Shown here: positions 1-64,000 of the stretch, piece by piece
Layout: each line of letters opens with the position of its first letter
How positions within the stretch are numbered: the first letter of the stretch is position 1
Notes under the pieces: generated by a model
Databases searched by the model: none
Told to the model about the DNA's origin: nothing
The model's input: the letters and a program-made list of their open reading frames with translations, nothing else
Source: Hyphomicrobium sp.
GTDB lineage: Bacteria > Pseudomonadota > Alphaproteobacteria > Rhizobiales > Hyphomicrobiaceae
Reading direction: 5' to 3'
DNA length: 64,000 nucleotides
NCBI GenBank assembly: GCA_019751875.1
Contig: JAIEMV010000010.1
Location: forward strand, 53,638-117,637
Program-made: the position numbers and the translations under genes

Positions 1-1540
1 TCTTCTTGTGCCGGATGACGAGATCCATCGCGGGCACGTCGTCAGACAAATCCAGCCGGCTGGTTGCCAGCACAATGTCGCCCGCCCACTCATCCTTGGC
101 GAGTTGAAGACCCGAGGTAAGGATGTCGAGCAGTTCTTGATCGTCCGAGGGAATCTCCGCCTCGGACGCATTCTGGAAGCGCTCCCACATCTCGCGATAA
201 TCGAGCGCTGCTCCGGTTGCAGGTTTTGTCGACGTGTCACCGTCGCCGAATATATTGCCGAGAACGGATGCGAGGGTGGAGGCCCAGCCGCCGCCGGCCT
301 CTTCTTCGCGGTCCTCGGGTTCGCCGCTTACTTTTTCACGCAACCTCGACTGGGCGTGCTCTAAAAGGCGGCGGGTCGAAAGGCCGCCGAATTCTTCGAA
401 GAACTGTGGTCCAAAGAACTGCGTCGGATCGGGATAGGCGAGCCCTGCCGCCTTTGCCTCAGCTTCATGCTGGAGACGGCGCGCGATGATGAGGCGCGCT
501 TCTTCCGGCGTGCGGCTTTCCAGGAGCGCGACAGGACCCGACTTCTCGATGCGGTCGAGATAGGACTGGGGCAAGGCACCGCGAACCTGACCATAGAAGT
601 CATCGAGGCACGAGATGATGACGATCGCGTTGGTCAGGCGGTTAGCGATCTGGATGAGATCACGCACCGCTTTCTGGAAACGTTCCTCCGCGTCGTCAAA
701 GAAACGCAAATCCTCGACCTGATCGATGGCGAAGACGAGCGCCGACTTCTCGACGGTCCAGATCAGTTTTCCGAGCGAAGTGATGATTTCGAAGGCGCGG
801 TCCTCGCCCGTGTTGGGATCTAGAGCCGCGACGGCCTGTTGTGCGAGCGGCGTCAACTGACGGCCATTGAGATACTGCCGGACTCGCTGATCGATGCGCG
901 GGTCACGGCGCTCCATATAGAGCAATGCGCGGACGATATTGATGTCGAGATCTTCGTTGGCGAGCTTCGGCGCGGCGACGATGTCGTCGGCGAGTTTCAA
1001 GACAAGGCGCGCAAGTTCGTCCTCGTCTAGGGCTGCTTCACGCAGGTGTTCCAAGTCTTTCGCCGGAAGCACGGCGCTGTCGGAGACGAGCTTCGTCGTC
1101 AGGCGCGTCAGGCCGCTCTCGCCGGGCGTGTCGGGATCATAGGACTTCTCGAGCGAATGAACGAGCCGGCGCAGGAAATAGTCGGCGTAATTGGAGATGT
1201 CAGGCGTCATCTGCGCATAGCCGAAGTAGGCTGCGCCCGTTCGGTGGGACGACGTGCGGAGTGCGCGCAGAAGATGCGTCTTCCCGGCGCCAGACTGTCC
1301 ATGGAACAGCAGAATGCGGGCCTGATTGGCGCCACCCTTGCCCGACGCGACAGACCGCAGTGTTTCGGCAAATTTCAATCGCGCTTTCGAGTGGACCTCG
1401 CCCACGTCAACGGGATCCGCGCGCCAGATATCGTCTTCCCACGTGATCGAATGCTCGAAGGCGTGGGCCAAATCATCAGCGGCCCAATCTTTCGGTGCTT
1501 CGTTCACGGTGCTGTTCGCGATCAAACCCATACCACCCAT
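1..1540 (-). CDS. P-loop ATPase, partial (runs off the left edge)
   Basis: This gene is missing from the ORF track because it has no stop inside the window; I read it from the reverse complement. The product opens MGGMGLIANS (ATG at 1540; an in-frame ATG at 1531 has a better-spaced GAGGG) and stays open for about 510 residues to base 1. A Walker A motif GQSGAGKTH lies near residue 80, and a Walker B-like ALVFAIDQVEDL near residue 275. The segment VIIISCLDDFYGQVR follows and could carry a sensor-type residue. The layout resembles AAA+/STAND-type ATPases. It sits about 30 bases downstream of the 380-residue gene at 1572-2714 on the same strand, so the two are probably co-transcribed. Function unknown. 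ATP binding is well supported; a role in DNA conflict or defence would be a guess from this gene style. Confidence 0.75.
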   Translation of the reverse strand, partial: MGGMGLIANSTVNEAPKDWAADDLAHAFEHSITWEDDIWRADPVDVGEVHSKARLKFAETLRSVASGKGGANQARILLFHGQSGAGKTHLLRALRTSSHRTGAAYFGYAQMTPDISNYADYFLRRLVHSLEKSYDPDTPGESGLTRLTTKLVSDSAVLPAKDLEHLREAALDEDELARLVLKLADDIVAAPKLANEDLDINIVRALLYMERRDPRIDQRVRQYLNGRQLTPLAQQAVAALDPNTGEDRAFEIITSLGKLIWTVEKSALVFAIDQVEDLRFFDDAEERFQKAVRDLIQIANRLTNAIVIISCLDDFYGQVRGALPQSYLDRIEKSGPVALLESRTPEEARLIIARRLQHEAEAKAAGLAYPDPTQFFGPQFFEEFGGLSTRRLLEHAQSRLREKVSGEPEDREEEAGGGWASTLASVLGNIFGDGDTSTKPATGAALDYREMWERFQNASEAEIPSDDQELLDILTSGLQLAKDEWAGDIVLATSRLDLSDDVPAMDLVIRHKK

Positions 1541-1571
1541 ACCCTCAGCGCTCTTCCGAGAACAGAAGCGC

Positions 1572-2714
1572 TCATTCCTCAATGCGGACGTAATGCCAGA
1601 CCGTATTGCGGTCAGGCGTTGCGGACCGCTCGATATCGGCGCGCAAATCTTTGCTTCTCAGGTCTGCGTTTGCGAGCGCCAGCGCACCGCGCCGATGCGC
1701 TTCGATGAGCATGCTTTTGAACTCGATCTCGGATAGAGCCCAAATCTCGTGCTCGACGCGAATCGCTTCCCAGACCCTCGATATAAAAGCTTTTGGCGGC
1801 CAACCGTGCGCTGACTTCGCAGCCGCGCGTTTGACGGCCGCAGAGAAATCTTCAAGGCCCGGACGCGGGGGCGGTCCGCTGGCGGGCTTGCGGTCGTTAG
1901 CCACCCGATCAACGAGGCGCGGCGCCTGGATCGGTTCCGCAGGTGCAGGCCTTGCCGCTCGCTTTTCGGATCGGGGGTGCGCATCGAGCAGTTGGGTCAT
2001 CATGCGGCGCAAAAGGGTCAGACGCACAACGTCGGGATCAGTTTGAGCCGAGCCAACGGCATCGGCAGCCAATTGCGCGATAAGCTTTGCGTCTGTTGCA
2101 AAATCGCGTGGCGAAGCGGCCAGTTGTCCAGCGAGCGTGCGGGCCGCTTTCGAAGGCAGACCGGCGCCTTTGGCGAAGCCGGCCTTGATTTTGTTCCCGA
2201 AAGCGCGCTCGAGCGCGACAAGGGCCAATTGCGCGCGCAGCTTGGCGTCGGGGATGTTTTTCTTGCCTTTCAGACCGTAGGTGGTCTGCAGGATTGCCGT
2301 TCGAAGTCCTTCCGGTCGCGCGAGCGACTTCTTGCGCGACGCTGGTTCGCCGCCGAGGCCAAGCGCTTTGGCGACGAGCGCCATGTCACGGACCTGATTC
2401 CAGTCCGCCAGCGGCAATGTTCCGGCTTCAGTAAAACTGTTTGCCAGTTCCGTACCCGACTCGGTTGCCGAAATCCGGCCGCGAGTCTCGATAGCAAATT
2501 CCTGCTGGATGAGGGCCGCAACGCCAGCATCGACAGCGGCGCGCACTTCAGCGGGTGAGAGCTTGTGTTGGATGAGTGCGCCGGAATCGCGCGCCAGATC
2601 ACTGCGTGTGGCTCCGCCTTCGCACGCGATGCGCGCGAGGAGCAGGGTCTCTACAGGTCCGACAACGGCATCGCGGGCGGAATCAATCACCGCCTCGCCG
2701 GCACGTGCAGGCAT
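1572..2714 (-). CDS. Hypothetical protein, partner of the ATPase
   Basis: This 380-residue protein is not recognised. I chose the ATG at 2714 (MPARAGEAVIDS) over 2732 because GGAGG lies 8 bases upstream. The N-terminal ~100 residues are helical and end in a short basic and acidic pattern like a winged-helix fold. The middle (about 130-230) is Ala/Leu/Lys-rich. A Pro/Ala-rich linker around 260-290 leads to a compact C-terminal module with the motif LSEIEFKSMLIEAHRRGAL and an ending NTVWHYVRIEE. I see no catalytic motif. It is the first gene of a two-gene (or longer) unit with the ATPase, which suggests an adaptor or substrate-recognition role. That role is inference only. Confidence 0.65.
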   Translation of the reverse strand: MPARAGEAVIDSARDAVVGPVETLLLARIACEGGATRSDLARDSGALIQHKLSPAEVRAAVDAGVAALIQQEFAIETRGRISATESGTELANSFTEAGTLPLADWNQVRDMALVAKALGLGGEPASRKKSLARPEGLRTAILQTTYGLKGKKNIPDAKLRAQLALVALERAFGNKIKAGFAKGAGLPSKAARTLAGQLAASPRDFATDAKLIAQLAADAVGSAQTDPDVVRLTLLRRMMTQLLDAHPRSEKRAARPAPAEPIQAPRLVDRVANDRKPASGPPPRPGLEDFSAAVKRAAAKSAHGWPPKAFISRVWEAIRVEHEIWALSEIEFKSMLIEAHRRGALALANADLRSKDLRADIERSATPDRNTVWHYVRIEE

Positions 2715-3128
2715 GGGTTGGGCCTCCCTCATGCTGTCCGGACGCGCGAATCACCGGCCATTGGTCGAAAACACTGCGAGAGAAATGATGCGGTTGGAAG
2801 GGGCGGGGGCCGCTCGCGGTCGCCGGACCTGCAGACCTGAGTCCATCTGGACACGGTTTTGAACTCAAGTTGCAGATGAATCATGGAAAAATGCTCGACG
2901 GCGATCTGAAGTTCGCCCAGCCACCGCCAAATTCGGAACACCATCGCAAGCCAAAATTTTACCCAGGTGGCGAGGGGCGGGTCGCGCCAGGATGTGCGGA
3001 ACGAAGACAGGAGCCGTCGTCAGGTATTCGGCGCAGGCTTCGGGCTCTGTTTACTATTAACGGGCAGTTAACGGGTCTCTGCGATGGTTGGACGGCGTAC
3101 CGCGCGTCAATTGGCGGGAGTTAGGATC
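2715..3128. other. Intergenic region between divergent genes
   Basis: About 410 bases separate the minus-strand ATPase unit from the plus-strand lipoprotein gene, so both promoters should lie here. The ORF calls inside (for example 2870-3124) have no family resemblance and no good ribosome binding site. An AT-rich patch TTACTATTAACGGGCAGTTAA lies about 75 bases upstream of the lipoprotein start. No terminator or RNA gene is evident. Confidence 0.4.
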
Positions 3129-3779
3129 ATGTTTCGCGTCACGATCGCGGCCATTGCCGCCATCGGTTTAACCGCCTGCAGCCTCAACAGCGGGTCGATA
3201 TCGTCTGGCTTTGCCGAGGATCAAACCGCAGCCGTCTCCAAACGGCCCACGCCGAGCGTCGCGCTCGGTGGTGAGCCTGCAGCAAACCGACCCATACAGG
3301 TTGCTCGTCTCGACGACAAAGCCCCGCGCGGGACCTATGAGAACGCCACGAAAGGGATGCTTTCCGACCGGGACTATTCGGCGACAGCGCTGGACCCGGC
3401 AAAGGCGCGCGACATCATCAATCAATATCGCCGCGACAACAAATTAAAGCCGCTGAAGCTCAACGCGGAACTGACGGAAGCGGCAAAAGCGCACTCGCGG
3501 GATCTGTCCAAGTGGGATCGCATTTCCCACTATGGCTCGGATGGCTCCAACCCGTGGGACCGCGTGAAGCGTACTGGCTACAAGGCTCGGCTGGCGGCCG
3601 AAAATGTTGGTACGGGTCAAATAGATTTTGAAGAAGTGATGCGCGGTTGGAAGGCCAGCCCAGGCCACAACAAAAACCTCCTGTTGGCCGATGCATCGGA
3701 GATGGGGCTTGCGCTGGTGCAGGATCCCAAAACAGAATTCAAATCTTTCTGGACGCTGGTCGTCGCGTCACCGATGTGA
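3129..3779 (+). CDS. CAP (SCP-like) domain lipoprotein
   Basis: The ORF track starts at 3084, but the ATG at 3129 is preferred: it gives MFRVTIAAIAAIGLTACS, a lipoprotein signal with lipobox LTAC, and has GGGAG about 8 bases upstream. The mature protein (about 216 residues in total) has a ~70-residue low-complexity linker. A CAP/SCP/PR-1 domain follows from about residue 80, shown by LNAELTEAAKAHSRDL, AENVGTG and the motif WKASPGHNKNLL, with the typical His residues. Bacterial CAP proteins are extracytoplasmic and often envelope-linked; their biochemical activity is poorly defined. It is transcribed alone, convergent with the small gene at 3911-4144. Confidence 0.85.
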   Translation: MFRVTIAAIAAIGLTACSLNSGSISSGFAEDQTAAVSKRPTPSVALGGEPAANRPIQVARLDDKAPRGTYENATKGMLSDRDYSATALDPAKARDIINQYRRDNKLKPLKLNAELTEAAKAHSRDLSKWDRISHYGSDGSNPWDRVKRTGYKARLAAENVGTGQIDFEEVMRGWKASPGHNKNLLLADASEMGLALVQDPKTEFKSFWTLVVASPM

Positions 3780-3910
3780 TGCACGACGGGTCGGATTTGG
3801 GCGTGATGCAGCGGCAGCGTCGCGGTGCGAGCGGGCGCTTTTTGCCGGGGGCTCACGGTTAGGGAGGAAAAGCCCTCTGTTCAAACTGGCCCGGGATCGA
3901 TCAAGGCCAG

Positions 3911-4144
3911 TCAAAAGGCGTCGGCCTGCTCGATACGTTGGACCGCCCGCTGGCGGACGATTTCGGCCACGCCCGCCCAGGCCCAGGAGCGGCCGGTGTC
4001 ACCATGCTGGCTGTGATAGATGGCGAAGAAGTCGGCCACGTCGGCGGCGAGCCAGCCGTGGCGACCTTCCAGGACGGCGGCCATGAATTCAACGTCGCGA
4101 GGGGTTGGGGTGGGATCCTCTTCAGGGTGCCATCCGGTCGGCAT
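3911..4144 (-). CDS. Hypothetical 77-residue protein
   Basis: The proposed start is the ATG at 4144 (MPTGWHPEEDPTPT), preceded by a purine-rich AAGAGAGAC about 8 bases upstream. The longer ORF to 4222 lacks a convincing ribosome site. The protein is acidic and Trp-rich, with no signal peptide or membrane segment. It has the compositional look of a real alphaproteobacterial small protein (regular pattern DVEFMAAVLEGRHGWLAADVADFF). I do not recognise the family. It lies between the CAP lipoprotein and the carboxypeptidase gene. Confidence 0.6.
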   Translation of the reverse strand: MPTGWHPEEDPTPTPRDVEFMAAVLEGRHGWLAADVADFFAIYHSQHGDTGRSWAWAGVAEIVRQRAVQRIEQADAF

Positions 4145-4256
4145 GCGGATCGTCTCTCTTGGCTGTTTTCTCTGTGGGCGACAGAGAGCAAGAAAAAAGC
4201 CAAATTCACGCGGGCCGATCACTCAAGACAAATCTACAATAGTATCAATGGTTTCG

Positions 4257-5402
4257 TTAGGGTGCTGCGGACGCGGATCCGGGCAAGGCAGGTGCTTTTT
4301 TAACCGGTGCTGACGCTTCCGGTGTGCCAGCTGCGGACGGCTTTTTTGTCGCCGGTGTCCCAGATGGAGGAGCGCCCATGTTTGCGCCGGGTTTGGCACC
4401 GCCCAGTGCGCTCTTCTCTGCGGCTGACTTCTTGGCCTTTTCACGCTTGGCCTTGGCGGCCTTGATGCGCTCGCGACGGGCCTCGACGGCGGGGTTGCGC
4501 TTGCCGTTGCCGCAATCCCACGACTGGATCGTGGAGCGTACGCTGATTGGCCCGCGCGCGTCGGGCGGCACGGGAAGATTGTCGATGGTCGCCTGATTGA
4601 AGATCTGCTTCCAGCCGAGTTGCTGGAACCCATGCTCAAGCAAGCTCGCGGCGCGGATGTTGCGTTCGCCGCCGGAAGGCTCGCCCAGGACCACCGCCAT
4701 CAGCCGACGGCCGTCACGCGTCGCGCTGGCGACCACGTTAAAGCCGCTGTCGCAGATGAAGCCGGTTTTCAAACCGTCGGCGCCCTCGAACGTCTTGAGA
4801 AGGGCGTTGTGGGAGGACAGGCGGATTTTACCAATCCGCATCTGCGTCATTGCCCAGTACGTCGAATATTCGGGAAACTCGGCGGATACGGCACGGGCCA
4901 GTTTCGCCAGATCTCGGGCGGTGGTGACCTGACCGAATGCCGGCAGCCCGTTTGGATTAGAGAACTGTGTTCGGGTCATGCCGAGTTCGCGCGCGGTCGC
5001 GTTCATGTCGGCGACGAACTGAAGCTCGGAACCGGAGATCTTCTCAGCCAGCATGACGGCAACGTCGTTGGCGGACTTAACGATGAGCGCCTGAAGGGCC
5101 AGTTCAACCGTGAGTTCACCGCCGACAGGAAGACCGATTTTGGACGGAGGCTGCTGATTGGCGAGTTCGGTGCAGATGACCTTATCGTCGAGGCGGATTT
5201 TTCCAGCTTTGATGGCTTTAAAGGCCAGATAGGCGGTCATGATCTTGGTCAGCGACGCGGGGTGCCACTGGTCGTCCATTTCCTCCGCATAAAGGATCTT
5301 GCCGTCTGAGGCGTCGAACAGGAGCGCAGGGCCGGCATGAGCGGGGCGCGCGACGCCGAACGTCGCGAGTAGAAGGGCAGCGAGTGTGGACGATACGCGC
5401 AT
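4257..5402 (-). CDS. D-alanyl-D-alanine carboxypeptidase (PBP5/6 type)
   Basis: This serine penicillin-binding protein trims the terminal D-Ala from peptidoglycan pentapeptides in the periplasm. All three active-site motifs are visible: SLTK (in HPASLTKIMTAYL), SAND (in VKSANDVAVMLAE) and KTG (in DGLKTGF). The ORF track extends it to 5651, but that extension reads through a tRNA gene. The true start is the ATG at 5402 (MRVSSTLAALLLATFG), with GGAGG 6 bases upstream and a signal peptide ending near PAHA. After the catalytic and C-terminal domains, a Lys/Ala/Pro-rich tail of about 80 residues is added. This is longer than classic DacA and may be a wall-proximal linker. Confidence 0.93.
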   Translation of the reverse strand: MRVSSTLAALLLATFGVARPAHAGPALLFDASDGKILYAEEMDDQWHPASLTKIMTAYLAFKAIKAGKIRLDDKVICTELANQQPPSKIGLPVGGELTVELALQALIVKSANDVAVMLAEKISGSELQFVADMNATARELGMTRTQFSNPNGLPAFGQVTTARDLAKLARAVSAEFPEYSTYWAMTQMRIGKIRLSSHNALLKTFEGADGLKTGFICDSGFNVVASATRDGRRLMAVVLGEPSGGERNIRAASLLEHGFQQLGWKQIFNQATIDNLPVPPDARGPISVRSTIQSWDCGNGKRNPAVEARRERIKAAKAKREKAKKSAAEKSALGGAKPGANMGAPPSGTPATKKPSAAGTPEASAPVKKAPALPGSASAAP

Positions 5403-5528
5403 CAGGTCCTCCGCGGAGACCTCCGGTACCACGATCCGGGAAAGCACCGCAACGTGAGGGGTTGTACGGGGTGAACGGGGCCGAGGGCTGTCGCGATTGG
5501 GCCGCAGGTCGGGTACGCCGTGAGTGCG

Positions 5529-5614
5529 TGGTGCCTCAGGAGGGACTCGAACCCCCACACCCTTGCGGATAGCAGATTTTGAGTCTGCCGCGTCTACCGT
5601 TCCGCCACTGAGGC
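5529..5614 (-). tRNA. tRNA-Leu (anticodon CAA)
   Basis: The reverse complement begins GCCTCAGTGGCGGAACGG and folds as a class II tRNA. The acceptor stem is GCCTCAG paired with CTGAGGC. The anticodon stem GCAGA/TCTGC carries the loop CTCAAAA, giving anticodon CAA. A variable arm and a T arm GGGGGTTCGAGTCCCTC follow, then discriminator A and an encoded CCA. It reads TTG codons. The translated shadow of this tRNA produced the spurious N-terminal extension of the neighbouring carboxypeptidase ORF. Confidence 0.97.
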
Positions 5615-5690
5615 TTTTCGCTGGCCCCGTTCGGGCTTGCGAGCGGCGCACTTAACCGCACAGGGTTGTGACCGTCAACGACAGCCAGGA

Positions 5691-6041
5691 TTATTTCCAG
5701 CTGAAGGTTGTGCGCCCGGACCAATGGACGTGCTCGACGATGGCGACGTGCTTACCGACTTCTGGGTGCGTGGTCTTCATCACCAGAACCCGGGCGTGGC
5801 GCCCATCATCCAGCTTCACGTCCACGTTGAGGCCGTTCTGAATGGCCTGCGTGGAGCCGCCCTGGATGGGCAACACGCTTTCGACGACGCCGGCCACTTC
5901 GCGCTTCTCGACATGAGCATCAAGGTCCGTGAACCAGGCGAGCGCCGCGACGACGACGAGGCCGCCGGCGGCATAAGCGCCGCGCTTGATCCACTGTTTG
6001 CGGACTTCGCGCTCGAACTTGAGGCGGGTTTCTTCGCGCAT
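5691..6041 (-). CDS. Small membrane-anchored hypothetical protein
   Basis: This 116-residue protein starts at the ATG at 6041 (MREETRLKFEREVRK), with GGAG about 10 bases upstream, overlapping the end region of the meaA transcript by proximity (meaA stops at 6056). It has a basic amphipathic N-terminus, one transmembrane helix (about residues 21-36, AAGGLVVVAALAWF) and a soluble C-terminal domain of about 80 residues predicted to be beta-rich. The 15-base spacing makes it part of the meaA operon. The family is not recognised and the role is unknown. Confidence 0.75.
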   Translation of the reverse strand: MREETRLKFEREVRKQWIKRGAYAAGGLVVVAALAWFTDLDAHVEKREVAGVVESVLPIQGGSTQAIQNGLNVDVKLDDGRHARVLVMKTTHPEVGKHVAIVEHVHWSGRTTFSWK

Positions 6042-6055
6042 GCTTCGTGCTCTCC

Positions 6056-8059
6056 TCAAGCCGCCTTGGCGTGGGTGTCCACAAGACGGACGATATCGGC
6101 CATGATGTCGTTCAGCTGGAAGTCCTTCGGCGTGTACACAGCGGCGACGCCGAACGCTCTCAAGGTCTTCTCGTCTTCCGGCGGAATGATGCCGCCGACG
6201 ATGAGCGGGACATCACCGAGACCATCCTTGCGCATGCGTTCGATGACTTCCTTCACCAGCGGCACGTGGCTGCCGGACAAAATCGACAGGCCGACGACGT
6301 GGACGGCTTCGTCGCCCGCCGCGCGGACAATCTGAGCGGGCGTCAGACGGATCCCCTCGTAGACGACTTCCATACCGACGTCGCGGGCCCGCACAGCAAT
6401 CTGCTCGGCGCCGTTGGAGTGGCCATCGAGGCCGGGCTTGCCGACCAGGAATTTGATTCGGCGGCCGAGTTTTGCGGACACGGCATCGACCGACGCGCGG
6501 ACGGAATCCAGGCCGGCGCCGTCGCGTTGGGCCGCGGCCTGGGCGACGCCCGTTGGCGCGCGGTATTCACCAAAGATCCGGCGCAGCGCCATCCCCCATT
6601 CGCCTGTCGTGACGCCGGCTTTCGCGGCGGCAATCGACGGCTCCATAATGTTGCGGCCTTCCTTGGCCGCGCGCTCGACTTCGGCCAAAGCAGCGGCGGC
6701 GGCGGTATTGTCCCTGCTCGCCTTCCAAGCCTTCAGTTTTTCGACCTGTTCGGCCTCAACGGCGGGATCAACGACCATGATCGAGCCGTCGCCGGTGGTG
6801 AGCGGCGATGGTTCCGTTTCAATCCATTTGTTGACGCCGACGACGATCTGCTCGCCGGTTTCGATGCCGGAAAAGCGGTTGGTGCCGCTCTCGACAAGAC
6901 GCCGTTTCATGTAATCTATGGCGGAGACCGCGCCGCCCATGGCTTCGATCGTCCTGAGTTCGGACTTGGCCTGTTCCTTCAGCTCATCGACCTTGCGCTT
7001 GATCTCGGTTGAGCCATCAAAGATGTCGCCGTATTCCAGAAGGTCGGTTTCGTAGGCCAGTATCTGCTGCATGCGCAGCGACCACTGTTGATCCCACGGG
7101 CGCGGCAAGCCCAGCGCTTCGTTCCAGGCGGGCAGCTGTACGGCGCGCGCGCGGGCGTTCTTCGACAGCGTGACGGCCAGCATTTCGAGGAGAATGCGGT
7201 AGACGTTGTTTTCGGGCTGCGGCTCGGTCAGGCCGAGCGAGTTCACCTGCACGCCGTAGCGGAAGTAGCGGTTCTTGGCGTCGGTGACGCCGTAACGTTC
7301 GCGTGTGATCTCGTCCCAAAGCTCTGTGAATGCGCGCATCTTGCACATCTCGGTAATGAAGCGCATGCCAGCGTTGACGAAGAACGATACGCGGCCGACG
7401 ACGTTGCCGAATTCGGCGGCGGGGACTTCGCCCGATGCTTTCACCGTGTCGAGAACGGCTAGCGCCGTAGCAAGTGCGAAGGCCAGTTCCTGAACCGGCG
7501 TCGCGCCTGCTTCCTGCAGGTGATAGGAGCAGACGTTCGTCGGATTCCACTTGGGAACTTCCCTGGTGGAGAAGACGATGGTGTCCTTGATCAGTCGCAG
7601 CGAGGGCTCGGGTGGGAAGACGTAGGTGCCGCGCGAGAGGTATTCCTTGATGATGTCGTTCTGAATGGTGCCAGTCAGCTTCTGGCGCGAAGCGCCGGTC
7701 TCGTCGGCCACAGCAACGTAGAGCGACAGGAGCCAAGCAGCTGTCGCGTTGATCGTCATCGACGTGTTCATCTGATCGAGGGGGATACCACCCAGGAGCG
7801 TGCGCATGTCGCCCAGGTGCGAGACGGGCACGCCAACCTTCCCGACCTCGCCGCGCGCCAGTTCATGGTCGCTGTCGTATCCAGTCTGGGTCGGGAGGTC
7901 GAAGGCGATGGACAGGCCGGTTTGGCCTTTGGAGAGGTTTTTCTTGTAGAGTTCGTTGGACTTGGCTGCGGTCGAATGACCGGCATAGGTGCGGAAGAGC
8001 CAGGGCTTGTCGCGCCCGCCCGACTGCCCAGCCGTCTTCGTCGTGTCCTTGTCAGCCAT
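6056..8059 (-). CDS. meaA: Ethylmalonyl-CoA mutase (B12-dependent)
   Basis: This enzyme (also called Ecm) converts (2R)-ethylmalonyl-CoA to methylsuccinyl-CoA in the ethylmalonyl-CoA pathway, using adenosylcobalamin in the cytoplasm. The 667-residue length is typical of the single-chain enzyme. The TIM-barrel mutase domain covers about 20-510, with LSIAFDLPTQTGYDSDH and MNTSMTINATA. The cobalamin-binding domain lies at 530-667, with the base-off motif DGHSNG near residues 545-550 and GLSILSGSH. Two other enzymes of the same pathway (ccr, mcd) lie within 4 kb, which supports ethylmalonyl- rather than methylmalonyl-CoA specificity. The ATG at 8059 is preceded by GGGA. Confidence 0.95.
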   Translation of the reverse strand: MADKDTTKTAGQSGGRDKPWLFRTYAGHSTAAKSNELYKKNLSKGQTGLSIAFDLPTQTGYDSDHELARGEVGKVGVPVSHLGDMRTLLGGIPLDQMNTSMTINATAAWLLSLYVAVADETGASRQKLTGTIQNDIIKEYLSRGTYVFPPEPSLRLIKDTIVFSTREVPKWNPTNVCSYHLQEAGATPVQELAFALATALAVLDTVKASGEVPAAEFGNVVGRVSFFVNAGMRFITEMCKMRAFTELWDEITRERYGVTDAKNRYFRYGVQVNSLGLTEPQPENNVYRILLEMLAVTLSKNARARAVQLPAWNEALGLPRPWDQQWSLRMQQILAYETDLLEYGDIFDGSTEIKRKVDELKEQAKSELRTIEAMGGAVSAIDYMKRRLVESGTNRFSGIETGEQIVVGVNKWIETEPSPLTTGDGSIMVVDPAVEAEQVEKLKAWKASRDNTAAAAALAEVERAAKEGRNIMEPSIAAAKAGVTTGEWGMALRRIFGEYRAPTGVAQAAAQRDGAGLDSVRASVDAVSAKLGRRIKFLVGKPGLDGHSNGAEQIAVRARDVGMEVVYEGIRLTPAQIVRAAGDEAVHVVGLSILSGSHVPLVKEVIERMRKDGLGDVPLIVGGIIPPEDEKTLRAFGVAAVYTPKDFQLNDIMADIVRLVDTHAKAA

Positions 8060-8215
8060 GGTTGATCCCGCAATGTGTTGTGCTGCGCGCTCGAGCGCCG
8101 TTGTTTAAACTATCCGCGGGACTTGGCAACGCAAAGCACCCTGCTGTCGCAACTCGTTAGAGCGATGCGGGGCCGCCGCCGGGTGTTCTTATCAGACGCC
8201 GGACCGGCGAGGTGG

Positions 8216-8563
8216 TCAGGAGCGGGTTTCCATCGTGAGCGGCCGCCGCAGGTCCTTGATCCAGTGGATGGCGAGCATGACCAGAAGGGTCGCGACAAAG
8301 CCCACGATGATGCCAATCACGCTCAACATGATGGCATTGATTTCCTTCCCCGAGGCCAACGTAAACATTGCGATGCGGGCGACATAGAGCGCCCCCATGC
8401 CACCGAGGACCATTCCGGGAATGAAAAGGGCCGTGAAGGACTTGGAATCCACGCTGATCTGCAGGATCAGGGTCGCCCAACCAACCATGATCAGGAGGAT
8501 GGTCCACGATTCGGTGTCTAACCGAGTAAAATCTCGGGCAAATTCGGAGAACAGCTCGAGCAT
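8216..8563 (-). CDS. Small integral membrane protein
   Basis: This 115-residue protein has three likely transmembrane helices: about residues 19-36 (SWTILLIMVGWATLILQI), 44-66 (FTALFIPGMVLGGMGALYVAR) and 77-102 (AIMLSVIGIIVGFVATLLVML). The ATG at 8563 has GAGG about 7 bases upstream. It lies 156 bases upstream of meaA on the same strand, so it may lead that operon. It is divergent from ccr. Family not recognised; no catalytic motif seen. Confidence 0.72.
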   Translation of the reverse strand: MLELFSEFARDFTRLDTESWTILLIMVGWATLILQISVDSKSFTALFIPGMVLGGMGALYVARIAMFTLASGKEINAIMLSVIGIIVGFVATLLVMLAIHWIKDLRRPLTMETRS

Positions 8564-8817
8564 CGATGGCCTCGGTCATCCCGTCCGACCGCCCACGTTG
8601 GATAAGTCGCCGCAGGCGCTTGGGTCAGCGAACTGTTCAATGTTAATCGATCGGCCTTAACATGACGTTTACGGGGTGATCCGCACGGCCAAACAAGCCC
8701 TTTATTGCGCCGCGAAAAAGTGCTTGAAACAAGCCCGTCATAAAAAGAAGCAATGGCCGGGCCTCGGCGAGGTACCGGCTTGTAAACATTCGGCGACGGT
8801 CAAGGAGAGACGGGAGC

Positions 8818-10146
8818 ATGTCGAGCCAAAACACCGCCATCGGCAATCAGGCAGGCGGAGCCGTTGCGGCGCCGGCCATCGTGGCGGCCAAGAAAGACCT
8901 CTACGAGATCGGCGAAATTCCGCCGCTCGGCCATGTGCCGAAGAATATGTACGCCTGGGCCATCCGCGCCGAACGTCATGGCGAGCCGGACAAGGCGATG
9001 CAGGTGGAGGTTCTGCCGACTTGGGAACTCGACAGCCACGACGTGCTCGTTCTCGTAATGGCCGCAGGCGTCAACTACAACGGCGTGTGGGCGTCGCTGG
9101 GCGTGCCGATCTCGCCGATCAACGACGTTCACCATCAGCCGTATCATATCTGCGGGTCTGACGCGTCGGGCATCGTTTGGGCTGTCGGCTCGAAGGTGAA
9201 GCGCTGGAAGGTCGGAGACGAAGTCGTCGTCCACTGCAACCAGGACGACGGCGACGATGAAGAGTGCAACGGCGGCGATCCCATGTTTTCGCCGTCACAG
9301 CGCATCTGGGGCTACGAGACGCCGGACGGTTCTTTTGCTCAGTTCTGCCGTGTGCAGGACCGACAACTGCTCGAGCGTCCGAAGCATCTCTCGTGGGAAG
9401 AAAGTGCCTGCTACACGCTGACGCTTGCGACAGCGTATCGAATGCTGTTCGGCCATCGTCCGCACGTCTTGCGGCCCGGCCATAACGTGCTGGTGTGGGG
9501 AGCTGCAGGCGGCCTTGGCGCTTTCGCGGTTCAGCTTTGCGCGACGTCAGGCGCCAATGCGATCGGCGTAATCTCGGACGACGACAAGCGCGACTTCGTG
9601 ATGCAGCTGGGCGCCAAGGGCGTCATCAACCGCAAGAACTTCAAATGCTGGGGGCAGCTGCCCAAGGTCGGCACGCCCGAGTACAACACCTGGCTGAAGG
9701 AGATGCGCGGCTTCGGCAAGGCCATCTGGGACATCACGGGCAAGGGCGTCAACGTCGACTGCGTGTTCGAGCACCCCGGCGAGACCACGATCCCGGTTTC
9801 AGTGCAGGTCGTGAAGCGCGGCGGCATGGTCGTCATCTGCGCCGGCACGACGGGCTATAATTTGACGATGGACGCCCGTTATCTCTGGATGCATCAGAAG
9901 CGCGTCCAGGGTTCGCACTTCGCCAACCTGCAGCAGGCGTCGCAGGCGAATAAGCTGGTGGTGGAGCGGCGCATCGATCCGTGCATGTCGGAGGTGTTCT
10001 CATGGGAGCATATTCCGAAAGCGCACATGGTGATGATGCGCAACGAGCACAAGCCCGGCAACATGGCCGTGCTGGTGTCGGCTCCGACGACCGGTCTGAA
10101 GACGCTGGAGGATACGATCGAGGCGAGTCAGCAGCGTCGCGCCTGA
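8818..10146 (+). CDS. ccr: Crotonyl-CoA carboxylase/reductase
   Basis: Ccr reductively carboxylates crotonyl-CoA with CO2 and NADPH to give (2S)-ethylmalonyl-CoA, the defining reaction of the ethylmalonyl-CoA pathway. The 442-residue protein belongs to the MDR/zinc-independent alcohol dehydrogenase fold. Visible features are a GroES-like N-terminal domain (VLVLVMAAGVNYNGVWASLG), the CO2-enzyme signature region QRIWGYETPDGSFAQFC, a Rossmann motif VWGAAGGLGAFAVQL and the C-terminal AGTTGYNLTMDARYLWM segment. An AGGAGAG site precedes the ATG. It is divergent from the meaA operon and followed by a clear terminator, so it is probably monocistronic. Confidence 0.97.
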   Translation: MSSQNTAIGNQAGGAVAAPAIVAAKKDLYEIGEIPPLGHVPKNMYAWAIRAERHGEPDKAMQVEVLPTWELDSHDVLVLVMAAGVNYNGVWASLGVPISPINDVHHQPYHICGSDASGIVWAVGSKVKRWKVGDEVVVHCNQDDGDDEECNGGDPMFSPSQRIWGYETPDGSFAQFCRVQDRQLLERPKHLSWEESACYTLTLATAYRMLFGHRPHVLRPGHNVLVWGAAGGLGAFAVQLCATSGANAIGVISDDDKRDFVMQLGAKGVINRKNFKCWGQLPKVGTPEYNTWLKEMRGFGKAIWDITGKGVNVDCVFEHPGETTIPVSVQVVKRGGMVVICAGTTGYNLTMDARYLWMHQKRVQGSHFANLQQASQANKLVVERRIDPCMSEVFSWEHIPKAHMVMMRNEHKPGNMAVLVSAPTTGLKTLEDTIEASQQRRA

Positions 10147-10174
10147 TATCCTTCGACGACCGGCACAAGTCAAA

Positions 10175-10206
10175 AGAGCGGTCCTCATAAGGGCCGCTCT
10201 ATTTTG
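10175..10206 (+). terminator. Rho-independent terminator of ccr
   Basis: The stem AGAGCGGTCC pairs with GGGCCGCTCT across the loop TCATAA and is followed by ATTTTG. It starts 28 bases after the ccr stop codon. Confidence 0.85.
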
Positions 10207-10226
10207 TTGGATTTGCCCGGGCTTAA

Positions 10227-11207
10227 TCAGACGCTGGCGGGTGCGCGGGCCTCGATCGTGTGGCCATTTCCAAGCTTCTTCAGTTCCATGATGCCGCGAT
10301 TGACCTCGGCGCCGAGAATAATGATCATGGCTGTGAACTGGAAGAAAATCAGCGCAATCATGAGTTGCGAGAGGCCCGCATAGAAGCGCGTGTAGTCGCT
10401 GAGATCGAGATAATAAGAGTAAAGCGAAGCGACCAAGATCCAGAGCACCACCGAAACGAGAACGCCCGGCCAGACGTCGGCGAGGCGGCGTGTTCCTGCG
10501 GCCAGCCAGAGGTGGAACGCCAACAATAGGGATGTAATCACGGCGATTGCCAGGGCATAGCGTTGGATCGTATCGACCCAGGTGGATTCCAGGATCTGCT
10601 TTGCCCAATCGGGTTCGAATTCGGCGAGCTTGGCGGCGATCGCTGGGCCGAAAACGACCGCCCACGTGAGCACCAGCATAGAAACGGCACTGACGAACAC
10701 AAAACACATGCTGATCAGAAGGCAGACCGGATATGGCCGCGTCTCCCGCACCCGATAGGCGCCATTCAGAGCGGCACGCATTGTCTCAATGGCGCTCGTG
10801 GCGAAGAACAGGGCCAGAAATCCAGACACGGTCAGCAGATCGATGCGGCTCGAGCCCATGATCGATTCCACCTGAGGAGCGAGCGCGGATGCGACCGCCT
10901 CGGGCAGAATGTCGAAAAGTTGCGCCACGGCGCGGGTGGCAAGTTCGCGTCCGCCGAAGATGCCCGACAGCGCACCGACAAAAATGCAGAATGGGAACAG
11001 CGACACCACGAAAGAAAATGCCACGGCGCCGGCGAGTGAGAAGCCGGAATGCTCATAAAGCCGGTAGATGGCGCCGAGGAGTGTGCGGTAGCGATTCATT
11101 CTGCTGTCGAGCAATCTTTGCGGAAATGCCAGGAGGCTAGCCCTGAGGCCGCGCCCGGTCGAGGGCTGATCGGCAACGCCTCCGGCGAAAGTGCGGGCAT
11201 CTTGCAC
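10227..11207 (-). CDS. YihY/BrkB family inner-membrane protein
   Basis: This 326-residue protein shows the YihY family hallmarks: the first helix region HSGFSLAGAVAFSFVVSLFPF, then about six hydrophobic segments, with LTVSGFLALFFATSAI and the C-terminal block LMIALIFFQFTAMIIILGAEVN. The biochemical role of the family is unsettled; it was once annotated as ribonuclease BN in error. The track start at 11207 is a GTG with no obvious ribosome site. An ATG at 11099 (MNRYRTLLGAIYRLYEHSG) would match the usual family N-terminus, so the first ~36 residues are doubtful. It converges on ccr. Confidence 0.88.
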   Translation of the reverse strand: MQDARTFAGGVADQPSTGRGLRASLLAFPQRLLDSRMNRYRTLLGAIYRLYEHSGFSLAGAVAFSFVVSLFPFCIFVGALSGIFGGRELATRAVAQLFDILPEAVASALAPQVESIMGSSRIDLLTVSGFLALFFATSAIETMRAALNGAYRVRETRPYPVCLLISMCFVFVSAVSMLVLTWAVVFGPAIAAKLAEFEPDWAKQILESTWVDTIQRYALAIAVITSLLLAFHLWLAAGTRRLADVWPGVLVSVVLWILVASLYSYYLDLSDYTRFYAGLSQLMIALIFFQFTAMIIILGAEVNRGIMELKKLGNGHTIEARAPASV

Positions 11208-11697
11208 GGATGTTCGACATTCTGGATGCGGCGAACCGCGCGCGGGAAAATCTAATTAACCTATGGCGTCATCAATTCGGTGCGGGCTTCAAGCCGGACC
11301 ATCAGCATTAACCGTGACGCTTTCTTGTCCTCTCACCGGTACGGCGCAAAGTCGATGTCGGCCGCCGCAACTGGACGGGCCGGGCGCCAATCCGCCCAAG
11401 AGGCTCAGACGTATGCCTCCGATGTAACTCAGTGGCGGCAGAGCAGCGCGCACGGTCGGCGATCGGTGAGGCGGGATGTGCCGTCTCTGGGAAGTGCAAT
11501 TTCGGGGGTGAGGGAAACTCCAAGCCATTGGGTTTGTTTCTCTTCAGCGCTTCCAGGCAATTGCGATCCGCGCCCGCGTGTCGCGCAAAGTTACGATTGC
11601 CAGTCCCGGCAGTACAGATAAATGTGACGCTCGAAATGGCCGCTGCCGTGGCTGCCGCCACTGGCCCGATGCCAACTGATTTCTGGAGGACGACGAC
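11208..11697. other. Intergenic region upstream of mcd
   Basis: About 490 bases without a convincing gene. The ORFs here (11280-11621 and antisense 11289-11528) lack ribosome sites and family resemblance. The mcd promoter and leader should be in this stretch; GGAGGACGACG just before 11698 is the ribosome binding site. Confidence 0.4.
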
Positions 11698-13377
11698 ATG
11701 ACCATCGCTCAGTTGAAGCCCAAGACCGACAGCCTGACCACAGATCCGAAACGACTGATCGAGCGGACGGCGGAAGTTGTAAGCGCGGCTGACCGTGTTC
11801 TCGCCCTCGCCAAGAGTGGCGTGCGCCAACGCATCCAGGATGCGGGCGGCATCGATGCCGCTCAGCATGCGGCGCACGGCCTCGCCTGGTTTGCCACCAC
11901 GGTCGAATCTTTGCGGCAAATGAATGTGTGGGCATCCAATCTCCAGAGTGAAGGCAAGTTCGGTGAAATCGAGCAACTGATCCTCCTGGCGGCCTTCGGT
12001 GAATACGCTGCTCAGATCGCGGGCGGTATTCCGATGAGCCAAGTGGAGATCATCCGCCCGGAGGCGCTCGGCATTCCTCGCGCCGACATTCGCAAGTACG
12101 AAGATGCCGTCGCGGATGTGGTTGCAGAGGGTACCTCCGAATATGTGAAGCAACGGCTCGCCAATCTGATCGAGGCCGCGCAGGGCGCGACGACCTATGG
12201 GGCCAGCGGGCTCGACGAGACGCACGCCGAGATCGCCGAGCAGATGAAGACGTTTTCGGATGCGGAAGTCGTGCCGCACGCCCACGAGTGGCACCTCAAA
12301 AACGAATACATCCCGCTCGAAACCTACAAGAACCTTGCGGATCTGGGCGTATTCTCGATCTCGCTGCCGGAGGAATACGGCGGGATGGGTCTCGGTAAGC
12401 TCGCCATGTGCGTCGTCTCGGAAGAGCTGTCACGAGGCTACATTGGCGTGGGCTCACTGGGCACGCGTGCCGAAATTGCCGGCGAACTGATCCTCCACAA
12501 CGGCACGCCCGAACAGAAGGCGAAGTATCTGCCGGCCATTGCCGCCGGCGACATGCTGCCGACGGCTGTGTTTACCGAGCCGAACACCGGATCGGATCTG
12601 GCGTCGCTAAAGACGCGCGCCGTGAAGGAAGGCGACACCTGGAAGATCACCGGCCAAAAGACTTGGATCACGCATCCGGTGCGCGCCGACGTCATGACGG
12701 TGCTGGCGCGCACGAACCCGAACGAGAAGGGCTACAAGGGCCTTTCGATGTTTCTGGCGGAGAAGCCGCGCGGGACTGACGAGAACCCCTTCCCTGCGAA
12801 GGGCATGACGGGCGGCGAAATCGAAGTGCTCGGCTATCGTGGCATGAAGGAATATGACATCTCTTTCGACGCCTTCGAGGTTCCGGCCGAGAACCTGCTT
12901 GGCGGCGTTGAGGGGCAGGGCTTCAAGCAGCTGATGGCGACCTTTGAAGGGGCCCGCATTCAGACAGCCGCGCGGGCCGTGGGCGTGGCGCAGTGCGCGA
13001 TGGACTTAGCGCTGAAGTATGCGCTCGACCGCGTGCAGTTCGGCAGCCCGATCTACAAGTTCCCGCGCGTTTCGAACAAGATCGTGATGATGGCGGTGGA
13101 AACGCAGATTGCGCGCCAGCTCACCTACTTCGCGGCGCGCGAGAAGGATCAGGGCCGCCGTTGTGATCTCGAGGCCGGCATGGCGAAGCTGCTCGGAGCG
13201 CGTGTCGCCTGGGCGAACGCAGACAACGCGCTCCAGATCCACGGCGGCAACGGCTTTGCGCTCGAGTACCCGGTGTCGCGCGTTCTTTGCGATGCACGCA
13301 TTCTCAACATCTTCGAGGGAGCCGCTGAAATCCAGGCCCAGGTGATCGCGCGTCGTCTTCTTGAAGGCGCCAACTGA
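11698..13377 (+). CDS. mcd: (2S)-Methylsuccinyl-CoA dehydrogenase
   Basis: Mcd oxidises (2S)-methylsuccinyl-CoA to mesaconyl-CoA with FAD, the step after ethylmalonyl-CoA mutase. The 559-residue length is about 170 residues longer than ordinary acyl-CoA dehydrogenases. The extra N-terminal helical domain (about 1-165) is a feature of Mcd. The catalytic core shows the flavin/substrate motifs FTEPNTGSDLASLKT, the QIHGGNGFALEYPV block and IFEGAAEIQ, which supplies the probable catalytic glutamate. GGAGG lies about 8 bases before the ATG. Clustering with meaA and ccr makes the specific assignment strong. The META-domain gene follows after 2 bases. Confidence 0.93.
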   Translation: MTIAQLKPKTDSLTTDPKRLIERTAEVVSAADRVLALAKSGVRQRIQDAGGIDAAQHAAHGLAWFATTVESLRQMNVWASNLQSEGKFGEIEQLILLAAFGEYAAQIAGGIPMSQVEIIRPEALGIPRADIRKYEDAVADVVAEGTSEYVKQRLANLIEAAQGATTYGASGLDETHAEIAEQMKTFSDAEVVPHAHEWHLKNEYIPLETYKNLADLGVFSISLPEEYGGMGLGKLAMCVVSEELSRGYIGVGSLGTRAEIAGELILHNGTPEQKAKYLPAIAAGDMLPTAVFTEPNTGSDLASLKTRAVKEGDTWKITGQKTWITHPVRADVMTVLARTNPNEKGYKGLSMFLAEKPRGTDENPFPAKGMTGGEIEVLGYRGMKEYDISFDAFEVPAENLLGGVEGQGFKQLMATFEGARIQTAARAVGVAQCAMDLALKYALDRVQFGSPIYKFPRVSNKIVMMAVETQIARQLTYFAAREKDQGRRCDLEAGMAKLLGARVAWANADNALQIHGGNGFALEYPVSRVLCDARILNIFEGAAEIQAQVIARRLLEGAN

Positions 13378-13379
13378 AC

Positions 13380-13781
13380 GTGAGTCGGAGCTATCTTTTT
13401 GGTCTGCTTCTGGCGGCGCCGCTGATCATCAGCGGCGCCGCTCCTGCTCAGGTGCATCCGCTAGAAGGCACCAGTTGGAACGTGGCGAAGGTGCAGGGCG
13501 TCGCGGTTCCGGCCGGGCTGACGTTGACGTTTGCGGCCGATCGCGTGACGGGGAGCACGGGCTGTAACAAGTTTTGGGCTCCCGTCGATTATCCCGTGCC
13601 TCCGGCGATCGACATCGGTGCCCCGCAGAGCAAACGCCTTTACTGCATGGGCGCAATGAGTATCGAACGTGCCTATCTGGCATCGCTGGAGACCGTTGAG
13701 AGCTATGTCATCAACGGTGAAACGCTCAAGATGCTGATGCACGACGGTGATGTGTTTATTGAACTTATTCGGGCGAAATAG
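13380..13781 (+). CDS. META domain (HslJ-like) secreted protein
   Basis: This 133-residue protein starts at a GTG two bases after the mcd stop, so it is probably translated from the mcd message. It has an N-terminal signal peptide (about residues 1-23, ending GAAPA). The META fold follows, recognisable by LEGTSWNVAKV near the start of the mature part, GSTGCNKFW in the middle and a C-terminal beta segment. META/HslJ proteins are small envelope proteins of uncertain function. There is no strong ribosome site at the GTG, which fits translational coupling. Confidence 0.75.
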   Translation: MSRSYLFGLLLAAPLIISGAAPAQVHPLEGTSWNVAKVQGVAVPAGLTLTFAADRVTGSTGCNKFWAPVDYPVPPAIDIGAPQSKRLYCMGAMSIERAYLASLETVESYVINGETLKMLMHDGDVFIELIRAK

Positions 13782-13973
13782 CGCCCTGCCATTAGCTTCT
13801 CCCAGTGCCGGCTAAGTTCCCGCTCTCATCGAATTTTTATGCACTTTTTGCGACGGAACTGGTGCTGCTGGACGTTGTTTCTCATGTGTCTGGTTCATTC
13901 GAGAGCTGCACACCTCAGGGTCACGCCGGGGACTGCTTTCGAGAGTAAGAAGATCATGAGCAAGGAGAGACAC

Positions 13974-14282
13974 GTGAGAAAATCAACAATGACTTTGGCC
14001 GCTCTGGCCTTCGCTGGTCTGATGGGGTCGCAAGCAAATGCAGCGCCCTTAACCTCGGCTGCGGTCGTTACCAGCAAGGCTGCACCGTCGGCCGTTGAGC
14101 AGGTTCGCGACCGTTGGGATCGCCGCGACGATCGTTGGCATCGCCGCAATGCCCGTCGGGATTGGCGTCACGATCGCCGGTACTACCGCTATCGCAATTG
14201 GAACCGCTATAACTACCGTCCGTACAACTACCGCTCGCGCGGCTGTGTGGCAGTAGGCCCGGTCTGGTTCTGCAGCCGTTAA
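13974..14282 (+). CDS. Small secreted Arg/Tyr-rich protein
   Basis: The track ORF begins at 13839, but a GTG at 13974 (VRKSTMTLAALAFAG) has AAGGAG exactly 6 bases upstream and directly opens a signal peptide ending SQANA. I therefore take 102 residues. The mature protein is low-complexity, with repeated RWDRRDDRWHRR and YRYRNWNRYNYRPYNY patterns, and ends CVAVGPVWFCSR with two Cys that could form a disulphide. Similar short exported proteins are common in Hyphomicrobiales and have no known function. A terminator follows 31 bases later. Confidence 0.75.
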   Translation: MRKSTMTLAALAFAGLMGSQANAAPLTSAAVVTSKAAPSAVEQVRDRWDRRDDRWHRRNARRDWRHDRRYYRYRNWNRYNYRPYNYRSRGCVAVGPVWFCSR

Positions 14283-14313
14283 CGCTTAAGTGCATGTGCG
14301 TACGTTGAGTACC

Positions 14314-14343
14314 GGCGGCGGCTGAAAGGCCGCCGCCTTTTCA
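14314..14343 (+). terminator. Rho-independent terminator
   Basis: A perfect stem GGCGGCGGC/GCCGCCGCC encloses a TGAAAG loop and is followed by TTTTCATTTT. It ends the transcript of the Arg/Tyr-rich secreted protein. Confidence 0.9.
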
Positions 14344-14442
14344 TTTTGCTGCGACCCTATAGCTGCTTCGCATCTCTGGATGTCGCCATAGTTTGGCGCG
14401 AGAACCGCTCAAACCGGCGTGACTTCTTTTTGGAGACGGCAA

Positions 14443-15255
14443 ATGCGGGCTATCATGACCGTTGCGGCTTGCCTCACCATCGCGGCCGCTGGATCAAGTT
14501 CAGCCGACGCCAAATCGTGTGGCAGTGACGGCAACGGGTTTTCGTCGTGGCTATCTGATTTTGAGGATCGCGCACGCTCAGCCGGTATCTCGCAGGCGAC
14601 GCTGTCTCGCGCTTTGTCGAACGTGACTTACGACCGCAATGTCATTCGCCGCGACCGGTCGCAGAAATCTTTCAAGCTCAGCTTCGATGAGTTTTACGCG
14701 CGCCGGGTCGGGTCGAGCCTGATCGGCAGCGCCCGCGCGAAAATGAAGGCACACGCGGGCGTGCTGGCACGTATCGAGAAGCGGTACGGCGTGCCGAAGG
14801 AAATCCTGGTGTCCATCTGGGGACTGGAGACGAATTTTGGACGCGATGGTGCGGGCAAGTATTCGATCATCCGTTCGATCGCGACACTGGCTTATGACTG
14901 CCGGCGATCTGAATTCTTCACCGGTCACTTGATGGCTGCGCTTCGGATCGTGCAGAAGGGCGACATGACCCCGGCGGAAATGCGCGGGGGATGGGCCGGT
15001 GAGATCGGGCAGGTGCAGTTCCTTCCCGGATCGTATGACAAATATGCCGTCGACTTCGATGGGGACGGACGTCGCGATCTCGTGCATTCGGTGCCCGATA
15101 TCTTGGCGTCAACGGCGAACTTCATGAAAGGTCACGGATGGCAACCCGGGGGCTCGTGGCAACCGGGATCGGCGAACTATAGCGTGATCAAAGACTGGAA
15201 CAGAGCCGAGGTTTATGCCCGGACGATCGCCGTCATGGCTGACCGGCTGCAATGA
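14443..15255 (+). CDS. Lytic murein transglycosylase, MltB type (short form)
   Basis: This periplasmic enzyme cleaves the MurNAc-GlcNAc bond to leave 1,6-anhydromuropeptides. The ATG at 14443 (MRAIMTVAACL) has GGAG 7 bases upstream and starts a signal peptide ending SSADA. The family-3 lytic transglycosylase (SLT_2) core is clear: IEKRYGVPKEILVSIWGLETNFG carries the catalytic Glu, followed by SIIRSIATLAYDCRR, GEIGQVQFLPGSY and DFDGDGRRDL. The length is 270 residues and there is no C-terminal peptidoglycan-binding domain, unlike the paralogue at 22538-23977. Confidence 0.92.
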   Translation: MRAIMTVAACLTIAAAGSSSADAKSCGSDGNGFSSWLSDFEDRARSAGISQATLSRALSNVTYDRNVIRRDRSQKSFKLSFDEFYARRVGSSLIGSARAKMKAHAGVLARIEKRYGVPKEILVSIWGLETNFGRDGAGKYSIIRSIATLAYDCRRSEFFTGHLMAALRIVQKGDMTPAEMRGGWAGEIGQVQFLPGSYDKYAVDFDGDGRRDLVHSVPDILASTANFMKGHGWQPGGSWQPGSANYSVIKDWNRAEVYARTIAVMADRLQ

Positions 15256-15305
15256 TCGAGGCGAGGCGTCTTGTGCTCGCCTTCGGGTGATGCCATGACG
15301 CTGGC

Positions 15306-16247
15306 ATGAGCAGCGAATCCCAGACCCAGCCGCGCGTCATCTCTCTGATTGCCAGCGCTACCGAAATCCTCCACGGGTTGGGGGCGGGCAACATGCAGGT
15401 GGCCCGGTCGCACGAGTGCGACTATCCCCCGCTCATTCTCGATCTGCCGCAGCTGACGCGGGCCAAGTTCAAGGTGCATGGCGCGACGAGTGCGGAGATC
15501 GATCGGTCAGTGAAGGGTCTCCTGGAGCAGGGGCTTGCGGTGTACGAGGTCGATGCGGACCGTATGCGCGCACTCGAGCCGGATGTCATCCTGACGCAGG
15601 ACCAATGCGAGGTGTGCGCGGTGTCGCTCGCCGACGTGGAGCGGGCACTGTGCACTTGGACCGGCAGCGCGGCGCGGATCGTGTCGTTGCGTCCGCATAC
15701 GCTCGCCGATGTCTATGCCGATATCGAAACCGTAGCCGATGCCATTGGACGGGCCCAAGCAGGTCGGGATCTTGTTCGATCGATGCAAAGTCGAATGGCC
15801 GAGATTGCAGCGACTGTCGAAGGGCGCTCGCGGCCCAAGCTCGGGTTCGTCGAGTGGATCGAGCCGCCCATGTCCGGCGGGCACTGGATGCCGGAAATCA
15901 TCTCGATCGCGGGCGGGATCTCACCGTTCGGCGTGAGCGGTCAGAACTCGCCATGGGTGAGTTGGGACGACATGGCGGCGGCGGACCCCGACATTCTCCT
16001 CGTGGCACCGTGCGGGTATGACATCGCCACATCGCTGCCGGAACTGGAGGGTTTGCGGTCCCACGCCGTTTTCAAGACACTGCGGGCGGTGCGGGAAGGA
16101 CGAATTTTCGTCGCCGATGGGAATGCGTTTTTCAACCGGCCGGGGCCGCGCATTGTCGAGAGTACGGAAATCCTCGCAGAAATCATGCATCCCGATGTGT
16201 CCACCTACGGGCATCTGGGGGAGGCCTATGTCGTTTGGCCGACGTGA
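15306..16247 (+). CDS. BtuF-like periplasmic-binding-fold protein without signal peptide
   Basis: This 313-residue protein has the class III substrate-binding fold used for cobalamin and iron-chelate uptake: VISLIASATEILHGLGAG at the start, then the RSHECDYPP motif, LEPDVILTQDQCEVC, SLRPHTLADVYADIETV and the C-terminal lobe. The RSHECDYP signature is typical of the family annotated as cobalamin-binding. No export signal precedes the domain, so the sequence as read predicts a cytoplasmic protein, and no BtuC/D genes are adjacent. The next gene starts 32 bases downstream and is probably in the same transcript. Ligand not determined. Confidence 0.8.
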   Translation: MSSESQTQPRVISLIASATEILHGLGAGNMQVARSHECDYPPLILDLPQLTRAKFKVHGATSAEIDRSVKGLLEQGLAVYEVDADRMRALEPDVILTQDQCEVCAVSLADVERALCTWTGSAARIVSLRPHTLADVYADIETVADAIGRAQAGRDLVRSMQSRMAEIAATVEGRSRPKLGFVEWIEPPMSGGHWMPEIISIAGGISPFGVSGQNSPWVSWDDMAAADPDILLVAPCGYDIATSLPELEGLRSHAVFKTLRAVREGRIFVADGNAFFNRPGPRIVESTEILAEIMHPDVSTYGHLGEAYVVWPT

Positions 16248-16279
16248 GTGGGCTATTCGCCCGAGGGCAGGAGAATTGA

Positions 16280-17107
16280 ATGGCCTCGCGGACCATCCTC
16301 ATCACTGGCTGCTCGTCTGGGATCGGGCTCGCCTCGGCGCGAATGATGAGCGCGCGGGGTTGGCACGTGATCGCCACCGCCCGAAAAGACACTGATCTTG
16401 CCATGCTGCGGGCCGATCTGAAGGTCGACGCCGTGCATCTGGAATTGGCCGATCCGACGTCGGTTGCGGCATGCGCGGACAGAGCCCTTTCGCTCTCGGG
16501 CGGGCGGATCGATGCGCTGTTCAACAATGCTGCCTATGGACAGGCCGGGGCGGTCGAGGATCTCGGCGTCAATCTGTTGCGGCGGCAGTTCGAGGTCAAT
16601 CTGTTTGCACAGCACGAACTGATCCGGCGGCTCCTGCCCGTCATGCGGCGACAGGGTCATGGGCGAATCGTGCAGTGCTCATCGGTGCTGGGACTGGTTG
16701 CAGCACCGATGCGCGGCGCCTACTGCGCCTCAAAATTCGCAATGGAAGGGCTGACCGACAGCATGCGAATAGAACTAGCGGGCAGCGGGGTCCATATCTC
16801 GTTGATAGAGCCGGGGCCGATCCGCACGCGCTTTGTCGAGAACGCGCTGTCGAACTTTCTCAAGACGATCGATATCAATGGGTCGGTGCATCGCGCCGCT
16901 TATGAAGCACGCGTGGAGCGCATGAAGCTCGGCCGGAATGAAATCTTCAAACTCGAGCCCGAGGCGGTGGCTGAAAAACTGGTCCACGCGGTGGAGAGCC
17001 CGCGACCCAAGAAGCGCTATTACGTCACCAAGCCGACCTACTTCGCCGCTGCGCTGAAACGCGTTGCTCCGCAGAGCACGATCGACTGGTTCGTACAGAA
17101 GATGTGA
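16280..17107 (+). CDS. Short-chain dehydrogenase/reductase (SDR)
   Basis: This is a classical SDR of 275 residues. It shows the nucleotide-binding motif TGCSSGIGLAS, the NNAAYG motif, catalytic Ser in CSSVLGLV and the YCASK active-site pair. The C-terminal region is consistent with an NAD(P)-dependent oxidoreductase acting on a lipid-like or alcohol substrate, but specificity cannot be read. GGAG lies about 9 bases before the ATG. It follows the BtuF-like gene closely and converges on the OmpA-family gene. Confidence 0.88.
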   Translation: MASRTILITGCSSGIGLASARMMSARGWHVIATARKDTDLAMLRADLKVDAVHLELADPTSVAACADRALSLSGGRIDALFNNAAYGQAGAVEDLGVNLLRRQFEVNLFAQHELIRRLLPVMRRQGHGRIVQCSSVLGLVAAPMRGAYCASKFAMEGLTDSMRIELAGSGVHISLIEPGPIRTRFVENALSNFLKTIDINGSVHRAAYEARVERMKLGRNEIFKLEPEAVAEKLVHAVESPRPKKRYYVTKPTYFAAALKRVAPQSTIDWFVQKM

Positions 17108-17134
17108 AAAGAGCGGGGCTTTCGACCCCGCTCT
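17107..17134 (-). terminator. Rho-independent terminator of the DUF937-OmpA gene
   Basis: The stem GAGCGGGG/CCCCGCTC has a CTTTCGA loop. On the minus strand it is followed by TTTTC, so it terminates the OmpA-family transcript. The plus-strand side has only TCATAAAT, a weaker signal. Confidence 0.75.
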
Positions 17135-17162
17135 CATAAATCTCATCTGGCCGAGATGCGGC

Positions 17163-18476
17163 TCACTTGGCGCGGATGCTCACGGCTGTGCGGCGATTCT
17201 GGGCCCGTCCCTCGTCCGTTTCATTGTCGGCAACAGGGAACTGGTCGCCATAGCCTTCCGCTTCGACGCGGTCGGCGCTAATCCCGGCGGCGACGATCGC
17301 TTCCATCACTTTTGTGGCGCGCTTGCCTGAAAGATCCAGGTTGTTCTGCGGATCGCCAGTGTTGTCGGTGTAGCCGCCGATTTTCATCTTCACAGCCGGA
17401 TAGGCATTGAGGATGGCGACGATATTGTCGATCTGAGCTTTCGATTCAGATGTCAGCGTCGCCGAACCGGTCTCGAAGGTCAGGCGATCGAAGTTGAACC
17501 AGACGTTTTTGTCGATCGTCGCGTTCGGATCGTTGATGAAGTTGACGATCTTGATTTCGACGCCGTCGGCAGCCCCTTCAATCTCGGATCCGCCCGCGAG
17601 CGCGACCCGCGCCATGCTCGGCGCAGCCGGTGCGGCGGCGGGTGCCGGTGCAGCCGCAGGCTCCGGTGCCGCGGCAGGCTCCGGGGCTGCGGCAGGGGCC
17701 TGGGCCGTCGAGGCCGCCGCCGTCGGAGCTGGCGGTTCGGCTAGTGGTTCGTTCATCTTCTGCCATGCCAGCCAGCCGATGAAGGCGAGGGGTAGCAGCA
17801 GCCAGAGGAACGAGGTGAAGAGGCCATTGTCGCGACCTGCGTAGGCTGCGGGTGCCGGAGCGGCAGCCGGCGTTGGCGCACGCGCGACGGACGCGGTTGT
17901 GACAGGCGTTGCGGCAGTGGTAGCCGGAGCTGCTGCCTTGGCGGAGGAGGTAAGGCCGGCTACGGCCGAGCCTAGACCACTGAGCAGCGCACCCTGTTCC
18001 TGGCCAATCAGACCGGCGAGCGCGGCGCCCGTCACAGCGCCGCCGCCGAAGCGCTTGGAAATCGCTGACAACACGAGCGGGGCGGCGAGGTTGAACAGCG
18101 AGGACGAGGCCTCGGGCTTGATGCCGAGCGCTGCGGCCACTTTATGAACGATCGAAGCCTGCCATACGCCGAACAGCGAACCCATGAGGCGGTTGCCCGA
18201 GAGCATGGCCATGGTGCTCGGAATGCCGCCCGCGAGAAGGCCCTTGATATCCGTGATGCCCGAGCTGTCGCGGGCAACGGCGTTTGCCATATCGGCGATA
18301 TTGGCCATGGCATCGCGGTCGCCGGACTGCTGAACGAGTGCGCCCAGGTACTGTCCGATCATGTCGTTGAGGCCTCGGCCCGCGAGATCTCCATTCAAAC
18401 CAATGACTGGTGCCACGGAATTGAGCAGGCTGGGCGTGACAAGGCCTTTCAGGATCTCGATGACACTGGTCGACAT
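17163..18476 (-). CDS. DUF937-type N-terminus fused to OmpA C-terminal domain
   Basis: This 437-residue protein starts at the ATG at 18476 (MSTSVIEILKG), with GAGGAGA 7 bases upstream. Residues ~1-170 are helical and Gly/Ala-rich, resembling DUF937 proteins (LFNLAAPLVLSAISKRFGGG). An Ala/Pro/Thr linker and one transmembrane helix (FLWLLLPLAFIGWLAWQ, near residue 220) come next. A second Ala/Pro/Glu repeat linker leads to an OmpA-like peptidoglycan-binding domain (about 320-437), with FDRLTFETGSATL, GGYTDNTGDPQNNLDLSGKRA and AQNRRTAVSI. It probably tethers an inner-membrane module to the cell wall. Confidence 0.87.
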   Translation of the reverse strand: MSTSVIEILKGLVTPSLLNSVAPVIGLNGDLAGRGLNDMIGQYLGALVQQSGDRDAMANIADMANAVARDSSGITDIKGLLAGGIPSTMAMLSGNRLMGSLFGVWQASIVHKVAAALGIKPEASSSLFNLAAPLVLSAISKRFGGGAVTGAALAGLIGQEQGALLSGLGSAVAGLTSSAKAAAPATTAATPVTTASVARAPTPAAAPAPAAYAGRDNGLFTSFLWLLLPLAFIGWLAWQKMNEPLAEPPAPTAAASTAQAPAAAPEPAAAPEPAAAPAPAAAPAAPSMARVALAGGSEIEGAADGVEIKIVNFINDPNATIDKNVWFNFDRLTFETGSATLTSESKAQIDNIVAILNAYPAVKMKIGGYTDNTGDPQNNLDLSGKRATKVMEAIVAAGISADRVEAEGYGDQFPVADNETDEGRAQNRRTAVSIRAK

Positions 18477-18660
18477 GGACGTTCTCCTCAACTGACGCAA
18501 CGATTGACCGACTTGGTGAGCGCTCGTTCCCAGTGACGCCCGGGCTCAGTCGGAACCCCCCGGCTCCCCCGTCTCGTCTCAGGCTTCGCTTTCCGGGCCT
18601 TCGCCCGTTGGGAAAAGGCAATAGCCGGACAGCGCGGCCACGCCAAGCGACAAACGGCTC

Positions 18661-19140
18661 TCAAGGGCGATGATAAGGGTGTCCCGTCAGAATCGTAGCG
18701 GCGCGATAGAGCTGCTCAGTGAGCACAACCCTCGCCAAACCATGGGGCAGCGTGAGCGCTCCCAGCGACAGTTTGAGGGCGGGGGCGGAGAGGACCAGGG
18801 GGCCGTGCCCGTCGGGACCACCGATCAGAAACGCACATGCTTTTGTGCCGGCATCGGCAAGGGAGCGCAAATGGGCCGCGAAGGCTTCACTCGTGAGCGG
18901 CTTGCCGGTCACCTCGAGGACAACAAGGGACGCGGTCGCCGCTGCCTTGAGGAGGCGAGATGCCTCTTCAGCCTTTCGCTCGGCGGAGCCGGCGGCGCGG
19001 CTTTCGGCAAAGTCCGTAATGGTCAAGGGGCCCAGCCCGCATGGGCGGCCGGTCTGGTCGAAGCGCTTCTGGTAGCGCGCAATGATGGCCGCTTCGGCTT
19101 CGTCCTTGAGACGGCCGATCGCCAGGATTTCGATGCGCAT
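18661..19140 (-). CDS. rlmH: 23S rRNA pseudouridine-1915 N3-methyltransferase
   Basis: RlmH is a SPOUT-fold enzyme that methylates pseudouridine 1915 of 23S rRNA in assembled 70S ribosomes. The 159-residue protein matches the family length. It carries the SAM-binding knot region FLIGGPDGHGPLV and the diagnostic C-terminal block LPHGLARVVLTEQLYRA ending GHPYHRP. It lies downstream of rsfS and nadD, the conserved alphaproteobacterial order, with a 58-base gap to rsfS. Confidence 0.96.
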   Translation of the reverse strand: MRIEILAIGRLKDEAEAAIIARYQKRFDQTGRPCGLGPLTITDFAESRAAGSAERKAEEASRLLKAAATASLVVLEVTGKPLTSEAFAAHLRSLADAGTKACAFLIGGPDGHGPLVLSAPALKLSLGALTLPHGLARVVLTEQLYRAATILTGHPYHRP

Positions 19141-19198
19141 ACCCTACCCGTGCGCGCAGCCGCGCCTTTAGCTTATCGTAATCGCGCCTGCGCCCTCC

Positions 19199-19615
19199 TC
19201 AATGGGCGGCGTCAACCGGACGGTCCACGGACCACATTTTCTCGAGGTTGTAGAAATCGCGTACCTCGGGCCGGAAGACGTGAATGATGATATCGCCGCT
19301 GTCGACGAGCACCCAGTCACAAGTTTCCATACCCTCCACCCGCACGGTGGGGCATCCGCTGTCCTTGAGCTTTTTGCGGAGCTGATCAGCAATGGCGCCG
19401 ACGTGCCGGTCGGACCGGCCGGAGGCGATGACCATGTAGTCGCCGATAGAGGATTTACCTGCGAGATCGACGGTGACGATCTCTTCGGCCTTGGCTTCAT
19501 CGAGCCACTCGACGACGCCCTTCAGAAGCTCGGCCGAGGCGGCCGCTGCCGGGCTCTCAGGTGCCCTGGCGGCGGTAGAAGCACCCTTAGGGGCTGCTCC
19601 GGTGGATGTTGGCAT
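19199..19615 (-). CDS. rsfS: Ribosome silencing factor RsfS
   Basis: RsfS binds ribosomal protein uL14 and blocks subunit joining when nutrients run low. The 138-residue protein has a ~28-residue Ala/Ser/Pro-rich N-terminal extension, then the conserved core with KAEEIVTVDL, IGDYMVIASGRSDRHV and the ending IIHVFRPEVRDFYNLEKMW. It is the middle gene of nadD-rsfS-rlmH. Confidence 0.96.
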   Translation of the reverse strand: MPTSTGAAPKGASTAARAPESPAAAASAELLKGVVEWLDEAKAEEIVTVDLAGKSSIGDYMVIASGRSDRHVGAIADQLRKKLKDSGCPTVRVEGMETCDWVLVDSGDIIIHVFRPEVRDFYNLEKMWSVDRPVDAAH

Positions 19616-19773
19616 GTGGGGGTCTATGGTCCTTTCTGTTGCTGTCGCGAATGCTGCCGGCGGGGCGGCGGTCTTCGGGTTGGTCCAGCACCAACATTAT
19701 AGAAGATAAGGCGCGGGGGCCCGCTCGGCAACTGATGCCATGGGAAGCTTCGATGCGGATGCGCAACGACTGA

Positions 19774-20412
19774 CTATTCTTCTTTTTCATCAGTTACTTG
19801 GCGCAATGCGGTGGATGAGTGCGGGGCAAGTTCGTTAGACAAGAACGCCCAGGCCGGGGGAGCACGACTCGCAAGGTGGCGCGCCTCGGCTTCGGGCACG
19901 CGGTAAGGGGCAAGGGCTTGAGCGGCCGGTGAGGACAAGGCCTTCCACCGATACCCCGGCCGGTCCACGATGACCATCGGCATGGTTGCGGCAATGCATC
20001 GCCAGTCTTGCCAGCGGTTGAATGTGACGAGGTTGTCGGCTCCCATGATCCAGACAAACCGCACTCCGCTATAGCGGCGCGCGAGAAACTGGAGCGTGAC
20101 CGCGGTGAAGGGTGAGCCCAACGCCTCTTCGAATCCTGTGACGCACATCCGGGGGTGGCGTGCCAGCGCGCGCACCGCGTCGAGGCGATCGCGCAGCGGC
20201 TTCAGCGCACCGCGCGACTTGAGCGGATTGCCGGGCGTCACGATCCACCACACCTCATCGAGGCCGAGACGTTGCAGCGCGACCTCCGCCGCCAGCCGGT
20301 GGCCTTCGTGCGGAGGGTTGAACGATCCGCCCATGACACCGACGCGCCGTCCGCGCGGGGCGGGCGGAGTGGGGATGCCGATGGAACCGAACGACTTCGC
20401 GGAACGGGGCAA
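19774..20412 (-). CDS. nadD: Nicotinate-nucleotide adenylyltransferase
   Basis: NadD adenylates nicotinate mononucleotide in NAD synthesis. The 212-residue protein shows the nucleotidyltransferase motif GGSFNPPHEGHRLAAE and the conserved VWWIVTPGNPLK, FVWIMGADNL and the C-terminal STALRQ (an ISST.R equivalent). The start appears to be TTG at 20412 with GAGG 5 bases upstream; no in-frame ATG lies before the GGSFNPPH motif except the one at the Rossmann strand. In many relatives proA precedes nadD; here a divergent PNPOx-type gene does. Confidence 0.95.
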   Translation of the reverse strand: MPRSAKSFGSIGIPTPPAPRGRRVGVMGGSFNPPHEGHRLAAEVALQRLGLDEVWWIVTPGNPLKSRGALKPLRDRLDAVRALARHPRMCVTGFEEALGSPFTAVTLQFLARRYSGVRFVWIMGADNLVTFNRWQDWRCIAATMPMVIVDRPGYRWKALSSPAAQALAPYRVPEAEARHLASRAPPAWAFLSNELAPHSSTALRQVTDEKEE

Positions 20413-20523
20413 TGCAGCCTCATAACATCAGGTGATGAGGCGGCCCTTCCCGCGCCACCATGGGCGGGCAATGCTATAAGCCGCTTCGGACCACAACCAC
20501 AAAAAGACGAGAAGGAAAACGCC

Positions 20524-21183
20524 ATGAGCCGACTGTACGGACCCGAGCACCGCGCCCTGCAGGACCAGTTCGACAGCCGTCCAATGGCCGATCGCATCGA
20601 AGCGATCGCCATGAAGACCGAGATCACGGACATGGAAAAGGAGTTCCTCGAGGGGCGGGACATGTTTTTCCTGTCGTCCGTCGACGACCGCGGCCGGCCG
20701 ACTGTCTCGTACAAAGGCGGCACGCCGGGTTTCGTGCGCGTCCTCGATGCCCAGACGATTGCGTTCCCAAGCTACGACGGCAACGGGATGTATTTGTCGA
20801 TGGGCAATATCGCGGGCAACCCAGAGGTAGGTCTGCTGTTCATCGATTTCGAAAAGCCATTCCGTTTGCGCCTGCAAGGCCGCGCCGCGCTTTCGCGCGA
20901 TCCCAAGGCTTTGGCAATGTTCAAGGAGGCGGAGCTTGCGGTGGTCGTGAGTGTGAGCGAACTCTGGATGAACTGCCCTCGTTACGTGCACCGATATCAG
21001 AAGGTACAAACGTCACGTTATGCCCCAGCGGATAATGTGGAGACGCCGTTCTGCGAGTGGAAGCGAATTGACGGCATTCAGGACGTGCTGCGTCCGCACG
21101 AGACGGCGGTGGTCGAAAAAGTGGGGCAGATCACCATCGAGGATTGGATGGGCAAGGTGCTCACTGGCGACGAGAAGGCTTGA
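20524..21183 (+). CDS. Pyridoxamine 5'-phosphate oxidase family protein
   Basis: The track ORF begins at 20155, but the ATG at 20524 (MSRLYGPEHRALQDQF), with AAGGA about 8 bases upstream, starts the real 219-residue protein. The upstream part is antisense to nadD. The split-barrel flavin-binding fold is shown by GRDMFFLSSVDDRGRPTVSY, AFPSYDGNGMYLSMGNI and VGLLFIDFEKPFRLRLQG, followed by a C-terminal segment with NCPRYVHRYQ. These proteins bind FMN/F420-like cofactors or haem; the substrate is unknown. Confidence 0.85.
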   Translation: MSRLYGPEHRALQDQFDSRPMADRIEAIAMKTEITDMEKEFLEGRDMFFLSSVDDRGRPTVSYKGGTPGFVRVLDAQTIAFPSYDGNGMYLSMGNIAGNPEVGLLFIDFEKPFRLRLQGRAALSRDPKALAMFKEAELAVVVSVSELWMNCPRYVHRYQKVQTSRYAPADNVETPFCEWKRIDGIQDVLRPHETAVVEKVGQITIEDWMGKVLTGDEKA

Positions 21184-21191
21184 AGCGCAAC

Positions 21192-21986
21192 TCACTCGCA
21201 CCCCTTGCCGTCGAGGAGTTCCTGCCAGACGGCGATGGGAAGAGCCGTGTTGTTGCGGCGGCCGGCGCCGACCATGACGGCGGCGATGCGCAACTGACCA
21301 TTCTCTACGACGAAGAGGGGGCCGCCAGAACTCGCCGGATGCGTGTCACAGTCGTTGAGCCAGATGGGGACCGGCCGATTGGGGCGCAGAAGGCGGCAGC
21401 CGATGTGGGCGAGCAGCTGATAGCGGCGGTCTGAGGGGTAGGCGGCGTGGATGAGAGACTCGCCCGGGTCCCGGGGGCGCAGGTCCGCGACGGCCGCGGG
21501 CTCGATTGCCAGCTTCGTTGTCAGAACGATGGCAGCTGCGTCCTGGTAGAGCGCAGTCAATGGAACTCCATTGGAGTTGCGGACCGGCACGTAAGCATAG
21601 CCTTTCAGAAACCGCAGGCACTTCGCCTTCGCATGGGCAATGTGGTTTTCTCCTCTGACGCCCGCGAGAAAATGAATGTTGTGCGTCGGGTAGGGCTTCG
21701 CTTTCGCATCGTCCATGACGCAGTGGGCGGCCGTGATGACGAGATCTGGCCCCACCAGCGTGCCCGTGCATTGGCCAAGTGAGCGGTAGCCGCCGATGTT
21801 GACTTGGCCAACCGCATCCCAAGGCTGGCCGGTGGCGGCGACAGGTTTGCGATCATCGTTTCCAATGAGCCCCGGCTGCTTGGTCTGGGCGGCGGCAACG
21901 GCAGAAAAGGCAGTGATGCCGGCAACGGCGAGGAGCAGAGCCTTCGGCCGGCCGAACCGCCCATTCTGAATCTTGTTTTTCAACAT
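21192..21986 (-). CDS. Secreted trypsin-like serine protease
   Basis: The track start at 22316 overlaps a plus-strand gene. The ATG at 21986 (MLKNKIQNGRFGRPK) gives 264 residues with a signal peptide ending SAVAAA. The S1-fold catalytic triad is visible: His in VITAAHCV, Asp in QDAAAIVL and Ser in HPASSGGPLF, where ASSGGP replaces the usual GDSGGP. Cysteines around QCTGT and AHC fit a disulphide. The protease is presumably periplasmic or secreted. It converges tightly (8 bases) on the PNPOx-family gene. Confidence 0.85.
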   Translation of the reverse strand: MLKNKIQNGRFGRPKALLLAVAGITAFSAVAAAQTKQPGLIGNDDRKPVAATGQPWDAVGQVNIGGYRSLGQCTGTLVGPDLVITAAHCVMDDAKAKPYPTHNIHFLAGVRGENHIAHAKAKCLRFLKGYAYVPVRNSNGVPLTALYQDAAAIVLTTKLAIEPAAVADLRPRDPGESLIHAAYPSDRRYQLLAHIGCRLLRPNRPVPIWLNDCDTHPASSGGPLFVVENGQLRIAAVMVGAGRRNNTALPIAVWQELLDGKGCE

Positions 21987-22151
21987 CGAGCAAAACCTAT
22001 CGCGGCTTGGCCAACGTGCGCATCTGATTTTGATTGAACGACGGCACCGGTTCGTCCCCACGTTTTTCATCTGTCGCGGTAGGCAGCGCCGATTGATGGA
22101 GGCAGAGTTTCTCCTGTTGATTCTATGAAACAAGGTCGGGAGGCCTGAGAC

Positions 22152-22460
22152 ATGATCAAAATCGTACGCGCTATGACGGGGGCAATCGCCGTCGCCGGCA
22201 TCATGCTGGGGGCTGTCGCATCGGCGGAGGCAAAAGAGTGCGTCCGCAAGGGCGCCGTCGGTGAGGCCGGCTCGGAAAAGGACGCGAAGTTCCAGGTGGA
22301 TGAGGCTCTCTTGCAAGCGGTGGACTGGGGCGCCTGGGCTGCCTGGATGGCGAACGGCACTACGCCTGGCTATTCATTTGGCCCGCGCAAGTACAGCTGC
22401 AGCAAGGGCGGCTCTTGGGGCTGGACTTGCCGCGGTGCAGCGACGATCTGCAAGCTCTGA
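22152..22460 (+). CDS. Small secreted cysteine-containing protein
   Basis: This 102-residue protein has GGGAGG 8 bases before its ATG and a signal peptide ending ASAEA. The mature part contains four Cys (KECVRKG, KYSCSKGG, WTCRGAATICKL) and a Trp-rich centre (VDWGAWAAWMANG). It is divergent from the protease gene. It has a family look common in Hyphomicrobiales exported proteins, but no assigned function. A strong terminator follows. Confidence 0.8.
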   Translation: MIKIVRAMTGAIAVAGIMLGAVASAEAKECVRKGAVGEAGSEKDAKFQVDEALLQAVDWGAWAAWMANGTTPGYSFGPRKYSCSKGGSWGWTCRGAATICKL

Positions 22461-22482
22461 TCGCACGCGATCGACATGTTCG

Positions 22483-22523
22483 AACGGCCGCCGTCGTGCC
22501 CAAACGGTGGCCGTTCTGTTTTT
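22483..22523 (+). terminator. Rho-independent terminator
   Basis: The 12-base stem AACGGCCGCCGT/ACGGTGGCCGTT has one G-T pair and a CGTGCCCAA loop, and is followed by CTGTTTTT. It lies 22 bases after the small secreted protein gene. Confidence 0.9.
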
Positions 22524-22537
22524 GTGTAAAAGGTGAA

Positions 22538-23977
22538 TCAGCTTTCGGCGCGCAGGGCGGAGAGCAGTTCGGGTGTCGGATAGCTGTCAGCGGGCAAGCC
22601 GAGCTTGATCTGCATCGTCTTCACGGCAGCGCGTGTGGCAGCACCGATCTTACCGTCGACTTCACCGACGTCGAAGCCTCGTTTCTTGAGCTGTCGCTGG
22701 AGTTCCTTGGCTTCGTCCGGCGCAAGCACGGCGATCTCACGCTTCGGCTTCTTCATGAGCGGCGCCCCGTCGATGCGCGTCGCCAACCAGGCAGCGGTGA
22801 TCGCGTAGTTCAGTGACTGGTTCCACTGCAAATAGACGTTGAAATTCTCATAAGCGAGGAAGGCCGGGCCAAACCGGCCCATCGGCAGCATGAGGGACGC
22901 CGGCATCGTGTCGTCGGGCAGTGGCGAGCCATCGACACGCGTGACACCCCAGGCAGCCCACTGCGAACGCGGCAGTTTGATCGCGAGATCGGCTTTATCC
23001 CAGGGCAAGTCGCCGGTCAGCACGACCTCTTCGAGCCAGGGCTCGTCGCGGCGCCAGCCGAGATGGGTCATGTAGTTGGCGGTGGAGCCGATGATGTCCG
23101 TGGGGTTGGCGAACAGGTTGATGTCGTTGTCGCCGTCGTAATCGATCGCGTGGGCGAGGTAGCGTGTCGGCAGGAATTGCGTCTGCCCGATTTCGCCAGC
23201 CCAGGAGCCGATCATCGTGTCCGGGGTCATATCGCCGCGATCTATGATCTCGAGTGCGGCCATCAGTTCGGTGCGGAACATCTCTCCGCGGCGGCAGTCG
23301 TACGCCAGCGTCGTCAGAGAATTCAGGATCGGCAGCTTGCCCATCCCCGCGCCGAAGTCGCTTTCGAGCGCCCAAAAACCGGTGATGACGGAGGCCGGAA
23401 CGCCATAGTCCTTGGCGGCACGGGCGAACGCGTCAGCATTCTTCTTGATCTGGGCGCGGCCGTTGGTGACGCGATTGTTGGTCGCCAGTTTGGCTGAGAA
23501 ATCAGTGAAACTCTGGGCGAAGAAGCCCTGTTTGCGATCGCGCGAGATGACGCCGGTGTCGAGCGTGCGGCCATTGAGGGCAAGCGAGATCGTGCGTGCG
23601 GAGATGCCGGCGGCGGCAGCATCCTTGCGGAAGCGCGCGAGCCAGGTTTCGAAACCGACCTCGTTCTTGCAGTTGGCGGGCTTGGCCTTCGGCGGCAGGC
23701 CCGAGGTGGCATACTTTTCGGCAAGTGGGTTCGGCGTGCCGGGGCCGGGGACCTGGCGCGCGAGGGCGGCATTGTTGCCGGCAGCGGCAGTGGTTCGGAC
23801 AGAGGCGCCGGGTTCAAGATGCTGCACTGCGGGGGACTTCGGCTTCACCGGCGCCGACTTGACAGTTGGTGGGCCGAATTCGATGCCTTGGGCGAGGGCC
23901 CGTTCCATGTATGCAGCCGGGGCGACCAGCATTCCAATGCCGGACGCGACTGCGGCGACGAGACGTGGGAAAGACAT
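22538..23977 (-). CDS. Lytic murein transglycosylase with peptidoglycan-binding domain
   Basis: The ATG at 23977 (MSFPRLVAAVASGIG), with GAGG 7 bases upstream, is preferred over 24013. The 479-residue protein has a signal peptide, a Pro/Ala-rich linker to about residue 100, and an SLT_2 catalytic domain. The catalytic Glu is in VITGFWALESDFG, followed by LTTLAYDCRRGEMF, GEIGQTQFLPTRYL and IDYDGDNDINL. A C-terminal PG_binding_1 domain (about 410-479) has KELQRQLKKRGFDVGEVDGKIG. It is the long-form paralogue of the enzyme at 14443-15255. Confidence 0.93.
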   Translation of the reverse strand: MSFPRLVAAVASGIGMLVAPAAYMERALAQGIEFGPPTVKSAPVKPKSPAVQHLEPGASVRTTAAAGNNAALARQVPGPGTPNPLAEKYATSGLPPKAKPANCKNEVGFETWLARFRKDAAAAGISARTISLALNGRTLDTGVISRDRKQGFFAQSFTDFSAKLATNNRVTNGRAQIKKNADAFARAAKDYGVPASVITGFWALESDFGAGMGKLPILNSLTTLAYDCRRGEMFRTELMAALEIIDRGDMTPDTMIGSWAGEIGQTQFLPTRYLAHAIDYDGDNDINLFANPTDIIGSTANYMTHLGWRRDEPWLEEVVLTGDLPWDKADLAIKLPRSQWAAWGVTRVDGSPLPDDTMPASLMLPMGRFGPAFLAYENFNVYLQWNQSLNYAITAAWLATRIDGAPLMKKPKREIAVLAPDEAKELQRQLKKRGFDVGEVDGKIGAATRAAVKTMQIKLGLPADSYPTPELLSALRAES

Positions 23978-24226
23978 TCGTGGTCCTCTGAATAACCGAA
24001 TGCGGTCACTCATCCCGACGGGTATGGCGACGTCAAGACCGAGCTAACTTAAAAAATCCTGGGCGCGTGGCGATCCGGCAGGCTCCGCGGAAGGTGTGCC
24101 GTGGCGACGCTCCCTCGCAGTAACAGGTGGAACGATGTGCAAATCCCATGTCGAGCAGTAGGTTAAACGACGAAACCGGCCGCATAGAAGCAGCCGGCCT
24201 CGCAAATCGCGCGTACGTAACGACGG

Positions 24227-24802
24227 TCACCGTTTGCCGCGACCTTTGTCTTCGCCGCCCATCATGCTCGATTGCGCTTCCATCCAGGACGAGAGGGCCT
24301 GCTGCCAGCTCTTCTGCCACATCTCGGCTGCCTGCATCCAGAACTGCAGAGGCGCGGTGGGCAGAGTGCCAAAGTCAGGCATGTTCTTCATGTCCAGCCC
24401 CGGCATTCCTGACATTCCCGGCATGTTACCGAAGTTGGGAAACTGGAACGGTGAGCCATTCCCGCTCGGTACCATCTGCAATCCGGCACCCGGATTCTTC
24501 ACCTGCTGCTCCCAGGCATCCATGACCTGATCGAGCACCTGGATCTGCATCTTGGACGCCTGCTGCATCTGTTGACGGGTCATGTCGACCAACTCGGCCG
24601 GCCAGCCCATAGCCTTAGCGGCAGCGCCCATTTTGTCGAAAACCTTATTGCCGTGCCGTTCGGCCTGATTGGCCGCATCCTGGCGCCAGTCGCACATGGC
24701 TTCAAAGGCGGACGTCAGCGCGGACTGAACCTCTTCGCTCACTCCAGCCGCGCTCAGTGCGTCCTTGAAACCTTTGCCGCGGGAACTCGCAGATCCTGCC
24801 AT
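24227..24802 (-). CDS. Phasin-like / PHA-granule-type helical protein
   Basis: The ATG at 24802 (MAGSASSRGKGF) has GGAGG 7 bases upstream; the longer track ORF reaches into the lepA promoter. The 191-residue protein is largely helical. The N-terminal ~110 residues are rich in Gln and Met (MTRQQMQQASKMQIQVLDQV), a Met/Gly/Pro/Asn-rich middle has NMPGMSGMPGLDMKNMP, and a Trp-rich amphipathic C-terminus carries FWMQAAEMWQKSWQQAL. This pattern resembles proteins associated with polyhydroxyalkanoate granules or synthase. No specific family is certain. It is divergent from lepA. Confidence 0.6.
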   Translation of the reverse strand: MAGSASSRGKGFKDALSAAGVSEEVQSALTSAFEAMCDWRQDAANQAERHGNKVFDKMGAAAKAMGWPAELVDMTRQQMQQASKMQIQVLDQVMDAWEQQVKNPGAGLQMVPSGNGSPFQFPNFGNMPGMSGMPGLDMKNMPDFGTLPTAPLQFWMQAAEMWQKSWQQALSSWMEAQSSMMGGEDKGRGKR

Positions 24803-24969
24803 GTCATTTCCTCCAGTTAAATTATCGGTTTCCGGCATTGTGGCATACACGATATCAGGTGGCCAGTCTCGGCGGTGATCCGCCTTCTGCCTGATCCGTA
24901 CTGCGGCGGTTCGACGATGACTGGACAACGCCCCTTTTGCCGGGGAAACCCAAGTGCTATCAGCCGCGC

Positions 24970-26772
24970 ATGACAGATATCTCATTAATCCGAAACTTCT
25001 CCATCATCGCCCACATCGACCACGGCAAGTCGACGCTGTCGGACCGGTTAATACAGCTGTGCGGCAACGTCTCAGATCGTGAGATGAAGGCGCAGATCCT
25101 CGACAGCATGGACATCGAGCGGGAGCGCGGCATCACCATCAAGGCGCAGACCGTACGCCTCGATTACAAGGCGAAGAACGGAAAGGTCTATCAGCTCAAT
25201 CTGATGGACACACCCGGCCACGTGGACTTTGCCTATGAGGTCTCGCGATCACTTGCCGCATGCGAAGGCGCAATCCTGGTCGTGGATGCGAGCCAGGGCG
25301 TGGAAGCGCAGACGCTCGCCAACGTTTACCAGGCTCTCGACAATAATCTCGAAATCCTGCCGGTGCTGAACAAGATCGACTTGCCGTCGGCAGATGCCGA
25401 TCGCGTCAAACAGCAGATCGAGGACGTCATCGGCATCGATGCCTCGGATGCGATCGGCGTATCGGCCAAAACCGGCCTCAACGTCGAAGCCGTACTGGAG
25501 GCCATTGTCGATCGGCTGCCACCGCCGAAAGGTGATCGCAACAAGCCGTTGAAGGCAATGCTGATCGACAGCTGGTATGACGCCTATCTCGGGGTCGTGG
25601 TTCTGGTGCGAGTCATCGAGGGCACGCTCAAAAAAGGTCAGCGCATCAAAATGATGTCGACCGATGGCACGTATCCGGTCGAGCGCGTCGGCATTTTTCG
25701 CCCCAAGCAGGAGATGCTCGCGGAACTGGGTCCGGGTGAGATCGGGTTCTTCACGGGCGCGATCAAGGAAGTGGCCGATACGCGCGTGGGCGACACGATC
25801 ACCGACGAAAAGAACCCGACAGCAGAGGCGCTGCCCGGCTTCAAGCCGGCGCAACCGGTGGTGTTCTGCGGTCTGTTTCCCGTCGATGCCGCGGATTTCG
25901 AAGATCTGCGCGAGGCAATGGCGAAGCTGCGGCTCAACGATGCGAGTTTTTCGTTCGAGACCGAAAGCTCTGCGGCACTCGGGTTCGGCTTCCGCTGTGG
26001 CTTCCTCGGGCTGTTGCACCTCGAAATCATCACGGAACGGCTGGTGCGCGAGTTCAATCTCGATCTCATCACCACGGCACCGTCGGTCATCTATCATCTG
26101 CACATGAAGGACGGCACGGTCATCGAAATGCATAACCCGGCTGATATGCCAGAGGTCATGAAGATCGATCACATCGAGGAGCCGTGGATCGAGGCAACGA
26201 TCCTCGTGCCCGACGATTACCTTGGTGCGGTCCTGAAACTTTGCCAGGACCGTCGTGGGCGGCAGAAGACTCTCACGTACGTCGGCTCACGCGCGATGCT
26301 CGTCTACGAACTGCCGCTGAACGAAGTGGTTTTTGACTTTTATGACCGCCTTAAAAGCGTGTCGCGCGGATATGCGTCGTTCGACTATCACATCCAGGGC
26401 TACGAAGAGGGCGACCTCGTCAAACTGTCGATCCTGGTCAACAGTGAGCCTGTGGATGCCCTGTCGATCATCGTGCACCGCGCACGAGCGGAGAGCCGCG
26501 GCCGATCGATGTGCGAGAAGCTGAAGGAACTGATCCCGCCGCATCTGTTCCAGATTCCCATTCAGGCTGCGATCGGCGCCAAGGTGATTGCCCGCGAGAC
26601 GATCAAGGCGCTGCGCAAGGACGTTCTGGCGAAATGCTACGGCGGCGATATCTCACGCAAGCGCAAGCTGCTCGACAAGCAGAAGGCGGGCAAGAAGAAG
26701 ATGCGCGAGTTCGGCAAGGTCGAAATCCCGCAGGAAGCCTTCATCGCCGCTCTCAAGATGGATGAGAATTGA
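24970..26772 (+). CDS. lepA: Elongation factor 4 (LepA)
   Basis: LepA is a ribosome-associated GTPase implicated in back-translocation and initiation. The ATG at 24970 ([19 protein letters not shown]) matches the universal family N-terminus, so the 11-residue track extension is dropped. The 600-residue protein has the P-loop AHIDHGKST, switch region [20 protein letters not shown] and NKIDLPSAD. The EF-G-like domains and the LepA-specific C-terminus ([20 protein letters not shown]) follow. No lepB lies next to it; the next gene is a convergent PepSY protein. Confidence 0.98.
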
Positions 26773-26775
26773 AGG

Positions 26776-26806
26776 CAAAAAAGGCGGCCCGTCAGGCCGC
26801 CTTTTT
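26776..26806. terminator. Bidirectional terminator between lepA and the PepSY gene
   Basis: The stem AGGCGGCC/GGCCGCCT has a CGTCA loop, flanked by AAAAAA on the left and TTTTT on the right. It serves lepA on the plus strand and the convergent PepSY gene on the minus strand. Confidence 0.9.
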
Positions 26807-26827
26807 GCGCTCTTCGGGCGGCGTGGC

Positions 26828-27097
26828 TCAGTCGTCGAGCGTCTTGAACACAACCGACATGTCTTTGCCGCTGAGATAGAGGTCGTAGACCTTACCGTCA
26901 CTATGGGTGGCGTCGTCGACTTCCCACCGATTGTCGTCGAACTCGATCTCCTTCCAGGCGGTAAAGCCTTCCGCCTTCAGAACCTCTTCGATCTTGGTAC
27001 GCTCTTCGGCGGTGGGGGGCCGATCGTCATCGGCCAGCGCCGGCGAAGCCATGAGGGTGCTGAGGCCGAGTGCGAGCGCGGCAAGCTTCCAGTTCAT
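26828..27097 (-). CDS. Small secreted PepSY-domain protein
   Basis: The ATG at 27097 (MNWKLAALALGLSTL) has GGAGG 7 bases upstream and opens a signal peptide ending SPALA. The 89-residue product contains one PepSY-like domain: EERTKIEEVLKAEGFTAWKEIEFDDNRWEVDDA, with a final beta-strand DGKVYDLYLS. Such stand-alone periplasmic PepSY proteins are thought to bind or inhibit peptidases, or to act in two-component sensing. No adjacent partner is seen. Confidence 0.8.
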   Translation of the reverse strand: MNWKLAALALGLSTLMASPALADDDRPPTAEERTKIEEVLKAEGFTAWKEIEFDDNRWEVDDATHSDGKVYDLYLSGKDMSVVFKTLDD

Positions 27098-27191
27098 CGT
27101 CAGTCCTCCACTTGTTGCGCATGGAGAACGCAAGCGTGACCGGAAAGTTGCGCGCATTGTATCGCCACGGAATGATGCGTAGGGGTCAGCC

Positions 27192-27237
27192 GCGCAGGGG
27201 GCTGCGCCTCCCTTGATGGAGGACTGCGGCCCCGCGC
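27192..27237. repeat. Intergenic GC-rich hairpin (dispersed family, looser copy)
   Basis: An imperfect inverted repeat runs from GCGCAGGGGGCTGCG through CTCCCTTGATGGAGG to GCGGCCCCGCGC, just downstream of the receptor-channel gene. The inner CTCC...GGAG stem resembles those at 33912-33953 and 34438-34688. It lacks a T-run and is not a standard terminator. Confidence 0.5.
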
Positions 27238-27250
27238 TGAACCCAAGTGC

Positions 27251-29515
27251 TCACCCCAGCCCCATGCTCGCGCGGTGGACGTAGATCGCCATGCCTAAGG
27301 CGAGGAGCGGTACGAGGACGACGTGGGTAATCGTCAGTCCCATCAGCGCCTTTGGACGTTCCTCGAAATAAGGGTTTATGCGGAGAACCGAAATCGCGAT
27401 CATGACCGTGACCGCCAAATAGGCGAACAGAAAGATGCGGTCGGAGAGCGTGGTGCCGTCGCTGTCGATGGCGGGCAACGCGAGATAGAGCGCCACGGCG
27501 GACAAGAGCGCCGTCACCTGGATCGTTACGATCGCTTCGAAGTGGGTGAGGGGAATGAAGATCGAAAGGTAGGCGACGGCCATGATGAACAAGAGCGGCA
27601 CCACAACGCGCAGGAAGTAATCGGTGGTCTCGCGCGACATGATCCACACGAATGATCCCTTATAGAAGGGTACGATGCTCGGCTGGTGGGTCTTGGCGTC
27701 GATCGTCGTCACGAAATCTTCGTCGTAGCCGACATACTGCTCCTTCGGCTCCCATCCAACCGCATCGACGGCGGAATCGCGCAGATCGATCGGCGGTGGC
27801 TGGACGATGAAGGGTTTGTCGCCGCGCTTGGGGCGGATGTTGATCGCGAACCGCTGCGTATCGAAGGGATAGGTTTGAAGCTCGGGTTGGAAGAGAAAGC
27901 GCCCGGACACATGATAGATTTTCATGCCGTCCGGGTAGGCGTCGCTCTTTTCGCCATTGGCAAGGGTGCGCACGGTGATCTGGCGATCGTTGGTTTGCGG
28001 GTTGATCACCGCGTTCGAGAACTCCACGAGATCAATCGAGTTCTCGAGCCCGTCGTCGCGCATGGAGACGTAAAACTCGGCATGGAACGTCTTCTCATTG
28101 TCATCGACCGAGAAGATGCGGATGAGGTCGATATCGAGGTATTGCGTGCCGATCGCCCGCAGGTTCTCGTTCTTGAGGCGGGCGAATTGCATCGGACCGA
28201 GCTGCGTGCGACCCATACCGGGCGCTAATTGCACGAGGAACGGCGTGCGGGTTGCCGTTCGCGTGCGGGGGTCAAAGGACCAGTTTTCGAACTGCCCCTG
28301 GAACACGCCGCGGCCTGCGGCATAGGTGGTCTTCAAGTGTTCTATGATGTGAGATCGTAGCTTTTTGATATCCGCATCGCGGTCTGCCGTTCGGGAAGCA
28401 GACGCGATGATCCCGAGCATGTCGGCATACTGCGTGCCGACGCCGATGGCGCGCAAGTTGTCGTCGGAGAGCGGGTCGTCTGCTGCGCTTGCGGGGCGCT
28501 CTTTGCATTCGCCATTCGCCCAGCCGGGTGCGGATGAGATTTTGTCGCCGATGAAGACCCAATCTTCGGGGGGCTGGCCGGCCATACGGCGCATCAAGCG
28601 TGCGTTGTATAAGTCGGGGAGGCGATCCCAGACGAGTTCAAAAAGAGCGGATGGATAATCGCTTGCGATATCCTTCGGCACGGAGTTGATGCGCCCGGTT
28701 AGCATGATCGCCGGCGTAACGCCCGCTTCTTTCAAGGCCTTTACGAATTCGCCGTTGCGATCGGCGCCTATGGCAAGGAACACGATGTCGGGGTTTTTCT
28801 CTTTCAGATCTGCGATGACGGCGGGGAACCCGGCGGAGTCGGCTTTATTGTCCTTAGTGGCGATGCGATGATCAGCAACGATGTAGGCGCCCATGACGCG
28901 GTTGAGGCCGTCGGCGAGGCTCGTCGAATACAGCTGGTCGCGCATACCAACGAAGGCGGGACGCTGGAATCCGGAGCGTCGAACGAACTGCGCCAGCACA
29001 GGGAGTCGCTCATCATCCTGGGAGGCGCGCATCGTGAAGACATTTGGATAGTCCTTGAAGATGCTGCTCACGGAGATGGCGGACAGGAATGGGATGTTCT
29101 TCTGCTTGATCTCTTTCCCGGCCGCTTCGAACACGGCTTTGGAGCGATCCGAGCTCGACATGCCGATCATCGCAACGCTGTCGGGATCGGATAGAGCTTC
29201 GCGCATATTGGCGGTCGTGCGATTCTGGTCGCGATAGTCGTCGAGGATGCGCAGATCGAGTTTATGACCGGCGATGCCACCCTGGGCATTGATGCGGCGC
29301 TGCTCTTCGGTGACAAAACGCGTTATAGCGGCGACATCGCCACGGTCATAGCACGTGTCGTTGCGGGTCGAGACAAAGACGTTGACCGTGACAGGTGGCT
29401 TGGTCGCGGCCTCGGCTGCTTCGATGGCCGATGCGGGCTCGTCGCTTAATGCGACACAAAACACTAACGCGCAAACAAACCACACGCTTCTTCGCCATAA
29501 GCTCTGAACCGCCAT
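27251..29515 (-). CDS. Periplasmic-binding domain fused to a pentameric ligand-gated ion channel
   Basis: The ATG at 29515 (MAVQSLWRRSVWFVC) opens a signal peptide ending EPASA; the product is 754 residues. Residues ~38-430 are a type I periplasmic-binding (Leu/Ile/Val-binding-like) domain: RINAQGGIAGHKLDLRILDD, MIGMSSSDRSKAV, FPAVIADLKEKNPDIVFLA. From about 460 a Cys-loop-receptor-type beta domain follows, with the signature YPFDTQRF at 549-556 but no flanking cysteines, as in prokaryotic channels. Four helices close the protein: M1 ~632-655, M2 ~658-680 (HFEAIVTIQVTALLSAVALYL, with a Glu at the inner end as in cation-selective channels), M3 ~690-711 and M4 ~729-748. The predicted protein is an inner-membrane channel gated from the periplasm, with two candidate ligand sites. 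It is transcribed alone. Confidence 0.88.
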   Translation of the reverse strand: MAVQSLWRRSVWFVCALVFCVALSDEPASAIEAAEAATKPPVTVNVFVSTRNDTCYDRGDVAAITRFVTEEQRRINAQGGIAGHKLDLRILDDYRDQNRTTANMREALSDPDSVAMIGMSSSDRSKAVFEAAGKEIKQKNIPFLSAISVSSIFKDYPNVFTMRASQDDERLPVLAQFVRRSGFQRPAFVGMRDQLYSTSLADGLNRVMGAYIVADHRIATKDNKADSAGFPAVIADLKEKNPDIVFLAIGADRNGEFVKALKEAGVTPAIMLTGRINSVPKDIASDYPSALFELVWDRLPDLYNARLMRRMAGQPPEDWVFIGDKISSAPGWANGECKERPASAADDPLSDDNLRAIGVGTQYADMLGIIASASRTADRDADIKKLRSHIIEHLKTTYAAGRGVFQGQFENWSFDPRTRTATRTPFLVQLAPGMGRTQLGPMQFARLKNENLRAIGTQYLDIDLIRIFSVDDNEKTFHAEFYVSMRDDGLENSIDLVEFSNAVINPQTNDRQITVRTLANGEKSDAYPDGMKIYHVSGRFLFQPELQTYPFDTQRFAINIRPKRGDKPFIVQPPPIDLRDSAVDAVGWEPKEQYVGYDEDFVTTIDAKTHQPSIVPFYKGSFVWIMSRETTDYFLRVVVPLLFIMAVAYLSIFIPLTHFEAIVTIQVTALLSAVALYLALPAIDSDGTTLSDRIFLFAYLAVTVMIAISVLRINPYFEERPKALMGLTITHVVLVPLLALGMAIYVHRASMGLG

Positions 29516-29624
29516 TCCGACCCCGTCTCCCGCCTGGTTCCGATGGAAGCAGATAGCAGAGGGACTCCCTAGAGTCGTGGCGAACTGATGTCGCTTTTGC
29601 GGCGCGTGCCGAGCTATGCCGCAC

Positions 29625-29653
29625 AAAAAAGCCGCTCCCGTATGGGAGCGGCT
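29625..29653 (-). terminator. Rho-independent terminator of the cold-shock gene
   Basis: On the minus strand a perfect stem GCCGCTCCC/GGGAGCGGC with an ATAC loop is followed by TTTTTTG. It lies about 35 bases after the stop codon of the cold-shock gene. Confidence 0.9.
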
Positions 29654-29686
29654 TCCTTTCAATTGCAGACTTCAGGAGAGGCGGTT

Positions 29687-29896
29687 TTAGATCGCCTCGA
29701 TCCGCCCGACTGCGATCTTGCCTGACCGGCGATCTTCTTCGGTATCAAACTTGACCTTCTGGCCTTCAGTCAGGCCCTGCATGCCTGCGCGCTCGAGAGC
29801 GGTGGCGTGCACGAAAACATCCTTGCCGCCAGCGTCCGGCGTGATGAAGCCGAAGCCTTTTTGATAATTGTAGAACTTAACAGTACCCGGTGTCAT
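29687..29896 (-). CDS. CspA-family cold-shock protein
   Basis: This 69-residue single-stranded nucleic-acid-binding OB-fold protein carries RNP1 (KGFGFITP) and RNP2 (DVFVHATAL). GGAAAC precedes the ATG at 29896. CspA-family proteins act as RNA chaperones and transcription antiterminators. Many alphaproteobacterial paralogues are growth-phase rather than cold regulated. It is transcribed alone with its own terminator. Confidence 0.96.
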
Positions 29897-30138
29897 GGGT
29901 GTTTCCTTTTTCAGTCAGGCAAAACGAATCTCACGAGCTAGCAAGCACGCGTACGCACCCACTAGCTCTCATTTTTCGATAATTTGGTTGGGTCTGAACG
30001 CACTTCTGGCGACGCCAGTGGCGTGGGAGAAGTTGCGGCCTGGTTGTCCGGCCAAAAGTCGATTTGGACTATGTAGATGTCTTTTGCGAATTTTTCAAGG
30101 CAAATCGCTGTTTTTGTTTTCAAGTGGAAATTCGAAAC
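29897..30138. other. Upstream region of the cold-shock gene
   Basis: These 242 bases lie between lpxD (which ends at 30139 on the same strand) and the cold-shock gene. The part next to lpxD is T/A-rich (GTTTTTGTTTTCAAG). A long 5' leader for the csp message is plausible, as in other csp genes, but I see no specific cold-box motif. Confidence 0.35.
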
Positions 30139-31164
30139 TCAGGATTTTTTCGCGAGCTGGCGAATGGCGGCGATTTCGCGGGCCCATTCCTTGAACGGAC
30201 GAGCCGGCGTTCCGCCCATGCGAGCGCCGGCTGCCACATCGTCTTTCACGTGCGCACTGCCGGCGATCTGGGCGCCGGAGCCGACTTTCACGTGACCAAT
30301 GACGCCGGAGTGCGCGCCCATGATAACGAAGTCGCCGATTTCGGCAGACCCGGCGATCCCACTCTGGGCGACAATGACACAATGCTTGCCGATGACGACG
30401 TTGTGCGCGATCTGCACGAGGTTATCGATCTTCGTGCCCTCGCCAATGACGGTGTCGGCGAGCGAGCCCCGATCGATGGTGGTGTTGGCCCCGACTTCCA
30501 CTTCATTGCCAATCAGAACGCGACCGATCTGCGGCACTTTAAGATGGCCTTTGGCACTCATGGCGAAACCGAAGCCATCCTGGCCGATGCGGGCGCCTGC
30601 GTGTATGATGACGCCATCGCCGAGGATCGCGTGCGTGACCGTAGCGCCAGGACCGATGTAGCAGTCTTTGCCGATGACCACGCGATAGCCGACGATGGCG
30701 CCGGCGGAAATCACCGAACCTTCCCCGATAACAGCTTCACGGCCGACGACGGCACCCGGCTCCACGGTCGCTGCGTCGGCAATCTGCGCACTGGCATGAA
30801 CGAGCGCGCCGTTATTGTCTGCGGCGGTCGCAGCGGCCTTGCTGCGCAAAGCATCAGCGTAGAACAGCGTGAGGACACGCGCGAATGCGGTGTAGGGCGC
30901 ATCACTTGTGAGAATCGATATGCCTTGCGGAGCTTTCGCCGCATCTCGCGCGGCAAGAATGCATGCGCCGGCGCGCGTGGCGCCGAGCAGCGTCGCATAC
31001 TTACGATTTTCAAAAAAAGAAACGTCGCGCTCGCAGGCCAGATGCAGCGGCCGCACGTCATCAATGGTGCGGCTGTCTTCGCCGATGACGATCGCGCCGG
31101 ATGCGGCAGCAATGTCTTTCAGCGAGAACGGCCCAGCCCGATGAAAAAAGCCCGGGTGCTGCAT
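30139..31164 (-). CDS. lpxD: UDP-3-O-acylglucosamine N-acyltransferase (LpxD)
   Basis: LpxD transfers a hydroxyacyl chain to UDP-3-O-acylglucosamine, the third step of lipid A synthesis. The ATG at 31164 ([13 protein letters not shown]) has GGAGAG 6 bases upstream; the track start 31176 is TTG. The 341-residue protein has the N-terminal uridine-binding domain, then left-handed beta-helix hexapeptide repeats ([15 protein letters not shown]), with the catalytic His segment [13 protein letters not shown]. Unlike the usual bamA-lpxD-fabZ-lpxA order, it stands alone here, so it could be the sole copy or a paralogue. Confidence 0.92.
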
Positions 31165-31396
31165 CGTGCTCTCCAATGCAGGAGGCTGATGCCCGCTGCG
31201 GCGTTAAGTAAGTGTCGTTCGACAAAGCGCGTATGCTGGGTGTCGTAGTTGTTGTCGTTGTCCCAAGCAAAAGAGCCGGAATGGGGGCATTGTACCCGAT
31301 CCGGACACGACGTGCACCGCAGGAAAAAAACTGAGCAAAAAGAGCCCCGGACCAAGGTGACGCCACACCTGACGCCATGGCCTTACCCTACTGGCT

Positions 31397-31726
31397 TCAT
31401 ACCATCGGGCGGTTCAATGGGAAGCCGGGGCTGTGGTAGAGCCTCTTGATGTCGTTGCCGATAAAACGCTCTTCACCAATCTCCATGGTGGTGCCCATGA
31501 GCATTTCAGGCGGCAACTTTTCCATCACGAACTGGATCGCCTCGGCGGCACTCTCGAAGCGATAGAAGGTCATCGGACGCTTCGTCGCCCCGCGGCCACG
31601 GCTGGCATAGACCTCGGCGGGGACCTGATAATCGAACGTATCCATCAACCATAGATGGAGATGACCAGTAGAGATTACAAGCTTGATAGAGCCATCACGG
31701 CTGATGATCACTGTGCGGGACAGCAA
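31397..31726 (-). CDS. Hypothetical protein (about 80-109 residues)
   Basis: This conserved-looking protein has no recognised family. The body, from MDTFDYQVPAEVYASRGRG onward, looks like a compact alpha/beta domain with FYRFESAAEAIQFVMEKLPPEM. The start is uncertain: the track uses TTG at 31726, an in-frame GTG lies five codons in (VIISRDGSI), and an ATG at 31645 would drop the beta-strand region. None has a strong ribosome site. It lies downstream of groESL on the same strand but behind the groEL terminator. Confidence 0.55.
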   Translation of the reverse strand: MLSRTVIISRDGSIKLVISTGHLHLWLMDTFDYQVPAEVYASRGRGATKRPMTFYRFESAAEAIQFVMEKLPPEMLMGTTMEIGEERFIGNDIKRLYHSPGFPLNRPMV

Positions 31727-31774
31727 AGTCTCTGATCGAGTTCCGGAGCGCTTCGCGTGCTGTCCTTGTTAATC

Positions 31775-31803
31775 AAAAGAGCGCCGCGGTTTCCCGCGGC
31801 GCT
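31775..31803 (-). terminator. Rho-independent terminator of groESL
   Basis: The stem GCGCCGCGG/CCGCGGCGC has a short GAAA loop on the minus strand and is followed by TCTTTTG. It lies about 55 bases after the groEL stop. Confidence 0.85.
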
Positions 31804-31858
31804 GCGTAAGGGGCGCGAGCCGACTTCCCCGGTGGGGGAAACGCCTGCACGCGAGGGG

Positions 31859-33502
<1,644 letters not shown>

Positions 33503-33537
33503 TCAAATTTGAACTTGGATTGTGGACGCGGCCCCGA

Positions 33538-33855
33538 TCAGGCGGCCTTCTTGACGTTCGATGCGGGCTTCTCGAGAACGCCCATCACATCGCTTTCCTT
33601 CATGATGAGAAGCTCCTTCCCATCGATCTTCACTTCGGTGCCGGACCACTTGCCGAAGAGCACAGTGTCGCCGACCTTGACATCGAGCGGCACGATCTCT
33701 CCGCGCTCGTTGCGCGCGCCGGGGCCGACGGCGACGACTTCGCCTTGCTGGGGCTTTTCCTGCGCCGTATCGGGAATGATGATGCCGCCGGCGGATTTCT
33801 CATCGGCGGTGATCCGCTTCACCACGATGCGGTCATGGAGCGGGCGAAACGACAT
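33538..33855 (-). CDS. groES: Co-chaperonin GroES (10 kDa)
   Basis: GroES caps the GroEL chamber. The 105-residue protein shows the start [13 protein letters not shown], the mobile-loop region [20 protein letters not shown] and the conserved [28 protein letters not shown] lies about 7 bases before the ATG at 33855. It is first in the groES-groEL operon, behind a CIRCE-like operator about 170 bases upstream. Confidence 0.97.
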
Positions 33856-33911
33856 GATGTTTCTCCTTTTTCCTGTCGACAGTTTTGATCTCGAAACGAG
33901 AGCTCTCTATG

Positions 33912-33953
33912 CCGCGCGGCGACTCCCCTGATGGGGAGCCGGCCGCCGCGCGG
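33912..33953. repeat. Intergenic hairpin repeat (single copy of the 34438 family)
   Basis: The inverted repeat CCGCGCGGCGACTCCCC, loop TGAT, GGGGAGCCGGCCGCCGCGCGG lies in the groES leader. Its core GGCGACTCC-nC-TGnT-Gn-GGAGCCGGCCGCC matches the units at 34438-34688, while the outer arms differ but remain self-complementary. Confidence 0.75.
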
Positions 33954-34025
33954 ATACCGCGCGCGGCCCGGCTCACGTTTCGGCTGGCGATGTATGGAAC
34001 AGTCCGTAGCTGTTCAAGAGGTCTG

Positions 34026-34052
34026 GCAGCACTTTTTTGCAGTGAGTGCTAA
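34026..34052 (-). promoter_or_regulatory. CIRCE-like HrcA operator upstream of groESL
   Basis: The CIRCE consensus is TTAGCACTC-N9-GAGTGCTAA. Here the right arm GAGTGCTAA is perfect and, exactly 9 bases away, the left arm GCAGCACTT matches 6 of 9 positions. It lies about 170 bases upstream of groES, which is farther than usual. HrcA repression of this groESL operon is the likely meaning. Confidence 0.7.
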
Positions 34053-34157
34053 CGTGCTGATTCTGTTTAGATATTGCGCAAAAGCCACTTTACGGGAACC
34101 GCAACTCGCGGAAAAAATTACGCTTGGGTGCCGACCCTTGATGAGGACTAATCGCGC

Positions 34158-34427
34158 ATGATCTCGAATGATTTCCAGCGCCAGATCGACGGCTTCGGAT
34201 TAACGACCGCTGACATTCTCTATCGCCTGCCCGACCACCCGGCGATCCTCCAGCAGTACGTCTGGCAGGAGTATGACAAGGCGCCGAGCTTTCCGGAACT
34301 GAACCGGTTTCTCATGTTCTGGCAGGCGAAGCTCGAGGGGCTGCTCTTCAGGGTCACCGTTTGCCATCGGGCTCTGATCGGGCCGGCAGAGTTGAAGTCG
34401 GTCGATGGCGAGTTCCGGCTGAACTGA
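34158..34427 (+). CDS. usg: Usg protein
   Basis: This is a small (89-residue) protein of a family confined mainly to Alphaproteobacteria, first noticed upstream of tryptophan genes. The sequence has the conserved pattern DFQRQIDGFGLTTADILYRLPDHP, YVWQEYDKAPSFPEL and a C-terminal LIGPAELKSVDGEFRL. Its function is unknown. It is divergent from groESL and is followed 10 bases later by the tandem hairpin array. Confidence 0.88.
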   Translation: MISNDFQRQIDGFGLTTADILYRLPDHPAILQQYVWQEYDKAPSFPELNRFLMFWQAKLEGLLFRVTVCHRALIGPAELKSVDGEFRLN

Positions 34428-34437
34428 GAAATCGCAA

Positions 34438-34688
34438 GTGGCGCAGGGCGACTCCGCTGTTGCGGAGCCGGCCGCCCTGCTGGACTGGAGTGGCGCAGGA
34501 CGACTCCGCTGTTGCGGAGCCGGCCGCCCTGCTGGACTGGAATGGCGCAGGACGACTCCGCTGTTGCCGAGCCGGCCGCCCTGCTGGACTGGAGTGGCGC
34601 AGGGCGACTCCGCTGTTGCGGAGCCGGCCGCCCTGCTGGACTGGAGTGGCGCAGGGCGACTCCGCTGTCGCGGAGCCGGCCGCCCTGC
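34438..34688. repeat. Five tandem 52-bp hairpin units
   Basis: The unit GTGGCGCAGGGCGACTCCGC-TGTT-GCGGAGCCGGCCGCCCTGC-TGGACTGGA starts at 34438, 34490, 34542, 34594 and 34646, the last copy being truncated. Each unit folds into a hairpin: outer arms GCAGGGCG/CGCCCTGC, inner arms CTCCGC/GCGGAG. Copies differ by one to three substitutions. The array lies between usg and the 3' end of a phasin gene. The ORFs called through it (34361-34939, 34438-34785) are repeat translations. Confidence 0.95.
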
Positions 34689-34705
34689 GCGGGCGTTGGG
34701 TCCGC

Positions 34706-35110
34706 TCAGTGGCGGAGTTCGTGAGCGGCTTCCTCGAGACCATCACGGAAGGCAGCGACGGTTTCGCCAGCACATTCACGGTTGACGCGCGAGAGGTGTT
34801 CGACTTCGTGGCGGACCTCGCGCTGCGCAGTATCGACGACATCGCGGTAGGTGATGAAAAGCTCGTTGACGTTGCGGCAGCCCATCAGGCGGCGTGTGGC
34901 CTGCAGTTCATGTTCGACGCAACGGCTCATGAAACCTAGCCACGCCTGGTTGACACGAAAGGCTTGGTTGATCAGGCGGCCGTTGATCTCCGTCATCATT
35001 GAGAATACCGGGCGCTGCAGCATCAGCCACGACTCGAGCGTTGCTTTGGCGCGCGCTTCGAGAGCGTCGTAATCGAGTTCGGGCTGCGTCGGCAAATTGC
35101 TGGTCATCAT
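34706..35110 (-). CDS. Phasin family protein
   Basis: Phasins coat polyhydroxyalkanoate granules. The ATG at 35110 (MMTSNLPTQPELDY; 35107 also possible) has GGGGAG just upstream; the track extension to 35167 lacks support. The 134-residue protein is almost entirely helical, with the phasin-like stretch FMSRCVEHELQATRRLMGC and a following amphipathic heptad region. It fits PHB storage together with the crotonyl-CoA and ethylmalonyl-CoA genes. Its 3' end abuts the hairpin array. Confidence 0.8.
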   Translation of the reverse strand: MMTSNLPTQPELDYDALEARAKATLESWLMLQRPVFSMMTEINGRLINQAFRVNQAWLGFMSRCVEHELQATRRLMGCRNVNELFITYRDVVDTAQREVRHEVEHLSRVNRECAGETVAAFRDGLEEAAHELRH

Positions 35111-35319
35111 TGTCTCCCCAGACTGTTTACAAGAACGCGACGCGCCTTCCCAACAAGGCGAGGGCAATAGACACGCACGCGGCTGCTGCTTTACGGACCA
35201 ACTATGGACCGAAGCGCAGTGTGGGGCCTGCGCTCGATCAAGTCATCCCGTGACATTTGCGTGATCGAACGCTGTAATCGCGATAATCCGTCTTGCCATG
35301 CTGTTTATGCAGAGCACCT

Positions 35320-35928
35320 TCAGGATTGCGCATGACGTGCGTGAATAATGTTTCCAGCTTTCACGAGGTCCGCAGGATTATCCACGTCGAGAAGTTCGTT
35401 CGCATCACTGATGCGAACGGCGATCGCCTCGGCCCCAATGAGAGACTTCGCACCGCGGTCACCTTTGAGAGCAGCAAGCTGAGGCATGTACGCGCACGGC
35501 CAAACCACGGGATTGCGCTGTGCACCGTCACGATCAGCCGCGTAGACGATGGAATGCCCAGCGTGGGCGGCGAAAGTCTGCAAAAGGATTTGCAGCGTTT
35601 GCGGCGTCAGCAGCGGCATATCGCCGGGAATGATCGCAACGCCATCGATGATGGGGGCGAGCACGGCAACGCCAGCCGCGATAGAGGTGCCCATGCCCTC
35701 TTCAGCATCAGCGCAGCCGACGATCTGCACGCGAAACCGCTGCAAGATGTTCTTGACCGCGGCATGATCCTGACCGGTGACGACGAGGGTTTGCTCAAAG
35801 CCCGCGGCAGTGACGGCGGCGAGCGTGTGGGCGAGGACGGGCGCACCTTCGAGATCGGCGAGCAGCTTGTTGCCGGGACCGAAGCGGCGCGAGCGGCCGG
35901 CAGCGAGAACGAGGGCTGCAATATGCAT
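35320..35928 (-). CDS. mocA: MocA-like molybdenum cofactor nucleotidyltransferase
   Basis: MocA-type enzymes transfer CMP to Mo-molybdopterin, giving the cofactor used by xanthine-oxidase-family enzymes. The 202-residue protein starts with the NTP-transferase motif LVLAAGRSRRFGPGNKLLADL, then the metal-binding IPGDMPLLTPQ and the C-terminal LLDVDNPADL. The start ATG overlaps the stop of the ArsM-like gene (ATGA), so the two are translationally coupled. The symbol is by family; MobA-like GTP specificity cannot be fully excluded. Confidence 0.8.
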   Translation of the reverse strand: MHIAALVLAAGRSRRFGPGNKLLADLEGAPVLAHTLAAVTAAGFEQTLVVTGQDHAAVKNILQRFRVQIVGCADAEEGMGTSIAAGVAVLAPIIDGVAIIPGDMPLLTPQTLQILLQTFAAHAGHSIVYAADRDGAQRNPVVWPCAYMPQLAALKGDRGAKSLIGAEAIAVRISDANELLDVDNPADLVKAGNIIHARHAQS

Positions 35929-36980
35929 CAGCAGCAGGCGCCGCTGGTGCCATCTAAGTCGTCGGCGGCGGTGAACGGAATGGATGTTCCGCAGCCGGGG
36001 AAGATGCCGTAGTGCGTATCGAAGTTGCCGATGAACGTGAAGTGATCCGCGAAGCGGGTTTCCCCCAGCATCCGCCAGGTGTTGCCGCAGACAGGAAAAA
36101 CGCGGCCCTTTTCAATATGGTGATGGCCGTCGAGTACGAACGTATCCGGCTCTTCGGAGAGCGTGCCCTTGTAGATCACGGCTTGACCGTAGTCCTCGCA
36201 GGCGTGCTCCAGACCATCGAGCTTGAACAGGCGGTAGGTTGCGGAGAAGAATCTCGCGGCCCCAAGCTTCTTTTGAAGGGCGGCGTTGTTCACGTCCATC
36301 GGGCGGCTGGTGACGAGGCGGGGATCAAGGAAGCCCGCGCGCCTTGCAAGCGAAAGGAAGTCGTTCCAGTAGAGCGCGCCGCTCAGACATTCGCCGTAGA
36401 GTTCGGGATCGCGCACGAGGTGTTCGGGGATGCGGCGGTCGGCATAGACATCGGAGAAGTAAAGTTCGCCGCCAGGTTTCAAGAGGTCGAACGCGCCTTT
36501 CAAGACGGCGGGCTTATCGATCGAAAGATTGATGACGCAGTTCGAGACAATGACGTCAAACGACCCTGGCTCGAGCCCCAGTTCGTCCAAGCGTTCGATG
36601 TAGCCGTGGAGGAAGCGCGTGTTCGGCTTGGCGTAGCCGAATTTCTGGGCGTGCCATTCGACGTGGCGGCGGACGACGGCGAGTTGTTCGTCGGTCATGT
36701 CGACGCCGACGACCTCGCCATTCTCGCCCACGAGTTGGGCCAGCATATAAGCGTCGCGTCCCGATCCGGCACCGAGATCAAGGACGCGGCGACCTGTCAT
36801 TTCCGAGGGGCACACGAGGCCGCAGCCGTAATACTTGGAAGAGACTTCGTCATGTATCCTGGCTGCGAGGGGCCTGAGATGCGCCGGCATGGCGTCGGCG
36901 GTGCAGCAGGCGGACGTCTTCAGATCGTCGGAAGACTTGAGGACCTTGCCGTAGTAGAGCTTGACGCTGTCGTGATCCAT
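35928..36980 (-). CDS. arsM: Arsenite S-adenosylmethyltransferase-like protein (ArsM type)
   Basis: The ATG at 36980 (MDHDSVKLYYGKVLKSS) has GGAG 6 bases upstream; the product is 350 residues. The SAM motif I is VLDLGAGSGRDAYML. The cysteine set expected for arsenite binding is present: ACC near residue 30, KYYGCGLVCP near 60, SNCVINL near 150. The conserved GGELYFSDVYADRRIP follows, and the C-terminus has FPGCGTSIPF and a final ACC. ArsM methylates As(III) to methylated, partly volatile species in the cytoplasm. No arsR or arsB neighbour is present; it is coupled to mocA. Specificity is inferred from the Cys pattern. Confidence 0.78.
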   Translation of the reverse strand: MDHDSVKLYYGKVLKSSDDLKTSACCTADAMPAHLRPLAARIHDEVSSKYYGCGLVCPSEMTGRRVLDLGAGSGRDAYMLAQLVGENGEVVGVDMTDEQLAVVRRHVEWHAQKFGYAKPNTRFLHGYIERLDELGLEPGSFDVIVSNCVINLSIDKPAVLKGAFDLLKPGGELYFSDVYADRRIPEHLVRDPELYGECLSGALYWNDFLSLARRAGFLDPRLVTSRPMDVNNAALQKKLGAARFFSATYRLFKLDGLEHACEDYGQAVIYKGTLSEEPDTFVLDGHHHIEKGRVFPVCGNTWRMLGETRFADHFTFIGNFDTHYGIFPGCGTSIPFTAADDLDGTSGACC

Positions 36981-37101
36981 CGGTGTCTCCGTATTTTCCG
37001 ATCGCAACCCGATACGTTATCCGTGGCTGCCGCGTTTCACGTTCGAGTTGAGAAGATGTGTCTATTGGTGGACCGGGATCGGGGAGGGCGCAAGATCGGA
37101 G

Positions 37102-37605
37102 TTATTCCCAGCGTCGGTGAGGCAGCTTCGCCCAGTCGGCCCAGGCGATGTCGCGGCCGGGATAGGCGACGGCGGAGAATGGCCAGCGGGCCCTGAGCCA
37201 CGTGCGGATCAGTCGGCCGAGGTCTTCGTCGCGGGCATCTGCGTCGGGTCCGCTGCGCGCCCAGTAGAAGACTTTGGCGTCGAAGCCGCGACGGTCGCTG
37301 GGAAAGATATACATGCAGCCAAGGCAGCGGCTCTCGTCGGACGACATCAGGGTGTAGGCGAACGAGTGGCGGATGGTGAACTCGCGCTGGTGCCAGGCGA
37401 GGTCAATCAGATCTTCGTCTTTCGTTAGACCGAGGGGCCAGGAGCTGTCGGGGTCGAGCAGGCCGCGCAGGCGATTGGCACTCGCGACGACGGCTTCGAA
37501 GTCCTTTTCGAGGTCGGTGACCGAAAGCATGCGCAGGTGATAGCCCGGACCGTCGAGGCGTTCGGGAACCTCGAAGTCCGCGGGGACGAGCGGACGGCCG
37601 TACAT
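37102..37605 (-). CDS. GNAT-like acyltransferase
   Basis: This 167-residue protein has an ATG at 37605 with AAGGA 6 bases upstream. The pattern DLEKDFEAVVASANRLRGLLDP, then FAYTLMSSDESRCLGCMYIFP, fits a GNAT-type fold (strand with catalytic region, then CoA-binding segment), but the pyrophosphate-binding loop is not canonical. The substrate is unknown. It is the gene before arsM on the same strand, with about 120 bases between them. Confidence 0.55.
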   Translation of the reverse strand: MYGRPLVPADFEVPERLDGPGYHLRMLSVTDLEKDFEAVVASANRLRGLLDPDSSWPLGLTKDEDLIDLAWHQREFTIRHSFAYTLMSSDESRCLGCMYIFPSDRRGFDAKVFYWARSGPDADARDEDLGRLIRTWLRARWPFSAVAYPGRDIAWADWAKLPHRRWE

Positions 37606-37733
37606 GCGTGTCCTTGCTGATGGCTGGCAGGAGGAGCCTGCAGTCTCGCCCGCCCGGACGCGGACGGCAATGCGCCATCGTGACAGTGAAAACGGACGCC
37701 GGAGCCCGTCGATCGCTGTCTGTTTCCCGAGGG

Positions 37734-37762
37734 GTGTCCTCCCCCGATGCGGGAGAGGACAC
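37734..37762. repeat. Hairpin downstream of the DUF465 gene
   Basis: The stem GTGTCCTCCCC/GGGAGAGGACAC with a CGATGC loop begins 6 bases after the DUF465 stop codon. There is no T-run. Its CTCC..GGAG core resembles the dispersed hairpins, but the arms differ. Confidence 0.45.
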
Positions 37763-37767
37763 GCATG

Positions 37768-38028
37768 TCAGGCGGATGCTGTGGCGCGGGCGATGATGGC
37801 GGAGATCTCATCGAGAAGGGCGAGGCGCTTCTTGCGCTCGTTTTCCATCGTCTCATCGGAGACAGGCTCGACGTTGGTTTCCATACGGTGCACCGCGCGA
37901 TTGATCTCGTGATAGTGGTCCGCCAGTTTGGCAAAGTGCGAGTCCGATTGTTTCAGCTGATGGATCACAGCTTTGGCGGTCGGAAACATCTCATCGAGTT
38001 CGTTGGGCGTGTTGCGGTTGTCGAGCAT
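37768..38028 (-). CDS. YdcH/DUF465 family small protein
   Basis: The ATG at 38028 (MLDNRNTPNELDEMF) gives 86 residues. The DUF465 pattern is visible: LKQSDSHFAKLADHYHEINRAVHRMETNVEP followed by a basic/acidic helix ERKKRLALLDEISAII. These are short coiled-coil proteins of unknown function, widespread in Proteobacteria. The longer track ORF reads into the neighbouring gene. Confidence 0.8.
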   Translation of the reverse strand: MLDNRNTPNELDEMFPTAKAVIHQLKQSDSHFAKLADHYHEINRAVHRMETNVEPVSDETMENERKKRLALLDEISAIIARATASA

Positions 38029-38053
38029 TCCTGAGTGTCTCCTGTTGCTTTGA

Positions 38054-38329
38054 TTATTGGCACGTTTGCTCCAGGCGCCAGCCGACGACACGGCAGCGTT
38101 CGCGTCCACGCTTGTCGGTCGAGCAGACGCGGCGCGGATAGCGCTTGTAGGAGCAGTAGTAGTCAGGGAAGAGAAAACCTTCGTAGCCGCGTGCTCCGCG
38201 GCCAACGTCATACTCTTCTGAGTAGTACGGCTTGACCCAGCGGCGCTGCGCATCGGCAGGGCTTGCTAACATCACGCCTGCTCCGGCGAGCCCCGTCGCG
38301 AAGACGAAGGCCAAACGAGAAACGATCAT
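38054..38329 (-). CDS. Small secreted protein with paired cysteines
   Basis: The ATG at 38329 (MIVSRLAFVFATGL), with GGAGG 7 bases upstream, opens a signal peptide ending SPADA. The 91-residue product is Arg/Tyr-rich with four Cys (YYCSYKRYPRRVC, RCRVVGW, QTC), suggesting disulphides outside the cytoplasm. Family not recognised. It lies 25 bases upstream of the DUF465 gene on the same strand. Confidence 0.75.
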   Translation of the reverse strand: MIVSRLAFVFATGLAGAGVMLASPADAQRRWVKPYYSEEYDVGRGARGYEGFLFPDYYCSYKRYPRRVCSTDKRGRERCRVVGWRLEQTCQ

Positions 38330-38559
38330 CGGCAACCTCCCTCACACAGCAGCCCAGCGCTCAAGTATTGCCACGGCGCAGGACGGACGAAATTGAGCTG
38401 GCTCAAAATTGACGGCCCTGATGGTTTCAGCATAGGGGCCGTTGCTCGATGGATGTAACGTGGGCGACGGCCATCGGTTCGTAACGATCCTGGTGTGGCG
38501 GACCCGCGCAGATCGTGTATATGGGCCGAATACGTCATCTATCGGAGCCCGCACTGCCC

Positions 38560-39090
38560 ATGACCGCTCGCATCGGTATCGTCACCGTCTCGGATCGCGC
38601 CAGCAAAGGCCTTTATGAAGACAAGGGCGGTCCGGCGATCCATGACGTCTTGACGGAGATCCTGACGTCGCCGTGGGAGCCGGTCGCGCGTGTGATCCCG
38701 GATGACGAATCCGGCATTGCGGCAACGCTTACGGAGCTGGCTGACGCGGAGAGATGCTCGCTGATCCTCACGACGGGCGGCACGGGACCAGCCCAGCGTG
38801 ACGTGACGCCCGAAGCGACCGAGGCCGTGTGCCAGAAGATGATGCCGGGGTTTGGCGAGCTGATGCGTCTTGAAAGCTTGAAGCAGGTGCCGACGGCGAT
38901 TCTCTCGCGACAAACGGCCGGCATTCGGGGCTCATGCCTCATCGTCAATCTGCCAGGCAAGCCGGCGTCAATCCGGCTGTGCATGATGGCCGTGTTTCCA
39001 GCGGTGCCTTACTGCATCGATTTGATCGGCGGCGCCCGGCTTGAGACCGACCCTGCCGTTTGCAAGGCGTTCCGTCCAGCGGGCGCGTAA
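38560..39090 (+). CDS. mog: Molybdopterin adenylyltransferase (MogA/MoaB family)
   Basis: MogA adenylates molybdopterin before molybdate insertion. The ATG at 38560 (MTARIGIVTVSDRASKG) matches the family start; product 176 residues. Visible motifs are DDESGIAATLTELAD and the MPT-binding signature LTTGGTGPAQRDVTPEAT, then PGFGELMR and SRQTAGIRGSCLIVNLPGKP. It lies divergent from the small secreted protein and convergent with the iorAB-like genes, in a neighbourhood of molybdenum-enzyme genes. Confidence 0.92.
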   Translation: MTARIGIVTVSDRASKGLYEDKGGPAIHDVLTEILTSPWEPVARVIPDDESGIAATLTELADAERCSLILTTGGTGPAQRDVTPEATEAVCQKMMPGFGELMRLESLKQVPTAILSRQTAGIRGSCLIVNLPGKPASIRLCMMAVFPAVPYCIDLIGGARLETDPAVCKAFRPAGA

Positions 39091-39108
39091 ATCCGCTCCA
39101 CCACGCGC

Positions 39109-39159
39109 GGCCGCTTTCCTCGCACCTCCCGTTGAGCGGAGGACTTTCCTCGAGCGGCC
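39109..39159. repeat. Intergenic hairpin between mog and iorB-like genes
   Basis: Outer arms GGCCGCT/AGCGGCC enclose an inner stem CCTCCC-GTTGAGC-GGAGG with near-symmetrical TTTCCTC flanks. It lies in the convergent intergenic space and may act as a transcription end or as another copy of the dispersed hairpin class. Confidence 0.5.
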
Positions 39160-39164
39160 CATCC

Positions 39165-41372
39165 TCAGCTGGCGGCGAGCTTGTGGATGGCGAGCGGAAG
39201 CGTGCGGATGCGTTGGCCCGTGAGAGCTGCGACGGCATTCGCCACGGCAGGACCAATAGGCGGCGTTCCTGGTTCGCCGATGCCCGTCGGCGGCTCGGTC
39301 GAAGGAATAATGTGGACCTCGACCGTGGGCATCTCATTGAAGCGGAGCACTTCGTAATCGCCGAAGTTGGCTTGATCCACGATGCCGTCGGTCAAGGTGA
39401 CGTGCGAGTGGAGGACTGCGCCGAGGCCGTAGCCGATGCCGCCCTCGATTTGAGCGACGATGTTGTCGGGGTTGATCGGCAGGCCACAATCCACGGCACA
39501 GACCACCCGATCTACTTTTGCCCGACCGTCTGCGATGCGCACCTCCGCCACCTGCGCGACGAAGCTCTTGAAACTTTCGTGCACGGCAACACCGCGAGCG
39601 ACGCCGTCCGCCACTGGCGTGCCCCAGCCTGCCTTCTCGGCGGCCAGTTTCAAAACGGCCGCGTGGCGCGGGTGCTTCTCCAGCATGGCGAGACGGAAGG
39701 CGACGGGATCTTTACCGCTGCGCGTTGCGATCTCGTCGATCATCGTTTCCATCACATAGGCGGTGTGCGTGTGGCCGACTGATCGCCACCACAGGGGTGG
39801 TGCACCGAACTTGGTGTTGTGAACTTCGACTTCGTAGTTGGGGATCGTGTACGGCGTGTCGCTGACGCCCTCGACGGAGGTCGCGTCGACGCCGTTCTTG
39901 ACGGAACTGGCTGCGAAGGCGGTGCCTTCCATGATGGATTGGCCGACGATGCGGTGATGCCAGCCGGCTATCTCGCCGCTTTCCGTGAGCCCCACCTTCA
40001 CCTTGTGGAGGTACATGGGCCGATAGTAGCCGCCTTTGATGTCGTCTTCGCGCGTCCAGACCAGCTTGATCGGCTTGTCTGTGGCGAGGGCTTTGACGAT
40101 GTGTGCGACTTCGGCGACGTAGTCGGAGTTGTACACGGCGCGGCGGCCAAAGGAACCGCCGGCCCACTGGGTATTGATGGCAACGTCTTCCGGCTTGATG
40201 CCGAGGATGGCGGCGGCAACCGACTGATCGATCGTCTGCAATTGTGACCCGGACCAGATGGTGGCCTTGCCGTCCTTGAAGGCGAGGATGGCGTTCAGCG
40301 GTTCCATCGGCGCATGCGCCAGAAAAGGAAATGCGAACTCCGCATCGATCACCGTCTTGGCACCGGCAATGGCTTTCTCAGCATCACCGTCCTTGCGCAC
40401 GGACAGTCCGGGCTTGGCGGCGAGTGCCTTGTACTCTTCCAGCAATTCGGCGGTTCCGCGCTTGTCTGCATCCGTCTCGTCCCACGTCACCTGCAGGGCG
40501 TCACGGCCCTTGATGGCCGCCCACGTCGACGACGCGACGACGGCAACGCCTCCGGGAATGGTGACGACGCCGATGACCCCCTTTACGGCCTTGGCCTTGA
40601 CCGCATCGACCGATCCGGGCTTGGCGCCGAAGCGCGGCGGCCGCGCGACAACGGCAACCAGCATGTCGGACAGGTGGATATCCTGGGTGAAGACCGGCGC
40701 GGCAGTGACCTTCGCTTTCTGATCGAGGCGCGGGAACGACTTGCCGATGTAGATAAAGTCCTTCGGGTCCTTCAGCGTCACAGTGTCTCGGACCGGCATC
40801 TTGGCAGCGGCGGAAGCGAGTTCGCCGAAGGTTGCCGTGTTCGTGCCATCGGTGATGACGCCCTTAGAGACGGTGATCTTGGACGCGTCCGTTTTCCATG
40901 CTTGAGCGGCGGCGGCAACGAGCATCTGTTTGGCGGCAGCACCGGCCTTGCGGTACTGCTCGAACGAGTTGGCCATGGCGGTGGAGCCGCCGGTGCCCTG
41001 CACGCCGAAAAACGTATTCTTATAGAGGGCCGCGTTGGCGGGCGCGAATTCGGCCACCATCTGCGACCAGTCGGCATCGAGTTCATCTGCGACAAGGGTT
41101 GCGAGCCCCGTGGCCGTGCCCTGGCCCTTGTCGAGATGCTTCGACAGAACGATCACCTTGTTGGCGGGCGTGATGGTGACGAACGGATTGAACACGGCGT
41201 CGCCGGCTTGGGCGGCTTGACCAGACGTCGCCGATTTCACGGGAATATAGGCGCCGATCACGAGGCCGGCGCCGGTTCCGACGGACAAGCGGAGAAAGCC
41301 GCGGCGGTCGAGGGCGACAGACTCTTCGTTGGCGAGCGAGCGGACGCATGAGGCGATGTTATCTTTAAACAT
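39165..41372 (-). CDS. iorB: Isoquinoline 1-oxidoreductase-type molybdenum hydroxylase, large subunit
   Basis: The ATG at 41372 ([17 protein letters not shown]) has GAGGAGG about 9 bases upstream; the product is 735 residues. A twin-arginine signal [15 protein letters not shown] is present, so the enzyme is exported folded. The molybdopterin-binding aldehyde-oxidase/xanthine-dehydrogenase domains show [51 protein letters not shown] and the C-terminal [19 protein letters not shown]. It pairs with the 2Fe-2S subunit encoded 14 bases upstream. The true substrate (N-heterocycle or aldehyde) cannot be read; the symbol is by family. Confidence 0.9.
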
Positions 41373-41386
41373 GTGCGCGTTCCTCC

Positions 41387-41845
41387 TCAGCCCTGCAGCG
41401 TTTCGGATGCGGTCTTTATCGCCGTGCGGATACGGCCGTAGGTGGCGCAGCGGCAAAGGTTGCCATTCATCGCTTCGTCAATATCGGTGTCCGTGGGCGT
41501 GGGCTTGCCGTTGAGCAGCGCGACGGCGGCCATGATCTGGCCCGGCTGGCAATAGCCGCATTGCGCAACATCATGCTTCTCCCACGCGGCTCGGACGGCT
41601 TCGGCCACCCGGCCTTCGAGGCCTTCGGGCGTGGTGATTGCCTGACCGGCAACGCTTTCAATTGGTGTGACACAGGCGCGAATCGGGGCGCCGTCCGCAT
41701 ACATGGTGCATGCGCCGCAAAGTGCCTGGCCGCAGCCGAACTTCGCGCCCGTCAGGCGTAACTCGTCGCGCACGACCCAGAGCAGAGGCGTATCCGGATC
41801 TGCCGTGACCTCGACCTCGCGGCCGTTGATCAAGAGCTTCGTCAT
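41387..41845 (-). CDS. iorA: 2Fe-2S small subunit of the molybdenum hydroxylase
   Basis: This 152-residue protein starts at the ATG at 41845 (MTKLLINGREVEV), with GGAGG 5 bases upstream; the track start at 41929 is too far out. The first [2Fe-2S] site is the plant-type FGCGQALCGACTMY, and the second is the helical CGYCQPGQIM with NLCRCATYGRI. It transfers electrons from the molybdenum site of the large subunit to an acceptor, often a membrane cytochrome. It has no signal of its own and is presumably carried along by the TAT-exported partner. Confidence 0.93.
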   Translation of the reverse strand: MTKLLINGREVEVTADPDTPLLWVVRDELRLTGAKFGCGQALCGACTMYADGAPIRACVTPIESVAGQAITTPEGLEGRVAEAVRAAWEKHDVAQCGYCQPGQIMAAVALLNGKPTPTDTDIDEAMNGNLCRCATYGRIRTAIKTASETLQG

Positions 41846-42013
41846 CGCATCCTCCGAGGTGTTTTGGGCGTACGCCCCGCGCGTAAGATCCTGATGCGGG
41901 TTTGTGTCAGGCACACGGCGCCGGCTCATGGCATTGGCGTATCTGGGAGATTAGCGGCAAAACTGCAAGCGCCTCTGGCGTCGCCTCGCGAAGGCAACGC
42001 CATCCTATAATGC

Positions 42014-42042
42014 AAAACGGGAGTCTGCATGGCTCCCGTTTT
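42014..42042. terminator. Bidirectional terminator
   Basis: The perfect stem AAAACGGGAG/CTCCCGTTTT has a 9-base loop and supplies a T-run on either strand. It lies 38 bases after the Hsp20 stop codon and should end that minus-strand transcript. Confidence 0.88.
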
Positions 42043-42079
42043 ACCGATTTAGAGCGACGCGTGGCCCTGAGCGTGGTTC

Positions 42080-42589
42080 TCAAGGACTCTTGATTGAGAT
42101 CTTGCGGACTTTGTCAGCAGCGTTGGCGGACTTGGGCACCATGATTTTCAGGACGCCCTTGTCGAATGTGGCTTCCACGTTGTCAGCGTCCGGTTCGAAC
42201 GGCAGCGCGATGCGACGCATGAAGGTGCCGTGCGAGCGCTCGACAAGGTGATAATGCTTCTTTTCGTCCTTCTCTTCCTTTTCGGCGGCGTGCTCGGCTT
42301 TCAGCGTGAGAACGCCATCCTCGAGGTTCACGTCGATGTTTTTTTCGTCGATACCGGGAAGTTCGGCCGTCACTTCAAGGCCCTTTTCCGTTTCGCAGAC
42401 ATCAATCTTGGGCGACAGAAAGCCATTGCCGCCTGAGAGCGCGGCGGGCAAGCCACCGAAGAAGCCGCCTTGCGAAAAGCTCTCGAACAGGCGGTCCATT
42501 TCGCGGCGCATCGTATCAATCGGGTCGAAAGAGCGCGAACTGGCCGGCGCGCGCGATCCACCAAAGGGCGTCAGAGATTTCTGATCCAT
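42080..42589 (-). CDS. Small heat-shock protein, Hsp20/alpha-crystallin family
   Basis: The ATG at 42589 (MDQKSLTPFGG) has GGAG 8 bases upstream; 169 residues. An N-terminal helical arm (DTMRREMDRLFESF) precedes the alpha-crystallin domain from about residue 60 (PKIDVCETEKGLEVTAELPG), with LEDGVLTLKAEHAAEKEEKDE and the characteristic AFDKGVLKI-type motif (ATFDKGVLKIMVPKS). It acts as an ATP-independent holdase in the cytoplasm. Confidence 0.94.
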   Translation of the reverse strand: MDQKSLTPFGGSRAPASSRSFDPIDTMRREMDRLFESFSQGGFFGGLPAALSGGNGFLSPKIDVCETEKGLEVTAELPGIDEKNIDVNLEDGVLTLKAEHAAEKEEKDEKKHYHLVERSHGTFMRRIALPFEPDADNVEATFDKGVLKIMVPKSANAADKVRKISIKSP

Positions 42590-42803
42590 CAATAATCTCC
42601 CATGAGTTGCGCCGCCCGCGTTCCTTGGGGCGGACGTTAGGCAACACTAGAGATCTGGACGTGTTCCAGCCGTGACCATAATCAAGGCAGAGATGGTCCA
42701 GACGCGATAACGAGACGGATTTGGCGATCGTTATCTTCCGTTGCCGGATAAGTCGGACCTTCAGGGTTGCAATTGGGTTCCGAGTTCCTTGATAAGCCGC
42801 AGC

Positions 42804-43790
42804 ATGACGCCTCATCTTTCCTCAGGTCTCCAACCGGCTCGTTCGTTGCTGGCCGACGATGACGTGTTCGGCGACCTTATCGCGTGGCGGGCGCAAGGTT
42901 TGCGGACGGCTCTTGTCACGCTCGTCGCAATCGACGGCAATACGCCGCGCCCACTTGGCGCGCAGATGGCGGTGGCTGAAGATCAGCGCTTCAGCGGGTA
43001 TCTTTCAGGCGGGTGCATCGAGCAGGCGATTGCACTCGAAGCATGTCAGGTCATCGCCACCGGCCGGAACCGGCTCGTGCGGTACGGCAAGGGCTCGGCT
43101 TATCTTGACGTGCAGCTCCCGTGCGGGAGCGGGCTCGATCTCTATTTCGATCAGGGGCTGTCGGCGGACGTGGTAGAGCGTATTGCGGAACGGCGTGCCG
43201 TGCGGCTCCCCTTCACGCTGGTCACGGATCTCGTGAGCGGCGAGAGCCGGATCGAAGAGATGGTGCACGAGACGGGCTGCGTCTTGAGCGGCGATGCGTT
43301 CCGTCGTCCGCATCTGCCGGCGGTGCGTGTGTTGCTCGCGGGAGGCGGTCCGGCGCTGGTCGCGATCGCGGTGCTGCTTCGGGTGGCGGGCGTGGACATG
43401 CACATCATCACGCCGGATGACGCGGTGCGGGCGGAGCTTTCAGCGCGGGGGATAGACGCGCGCGGACTGGCCGACGTGGGGGCCATTAAAGACGACTTCG
43501 GCGATCCGTGGACGGCGGCCGTTCTTGCCTTTCACGAGCATGCGTGGGAGGCGCCGGTTCTCGCGCGTATTCTGACGCGGCCGTATTTCTATGTCGGAGT
43601 CATGGGCAGCCGCAAAGCGCACGAAACGCGATTGGCGCAGCTGCGGGAGTTGGGCGTGCGCGAGCAGGATATCGCGCGGCTAAAGAGCCCTATCGGCATG
43701 ATCGGCGGCGCCAAGAGTCGCGTCACGCTTGCGGCCGGCATTCTCGCGGACATTCTATCGGCAGCGAAGGCAGCAGGTCTGGTGGCGTGA
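42804..43790 (+). CDS. XdhC-family molybdenum-enzyme maturation protein
   Basis: XdhC-type proteins bind Mo-molybdopterin, help sulphurate it and insert it into xanthine-oxidase-family enzymes. The ATG at 42804 (MTPHLSSGLQPARSL) is chosen because the track start 42741 is TTG. The 328-residue product has the N-terminal CoxI/XdhC motif (TPRPLGAQMAVAEDQRFSGYLSGGCIE). A Rossmann-like domain with VLLAGGGPALVAIA follows, then the C-terminal PYFYVGVMGSRKAHETR and PIGMIGGAKSR. It probably matures the IorAB-like enzyme encoded nearby. Confidence 0.9.
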   Translation: MTPHLSSGLQPARSLLADDDVFGDLIAWRAQGLRTALVTLVAIDGNTPRPLGAQMAVAEDQRFSGYLSGGCIEQAIALEACQVIATGRNRLVRYGKGSAYLDVQLPCGSGLDLYFDQGLSADVVERIAERRAVRLPFTLVTDLVSGESRIEEMVHETGCVLSGDAFRRPHLPAVRVLLAGGGPALVAIAVLLRVAGVDMHIITPDDAVRAELSARGIDARGLADVGAIKDDFGDPWTAAVLAFHEHAWEAPVLARILTRPYFYVGVMGSRKAHETRLAQLRELGVREQDIARLKSPIGMIGGAKSRVTLAAGILADILSAAKAAGLVA

Positions 43791-43902
43791 GGTGGGAGGT
43801 TCTGCGAAACCAATTCGCTGAGCGACTTAGTGCGGGGAGAGGCATCGGCAGCATCATTGTGTGACGCTGGACAGAGGGCTCCACATCCGCCAATGGCCGT
43901 TG

Positions 43903-44328
43903 CTAGAAGAACTGGGCCTTCCGGGCGGAAATTTGAGGGCAAGCTATTTCGAACATACTTTCACCGACAGAGCCGGGGGGAAGCGGGTCTTCGCCATGTT
44001 CATAATCCGAATGCGTCCGTAGGGCATCGCCTTGTGCCATCGGGGCGGCAAACTCCACCACTTCGACAACGCGAACGGTCTTCCGTTTGCAATCGTACTC
44101 GTTCTTGATGAGCACCGAACGATAGCTTTCGTCGAAGGAATTGCTTCTGGGGTTGTTAAAATTCCATAACGACCAGGCAGACGCTCGGCCATCGCTGACC
44201 CGCAGTGTTTCCCGATCGATGTAGATCGTGGCGTGCACTGTCGCGCGGACCTCCTGGAGATCGGCGGCGGAGGCGTTTGCAACCGGCCAAGCAAGCGCAG
44301 AGACCAGAAGAAATACGTAGGTAAACAT
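43903..44328 (-). CDS. Secreted protein of the surface-adhesin-E-like family
   Basis: The ATG at 44328 (MFTYVFLLVSALAWP) opens a signal peptide ending ASA; 141 residues. The mature part has the pattern seen in that family: IYIDRETLRVSDGRASAWSL, then EYDCKRKTVRVVEVVEF and GSVGESMFEIACP, with two Cys positioned to pair. The proteins are exported and their function is unclear; the name comes from one Haemophilus protein. It is convergent with the xdhC-like gene. Confidence 0.65.
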   Translation of the reverse strand: MFTYVFLLVSALAWPVANASAADLQEVRATVHATIYIDRETLRVSDGRASAWSLWNFNNPRSNSFDESYRSVLIKNEYDCKRKTVRVVEVVEFAAPMAQGDALRTHSDYEHGEDPLPPGSVGESMFEIACPQISARKAQFF

Positions 44329-44517
44329 CCGCAGCACCCAGCCCGTGAACGTTAATCTTGCTCAACGCATTAGCAACTGCGCATGACAAGTGGATGACAG
44401 CCGATTTGGTGCTCTCCTACATCGGTAAGTTCGATCGAGTAACCAGCATCACGCCATTGAAAGCGTCCTGTGACCCTCCCATCATCTCAGTACCAACTAA
44501 TTGAAGGAGGTGTTGAC

Positions 44518-44787
44518 ATGACTAAGTTTCAGGCGATGGCGATCATTGGCTTCTTAGCGGCTTTGGTGCCCGCGCAATCTTCGTTTGCGGTCGAGGGAAA
44601 CCTCGGCAAGGTCAAAGCTTGCAGCCCCATAACCGACAAGTGTGCAACAGGCGCGGTGCGCAACACGGCTTACGGTCAGCAGGTTCAGTTGCCGGGTGGT
44701 AAGTGGGTGAATTGTGCGGGCGATTGCAGCAGAAAGTTGCGCAAGAACACAGTCGATTTCTGGCAGTATGAGATGCTGCAAAACTAG
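44518..44787 (+). CDS. Small secreted cysteine-containing protein
   Basis: The ATG at 44518 (MTKFQAMAIIGFLAAL) has an excellent AAGGAGG 8 bases upstream. The 89-residue product has a signal peptide ending QSSFA. The mature part contains Cys in VKACSPITDKCATG and VNCAGDCSRKL, spaced to form two disulphides. Family not recognised. Confidence 0.78.
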   Translation: MTKFQAMAIIGFLAALVPAQSSFAVEGNLGKVKACSPITDKCATGAVRNTAYGQQVQLPGGKWVNCAGDCSRKLRKNTVDFWQYEMLQN

Positions 44788-44959
44788 TTCTTGTCGAAGC
44801 CTGCGATAACGGGCGAAAGCAAGACTAGAAGGGCAACACGAGAACGCGTCTACGTCGGAAGCGCACCCAGCCGCGCTGGACGTCAGGCGAATTGGGATGA
44901 CGAATCGCTCGTCATCCCGGGGAAAGAGTTTCACGATGGGGAACTTGTCAGTCTAGCGA

Positions 44960-44992
44960 GATCCCGGCTTTCGCTAAGCGCAAACCGGGATC
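44960..44992. repeat. Palindromic hairpin downstream of the porin gene
   Basis: The arms GATCCCGG/CCGGGATC are separated by 17 bases that are themselves partly self-complementary (TTTCGCTAAGCGCAAA). It lies 10 bases after the porin stop codon. A nearby GTCATCCCGGGGAAAG string is reminiscent of intergenic palindromes common in alphaproteobacteria. It may act as terminator or mRNA stabiliser. Confidence 0.5.
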
Positions 44993-45002
44993 CCGTTCCT
45001 GA

Positions 45003-46385
45003 CTAGTAGGTCCACTGGGCGCGGGTCTGCAGGATATCCAAACCCTCGGCTTCCCTGTTTATATTGGCTTGCGTCTGGTTCAGCCCTAGTCCGTCCGTTT
45101 CGAGGATGTGCGTCCAGTCGAACATCAGCCGGACGTTGTTGTTGATGTACCAGTTTGCAGATACCGTGACATTGTCCTGCGATCCGCCGGTGAAGTCTCC
45201 GTCGTTCATGTCGATGGAGGCGTAGCGGGCTCCAAGCTCCAACGCGCCCCATCCACCACCACTGTGCATGCTGAAGTCGTGCAGTGGGACCGGCCTTTTG
45301 AACTCTCCCGCGTCGATGCGGTAGGCCTTCGCATAGGGCGCGGCTCCGAACAACCAGGTCGCACCAACGTGCCAGCTGGAGAAATCCAGCGTGGAGCCAA
45401 CTTCGCGTTCGAACTCGGCGAAGTTGTACTCGCCCAGAAGCGTGAAGGGCCCGTAGGACAAACCGATTTCAGGTCCGAGTAGCGTCACGCTATCCAAGTC
45501 GTTGACGTTGGCGTTGATGACGAACGTGTTTGAAAAATTGGTGGTTTCGGTCCGGATACGGACAGATTGCCGGTCATCGGCAGGGAGGCGATGCGCGCCA
45601 CGCACGCCCAGGTGCACAATACTGTTATCGGTGATCACCGGCGCGTAGATGAAACGGCCCGCCGCACCCCAGCCCTCGTTACCATCGGGTTGGCCGTTGT
45701 CGTTAGGTCCAACCGACTCGCCAAACAAGCCGCCGGCGAAGAACCAGTTCTCCCCGTTCGTGTCCATGCGCAGTCCAATCGCTCGATCGACGAACGGCAC
45801 CACAAGAGAGTTATCGATCGAGCGCTCAATGTAGGCGATGTCGTTCGTGCTCATTTCGAGCGACAAACTGTAGGGCTGCTTCTGGTGTCCTGCTGTTAGA
45901 GCTGTGTCTTCGATGCCCGTGTAGGAGAGCCAGAAGTCCAATATTCTAGAGCCGTTGTCGGCGAAGTCGACTTCGGCCGCCCAGCGCCAGTCTTCTTGAA
46001 TCGTGCCGCTCATCTCCATGCGGGCGCGGCGAAGCTCGGTTCCGTCTGTCGGGTTTACCCCGATTGACTCCAAGCCGCCTTCATTGAGGTGCGTGGCGGC
46101 TTGCGCGTGCAGACGCCCGCCGATCTTGATCGCATACTTGTCGTCCGCGGATTTGACCCTGAACCCGCGCTGATCCAGCGTAACCTCGGGCTCTTTCTCC
46201 TTCTCCTTCGCCTCGGCCTCTACCTTGCCTATCATCTGATTGTATTGCTTCTGCGTGATCGCACCGTTGCTGAGCAGCACGTCAAGCAGTTCCTTGTTGG
46301 CACCCTGTGCATGTGCGGCCGGGACGGCAGTTACGAGTGCGAGAGCCAGCGATGAGCTGAGCAGCGCAAGTCGGTGTGAGTGCAT
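45003..46385 (-). CDS. OprO/OprP-type phosphate-selective porin
   Basis: The ATG at 46385 (MHSHRLALLSSSLAL) opens a signal peptide ending AAHAQ; 460 residues. A short Lys/Glu-rich coiled segment (VEAEAKEKEKEPEV) precedes a 16-stranded-type barrel with DKYAIKIGGRLHAQAA, RRARMEMSGTIQEDWRWAAEVDFADNG and the C-terminal NWYINNNVRLMFDWTHI typical of the phosphate-porin family. It ends with aromatic TY. The ligand could be phosphate, polyphosphate or other anions. It is transcribed alone. Confidence 0.87.
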   Translation of the reverse strand: MHSHRLALLSSSLALALVTAVPAAHAQGANKELLDVLLSNGAITQKQYNQMIGKVEAEAKEKEKEPEVTLDQRGFRVKSADDKYAIKIGGRLHAQAATHLNEGGLESIGVNPTDGTELRRARMEMSGTIQEDWRWAAEVDFADNGSRILDFWLSYTGIEDTALTAGHQKQPYSLSLEMSTNDIAYIERSIDNSLVVPFVDRAIGLRMDTNGENWFFAGGLFGESVGPNDNGQPDGNEGWGAAGRFIYAPVITDNSIVHLGVRGAHRLPADDRQSVRIRTETTNFSNTFVINANVNDLDSVTLLGPEIGLSYGPFTLLGEYNFAEFEREVGSTLDFSSWHVGATWLFGAAPYAKAYRIDAGEFKRPVPLHDFSMHSGGGWGALELGARYASIDMNDGDFTGGSQDNVTVSANWYINNNVRLMFDWTHILETDGLGLNQTQANINREAEGLDILQTRAQWTY

Positions 46386-47110
46386 GGTGAAAACCCCCTT
46401 GTGGTCCAAGTCCCCGGCGATTCAGTTATGCACCCAATGTTACGGGTACGTGACAGTGGGGCGTGCCGCCACGCTTCCCCTATTTGGTGTGGCTTATCGG
46501 TCCTAGACTCCGCAGAGCACCGAGGAGACCAGTGCTCAGGCGACGAACCGCACGACGCCAGCCAAAGCGTTTGGTGCTGCGGACCTGCCGTTGTCCATGT
46601 GCCTACGATTCGGAAAAGCGGTTAACGCCGCTCTCGGGAGTCATCCACACAAACCGGCACACTTGAAATTTCCTCTTGGAGCGGTATCGCGGGCGTGATT
46701 CCAATCTTGCCAATGGCGACGCAAGGACTGCGCACTTCACCAAATAGACCGAGCTGCAGTGTGCTGTGGCAGTGTCTTGCGTGAGACGCGTCGCGCTCTG
46801 CGTGCTTTTGCTGCTCGACCATGTCGCACCAAACCCGCCACGCTTCGGGGGTTCCGATCGAGCACGGATTACAGCACGTGCTCGCGATCATTCATGGGTC
46901 GAATGTTGTCGAATTCGGCTTGTCGACGCCCGGCGCCGAATCTCGATAATTGATATCGATAAAACGCGTGGCGCTGCGCAGGCGGCTACCGCCGCACGTC
47001 ATTGCGGTACGCGCGTAGGGTGATTTTGGATGTTGCTCCAGTTTCTGGTCAGGCGATCCAGCTGCAGCATGCCCAACCTAGCGACACTTCAAATGGGGTG
47101 CCGAAAAACG
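46386..47110. other. Intergenic stretch without a convincing gene
   Basis: About 725 bases between the porin start and the MFS gene end. Short ORFs exist on both strands (46622-46891, 46766-47023, 46380-46625), but they lack ribosome sites and show the Arg/Cys/His-rich look of shadow frames. The porin promoter should lie near 46400-46500. No RNA gene or repeat recognised. Confidence 0.4.
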
Positions 47111-48712
47111 TTACGTTCGTGTCTGCGTAAAAGGGGCGACGAGATGCTTAATCTCAGGCTCTCCTTCGAGAGTGTCTTTGATGCGGTCCTGGAGTTCGTG
47201 GTCATCCTCGGATACGCGCTCGTGGTGCCTCAGGTGCTGGGTCCAGGACGTTTCGTGCCAGATCTCGAACATACGTCTGGGGTCGGCCGCATCTTGCAGG
47301 AGTCGCCAACCGTAACCGCCATTGCGGCGCCGCGCATTGGCGAGCTGGTCCATAAGTTTCAAAAACTCAGGCTTTTTCTCGGCCATGACCGAATAGGCGA
47401 CCTCCACCATCACAGGCCTGTCAAGGTCAGCCTCTTGCTCGGAAACAACGGGCGCAGGCCAGTGCATTGACGGGGCGAGATTATGCCCAGCCAATTGCTG
47501 CAACTGAAAGCGCGCGGTCAAAGGGATCATGACGAGTGCGCCACCTGCCGCCGTCAACAGCGCCGATGGAATGCCGTAGATGCTCGCCACCTGTCCCCAG
47601 GCAAGGCTGCCGAGAAACATGGAACCGAAGAAGACGGTGAGAAAAATGGAGAGCCCCCGCGCCCGCGCCCAGTCCGGCAGCGCCGTTTGAGCGGAATGAT
47701 TGAGGGTCGAGAGCACCAAAATCCATGAGAGGCCGGCAAAGAGCGCGGCTGCGATAGCCACAGGCGCCACGGGAAGGAGAGCGATAGCTGCAAGCGATAG
47801 CGCAATTCCGAGGGTTCCGAATGCGACCACCCGGCTGGGCCCAAACTGCTTGCGCAGGACAGGAAGCATGAATGCACCACCGACCGCACCGACTCCGACG
47901 CAGGCGAGAAGAAGCCCGTAAAGGGTCGGACCGCCCGACAATAGAACTCGTGCGATCAAGGGCAACATGGCCCAGAAGGCACTTGCGAAAAGGAAGAACA
48001 CCAGCGAGCGCAGGAGGGTCGCTCGGACAGCCGGACTATATCGTGCAAACCGCAAACCGTTGATTACGGCAGTACTCACTTCCTCTGCCGGCAAGCGCCT
48101 CGGCTCAGCAGCGGCGGGGCGCCACCACAGCAGCGCGGCGATGATACCCACAAAGCTGACCGCATTCAGCGCAAACGGGGACCAGAGGCCGACGCTTACG
48201 ATGAGAAAGCCGGCTATCGCTGGTCCAATAGCCCGCGAAATGTTGATGCCCATCGAATTGAGAGCAATAGCCGATGAGAGTTCGGAACGAGGGACGAGCG
48301 ATGGTACAATCGCCTGCCATGCCGGCGCGACGAACGCAGCGCCGGTCCCGAGTGCAAACGTGAAGACTATCAACACGAGCGGCGTAACGAGATCCAGTGA
48401 AACGAGACTGGCAAGCGCAGCCGCAGTGGTCGCCTGGACCAGGTTCACGATAATCAACAGTTTCCGACGATCGACGATATCCGCGACGGCTCCGGCAATA
48501 AGCGCGAACAAAAAGACTGGAAATGTTGTGGCCGCTTGAACCGCCGCGACCGTCAGGGGCGAACTGGAGAGCTCCGTCATGAGCCAACCTGCCCCAACAT
48601 CATGCATCCATGTGCCAATATTGGAGATCACCGTTGCGACCCACAGCACTGCAAAAGATGTGTGGGCGAAGGGCGACCAGGCAGAGCCTGAGGACGATTT
48701 GACGGGATCCAT
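47111..48712 (-). CDS. MFS exporter (MFS_3/EntS-like) with C-terminal ABM-like domain
   Basis: This 533-residue protein starts at the ATG at 48712, 4 bases after the stop of the adaptor gene. It has twelve predicted helices; FAVLWVATVISNIGTWMHDVGAGWLM and the DIVDRRKLLI loop are characteristic of the MFS_3 family of siderophore/multidrug exporters. The last ~100 residues (VMVEVAYSVMAEKKPEFLKLMDQL onward) form a soluble antibiotic-biosynthesis-monooxygenase-like (ferredoxin-fold) domain. It is the last gene of a four-gene unit and is probably the pump served by the adaptor. Substrate unknown. Confidence 0.88.
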   Translation of the reverse strand: MDPVKSSSGSAWSPFAHTSFAVLWVATVISNIGTWMHDVGAGWLMTELSSSPLTVAAVQAATTFPVFLFALIAGAVADIVDRRKLLIIVNLVQATTAAALASLVSLDLVTPLVLIVFTFALGTGAAFVAPAWQAIVPSLVPRSELSSAIALNSMGINISRAIGPAIAGFLIVSVGLWSPFALNAVSFVGIIAALLWWRPAAAEPRRLPAEEVSTAVINGLRFARYSPAVRATLLRSLVFFLFASAFWAMLPLIARVLLSGGPTLYGLLLACVGVGAVGGAFMLPVLRKQFGPSRVVAFGTLGIALSLAAIALLPVAPVAIAAALFAGLSWILVLSTLNHSAQTALPDWARARGLSIFLTVFFGSMFLGSLAWGQVASIYGIPSALLTAAGGALVMIPLTARFQLQQLAGHNLAPSMHWPAPVVSEQEADLDRPVMVEVAYSVMAEKKPEFLKLMDQLANARRRNGGYGWRLLQDAADPRRMFEIWHETSWTQHLRHHERVSEDDHELQDRIKDTLEGEPEIKHLVAPFTQTRT

Positions 48713-48716
48713 GCGG

Positions 48717-49568
48717 CTAGCGCTCGAACGACGACAGAACGGTCACGTCCAATCCCGGTATCAGCACTCCCGTTGGATTTGGGAACTCCCCCCACACAGT
48801 GATCGCCTGGGTCGCGGGATCTATTTCCGCGCTCTCGAAGAGCGCGCGCCCGCCTTCCGGATAATGTGCACCCGAGGGAAGCCTGAGCTTCAGCTTGATT
48901 GAACGGTAGAGGTCGACGACCAGCGTCGTGCCAGTAGCCGAAAGCACCGCCTGTCGATCGGCGTATGTGATCTGGTATGCCACCAAAACGGGATCCGTCT
49001 GCACGATCTCTCCCAGCACGGTTCCACCTTCCGCCTCGACAAAGGCCCCGGGCGATACTCTCGGTCGCTGTGCAATTCCGTTAATCGGCGATCGAATCTC
49101 TGTTCTCTTCAACGCCAAGCTGGCAAGGCTTAACTGAGCCTCCGCTCTCTTGAGAACAGCCCTCGCCATCGAGGCTTCCAGAGCACTTTGTTTGGCTGCC
49201 GCCGAGGCACCAGAACCGCGTTGTTCGAGTGATGCTCGTCGCGCTGCAATGTCTTCCGCCAATTCAAGCTTGGCGCGCGCTTCCAAGACCTCTGCTTCTG
49301 CCACTTCGACGTCCAGGCGAAAGCTGGAGGCATCGATCGAAAACAAAAGATCTCCGACTTTTACTATGTGACCCGCCTCGACATGGACTTGCTCGACGAC
49401 GCCCGTGACTTGGTTGGCGATCTGCACGCGTTGACGCGGTTCGACACGGCCCTTGAACTCAAACTCCAACGTCGCCTGTGCATAAGACGGTTCAATCGTC
49501 GAAATGGTCGAGAAAGCAAGAAGACCGAGAACGGCCACTGGCCTGCGGCTGTTCAAACTACAAAACAT
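48717..49568 (-). CDS. Efflux periplasmic adaptor (membrane fusion protein)
   Basis: The ATG at 49568 (MFCSLNSRRPVAVLG) opens a signal peptide ending SYAQ and overlaps the 3' end of the amidohydrolase gene by 16 bases. The 283-residue protein has the lipoyl halves (VQIANQVTGVVEQVHVEAGHIVKVGDLLF and IRSPINGIAQRPRVSPGAFV), a helical hairpin between them (about 80-145) and a beta-barrel region. This is typical of RND-type adaptors (HlyD_D23), yet the next gene is an MFS pump and no outer-membrane channel is encoded nearby. At 283 residues it is shorter than usual (~350-400), lacking much of the membrane-proximal domain. Confidence 0.85.
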   Translation of the reverse strand: MFCSLNSRRPVAVLGLLAFSTISTIEPSYAQATLEFEFKGRVEPRQRVQIANQVTGVVEQVHVEAGHIVKVGDLLFSIDASSFRLDVEVAEAEVLEARAKLELAEDIAARRASLEQRGSGASAAAKQSALEASMARAVLKRAEAQLSLASLALKRTEIRSPINGIAQRPRVSPGAFVEAEGGTVLGEIVQTDPVLVAYQITYADRQAVLSATGTTLVVDLYRSIKLKLRLPSGAHYPEGGRALFESAEIDPATQAITVWGEFPNPTGVLIPGLDVTVLSSFER

Positions 49569-51508
49569 GAGCAACCAAGCGCTCCCCAAAAGGACGCCTT
49601 TTCCTCGACCGGAATTGGGACCGTCCACGCAATGGCATGATGGTGTCCATGAATACCGCAACCGTTACGACAGCCGTCATGGCAACTTCTCGCGTGGTTT
49701 GGCTGAGTTCGCATATCCGCACGCTGGGCCGGGCTGGGAACAGCGCCTGCAGGACTCCATGATGGCGAGACCGGCGGCAGGGGCGGCGCGAGATCTTCGT
49801 AATCTCCGGATCCAAAAACCACCTTGCCGCCGACCATTGTCAAAACGGACGCAATCTTGCGGATTTCCGCGGACGGCACCGTCATAAAATCAGAGGAGAG
49901 CACGGCCAGATCGGCGTACATGCCGGGCGCGAGCGTTCCTTTGACATTTTGGTCGCCCGAGAACCAAGCCGAGCCGGCGGTCCATAGCCTGAGTGCCGTC
50001 TCTCGATCGAGCACATTCTCTTCATCATAGAGCGGCAGTCCGCCGACCGTCTGCCCCGTCGTCAACCAGGAAAGAGCAACCCACGGATCGTAAGAAGCGA
50101 CCCGCGTCGCATCCGTGCCGGCTCCGACCGGGAGCCCCGCATCCAGCATCCGCCGGATGGGCGGCGTCAGGGCCGCCGCATCCTTGCCGTAGCGACTGAC
50201 GAAATATTCGCCTTGAAACGCCATGCGATGCTGGATTGCGATCCCACCTCCGAGCGCTTTCACCCTTTCGATATTGCGCGGCGTAATCGTCTCGGCATGG
50301 TCGATGATGAAGCGCGTCTTAAACGGTTGTCGCCCATTCACGCGCTCAAACACAGACAGAAAGCGATCGATCGTTTCGTTGTACGTCGCGTGAATCCGGA
50401 ACGGCCAAGCGTTCGTTGCGAGCAGTTCCACGATCGGTTCAAGTTCTGATTCCATCGTGGGCTTGAGATCGGGGCGTGGCTCGAGAAAATTCTCGAAGTC
50501 CGCAGCCGACCATGTCAAATTTTCACCCGCACCGTTGAGGCGGAGCATCGCGCTGCCTGTGCCAGGTCGGGTCATCGCGATCCAGCGCTCATAATCCGAT
50601 AGCTCAGAGCCGGCCTTCTGAGCGAATAGGTTGTAAGCGACCCGAACCGTCATTTGGCCGCTATCGTGCAGCTTTTGGATGACGTCGTAATCTTCAGGAT
50701 AGTTCTGCCCGCCGCCGCCCGCATCGATGACGGACGTAATGCCGAGGCGGTTGAGTTCACGCATGAAATGGCGCGTGGAATTGATTTGATCTTCGGGCGC
50801 GAGCTTGGGGCCGCGTGCGAGTGTCGAATAGAGGATGAGCGCTGAGGGCTTTGCAATCAACAGACCTGTGGGCTGGCCAGCGCTGTCCCGCTGTATCACG
50901 CCGCCCGGCGGGTCCGGCGTATCCCGGTTGAAGCCCAACGCGGCGACCGCCGCCTTGTTGAGGAGGGCTTGTCCATAAAGATGCAGAATGAAAACCGGCG
51001 TTTCGGGAGCCGCTGCATTGATCTCATCGAGCGTGGGCAGGCGCCGCTCCGCGAACTGGAATTCAGACCAACCGCCGACGACCCGAACCCACTGCGGTGG
51101 CGGCGTCCGGGCGGCTTGATCCTTGAGCAGACGCAAGGCATCCGCGAGCGAAGGAACCCCTTCCCACCTCAGTTCCATATTGTAATTGAGCCCGCCACGG
51201 ATCAGATGTTTATGGCTGTCATTTAGTCCGGGTATGACGCGCCTGCCGCTCAACTCGATGATCTGTGTCTTCGGTCCCGACAACCTCATCACGGCATCTG
51301 TCGGACCCGCCTCGATCACGATGCCGTCGGCAATTGCGATCGCCGCAGCCTCAGGCTGGCTGGGATCGAGCGTCGTAATGCGGCCATTGCGGAGGATGAT
51401 GTCTGCGCTTCTGGTCACATTCTGCCCCCAAGCAAACGGGCTTTTCACGGCGGCGACAGCGCCCGATGCCGCAAGCCCGGTCACGAACGTTCGCCGCTGA
51501 AATGCCAT
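49553..51508 (-). CDS. TAT-exported amidohydrolase (YtcJ-like)
   Basis: The ATG at 51508 (MAFQRRTFVTGLAASG) has AAGGA 7 bases upstream and a twin-arginine signal ending FAWGQ; 651 residues. The amidohydrolase core shows RVIPGLNDSHKHLIRGG (metal-binding His pair), FIIDHAETITPRNIERV and VGAGTDATRVASYDPW (Asp), with the typical ALRLWTAGSAWF end. The C-terminus is an unusual Cys/His-rich extension (CHDGCRNGCGIHGHHH, ending FWGALGCSCFVV), a metal-binding-looking tail that I recall in some relatives. The reaction is hydrolysis of an amide or cyclic amide; the substrate is unknown. Confidence 0.87.
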   Translation of the reverse strand: MAFQRRTFVTGLAASGAVAAVKSPFAWGQNVTRSADIILRNGRITTLDPSQPEAAAIAIADGIVIEAGPTDAVMRLSGPKTQIIELSGRRVIPGLNDSHKHLIRGGLNYNMELRWEGVPSLADALRLLKDQAARTPPPQWVRVVGGWSEFQFAERRLPTLDEINAAAPETPVFILHLYGQALLNKAAVAALGFNRDTPDPPGGVIQRDSAGQPTGLLIAKPSALILYSTLARGPKLAPEDQINSTRHFMRELNRLGITSVIDAGGGGQNYPEDYDVIQKLHDSGQMTVRVAYNLFAQKAGSELSDYERWIAMTRPGTGSAMLRLNGAGENLTWSAADFENFLEPRPDLKPTMESELEPIVELLATNAWPFRIHATYNETIDRFLSVFERVNGRQPFKTRFIIDHAETITPRNIERVKALGGGIAIQHRMAFQGEYFVSRYGKDAAALTPPIRRMLDAGLPVGAGTDATRVASYDPWVALSWLTTGQTVGGLPLYDEENVLDRETALRLWTAGSAWFSGDQNVKGTLAPGMYADLAVLSSDFMTVPSAEIRKIASVLTMVGGKVVFGSGDYEDLAPPLPPVSPSWSPAGAVPSPAQRADMRTQPNHARSCHDGCRNGCGIHGHHHAIAWTVPIPVEEKASFWGALGCSCFVV

Positions 51509-51564
51509 TGGCAAGTCCTTCGATAAAGACCGGCAGAACATAGTCCGCCGATCTCGCGGATGCG

Positions 51565-52245
51565 TCACTCGGCGGCTTCAGGCGCCAGGATCGGCCCGTG
51601 CGCAACACGCTCCGGAGCCTTGTGAACCATGGTATAGGCGTAATCGATGCCCATGCCGTACGCGCCCGAATGCTCTTTCACGATGCCGGTAACGGCCTCG
51701 TATGTGTCTCTGCGCGCCCAATCCCGCTGCCACTCGAGCAGAACCTGCTGCCAGGTCACTGGGACGACGCCGGCTTGGATCATGCGCTGCATCGCGTAAT
51801 TGTGCGCATCGAGCGACGTTCCGCCGGATGCGTCGGCGACCATGTATATCTCGTAATCTGCGTCATGCATGGCCGAGAGAGCGAAGGTGGTGTTACACAC
51901 TTCGGTCCAAAGACCCGATACGATAACTTTCTTGCGAGCATTTCTCGCCAGCGCGTCGCGGACCTTTTGATCATCCCACGAGTTCATGGAGGTCCGCTCC
52001 AGCAGTGGGACGTCGGGGAAGACGGCTAGCAATTCCGGGTAGGTATGCCCGGAGAACGACTCTGTCTCGACGGTGGTGATCGTTGTCGGAACCTTGAAGG
52101 CCTTCGCACCCTTTGCGAGCCCGACGACATTGTTCTTCAGCGTCTGTCGGTCGATTGATTGCACGCCGAATGCCATCTGCGGCTGATGATCGATAAAGAT
52201 CAGCTGGCTGTTCTGGGGTGTCAAAACTTCAAGGTACTTCTTCAT
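51565..52245 (-). CDS. YcaC-like cysteine hydrolase (isochorismatase superfamily)
   Basis: This 226-residue protein starts at the ATG at 52245 with AGGAG 8 bases upstream. The superfamily triad is visible: Asp in LIFIDHQPQM, a Lys in the following strand region, and Cys in GLWTEVCNTTFAL. The motif ADASGGTSLDAHNYAMQRMIQAG is characteristic of YcaC relatives. It is the first gene of the operon, 57 bases before the amidohydrolase gene. Two hydrolases plus an exporter suggest processing and disposal of a nitrogenous compound, but the substrate is not readable. Confidence 0.9.
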   Translation of the reverse strand: MKKYLEVLTPQNSQLIFIDHQPQMAFGVQSIDRQTLKNNVVGLAKGAKAFKVPTTITTVETESFSGHTYPELLAVFPDVPLLERTSMNSWDDQKVRDALARNARKKVIVSGLWTEVCNTTFALSAMHDADYEIYMVADASGGTSLDAHNYAMQRMIQAGVVPVTWQQVLLEWQRDWARRDTYEAVTGIVKEHSGAYGMGIDYAYTMVHKAPERVAHGPILAPEAAE

Positions 52246-53104
52246 ATGCTGGCTCCTGCTAGGACGACGTTCTTGGGAAAATAGTCAGCCCACGCATGGA
52301 TACAAGTCGAACAAGACGTCGCACATCAGCTGAATATCGTGAAGACGTTATGCGACAGTTGGATGACACCTAGTAAGGGCATCCTTTCGGGACGGCTTCT
52401 CAAGCTGCTCGCCGTCGTCTTCATCGGGGGAAATCTGCTGCAGTCTTCGCTGTCACCGAACCACTCGGTGCCGCACTAAGACCCAAACTGGTATGGCGTG
52501 ACGCTTCCCCGTCGGCAGGACGACGCTCATCTTGATCAGCGTCGCGAGGCTTTCGGCAAGCTTCGAGACTCACGCATAGAGCGCAAGGACAGTAGACCGC
52601 GAGAGTGGCGCTCGTGTTGTCGACGATTTATCGACTGAGATCCATGAAAGCGCACGTCGTCCTGCGTAGGAATTTCAACCGCCGATCTAATTGGAATAGA
52701 GGCTGACTGACAAAGGGTTCGGAGAAAAACATAATATGCAAAATTTTTGCAATTCATGAATGAAATAGATTAGATGGCGGAGAGAGTGTCCGCTCCTCTT
52801 GCTGTCTATGTTTCTGTTGTTACGCGACTTTTTTCATTTGCTTAAGCTACCGTCCCACGTTTTGCCCCTCCCAGCCCATAATCGGAGCACTTGTTGCGCC
52901 ACCGCTCGTCGTTCATGGCTAATTCTGCTACTTGCACGTGAGATTGGCCGATGACGATGGAGCGTCAATATCCATCGATTCCGGGCGAACTCCACCCCCC
53001 GGATGAACTGCAAATACGTGAGCCGCTTGAAGTCTAGAGAGTTTTGGGTCCGGGTAGGTGTGTCTCGGTCTTTTACCTGCAGGGTACTTGGTCTCGATCC
53101 CCTC
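52246..53104. other. Intergenic region at the start of the accessory segment
   Basis: About 860 bases with no clear gene. A small plus-strand ORF at 52363-52479 (38 residues, one hydrophobic helix LLKLLAVVFIGGNLL) has no ribosome site and is doubtful. Base composition turns visibly AT-richer from about 52.7 kb. The bases just before 53100 (GGTCTCGATCCCCTCTT) vaguely recall a tRNA T-arm, but no full tRNA folds. This could be a junction of inserted DNA. Confidence 0.35.
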
Positions 53105-56100
53105 TTACGGACCTATAGCTAAGCTTGTTGCGCCCTGAGAGTTGAACACATCCAAATCAAACCGCTCGCGGACTACGACAAGCGCTCGTCCACGTAGATA
53201 CTCATCAGGACTTTCGTGCGCCGCAAGCCAGGAAGGATTTTCTTGCATGATTTTGCGACGAGATTCTTCGTCTTCGTTAAGGTCACTAACGCACACGTAG
53301 ATATGCCCCAATATGTTTGCAACACCTGTTGAAGGTTCGCCGGCGTATGCCTGCCGCAGTTTGGCCGTGGCTTTTATGTCGACAACTAGCATTCTATTGT
53401 CATGCTTTTCGTCCAGTGATGTCAGGGCGAATATCGGGATCTCCGCGCCTGATACCTCTATCGCTCCGGAAAAGCCTTTCAGCCCCCGGACTGAAGCGAT
53501 GGAAGACGCAGTTCTCGAAGCAGATCGGCTGCGATAGCCGCTATGGGATCTAAAAAAATGATGCTCCGTCGTGTAATCGAGAGTATGGATGATAATTAAA
53601 TCGCCGGCGATCTTCTCCTGCAATATCTTCGTCAGCTCTTCGTTCAGCTTTTCTGCCGAAACTTCAATTTTTCTTCCGGCTCTGTTCAAAAGTGCTCCAA
53701 AGATAGATCTGTCCTCAGCAAGTCCAAGTCCCTCACCATACGCCTCACCCCATCCTCCGAAAGAAGTGTGTTCCTGGCTGATAAAGGCGCTTTTGTCATC
53801 AACCTGATTGTACCCCAGTGTTCTGACGCCCTCTAACCTGCCGACGTCCACAATTGCGCTCTTCCATTCCAACAGGGGTCGCAGTCGGATGGTGCTTCTA
53901 TATCTCTCGATAAGCTCCTCCCCGAAGCGGCTCACTTTTTCCTGACACAAGGGTGCCGCCCGAGTTCTTTCGAGTTCCGCCCGCTGATCAGCGCGGCGCG
54001 CAGTTTCCAGAAGATCTCTCAGGGTTGGCACCTCGTGACGTTGTGCCTCTGTGAGTATTCGCGACCAATCGGCAGATCTTTCTGTTTCTATTTCATTCAG
54101 AATTTCGGCTATTATTCCCGTCGATACTGATGAAAGAGTACGACTGTGAGAAATTCTGACGTCAAGGGCGGGCTGCTCCCGAAGCGAGCTCAGAATACTC
54201 AAAGATTTAAAGATATAGCCCCGCGCCAGTTGAGCATGGCTTGAAATTGATCGCACTTTCCCGTCGGGTATCACATCCCACATCGTCCAACCCCAGTAAT
54301 CGTCTGGATCCGAGCCGCGTATATCCCTCCAGGCCGCAGATAGATCATCCATCTGGTTTGGTAATCCATTCGACAACGCCGCTAATATTTCAAGATCTCC
54401 CTCTTGGATTCCATTCTTTAGAAGCTCAGCTATTGCATGGCCAATCAAAGCGAGCAGCACCTGAGTTACTCCTCGTCGCAAATCGTCCGACGCCGCCTCG
54501 TACGCGACCTGACGGCTTAGCGCATTTTTTTGGTTGCCCAGCTCCTGTGGCTCAGTTGCCCTTGAAATCTGCAGCTTCAGCATCTCTGAATCTGCGCGAT
54601 AGGCCTCAGATTCTAGTGATCTTGAGATATCTCCGAGAGCATCAACGATCTCTCTTACGATCTTTAGATCGCGAGTAGCCGACGCTTGTTTTGCGACTAA
54701 CATGAGCGATCGAACTGCAAACAGCAGGAACTCGAGGAAATCGTTTATTTCGTCGGCGCCAGTTTCATTATTTTGTAACGCCGGCTCTATTTGAAATTTA
54801 GCAATCTCGTGGACGTATCGCCAGGATCTCTCCTTTAGCAGTTCTTCAACCGTACCCTTCTCTCTTTCTGCCACCCAATACAGATAATCAGCTAAAACTA
54901 TGAACTCCTGGAAACAATAATGATCCCGCACCTGAAAAGCTCTGGATGCGATTGCAAATGGCAAATAGCTAACCGAAGTGGCGATTGATCTGTTTTCGGT
55001 CTTCACAGCAACTGGCAATATTTCACGCCAGTCGTCTCTTAAGCTGTCGATCTCGACCCAGCCGCCTCCCCAACCATTCCGCTCTTTCCGCGCCATATCG
55101 GGTTTATAGGTAGCTCCCATATTTACCAGAGCCTCAAGGAAGATCTCTGCGATTTCGATAAATAACTTCGAGAACGTGTCCACCGCTCCAGGCGACTCCG
55201 CTCTTAAAGCTGCGATGAAGCCATCTTTCGAAGCTTGCAATTCCTGTGTGAATAGATCTGACGCCTTGTGGTTATTTGATAGCTTGAAAACAAAGGGGAT
55301 AGCGCCTGTCAGCTCCGCATTCATCTCATCTCGCTCGAGCAATTGAGCCGGCACTGCAAGCAATGCACGCTGTCGTGCACGGAACAGGGAACTGCTGGGC
55401 ACATCCTCTTCGAGGCGCTTTAAGAGATAGATTGGCCGCGGCTCATGATCTTCGGTGATTGCCTCTTTTGTCTCAAGAGCATCATCAGCTTTAGCCTTCA
55501 AATTGGCCTTCTTACCACTAAGGCTGAACCCGAACTGTGACTGTGCATAGAGGTCCAACCGGTCTAGGACTTTTTTAAGCTCTTCAATGTGGATGTCCTG
55601 AAGCCATCCTTCGTCGGGATGCTCGAGTATCTTGTAGTTGTTGATCTTTGAAATCCAAGACGCTGACGGAACATATCGGAGCTGTTGCAGTGGGCCGCCT
55701 GACTTCATGTAATTCAGCAGCAGTGCGTCCCCTACTCGCCGCCTCGCGGACAATAAAATCGTGTTGTAAAGGCGCTCTCTTAGCTGTTTCTTTCGATTAG
55801 ACTCCATCAACGCTGGGTCAAGCAGATTTCTTATTACACCCGAGAAAGCGAAAAGAGTAGTCAAGGCCAAAATGGCTGCCAAGAGCACACTCGGCAGTCC
55901 AGGTTTAGCCAAAATAAATCCAAGTGGAATCAACGTAATTGCAACGCCGAGAGGCCAAATCATACTGATCTTTAAGAGCAGCCGCTTTTGTTCAACTTCG
56001 TAGCCACCTCGGATCGTTTCAGCAACAAAGATTAGAAGCGCGACAATGATCACTGCCAAGCCTGTGAAGCCGGCAGCCACACTGCTGTCGAGATTAGTAT

Positions 56101-56590
56101 CTGCAATTTCTTTGTACCAATTCGCGATCGTGAAGGGGTCATACCCGTCGCCCATTCGGCTTTTCAGCGGCGCAAAGAATAGTGCAATCAACAAGAGAAC
56201 GATCGCGAGCGATTTGAGTGATGGTTCTTCGAAGCGCTTGCGGCGTTCCGTCTGGATCCAGTCGACGCACTTTTCGACTGCTCGATGACATCGCAATCGA
56301 GCGCTGCTGCGATATTTTAGGATCTTATAACGTGTTGGTATTGATTCCGTGGCGTTGGTGCGCGTGTTTGCTTTTATCTCGGCATCAATTTGCCCCGACA
56401 ACCAATGTGATTTCCAGCGCAAATGGTAAATGGACAATAACGCAATCACTAATGCGAGCGCGCCAGCAACTAGCAATAGATATATGATCTTTGCATTCGC
56501 AAAAGCCCAGCAGTAATCACCGCAAAGAACAGGTCCACCAATTAGGACCGCCACGCTATGCCTTATCTCTGAAGCTAACGTTCTGATCAT
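53105..56590 (-). CDS. Large membrane protein of unknown function (1161 residues)
   Basis: The ATG at 56590 (MIRTLASEIRHSV) is preferred; the track start is GTG two codons earlier. Predicted helices lie near residues 35-57 (IIYLLLVAGALALVIALLSIY), 125-145, 170-192 and 205-255, so the N-terminal third is a membrane anchor. The remaining ~900 residues are soluble and helical, with no recognised catalytic motif. Charged repeats such as ETKEAITEDHEPRP and an Arg/Ser-rich stretch HSGYRSRSASRTASS occur. The last ~200 residues may be an alpha/beta domain (MLVVDIKATAKLRQ, YVCVSDLNEDEESRRK). It is AT-richer than the flanks, suggesting acquisition. A defence role is possible but not shown. Confidence 0.8.
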   Translation of the reverse strand: MIRTLASEIRHSVAVLIGGPVLCGDYCWAFANAKIIYLLLVAGALALVIALLSIYHLRWKSHWLSGQIDAEIKANTRTNATESIPTRYKILKYRSSARLRCHRAVEKCVDWIQTERRKRFEEPSLKSLAIVLLLIALFFAPLKSRMGDGYDPFTIANWYKEIADTNLDSSVAAGFTGLAVIIVALLIFVAETIRGGYEVEQKRLLLKISMIWPLGVAITLIPLGFILAKPGLPSVLLAAILALTTLFAFSGVIRNLLDPALMESNRKKQLRERLYNTILLSARRRVGDALLLNYMKSGGPLQQLRYVPSASWISKINNYKILEHPDEGWLQDIHIEELKKVLDRLDLYAQSQFGFSLSGKKANLKAKADDALETKEAITEDHEPRPIYLLKRLEEDVPSSSLFRARQRALLAVPAQLLERDEMNAELTGAIPFVFKLSNNHKASDLFTQELQASKDGFIAALRAESPGAVDTFSKLFIEIAEIFLEALVNMGATYKPDMARKERNGWGGGWVEIDSLRDDWREILPVAVKTENRSIATSVSYLPFAIASRAFQVRDHYCFQEFIVLADYLYWVAEREKGTVEELLKERSWRYVHEIAKFQIEPALQNNETGADEINDFLEFLLFAVRSLMLVAKQASATRDLKIVREIVDALGDISRSLESEAYRADSEMLKLQISRATEPQELGNQKNALSRQVAYEAASDDLRRGVTQVLLALIGHAIAELLKNGIQEGDLEILAALSNGLPNQMDDLSAAWRDIRGSDPDDYWGWTMWDVIPDGKVRSISSHAQLARGYIFKSLSILSSLREQPALDVRISHSRTLSSVSTGIIAEILNEIETERSADWSRILTEAQRHEVPTLRDLLETARRADQRAELERTRAAPLCQEKVSRFGEELIERYRSTIRLRPLLEWKSAIVDVGRLEGVRTLGYNQVDDKSAFISQEHTSFGGWGEAYGEGLGLAEDRSIFGALLNRAGRKIEVSAEKLNEELTKILQEKIAGDLIIIHTLDYTTEHHFFRSHSGYRSRSASRTASSIASVRGLKGFSGAIEVSGAEIPIFALTSLDEKHDNRMLVVDIKATAKLRQAYAGEPSTGVANILGHIYVCVSDLNEDEESRRKIMQENPSWLAAHESPDEYLRGRALVVVRERFDLDVFNSQGATSLAIGP

Positions 56591-56719
56591 CCCCACGCAC
56601 CTCTTAACTGCTTTATACGGTCCCCGTGGACCTAATCTCGAAGCCGTGGCGGCTGTAGTTTGACCTTTAAGTAGGGGAACTGAAATCAGAGTTAGCTATC
56701 GGGCCGGATTTCGGCAGCT

Positions 56720-57343
56720 TCAAAGCCCGGGCCCAGCGCAGGGACCTCTCCGAGCTTCGTTCTTCGCACACCATGAGATTAGGTCCTTGCGCATTGCGGG
56801 ATGCAAAAACGGCAAACCAGCCAGTAAGATCACTTGCCCATGTCCGATGCTGTCCCAAGCAATGCGGTCCCAGTCGTCCTTTGACCACCGGAGTATTGCC
56901 ACGTTCTCGCGACTAATTTTCCCGTACTGATCCTTGAGATCGGCTCGAAAAGTGACAACCACTGGCCCAGACGGTGTGCGTGACGGATCGGATTTCATCC
57001 ATTGGCCTAGTTCTTTGATGTCTGAGCCGACCACATCGAACCATTCGGACCAAAGCGGGTCTCTAGCATCAACAGTGATATCGTAAATTGCGCTGCGGTT
57101 TTCGCTCACTAACCGCTCGCCGAATACGGCTTTCGCTGTCGTATTTTGAGCAGCAGGTTGAGCCGGCGCATCGGGGCCACTCAAGTATCGTACAACAAAA
57201 AATCCGACTGCCAGCAGTGAGCCGATCCCACCGAAAATATCAGCCAAGCCGGTACGGCCAGTCCTGCGAATGCCAAGTCCGAAAATCCAAAAGATTATGG
57301 CTCCGACAAACAGTGCAGGGTAGATCTCACTGGCAGATGGCAT
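56720..57343 (-). CDS. Membrane-anchored hypothetical protein
   Basis: This 207-residue protein has two N-terminal helices (about 7-24, YPALFVGAIIFWIFGLGI, and 36-52, GIGSLLAVGFFVVRYL), then a soluble domain of ~140 residues (ERLVSENRSAIYDITVDARDP, VVVTFRADLKDQYG). It is unrelated to any family I recognise. It precedes the 1161-residue gene on the same strand with about 130 bases between, so it may be its partner. Base composition is intermediate. Confidence 0.65.
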   Translation of the reverse strand: MPSASEIYPALFVGAIIFWIFGLGIRRTGRTGLADIFGGIGSLLAVGFFVVRYLSGPDAPAQPAAQNTTAKAVFGERLVSENRSAIYDITVDARDPLWSEWFDVVGSDIKELGQWMKSDPSRTPSGPVVVTFRADLKDQYGKISRENVAILRWSKDDWDRIAWDSIGHGQVILLAGLPFLHPAMRKDLISWCAKNEARRGPCAGPGL

Positions 57344-57761
57344 GATGACTCAGTCGAATGCGAAGAGAAGAGTGGCCGACGCACTACAGTGTCATGACAC
57401 TTTCTGAAAAGCCATAGCGCGGCGCCCTGCCCGTTTGCCTTCTCACCAACATTAAGCCTGCGCTCGAGTACGTTAGTGGCGAAGTATGATCATTGCGGTT
57501 GCGCCCGGTGCACCGCAGCGAGTCAAAACGCAATCTGTGCGCTAACGTTCTTCTGCCTCAGCTTGCGCTTGGCGATGGTCGCAGCGCGAGGCGGGGACAA
57601 CCATCGCCTGCCGCCAGTCGAGTGTGCGTCAACTACCTAGCGGCAGCGGGCTGCAACTATCTAACCTAGCCAAATGGTTCTACTCACATTCAGCTTTTCG
57701 GTAGCAGTTAGTATTGATAAATTATATTATCACTAGTTGTAACTCCAGTCAAGGTGCCTGT
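57344..57761. other. Intergenic region upstream of the recombinase gene
   Basis: About 420 bases. Nothing coding is supported. An AT-rich stretch (ATTGATAAATTATATTATCACTAG) immediately upstream of the recombinase start is a likely promoter or recombination-related region. I could not find a duplicated attachment site. Confidence 0.35.
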
Positions 57762-58886
57762 ATGCCTGCAAAAACTCCTCCAGATCCTGTGAAGCCTTCA
57801 GAGGCTCCGACCGGACTGACCGATACCGCCTTGGACTTTGCGCGAGCGGCGCTCGCGCCCAACACATTGCGAACCTATCGGGCTCAGTGGCACCTGTGGA
57901 CCACCTACGCACACGCAGCGAACGCGAGCGCGTTGCCGGCCGATCCTGAGACCGTCGCAAATTGGCTGGCGCACCGCGCCGCGAGGGTCGCACCATCAGT
58001 CGCGAGGGTCGCAGTTGCCTCCGACAGACGACATGACGGCGCGTCAGTCGCGACATTGCGCACAGCCCTCGCCGCTATTCGCTTTGCACATCTGGCTGCG
58101 GGGCAGTCTTTCGATGCCCGGCACCCCGCCCTCCAGCTCGTCCTGCGCGGCATTGCTCGCACCACGACCTCCGCCCCACGCCAGGCCGCCCCTCTCGGCC
58201 CGGACCTGCTTTTGAGCATCCTTGCGACCCTCGGCAATTCTCCGCGCGATGTTCGCGATGGTGCCATCCTGGCGCTTGGCTACTGCTTCGGCTGTCGGAG
58301 ATCCGAGTTAACGGGGCTCGATCTCGAGGAGATCGGTGAGGGCACGGGGGCTCTTCGTCTTGGGCCCACCCGACTGGAGATCCGCCTCTGGCATGCGAAG
58401 ACCCGACATGCTCGAGCAGACGCCGAGACTATGGTCGTGCCACGTGGTCCCAACCGAGCCGCCGTCGCGGCGATCGTGAGATGGATACGGCTTGCTGATG
58501 TTCAACGCGGCGAACCGGTACTGCGACGGGTTCTCAAGGCGGAGGGGATCTCACCCAATCGCCTCGACCCCCAGAGCGTTTCCCTCATCATCAAAGACCG
58601 GGTCCGCGAACATCTGTTGGCGCAGGGTGCCCCGGAGAGTGTCGCAGCGAAGGTCGCGCGTGGATATTCGGGGCACAGCCTCCGAGTTGGGTTGGCTGTC
58701 GCGGCCGCGGAGGCCGGCGCGAGTGTGCTTGCGATCCAATCCGCACTTGGCCACAGATCGCCCGCGATGGCTGCGCGATATGCCAGCGCCGCCGAAAAGT
58801 CTCGCATGAGCCCGCACTTCCTGCCTGGTGTATCGCTGGGGCGAAAACGCACTAAGGGGCAGATCGGGAAGGGGTCGGGGCAATGA
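57762..58886 (+). CDS. Tyrosine recombinase/integrase
   Basis: The ATG at 57762 (MPAKTPPDPVKPSEA) has AAGGTG 7 bases upstream; 374 residues. A SAM-like core-binding domain lies at ~20-135 (ALAPNTLRTYRAQWHLWTTY). The catalytic domain has the full set: Arg near 179 (GCRRSELTGL), Lys near 213 (HAKTRH), His305-x-x-Arg308 (GHSLRVG), His331 (GHRS) and the nucleophile Tyr340 (ARYASAAEK). It should catalyse integration and excision of the surrounding element. Its stop codon overlaps the ATG of the ASCH gene. Confidence 0.95.
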   Translation: MPAKTPPDPVKPSEAPTGLTDTALDFARAALAPNTLRTYRAQWHLWTTYAHAANASALPADPETVANWLAHRAARVAPSVARVAVASDRRHDGASVATLRTALAAIRFAHLAAGQSFDARHPALQLVLRGIARTTTSAPRQAAPLGPDLLLSILATLGNSPRDVRDGAILALGYCFGCRRSELTGLDLEEIGEGTGALRLGPTRLEIRLWHAKTRHARADAETMVVPRGPNRAAVAAIVRWIRLADVQRGEPVLRRVLKAEGISPNRLDPQSVSLIIKDRVREHLLAQGAPESVAAKVARGYSGHSLRVGLAVAAAEAGASVLAIQSALGHRSPAMAARYASAAEKSRMSPHFLPGVSLGRKRTKGQIGKGSGQ

Positions 58887-59248
58887 AGGTTCTCAGCGTT
58901 CGCCAGCCCTGGGCATGGGCCATTATTGCCGGTCACAAGACAATCGAGAACCGGAGGTGGTCGACGACCTACCGAGGGCCTCTTTTGATCCACGCTGGAC
59001 AAAAGATGCGGATCCAAGACTACAGGCGATTGCTCGACTACGGGGACGAAGACGGCTTTCAGGTTCCCGAGCGGGAAGATCTGCACCTCGGCGGGATTAT
59101 CGGCAAGGCTGTGCTGGTCGACATTGTGACCAAAGCGAAAGGAAACCCTTGGTTCGAAGGACCGTACGGCTGGTGTCTCGTCGAGCCTCGCAAGCTGCCG
59201 TTTCGGCCCTTGCTCGGAAAGTTGCGGTTGTTCGAGGAAGCTGAGTGA
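58883..59248 (+). CDS. ASCH-domain protein
   Basis: This 121-residue protein starts inside the recombinase stop (ATGA overlap), so the two are translationally coupled. The ASCH signature is present: MKVLSVRQPWAWAIIAGHKTIENR with the conserved Gly/Lys/Glu core, then YRGPLLIHAGQ and the C-terminal WCLVEPRKLPFRPLLG. ASCH domains bind RNA and some act as nucleases or nucleoside amidohydrolases. They are frequent on mobile elements. The role here is unknown. Confidence 0.9.
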   Translation: MKVLSVRQPWAWAIIAGHKTIENRRWSTTYRGPLLIHAGQKMRIQDYRRLLDYGDEDGFQVPEREDLHLGGIIGKAVLVDIVTKAKGNPWFEGPYGWCLVEPRKLPFRPLLGKLRLFEEAE

Positions 59249-59360
59249 GCCACGGCATCGTTCGCTTTTCTATAGCGGTCGCCTGACAATCCGAATTTTT
59301 GGCGAGGCGAAGTGCGCGGCTGGTGGTCGCTCTCCATATGTAGGGCCGCAGGGCCTCTCC

Positions 59361-59500
59361 CCTGTAAGGTCACTGGCTCCCCTGTAGGGTCACTGGCTCC
59401 GCTGTAAGGTCACTGGCTCCCCTGTAAGGTCGCTGGGTCCCCTGTAAGGTCACTGGCTCCCCTGTGAGGTCGCTGGGCAGCCCGCCAGGTCGCTCTCTTC
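59361..59500. repeat. Seven 20-bp iteron-like direct repeats
   Basis: The unit CCTGTAAGGTCACTGGCTCC repeats at exact 20-base spacing from 59361: five good copies, one with a changed 3' half (59461) and one degenerate copy (59481). All share the core GGTC(A/G)CTGG. They lie in the convergent space between the ASCH gene and the polymerase-like gene. Directly abutting 20-bp repeats near a replication-type gene look like iterons of an origin. There are no spacers, so this is not CRISPR. Confidence 0.9.
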
Positions 59501-59516
59501 TCGGAGCGAATGTCTA

Positions 59517-60797
59517 CTAAGCCTCACAGACTGTCGCGAACTCTACTGAACCTGCTAACGGATGCTCGCCCCGCCTGAGAACTTCCAGTTTTCGCTGGAG
59601 CTGTTCCTCCATGATCTCGGAAACGCGCGCACTGCAATCTTGCCGGACGATGACGCTGTCGTGGATCGGCAGAGCAACTATCCCGCAATCGTGGCAACGG
59701 TCCAGCACGTCAAGGAGTAGTTCAGAATCCAAGAACTGCAGCCTCCGGCCGACGCCGCTGTAGAAGTACGCACTGATCGGTCCATGTCTCAGCTCAAGCG
59801 CACGTAACAGGCGCCGTGCAGTGTACTCGTCGAAGTCTGGATATTTATCTGGATCAGCGATGTTGAAGACCAGCGCTTTCGCGGCTTTCGGACGTGAATT
59901 GGCATTGATCATAATTTGCCACGCCATTTTGACGAGGCTCCGATCCCAACCCTCCATTCTATAGCACCTCCCGGGAGATACCCCGCCACAACACGCATAA
60001 AGAAGTTGGGCGTGTAATTCCGCATAGTCGAGCTCGACGGTCGGACTTTCATCAATAGTCAATTGTGCTCGTCGGTATTTCGGCAGGTGCTGCCAGAACG
60101 CTCCATACAACCTGCCGCCATGCTGCCAGTCCTCATTGAAGACCCTGTAAGTGGCTCTATTTCCCGGATTGACGATCTGGCCGTCTAGTTTCAAACAGGG
60201 TTTCGACAAATCGAGAGCGGCATCCGTCGATCCAAGTACCGCGTTACGGAAAATTTCATTGTGCCGTCGCATGCGGCACCGCATGGCGTTAGTGTGATCT
60301 GTGTCGTCGTAGTCTATCAGGTGCTTTGCCTTGTTCTTTAACTGGATCGTCTCGTGCTTCTCACTTGCTGTGACTGATGACCAATTCAACGGCGCGCTTA
60401 AGAGCCTGTCCGTCGCTCTGATGCGGCTCTGCCAACCGAACGATGAACGTGAAGCACGTTCTTCTTCGATCATTCCTTTGCTTACAAGCAGGTCAACCAA
60501 CGCAAGAATTCGACGATAGGTGTATTGGGGTCCGAGGTAGCGGCGCTTGTCTGAGTAGAATTGCTTGTTGCGCGAGTAGCTGACCCATACGCCTACACTG
60601 GAAGCAGCAAAAAGACAGGCAATCATGCCTTGCAGCGCTCGACTATTCGGCCCCCCGAACAGACCCAGCGTTTGCAGGTCGTTCTTCGTCACTCCGGACC
60701 ATTTCAGAGACAGAGGCATATCGCTGCCATTGGCTCCCGGATTGAACGCATCATTGCTGTCGCCGAAGTACATTGCTTCGCCGTCCAATCTGTTCAT
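59517..60797 (-). CDS. Family-A-like polymerase of mobile elements (TV-Pol type)
   Basis: This 426-residue protein has a winged-helix-like region near 90-115 (YTYRRILALVDLLVSKGMI). A polymerase-like core follows: YRVFNEDWQHGGRLYGAFWQHLP around 217-239, motif A TVELDYAELHAQLLYA (carboxylate Asp257), a helix with Arg286 and Lys290, LQFLDSELLLDVL, and motif C LPIHDSVIV with Asp380. This order (E-D-Y, Arg/Lys helix, HDS) matches the described group of transposon- and virus-encoded polymerases related to DNA polymerase I and T7 RNA polymerase. Usual annotation is hypothetical protein. It probably replicates or primes the element next to the iterons. Activity is inferred from motifs. Confidence 0.75.
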   Translation of the reverse strand: MNRLDGEAMYFGDSNDAFNPGANGSDMPLSLKWSGVTKNDLQTLGLFGGPNSRALQGMIACLFAASSVGVWVSYSRNKQFYSDKRRYLGPQYTYRRILALVDLLVSKGMIEEERASRSSFGWQSRIRATDRLLSAPLNWSSVTASEKHETIQLKNKAKHLIDYDDTDHTNAMRCRMRRHNEIFRNAVLGSTDAALDLSKPCLKLDGQIVNPGNRATYRVFNEDWQHGGRLYGAFWQHLPKYRRAQLTIDESPTVELDYAELHAQLLYACCGGVSPGRCYRMEGWDRSLVKMAWQIMINANSRPKAAKALVFNIADPDKYPDFDEYTARRLLRALELRHGPISAYFYSGVGRRLQFLDSELLLDVLDRCHDCGIVALPIHDSVIVRQDCSARVSEIMEEQLQRKLEVLRRGEHPLAGSVEFATVCEA

Positions 60798-60855
60798 TTC
60801 TGTTCTTGGATGATTGGCGAGCGTGCGAAACTAATCAGCACGCTCGCCTGCAAAC

Positions 60856-61068
60856 TTATTCGTCGGTTCTAGTTGCCATCCACTCAGCAACTTCAGTCCA
60901 ACGCCACACCCGTCTCCGCAAGCCAATCCGAATCGGACGCGGAAAAAGGCCATCTCTAATCCACTCGTAGATTGCAGATTTCGATGCAGGGATAATTTTG
61001 CGGAGGTCCGCAAGCGTCAGTAGTCGCTCTTCTGGGAAGTTATGGTCCCAGTGACCGCAGTTAGGCAT
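60856..61068 (-). CDS. AlpA-family excisionase/regulator
   Basis: This 70-residue protein has the AlpA/MerR-like winged-helix pattern: LLTLADLRKIIPASKSAIYEWIRDGLFPRPIRIG with RRRVWRWTEVAEWMATR. It is the usual small DNA-binding regulator or excision factor carried with tyrosine recombinases. It lies 58 bases upstream of the polymerase-like gene on the same strand, suggesting one transcript. Confidence 0.92.
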   Translation of the reverse strand: MPNCGHWDHNFPEERLLTLADLRKIIPASKSAIYEWIRDGLFPRPIRIGLRRRVWRWTEVAEWMATRTDE

Positions 61069-61123
61069 TGGTTATTGCTCCATCTGATGGGCTTACTGAT
61101 CGAGAAGGAGTGTGCCCCAAACG

Positions 61124-61160
61124 CAAAAAAGCCAGGGGCCCACTGGTGGACACCCCTGAC
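61124..61160 (-). terminator. Terminator upstream of the AlpA gene
   Basis: On the minus strand the hairpin CAGGGG/CCCCTG, with a partly paired middle (TGTCCACCAGTGGG), is followed by TTTTTTG. It would stop transcription entering the element from the right. Confidence 0.7.
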
Positions 61161-61582
61161 CGTCAAGGTCCGATGGATGATTTAAGATCGCAAACCAGCT
61201 ACTATTCGTCGCCTTCGACACCAGGTTGAAGGCTTCACTGCTTTACGTGATGAATAAGTGTCAGACGAATCGCCGAAGTGCAAGTTTGTTCTTTATGGAC
61301 CACCGTCATTCATTCTCTCGAACAATGATTAGTTCTCTTAGCGTCCTCGACCATCGATCTCGGGATTACGTGTCGTCCCAGAAGCGGACATCGGGAAGTG
61401 TCGCCTGCAACAGCGCCGGTGATGTCAGTTCTCAGAGGCTTAGCGGACACGTCAGTTGGCTCGCAGAAGGCAGCAAGTGACCTTAAGCAGACTATTTCCT
61501 ATTACCGCACAGGGAGCCTAGTCTCGACTAGGCACCGAAGCTGCAGAAAGGCCTATTAGCGCCGCCAAATGAGATCCCAGCG
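61161..61582. other. Intergenic region on the right flank of the element
   Basis: About 420 bases. The plus ORF 61226-61480 (84 residues, Ser-rich) has no ribosome site or recognisable fold and is probably not a gene. No repeat or RNA gene recognised. Confidence 0.35.
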
Positions 61583-61954
61583 TTAAGGTCCTATTGCTAC
61601 GGATTGATGATCTGGCCCTATGATCCGCCAACCCGTGGCTCCCCTTTCACGATAGAGAGCAAGCGCTGACATCGCCTTTGCTTCGGCTTCAATTTGAGAT
61701 GTCGCGAAATCGACAGCAACAGCGGGAGAATCAGGATCTGCGGGATCTGGTACGAAACTGATCTTGAAATCCGGTTTTTTCTTTAATGTATCGCGGAGCA
61801 TAGTCCCAGCATGCTCAATCGCCGTAACGCGAACCACTGTGAGCCCGTACTCTGCTAGCTTTGCGCGCACCTTGGAGGGGTCTGAAACCGCGCAGCGGCT
61901 AAGTACCAACTCAAAGTCGGCCCACACGTCGTCATCATCAGCTCGTCTGCCCAT
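61583..61954 (-). CDS. Hypothetical 123-residue protein
   Basis: The ATG at 61954 (MGRRADDDDVWADF) follows GGGGATGGAG. The protein begins with an acidic patch, then SDPSKVRAKLAEYGLTVVRVTAIEHAG and a beta segment FKISFVPDPADPDSPAVAVDF, ending in a helix rich in Ala (AEAKAMSALALYRERG). It has no membrane segment or signal. Not recognised; it may belong to the accessory region. Confidence 0.6.
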   Translation of the reverse strand: MGRRADDDDVWADFELVLSRCAVSDPSKVRAKLAEYGLTVVRVTAIEHAGTMLRDTLKKKPDFKISFVPDPADPDSPAVAVDFATSQIEAEAKAMSALALYRERGATGWRIIGPDHQSVAIGP

Positions 61955-62014
61955 CACTCCATCCCCTAGACCTTCCTGGCAACCTGCCTCGCTAATCTGC
62001 AGCAGTAGTCGGAT

Positions 62015-64000
62015 CTAAAAACCTACGTTGCCAACTGGTAGAGACAGTTGAGCAGAGAATCCCAGGTCGCGTTCTCTTCCCGAGGTAATCCCGTCGATCG
62101 TTCCTTCGAGGGTGAGTCGGACATCGTTTGCGATGTCGAGCGTGAACCCGCTTTGGAAGCGAGCACGCACATCGCCGTCGTCGTCGCGCGGACCACCACT
62201 GTCTATTTCAAAAAGTTCTGCCCTTTTGAAATCCCAAATGCCTTGGATGCTAAAAAATGGCTGCAACAACACATCGCCGGGGAAGGCGAATGTTGTGCGG
62301 AACTTGGGCCCAAATGTCATTCGGCCAAGGCTTGCTGTCTGTCGCTCGATGAGCAATCCAAAACTGTCACGGTAAGCCCTTTGAGTCTCTTGAAAGAGAA
62401 TAGCACCGGCATGTGGTTGAATGTCCCAGCCGCCTGCTTTGAAATCACCGGTCAATCTCAGCCGGGCAAGGAATCTTTCAGTCGAAAAAGTGTCACTGTA
62501 AGTATCGAACGGTAATATGTCGTTGGCCGATGTGCCCCATGCGACGCGTCCATCGAGCAGTATGTTAGCTCCGATCCGCGCAACCAGGTATGGTCCGGCG
62601 AGCCAGCCCGATCCCGATATGGAGAAATCGGCATCGCAATCGCTTGCCTCTGCAAAATCGTACTGCAGGAGGAATCCTGCTATGACGTCTTGCGAGACAG
62701 CGTAGTCGAGACCAACATAACCGAGCGCAAGACTGCCGTCCGTGTCTGGCCCGTCCAGCGTCGTCCACTTGCCCTCTGTCCACAGGCCCCACTGGCCTAG
62801 CGTCAGGCCAACGCGATGCAGTTCGACATTTGAGGACCCTTGTTCCTCCATACCGTTTCCGGAGAGCGGGATGAGGCGAGTGCGTGCGCTTCGATCAATC
62901 AATCTGCCGACAAGTTCAGGCTCAGAGGCCGTTATTTGATCTGCGCGCCGAGTTAGAAAGTTAGAAATGATACCTTTCGTTCGGCTTTGAACGAATAATG
63001 ATGTCCGTCCGCTTGTGAACGTGCAGATAATGCTCTCGCCCGCTTCAAGAGTTATATTCGCCTGGCGTTGCGACAGCGAAGTCACAGAATTAGATAGTCC
63101 TGACTCCGTACACGCCAGGGACGTCAATTCCCATCCACTATTTTCGTTTTCCAGAATCGTATGCGAACCGGGCGACATATACAAAGTGGCAGATGCTGTA
63201 TTGCCCGCCGTGGTCAGGGTCAGACCTGACAGTATCGGAGAGGGCGACGAATACTCGAATGTTTCCTGTGCTCCATCTGGAGAATCGATGACCTTCACGA
63301 TTGTGACCGCTCCAGACACTGCGAGCCCGATGATGGCCGTTGGCGATGCGGCATTACCATTGCCACTTGCATCGCTCGCCGAGTTGGCAGGCAACATTAC
63401 CGAAATATCACCCCCACCATCGGGTACAATTGAAAGCACATAGATAGAACTGCCTCCACCAAGCGCCGATGCAGTTCCGTTGATTACTGTGAAATCCGCA
63501 GCGATCAATCCATTGACTGGCACGCTGAACGACACTGTGATGACAAACGGCTCCAGGGTAGTGATGTTGGCCGGTGCGGTGAGATTGACCGTCGGCGCGC
63601 CGTTGTTGAGATCATAGGCTTCGTCGACCGGCGGCTCCGTAGCCGGGAGCGGATTGTTGGCTGTGTCAGTGATGGTGGCGGCAGCGGCCAGATTGAGACC
63701 GACCGCGCCGTTGAACGTTGCCAGGTCTCCGCCGGCAACGGTGATATCGTACTGGGTGGCGCTGACGGCGGAGACGGCTGTGATGCCGGCCGACGTGGTG
63801 CCGTCAACCGCGAAGTCGGCAGTATCGACGCCAAGCACGTCCTCATCGAACGTGGCGCGGAAGACCAGCGTGTCGGCGTTGGTCACGGCCCCGGCCGGTG
63901 ATTGCCGGGTGAACGACGCCAAGGTCGGCGCGCCGTTGTTGAGATCATAGGCTTCGTCGACCGGCGGCTCCGTAGCCGGGAGCGGATTGTTGGCTGTGTC
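62015..64000 (-). CDS. Autotransporter-like protein with Ig-like repeats, partial
   Basis: The track begins at a TTG at 63922, but the same frame is open to the right edge (…DTANNPLPATEPPVDEAYDLNNGAPT), so the start lies outside the window. The visible part, about 660 residues, has several Ig-like domains of about 111 residues with D(T/A)ANN and YDLNNGAP motifs. One domain then has a pattern of prealbumin/SpaA-like folds (VTIVKVIDSPDGAQETFEY, SIICTFTSG). The last ~250 residues form a beta-barrel (VELHRVGLTLGQWGLWTEGKW, LDYAVSQDVIAGFLLQYDF) ending in Phe, as outer-membrane proteins do. It is likely a type V secreted surface protein. The repeats are nearly identical at DNA level. Confidence 0.82.
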   Translation of the reverse strand, partial: DTANNPLPATEPPVDEAYDLNNGAPTLASFTRQSPAGAVTNADTLVFRATFDEDVLGVDTADFAVDGTTSAGITAVSAVSATQYDITVAGGDLATFNGAVGLNLAAAATITDTANNPLPATEPPVDEAYDLNNGAPTVNLTAPANITTLEPFVITVSFSVPVNGLIAADFTVINGTASALGGGSSIYVLSIVPDGGGDISVMLPANSASDASGNGNAASPTAIIGLAVSGAVTIVKVIDSPDGAQETFEYSSPSPILSGLTLTTAGNTASATLYMSPGSHTILENENSGWELTSLACTESGLSNSVTSLSQRQANITLEAGESIICTFTSGRTSLFVQSRTKGIISNFLTRRADQITASEPELVGRLIDRSARTRLIPLSGNGMEEQGSSNVELHRVGLTLGQWGLWTEGKWTTLDGPDTDGSLALGYVGLDYAVSQDVIAGFLLQYDFAEASDCDADFSISGSGWLAGPYLVARIGANILLDGRVAWGTSANDILPFDTYSDTFSTERFLARLRLTGDFKAGGWDIQPHAGAILFQETQRAYRDSFGLLIERQTASLGRMTFGPKFRTTFAFPGDVLLQPFFSIQGIWDFKRAELFEIDSGGPRDDDGDVRARFQSGFTLDIANDVRLTLEGTIDGITSGRERDLGFSAQLSLPVGNVGF
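63591..64000. repeat. 333-bp Ig-domain repeat inside the autotransporter gene
   Basis: The string GTCGGCGCGCCGTTGTTGAG occurs at 63591 and again at 63924, exactly 333 bases (111 codons) apart. About 75 bases that follow are the same in both, and the second copy is cut by the window edge. This indicates recently duplicated Ig-like domains. Confidence 0.9.

Follow-up and report, generated by a model that had tools for sequence, protein, structure and literature searches.

A single-chain fusion of a type I periplasmic-binding domain and a pentameric ligand-gated ion channel homologue in Hyphomicrobium

Introduction

The synaptic receptors of animals have bacterial relatives like the fusion protein described here. 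Fusions of type I periplasmic-binding protein (PBP-I) domains to members of the pentameric ligand-gated ion channel (pLGIC) family were described from Magnetospirillum and Bradyrhizobium by Tasneem et al. in 2004, who proposed a chemotaxis-linked role in ligand sensing and drew a parallel to the NMDA receptor (PMC549065). Such domain associations were known at genome level only according to Jaiteh et al. in 2016 (PMC4795631). In the literature that we searched, which covered few subscription papers, we found none that characterised the function of a pLGIC fused to a PBP.

The closest described systems each share a part of the present architecture. The ART-LGIC fusions of Magnetospirillum magnetotacticum and Bradyrhizobium japonicum are likewise alphaproteobacterial and, compared by description, have the same order of parts (N-terminal PBP-I, ligand-binding-type domain, four helices); the accessible text of PMC549065 reports neither a function nor a pocket analysis for them. 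The proton-gated channel GLIC of Gloeobacter has the same β-sandwich, Pro-loop, pre-M1 Arg, M1–M4 helices and Glu at position −2′, but it carries no PBP, has His at 11′ (Ala here) and Ile at 9′ (Leu here), and contains the M2–M3 proline. DeCLIC of Desulfofustis is a pLGIC that also has an extra periplasmic N-terminal domain, one that affects gating; unlike a PBP, this domain comprises two jelly-roll lobes, and the channel is inhibited by calcium. LivJ and LivK of E. coli resemble the PBP domain in fold and in the sequence of lobe 1, but are soluble transporter components whose amino-acid contacts are mostly lost in the fusion. NMDA and AMPA glutamate receptors share the idea of a PBP-like domain above a channel, by analogy only, as they are tetrameric and their pore is unrelated.

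An initial annotation of this locus had drawn the glutamate-receptor analogy, which is fair but not new because Tasneem et al. had already drawn it (PMC549065). The PBP-I–pLGIC architecture was already described in 2004 and is not new. Our additions concern the breadth of its distribution, its probably single origin, a cysteine pair, and the amino-acid signature, which the clade of the protein studied has lost. Because the family is conserved and widespread and its sensor domain can be separated, ligand discovery becomes directly feasible, as does a test of the way in which a flytrap domain would gate a pentameric pore.

Results and discussion

One reading frame encodes sensor and channel

The window, i.e. 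the whole stretch of DNA analysed, comprises 64,000 nucleotides from Hyphomicrobium sp. The initial annotation gave correct coordinates for the fusion gene and left its strand unstated; it lies on the minus strand as a complete, ATG-started frame that ends in a stop codon at 27253–27251, and the plus strand across the same interval contains many stops (Table 1). All of the parts first noticed there (a signal peptide, a type I PBP, the YPFDTQ motif and four helices in M1–M4 order) were recovered in this frame, with hydrophobic helices at residues ~628–651, 656–678, 688–712 and 722–750. That these form a single-chain PBP-I and pLGIC fusion is borne out by Pfam, by a phmmer match to GLIC and by hhalign. 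Conservation is counted throughout over 68 full-length relatives with 30–82% identity to the window protein; the Ala30 of the cleavage-like ASA-I site, for example, is present in 60 of them.

Table 1 Features of the fusion gene, in window coordinates.
Feature	Coordinates	Strand	Basis or remark
PBP-I–pLGIC fusion gene, 754 aa	27251..29515	(-)	Pfam, phmmer, hhalign; dN/dS ~0.1
Signal peptide, residues ~1–31	29423..29515	(-)	Hydrophobic 13–31, cleavage-like ASA-I
Type I periplasmic-binding domain, residues ~38–435	28211..29404	(-)	PF13458 and hhalign
Cys55	29351..29353	(-)	Likely disulfide partner of Cys337
Cys337	28505..28507	(-)	Second cysteine of mature protein
Linker and pLGIC β-sandwich extracellular domain, residues ~436–625	27641..28210	(-)	phmmer to GLIC from 462, hhalign
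Pro-loop YPFDTQ, residues 549–554	27854..27871	(-)	P550, D552, Q554 in 68/68
pLGIC transmembrane domain M1–M4, residues 626–754	27254..27640	(-)	
M2 pore helix, E660 (−2′) to A682, with near-invariant IQVTALLSAVALY	27470..27538	(-)	

Comparison with same-genus orthologues gave dN/dS values of ~0.10–0.11 for the PBP, 0.03–0.05 for the extracellular domain and 0.08 for the membrane domain, showing that purifying selection acts on both the PBP and the channel. A pseudogene or sequencing artefact was considered and rejected, as the orthologues are intact and dN/dS is ~0.1. In one same-genus metagenome-assembled genome (MAG) the orthologue is split into two frames with a break near residue 396 (L005/L011/L012). 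At this point it lacks a short stretch that the window has; either a misassembly or a broken gene copy could account for this.

The C-terminal half belongs to the pLGIC superfamily

GLIC from the PDB aligns with residues 462–736 of the fusion protein in a phmmer search (E=7.6e-5) that brings both the Pro-loop and the M2 Glu into register, and hhalign places the channel half with stand-alone bacterial pLGICs (E=3e-18, probability 99). Controls for the latter match reached E=0.18 for a column-shuffled profile and E=0.6 for the PBP half. Chance similarity was rejected on the strength of the shuffled control. A profile built from 53 members matches chains of DeCLIC, an ELIC-GLIC chimera and GLIC in the PDB. 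Beside DeCLIC it also matches PDB entries 9ftg–9ftj, a solved pLGIC chain of 609 aa with a long N-terminal part, for which our literature search retrieved no paper.

The Pfam models Neur_chan_LBD and Neur_chan_memb, which the initial annotation had expected to match, gave no hit to the fusion protein at E values up to 1, and the NCBIfam LIC model reached E=0.033. These Pfam models are insensitive here, since a plain pLGIC encoded by the same host also falls below the gathering cut-off; kinship is seen directly with GLIC or through profiles. The fusion claim had been said to fail if the C-terminal part matched no channel family, and the GLIC and profile matches place it in one.

Structure prediction of monomers from shallow alignments reached a pLDDT of 37 for the full-length protein and 44 for the channel half, too low for either model to inform on pockets or interfaces. 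A Foldseek search with the latter returned solely pLGICs among the 50 matches listed; this support is weak because the TM score is ~0.3 and the model is poor. A search of the channel half for cysteines found none, so the animal-type disulfide Cys-loop is absent, as expected of bacterial members. Overall, the primary structure places the C-terminal part within the pLGIC superfamily.

Coupling residues and pore are the best-conserved elements

The best-conserved parts of the whole protein are the Pro-loop, Arg628 before M1, the acidic β1–β2 turn and M2. We see that F551 of the Pro-loop occurs in 67/68 relatives beside the invariant positions of Table 1, that Arg628 is present in 68/68, and that the turn retains D471 in 59/68. 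Asp471/472, Asp552 and Arg628 make up a near-invariant coupling triad; the corresponding Asp-Asp-Arg set is required for activation of GLIC and ELIC, and in GLIC it forms a salt bridge (PMC4778918).

M2 is of the cation type, with Glu at −2′ (E660), Thr at 2′ and 6′, and Leu at 9′ (Leu671), and its stretch I-Q-V-T-A-L-L-S-A-V-A-L-Y is almost invariant. E660 is the Glu that had first been noted where M2 ends on the inner side; it aligns with the GLIC Glu without gaps in the phmmer alignment, and by analogy with these M2 positions the channel would be cation-selective, as had been proposed. Position −2′ is Glu in 55 relatives, Asp in 7, Asn in 5 and Gly in 1, so the charge of the filter varies among distant relatives. 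The GLIC histidine at 11′ is replaced by Ala673. A proline in the M2–M3 loop is common to ELIC, GLIC and many animal members. It has been described as strictly conserved (PMC4778918). At the equivalent position the fusion protein has Asp686 (Asp/Asn in 65/68), followed by a conserved T-x-S-D, and coupling to M2 may therefore differ in detail. As the plain pLGIC of the host also lacks this proline, it does not define all bacterial pLGICs.

The channel fold might instead serve as a non-conducting signalling receptor or scaffold, and our literature search did return no electrophysiology for the window's clade. We regard this as highly improbable, given that no other stretch of the protein is conserved as well as the pore helix, which fits conduction.

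A divergent clade of distant relatives (L118–L122, L126), several of which occur alongside a second copy within one genome, has Asn or Gly in place of the −2′ Glu and neither of the two cysteines of the PBP, a hint that its ion selectivity differs.

The binding cleft has lost the classical amino-acid signature

The Peripla_BP_6 search proposed in the initial annotation gave a match of E=5e-22 (PF13458, residues 74–272), and the same family is found in 53/53 fusion members scanned. Pfam thereby recognises only about half of the PBP, namely lobe 1 and a portion of lobe 2, and the region ~273–435 is divergent. Comparison with LivJ-type proteins by hhalign gave E=1.3e-25.

The pocket was compared by alignment with E. 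coli LivJ, in which lobe 2 is placed less securely than lobe 1. LivJ Asp121 and Glu226 are taken by us to be ligand contacts in this protein family. Docking has assigned further contacts to Ser79, Ala100, Ala101, Thr102, Tyr150 and Tyr202 (PMC6983066). From the set Ser79, Thr102, Asp121, Tyr202 and Glu226, the window's clade keeps only Ser79, as S122 (Ser in 56/68). The Thr102 position is Val in the window protein and its clade (Val/Leu in 61/68), Asp121 is replaced by Gln, Val or Glu in 67/68 and Tyr202 by Gly in 61/68, and there is no counterpart of Glu226 (gap or Gly). Arg124 (62/68) and Ser148 (64/68) of the cleft region are conserved.

These replacements bear on the original proposal that the PBP binds a classical α-amino acid and gates the channel. 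The LIVBP-like fold fits that proposal, as does a deep second fusion clade in which Ser79, Thr102, Asp121, Tyr150 and Glu226, most of the LivJ signature, are kept in 18–20 of 21 members. With four of the five signature positions lost in the window's clade, an amino-acid-like ligand is unsupported there and we consider this reading improbable; it suits the second clade, which retains the signature, better.

A remodelled pocket could also mean that the PBP has lost ligand binding. It would then be a structural or assembly domain, and a small molecule, a proton or a divalent cation would gate the channel by acting on the interface of the channel's own extracellular domain. The same four losses, the roughly twofold faster evolution of the PBP relative to the β-sandwich domain, the recognition of only about half of it by Pfam and the modulatory precedent of the DeCLIC N-terminal domain all speak for such a role. 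We nonetheless judge it rather unlikely, since the dN/dS of the PBP is still ~0.1 and a mere spacer would have no need of the conserved cleft residues Ser122, Ser148 and Arg124.

C55 and C337, which lie in the PBP, are the sole cysteines of the mature protein. Both are present in 58/68 relatives and both are missing in the other 10/68, a joint pattern as expected of a disulfide, suggesting that the two residues may be bonded.

Proposed mode of action

The reading we favour, and hold to be somewhat probable, is that the gene encodes a cation-type pLGIC of the inner membrane, most likely a homopentamer, with an additional periplasmic Venus-flytrap PBP-I domain ahead of the β-sandwich in every subunit. 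A periplasmic small molecule, probably outside the classical LivJ amino-acid mode, would close or stabilise the PBP clamshell, and the closed flytrap would push or shift the β-sandwich pentamer. The signal could then pass through the Asp-Asp-Arg triad and the M2–M3 loop, tilting M2 and opening the Leu 9′ gate, such that cations would cross the inner membrane past the Glu −2′ ring. In this scheme the PBP could act as the main sensor, or it could allosterically modulate a second site located between subunits. PBP and channel are kept in one chain across 17 genera of the host's family, and DeCLIC provides a precedent for an N-terminal domain influencing gating (PMC9897478). The weakest steps in this scheme are the ligand and the PBP as primary sensor. 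Extending this favoured reading, the flytrap of the window's clade might have been adapted to a new ligand other than an amino acid and given a lineage-specific disulfide brace, making the protein a naturally modular ligand-gated cation channel; we offer this only tentatively, as a possibility that may well prove wrong.

Distribution, origin and gene neighbourhood

Strong fusion matches (E<1e-30, counted by hand, with a few copies fragmentary or split between contigs) were found in 64/103 sampled genomes of the host's family, representing 17/25 genera, and the closest named relatives are Hyphomicrobium MAGs. In a sample of the order, the fusion occurs in 7 further genomes outside this family; in a sample of the class outside the host there were weak matches at most and no strong one. 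The phylum sample contains the divergent, deep second clade, with full-length Peripla_BP_6. No fusion was found among the plasmids searched, and plasmid cargo was rejected as an origin on that basis. In a tree of the channel half, all sampled fusions group together (100/96), apart from the stand-alone pLGICs and GLIC. This is consistent with a single old fusion event, which is probable but short of proof because the sequences were chosen by similarity to the window protein. The plain pLGIC of the host genome, about 382 aa in length and without a PBP, is found at L017 (contig C1:23941-24531).

The 5′ flank of the fusion gene holds a cold-shock protein gene and then a terminator-like hairpin (29629–29654), and the 3′ flank a gene for a PepSY protein; these flanking genes are conserved within the genus only. 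A conserved partner gene was sought across fusion loci of the 17 genera and none was found, so that sensor and channel appear self-contained. In 3/17 genera an RND-type efflux operon is found no more than 5 kb from the fusion gene, in differing orientations; its ~1060-aa transporter and ~425-aa adaptor were identified by their sequences (L138, L141, L144, L145, L151, L158–L160, L162–L165, L167). As a functional clue, this operon and the neighbourhood at large were judged unconvincing, the operon being limited to 3/17 genera in variable arrangements and the conservation of the flanking genes to the genus. Elsewhere in the window, positions 35928–37007 of the minus strand encode a methyltransferase in which visual inspection suggests similarity to arsenite methyltransferases and Pfam finds only general methyltransferase domains, and a GC-rich segment at 34361–34842 that appears to repeat 'RPPCWTGVAQ'-like units adjoins a phasin gene.
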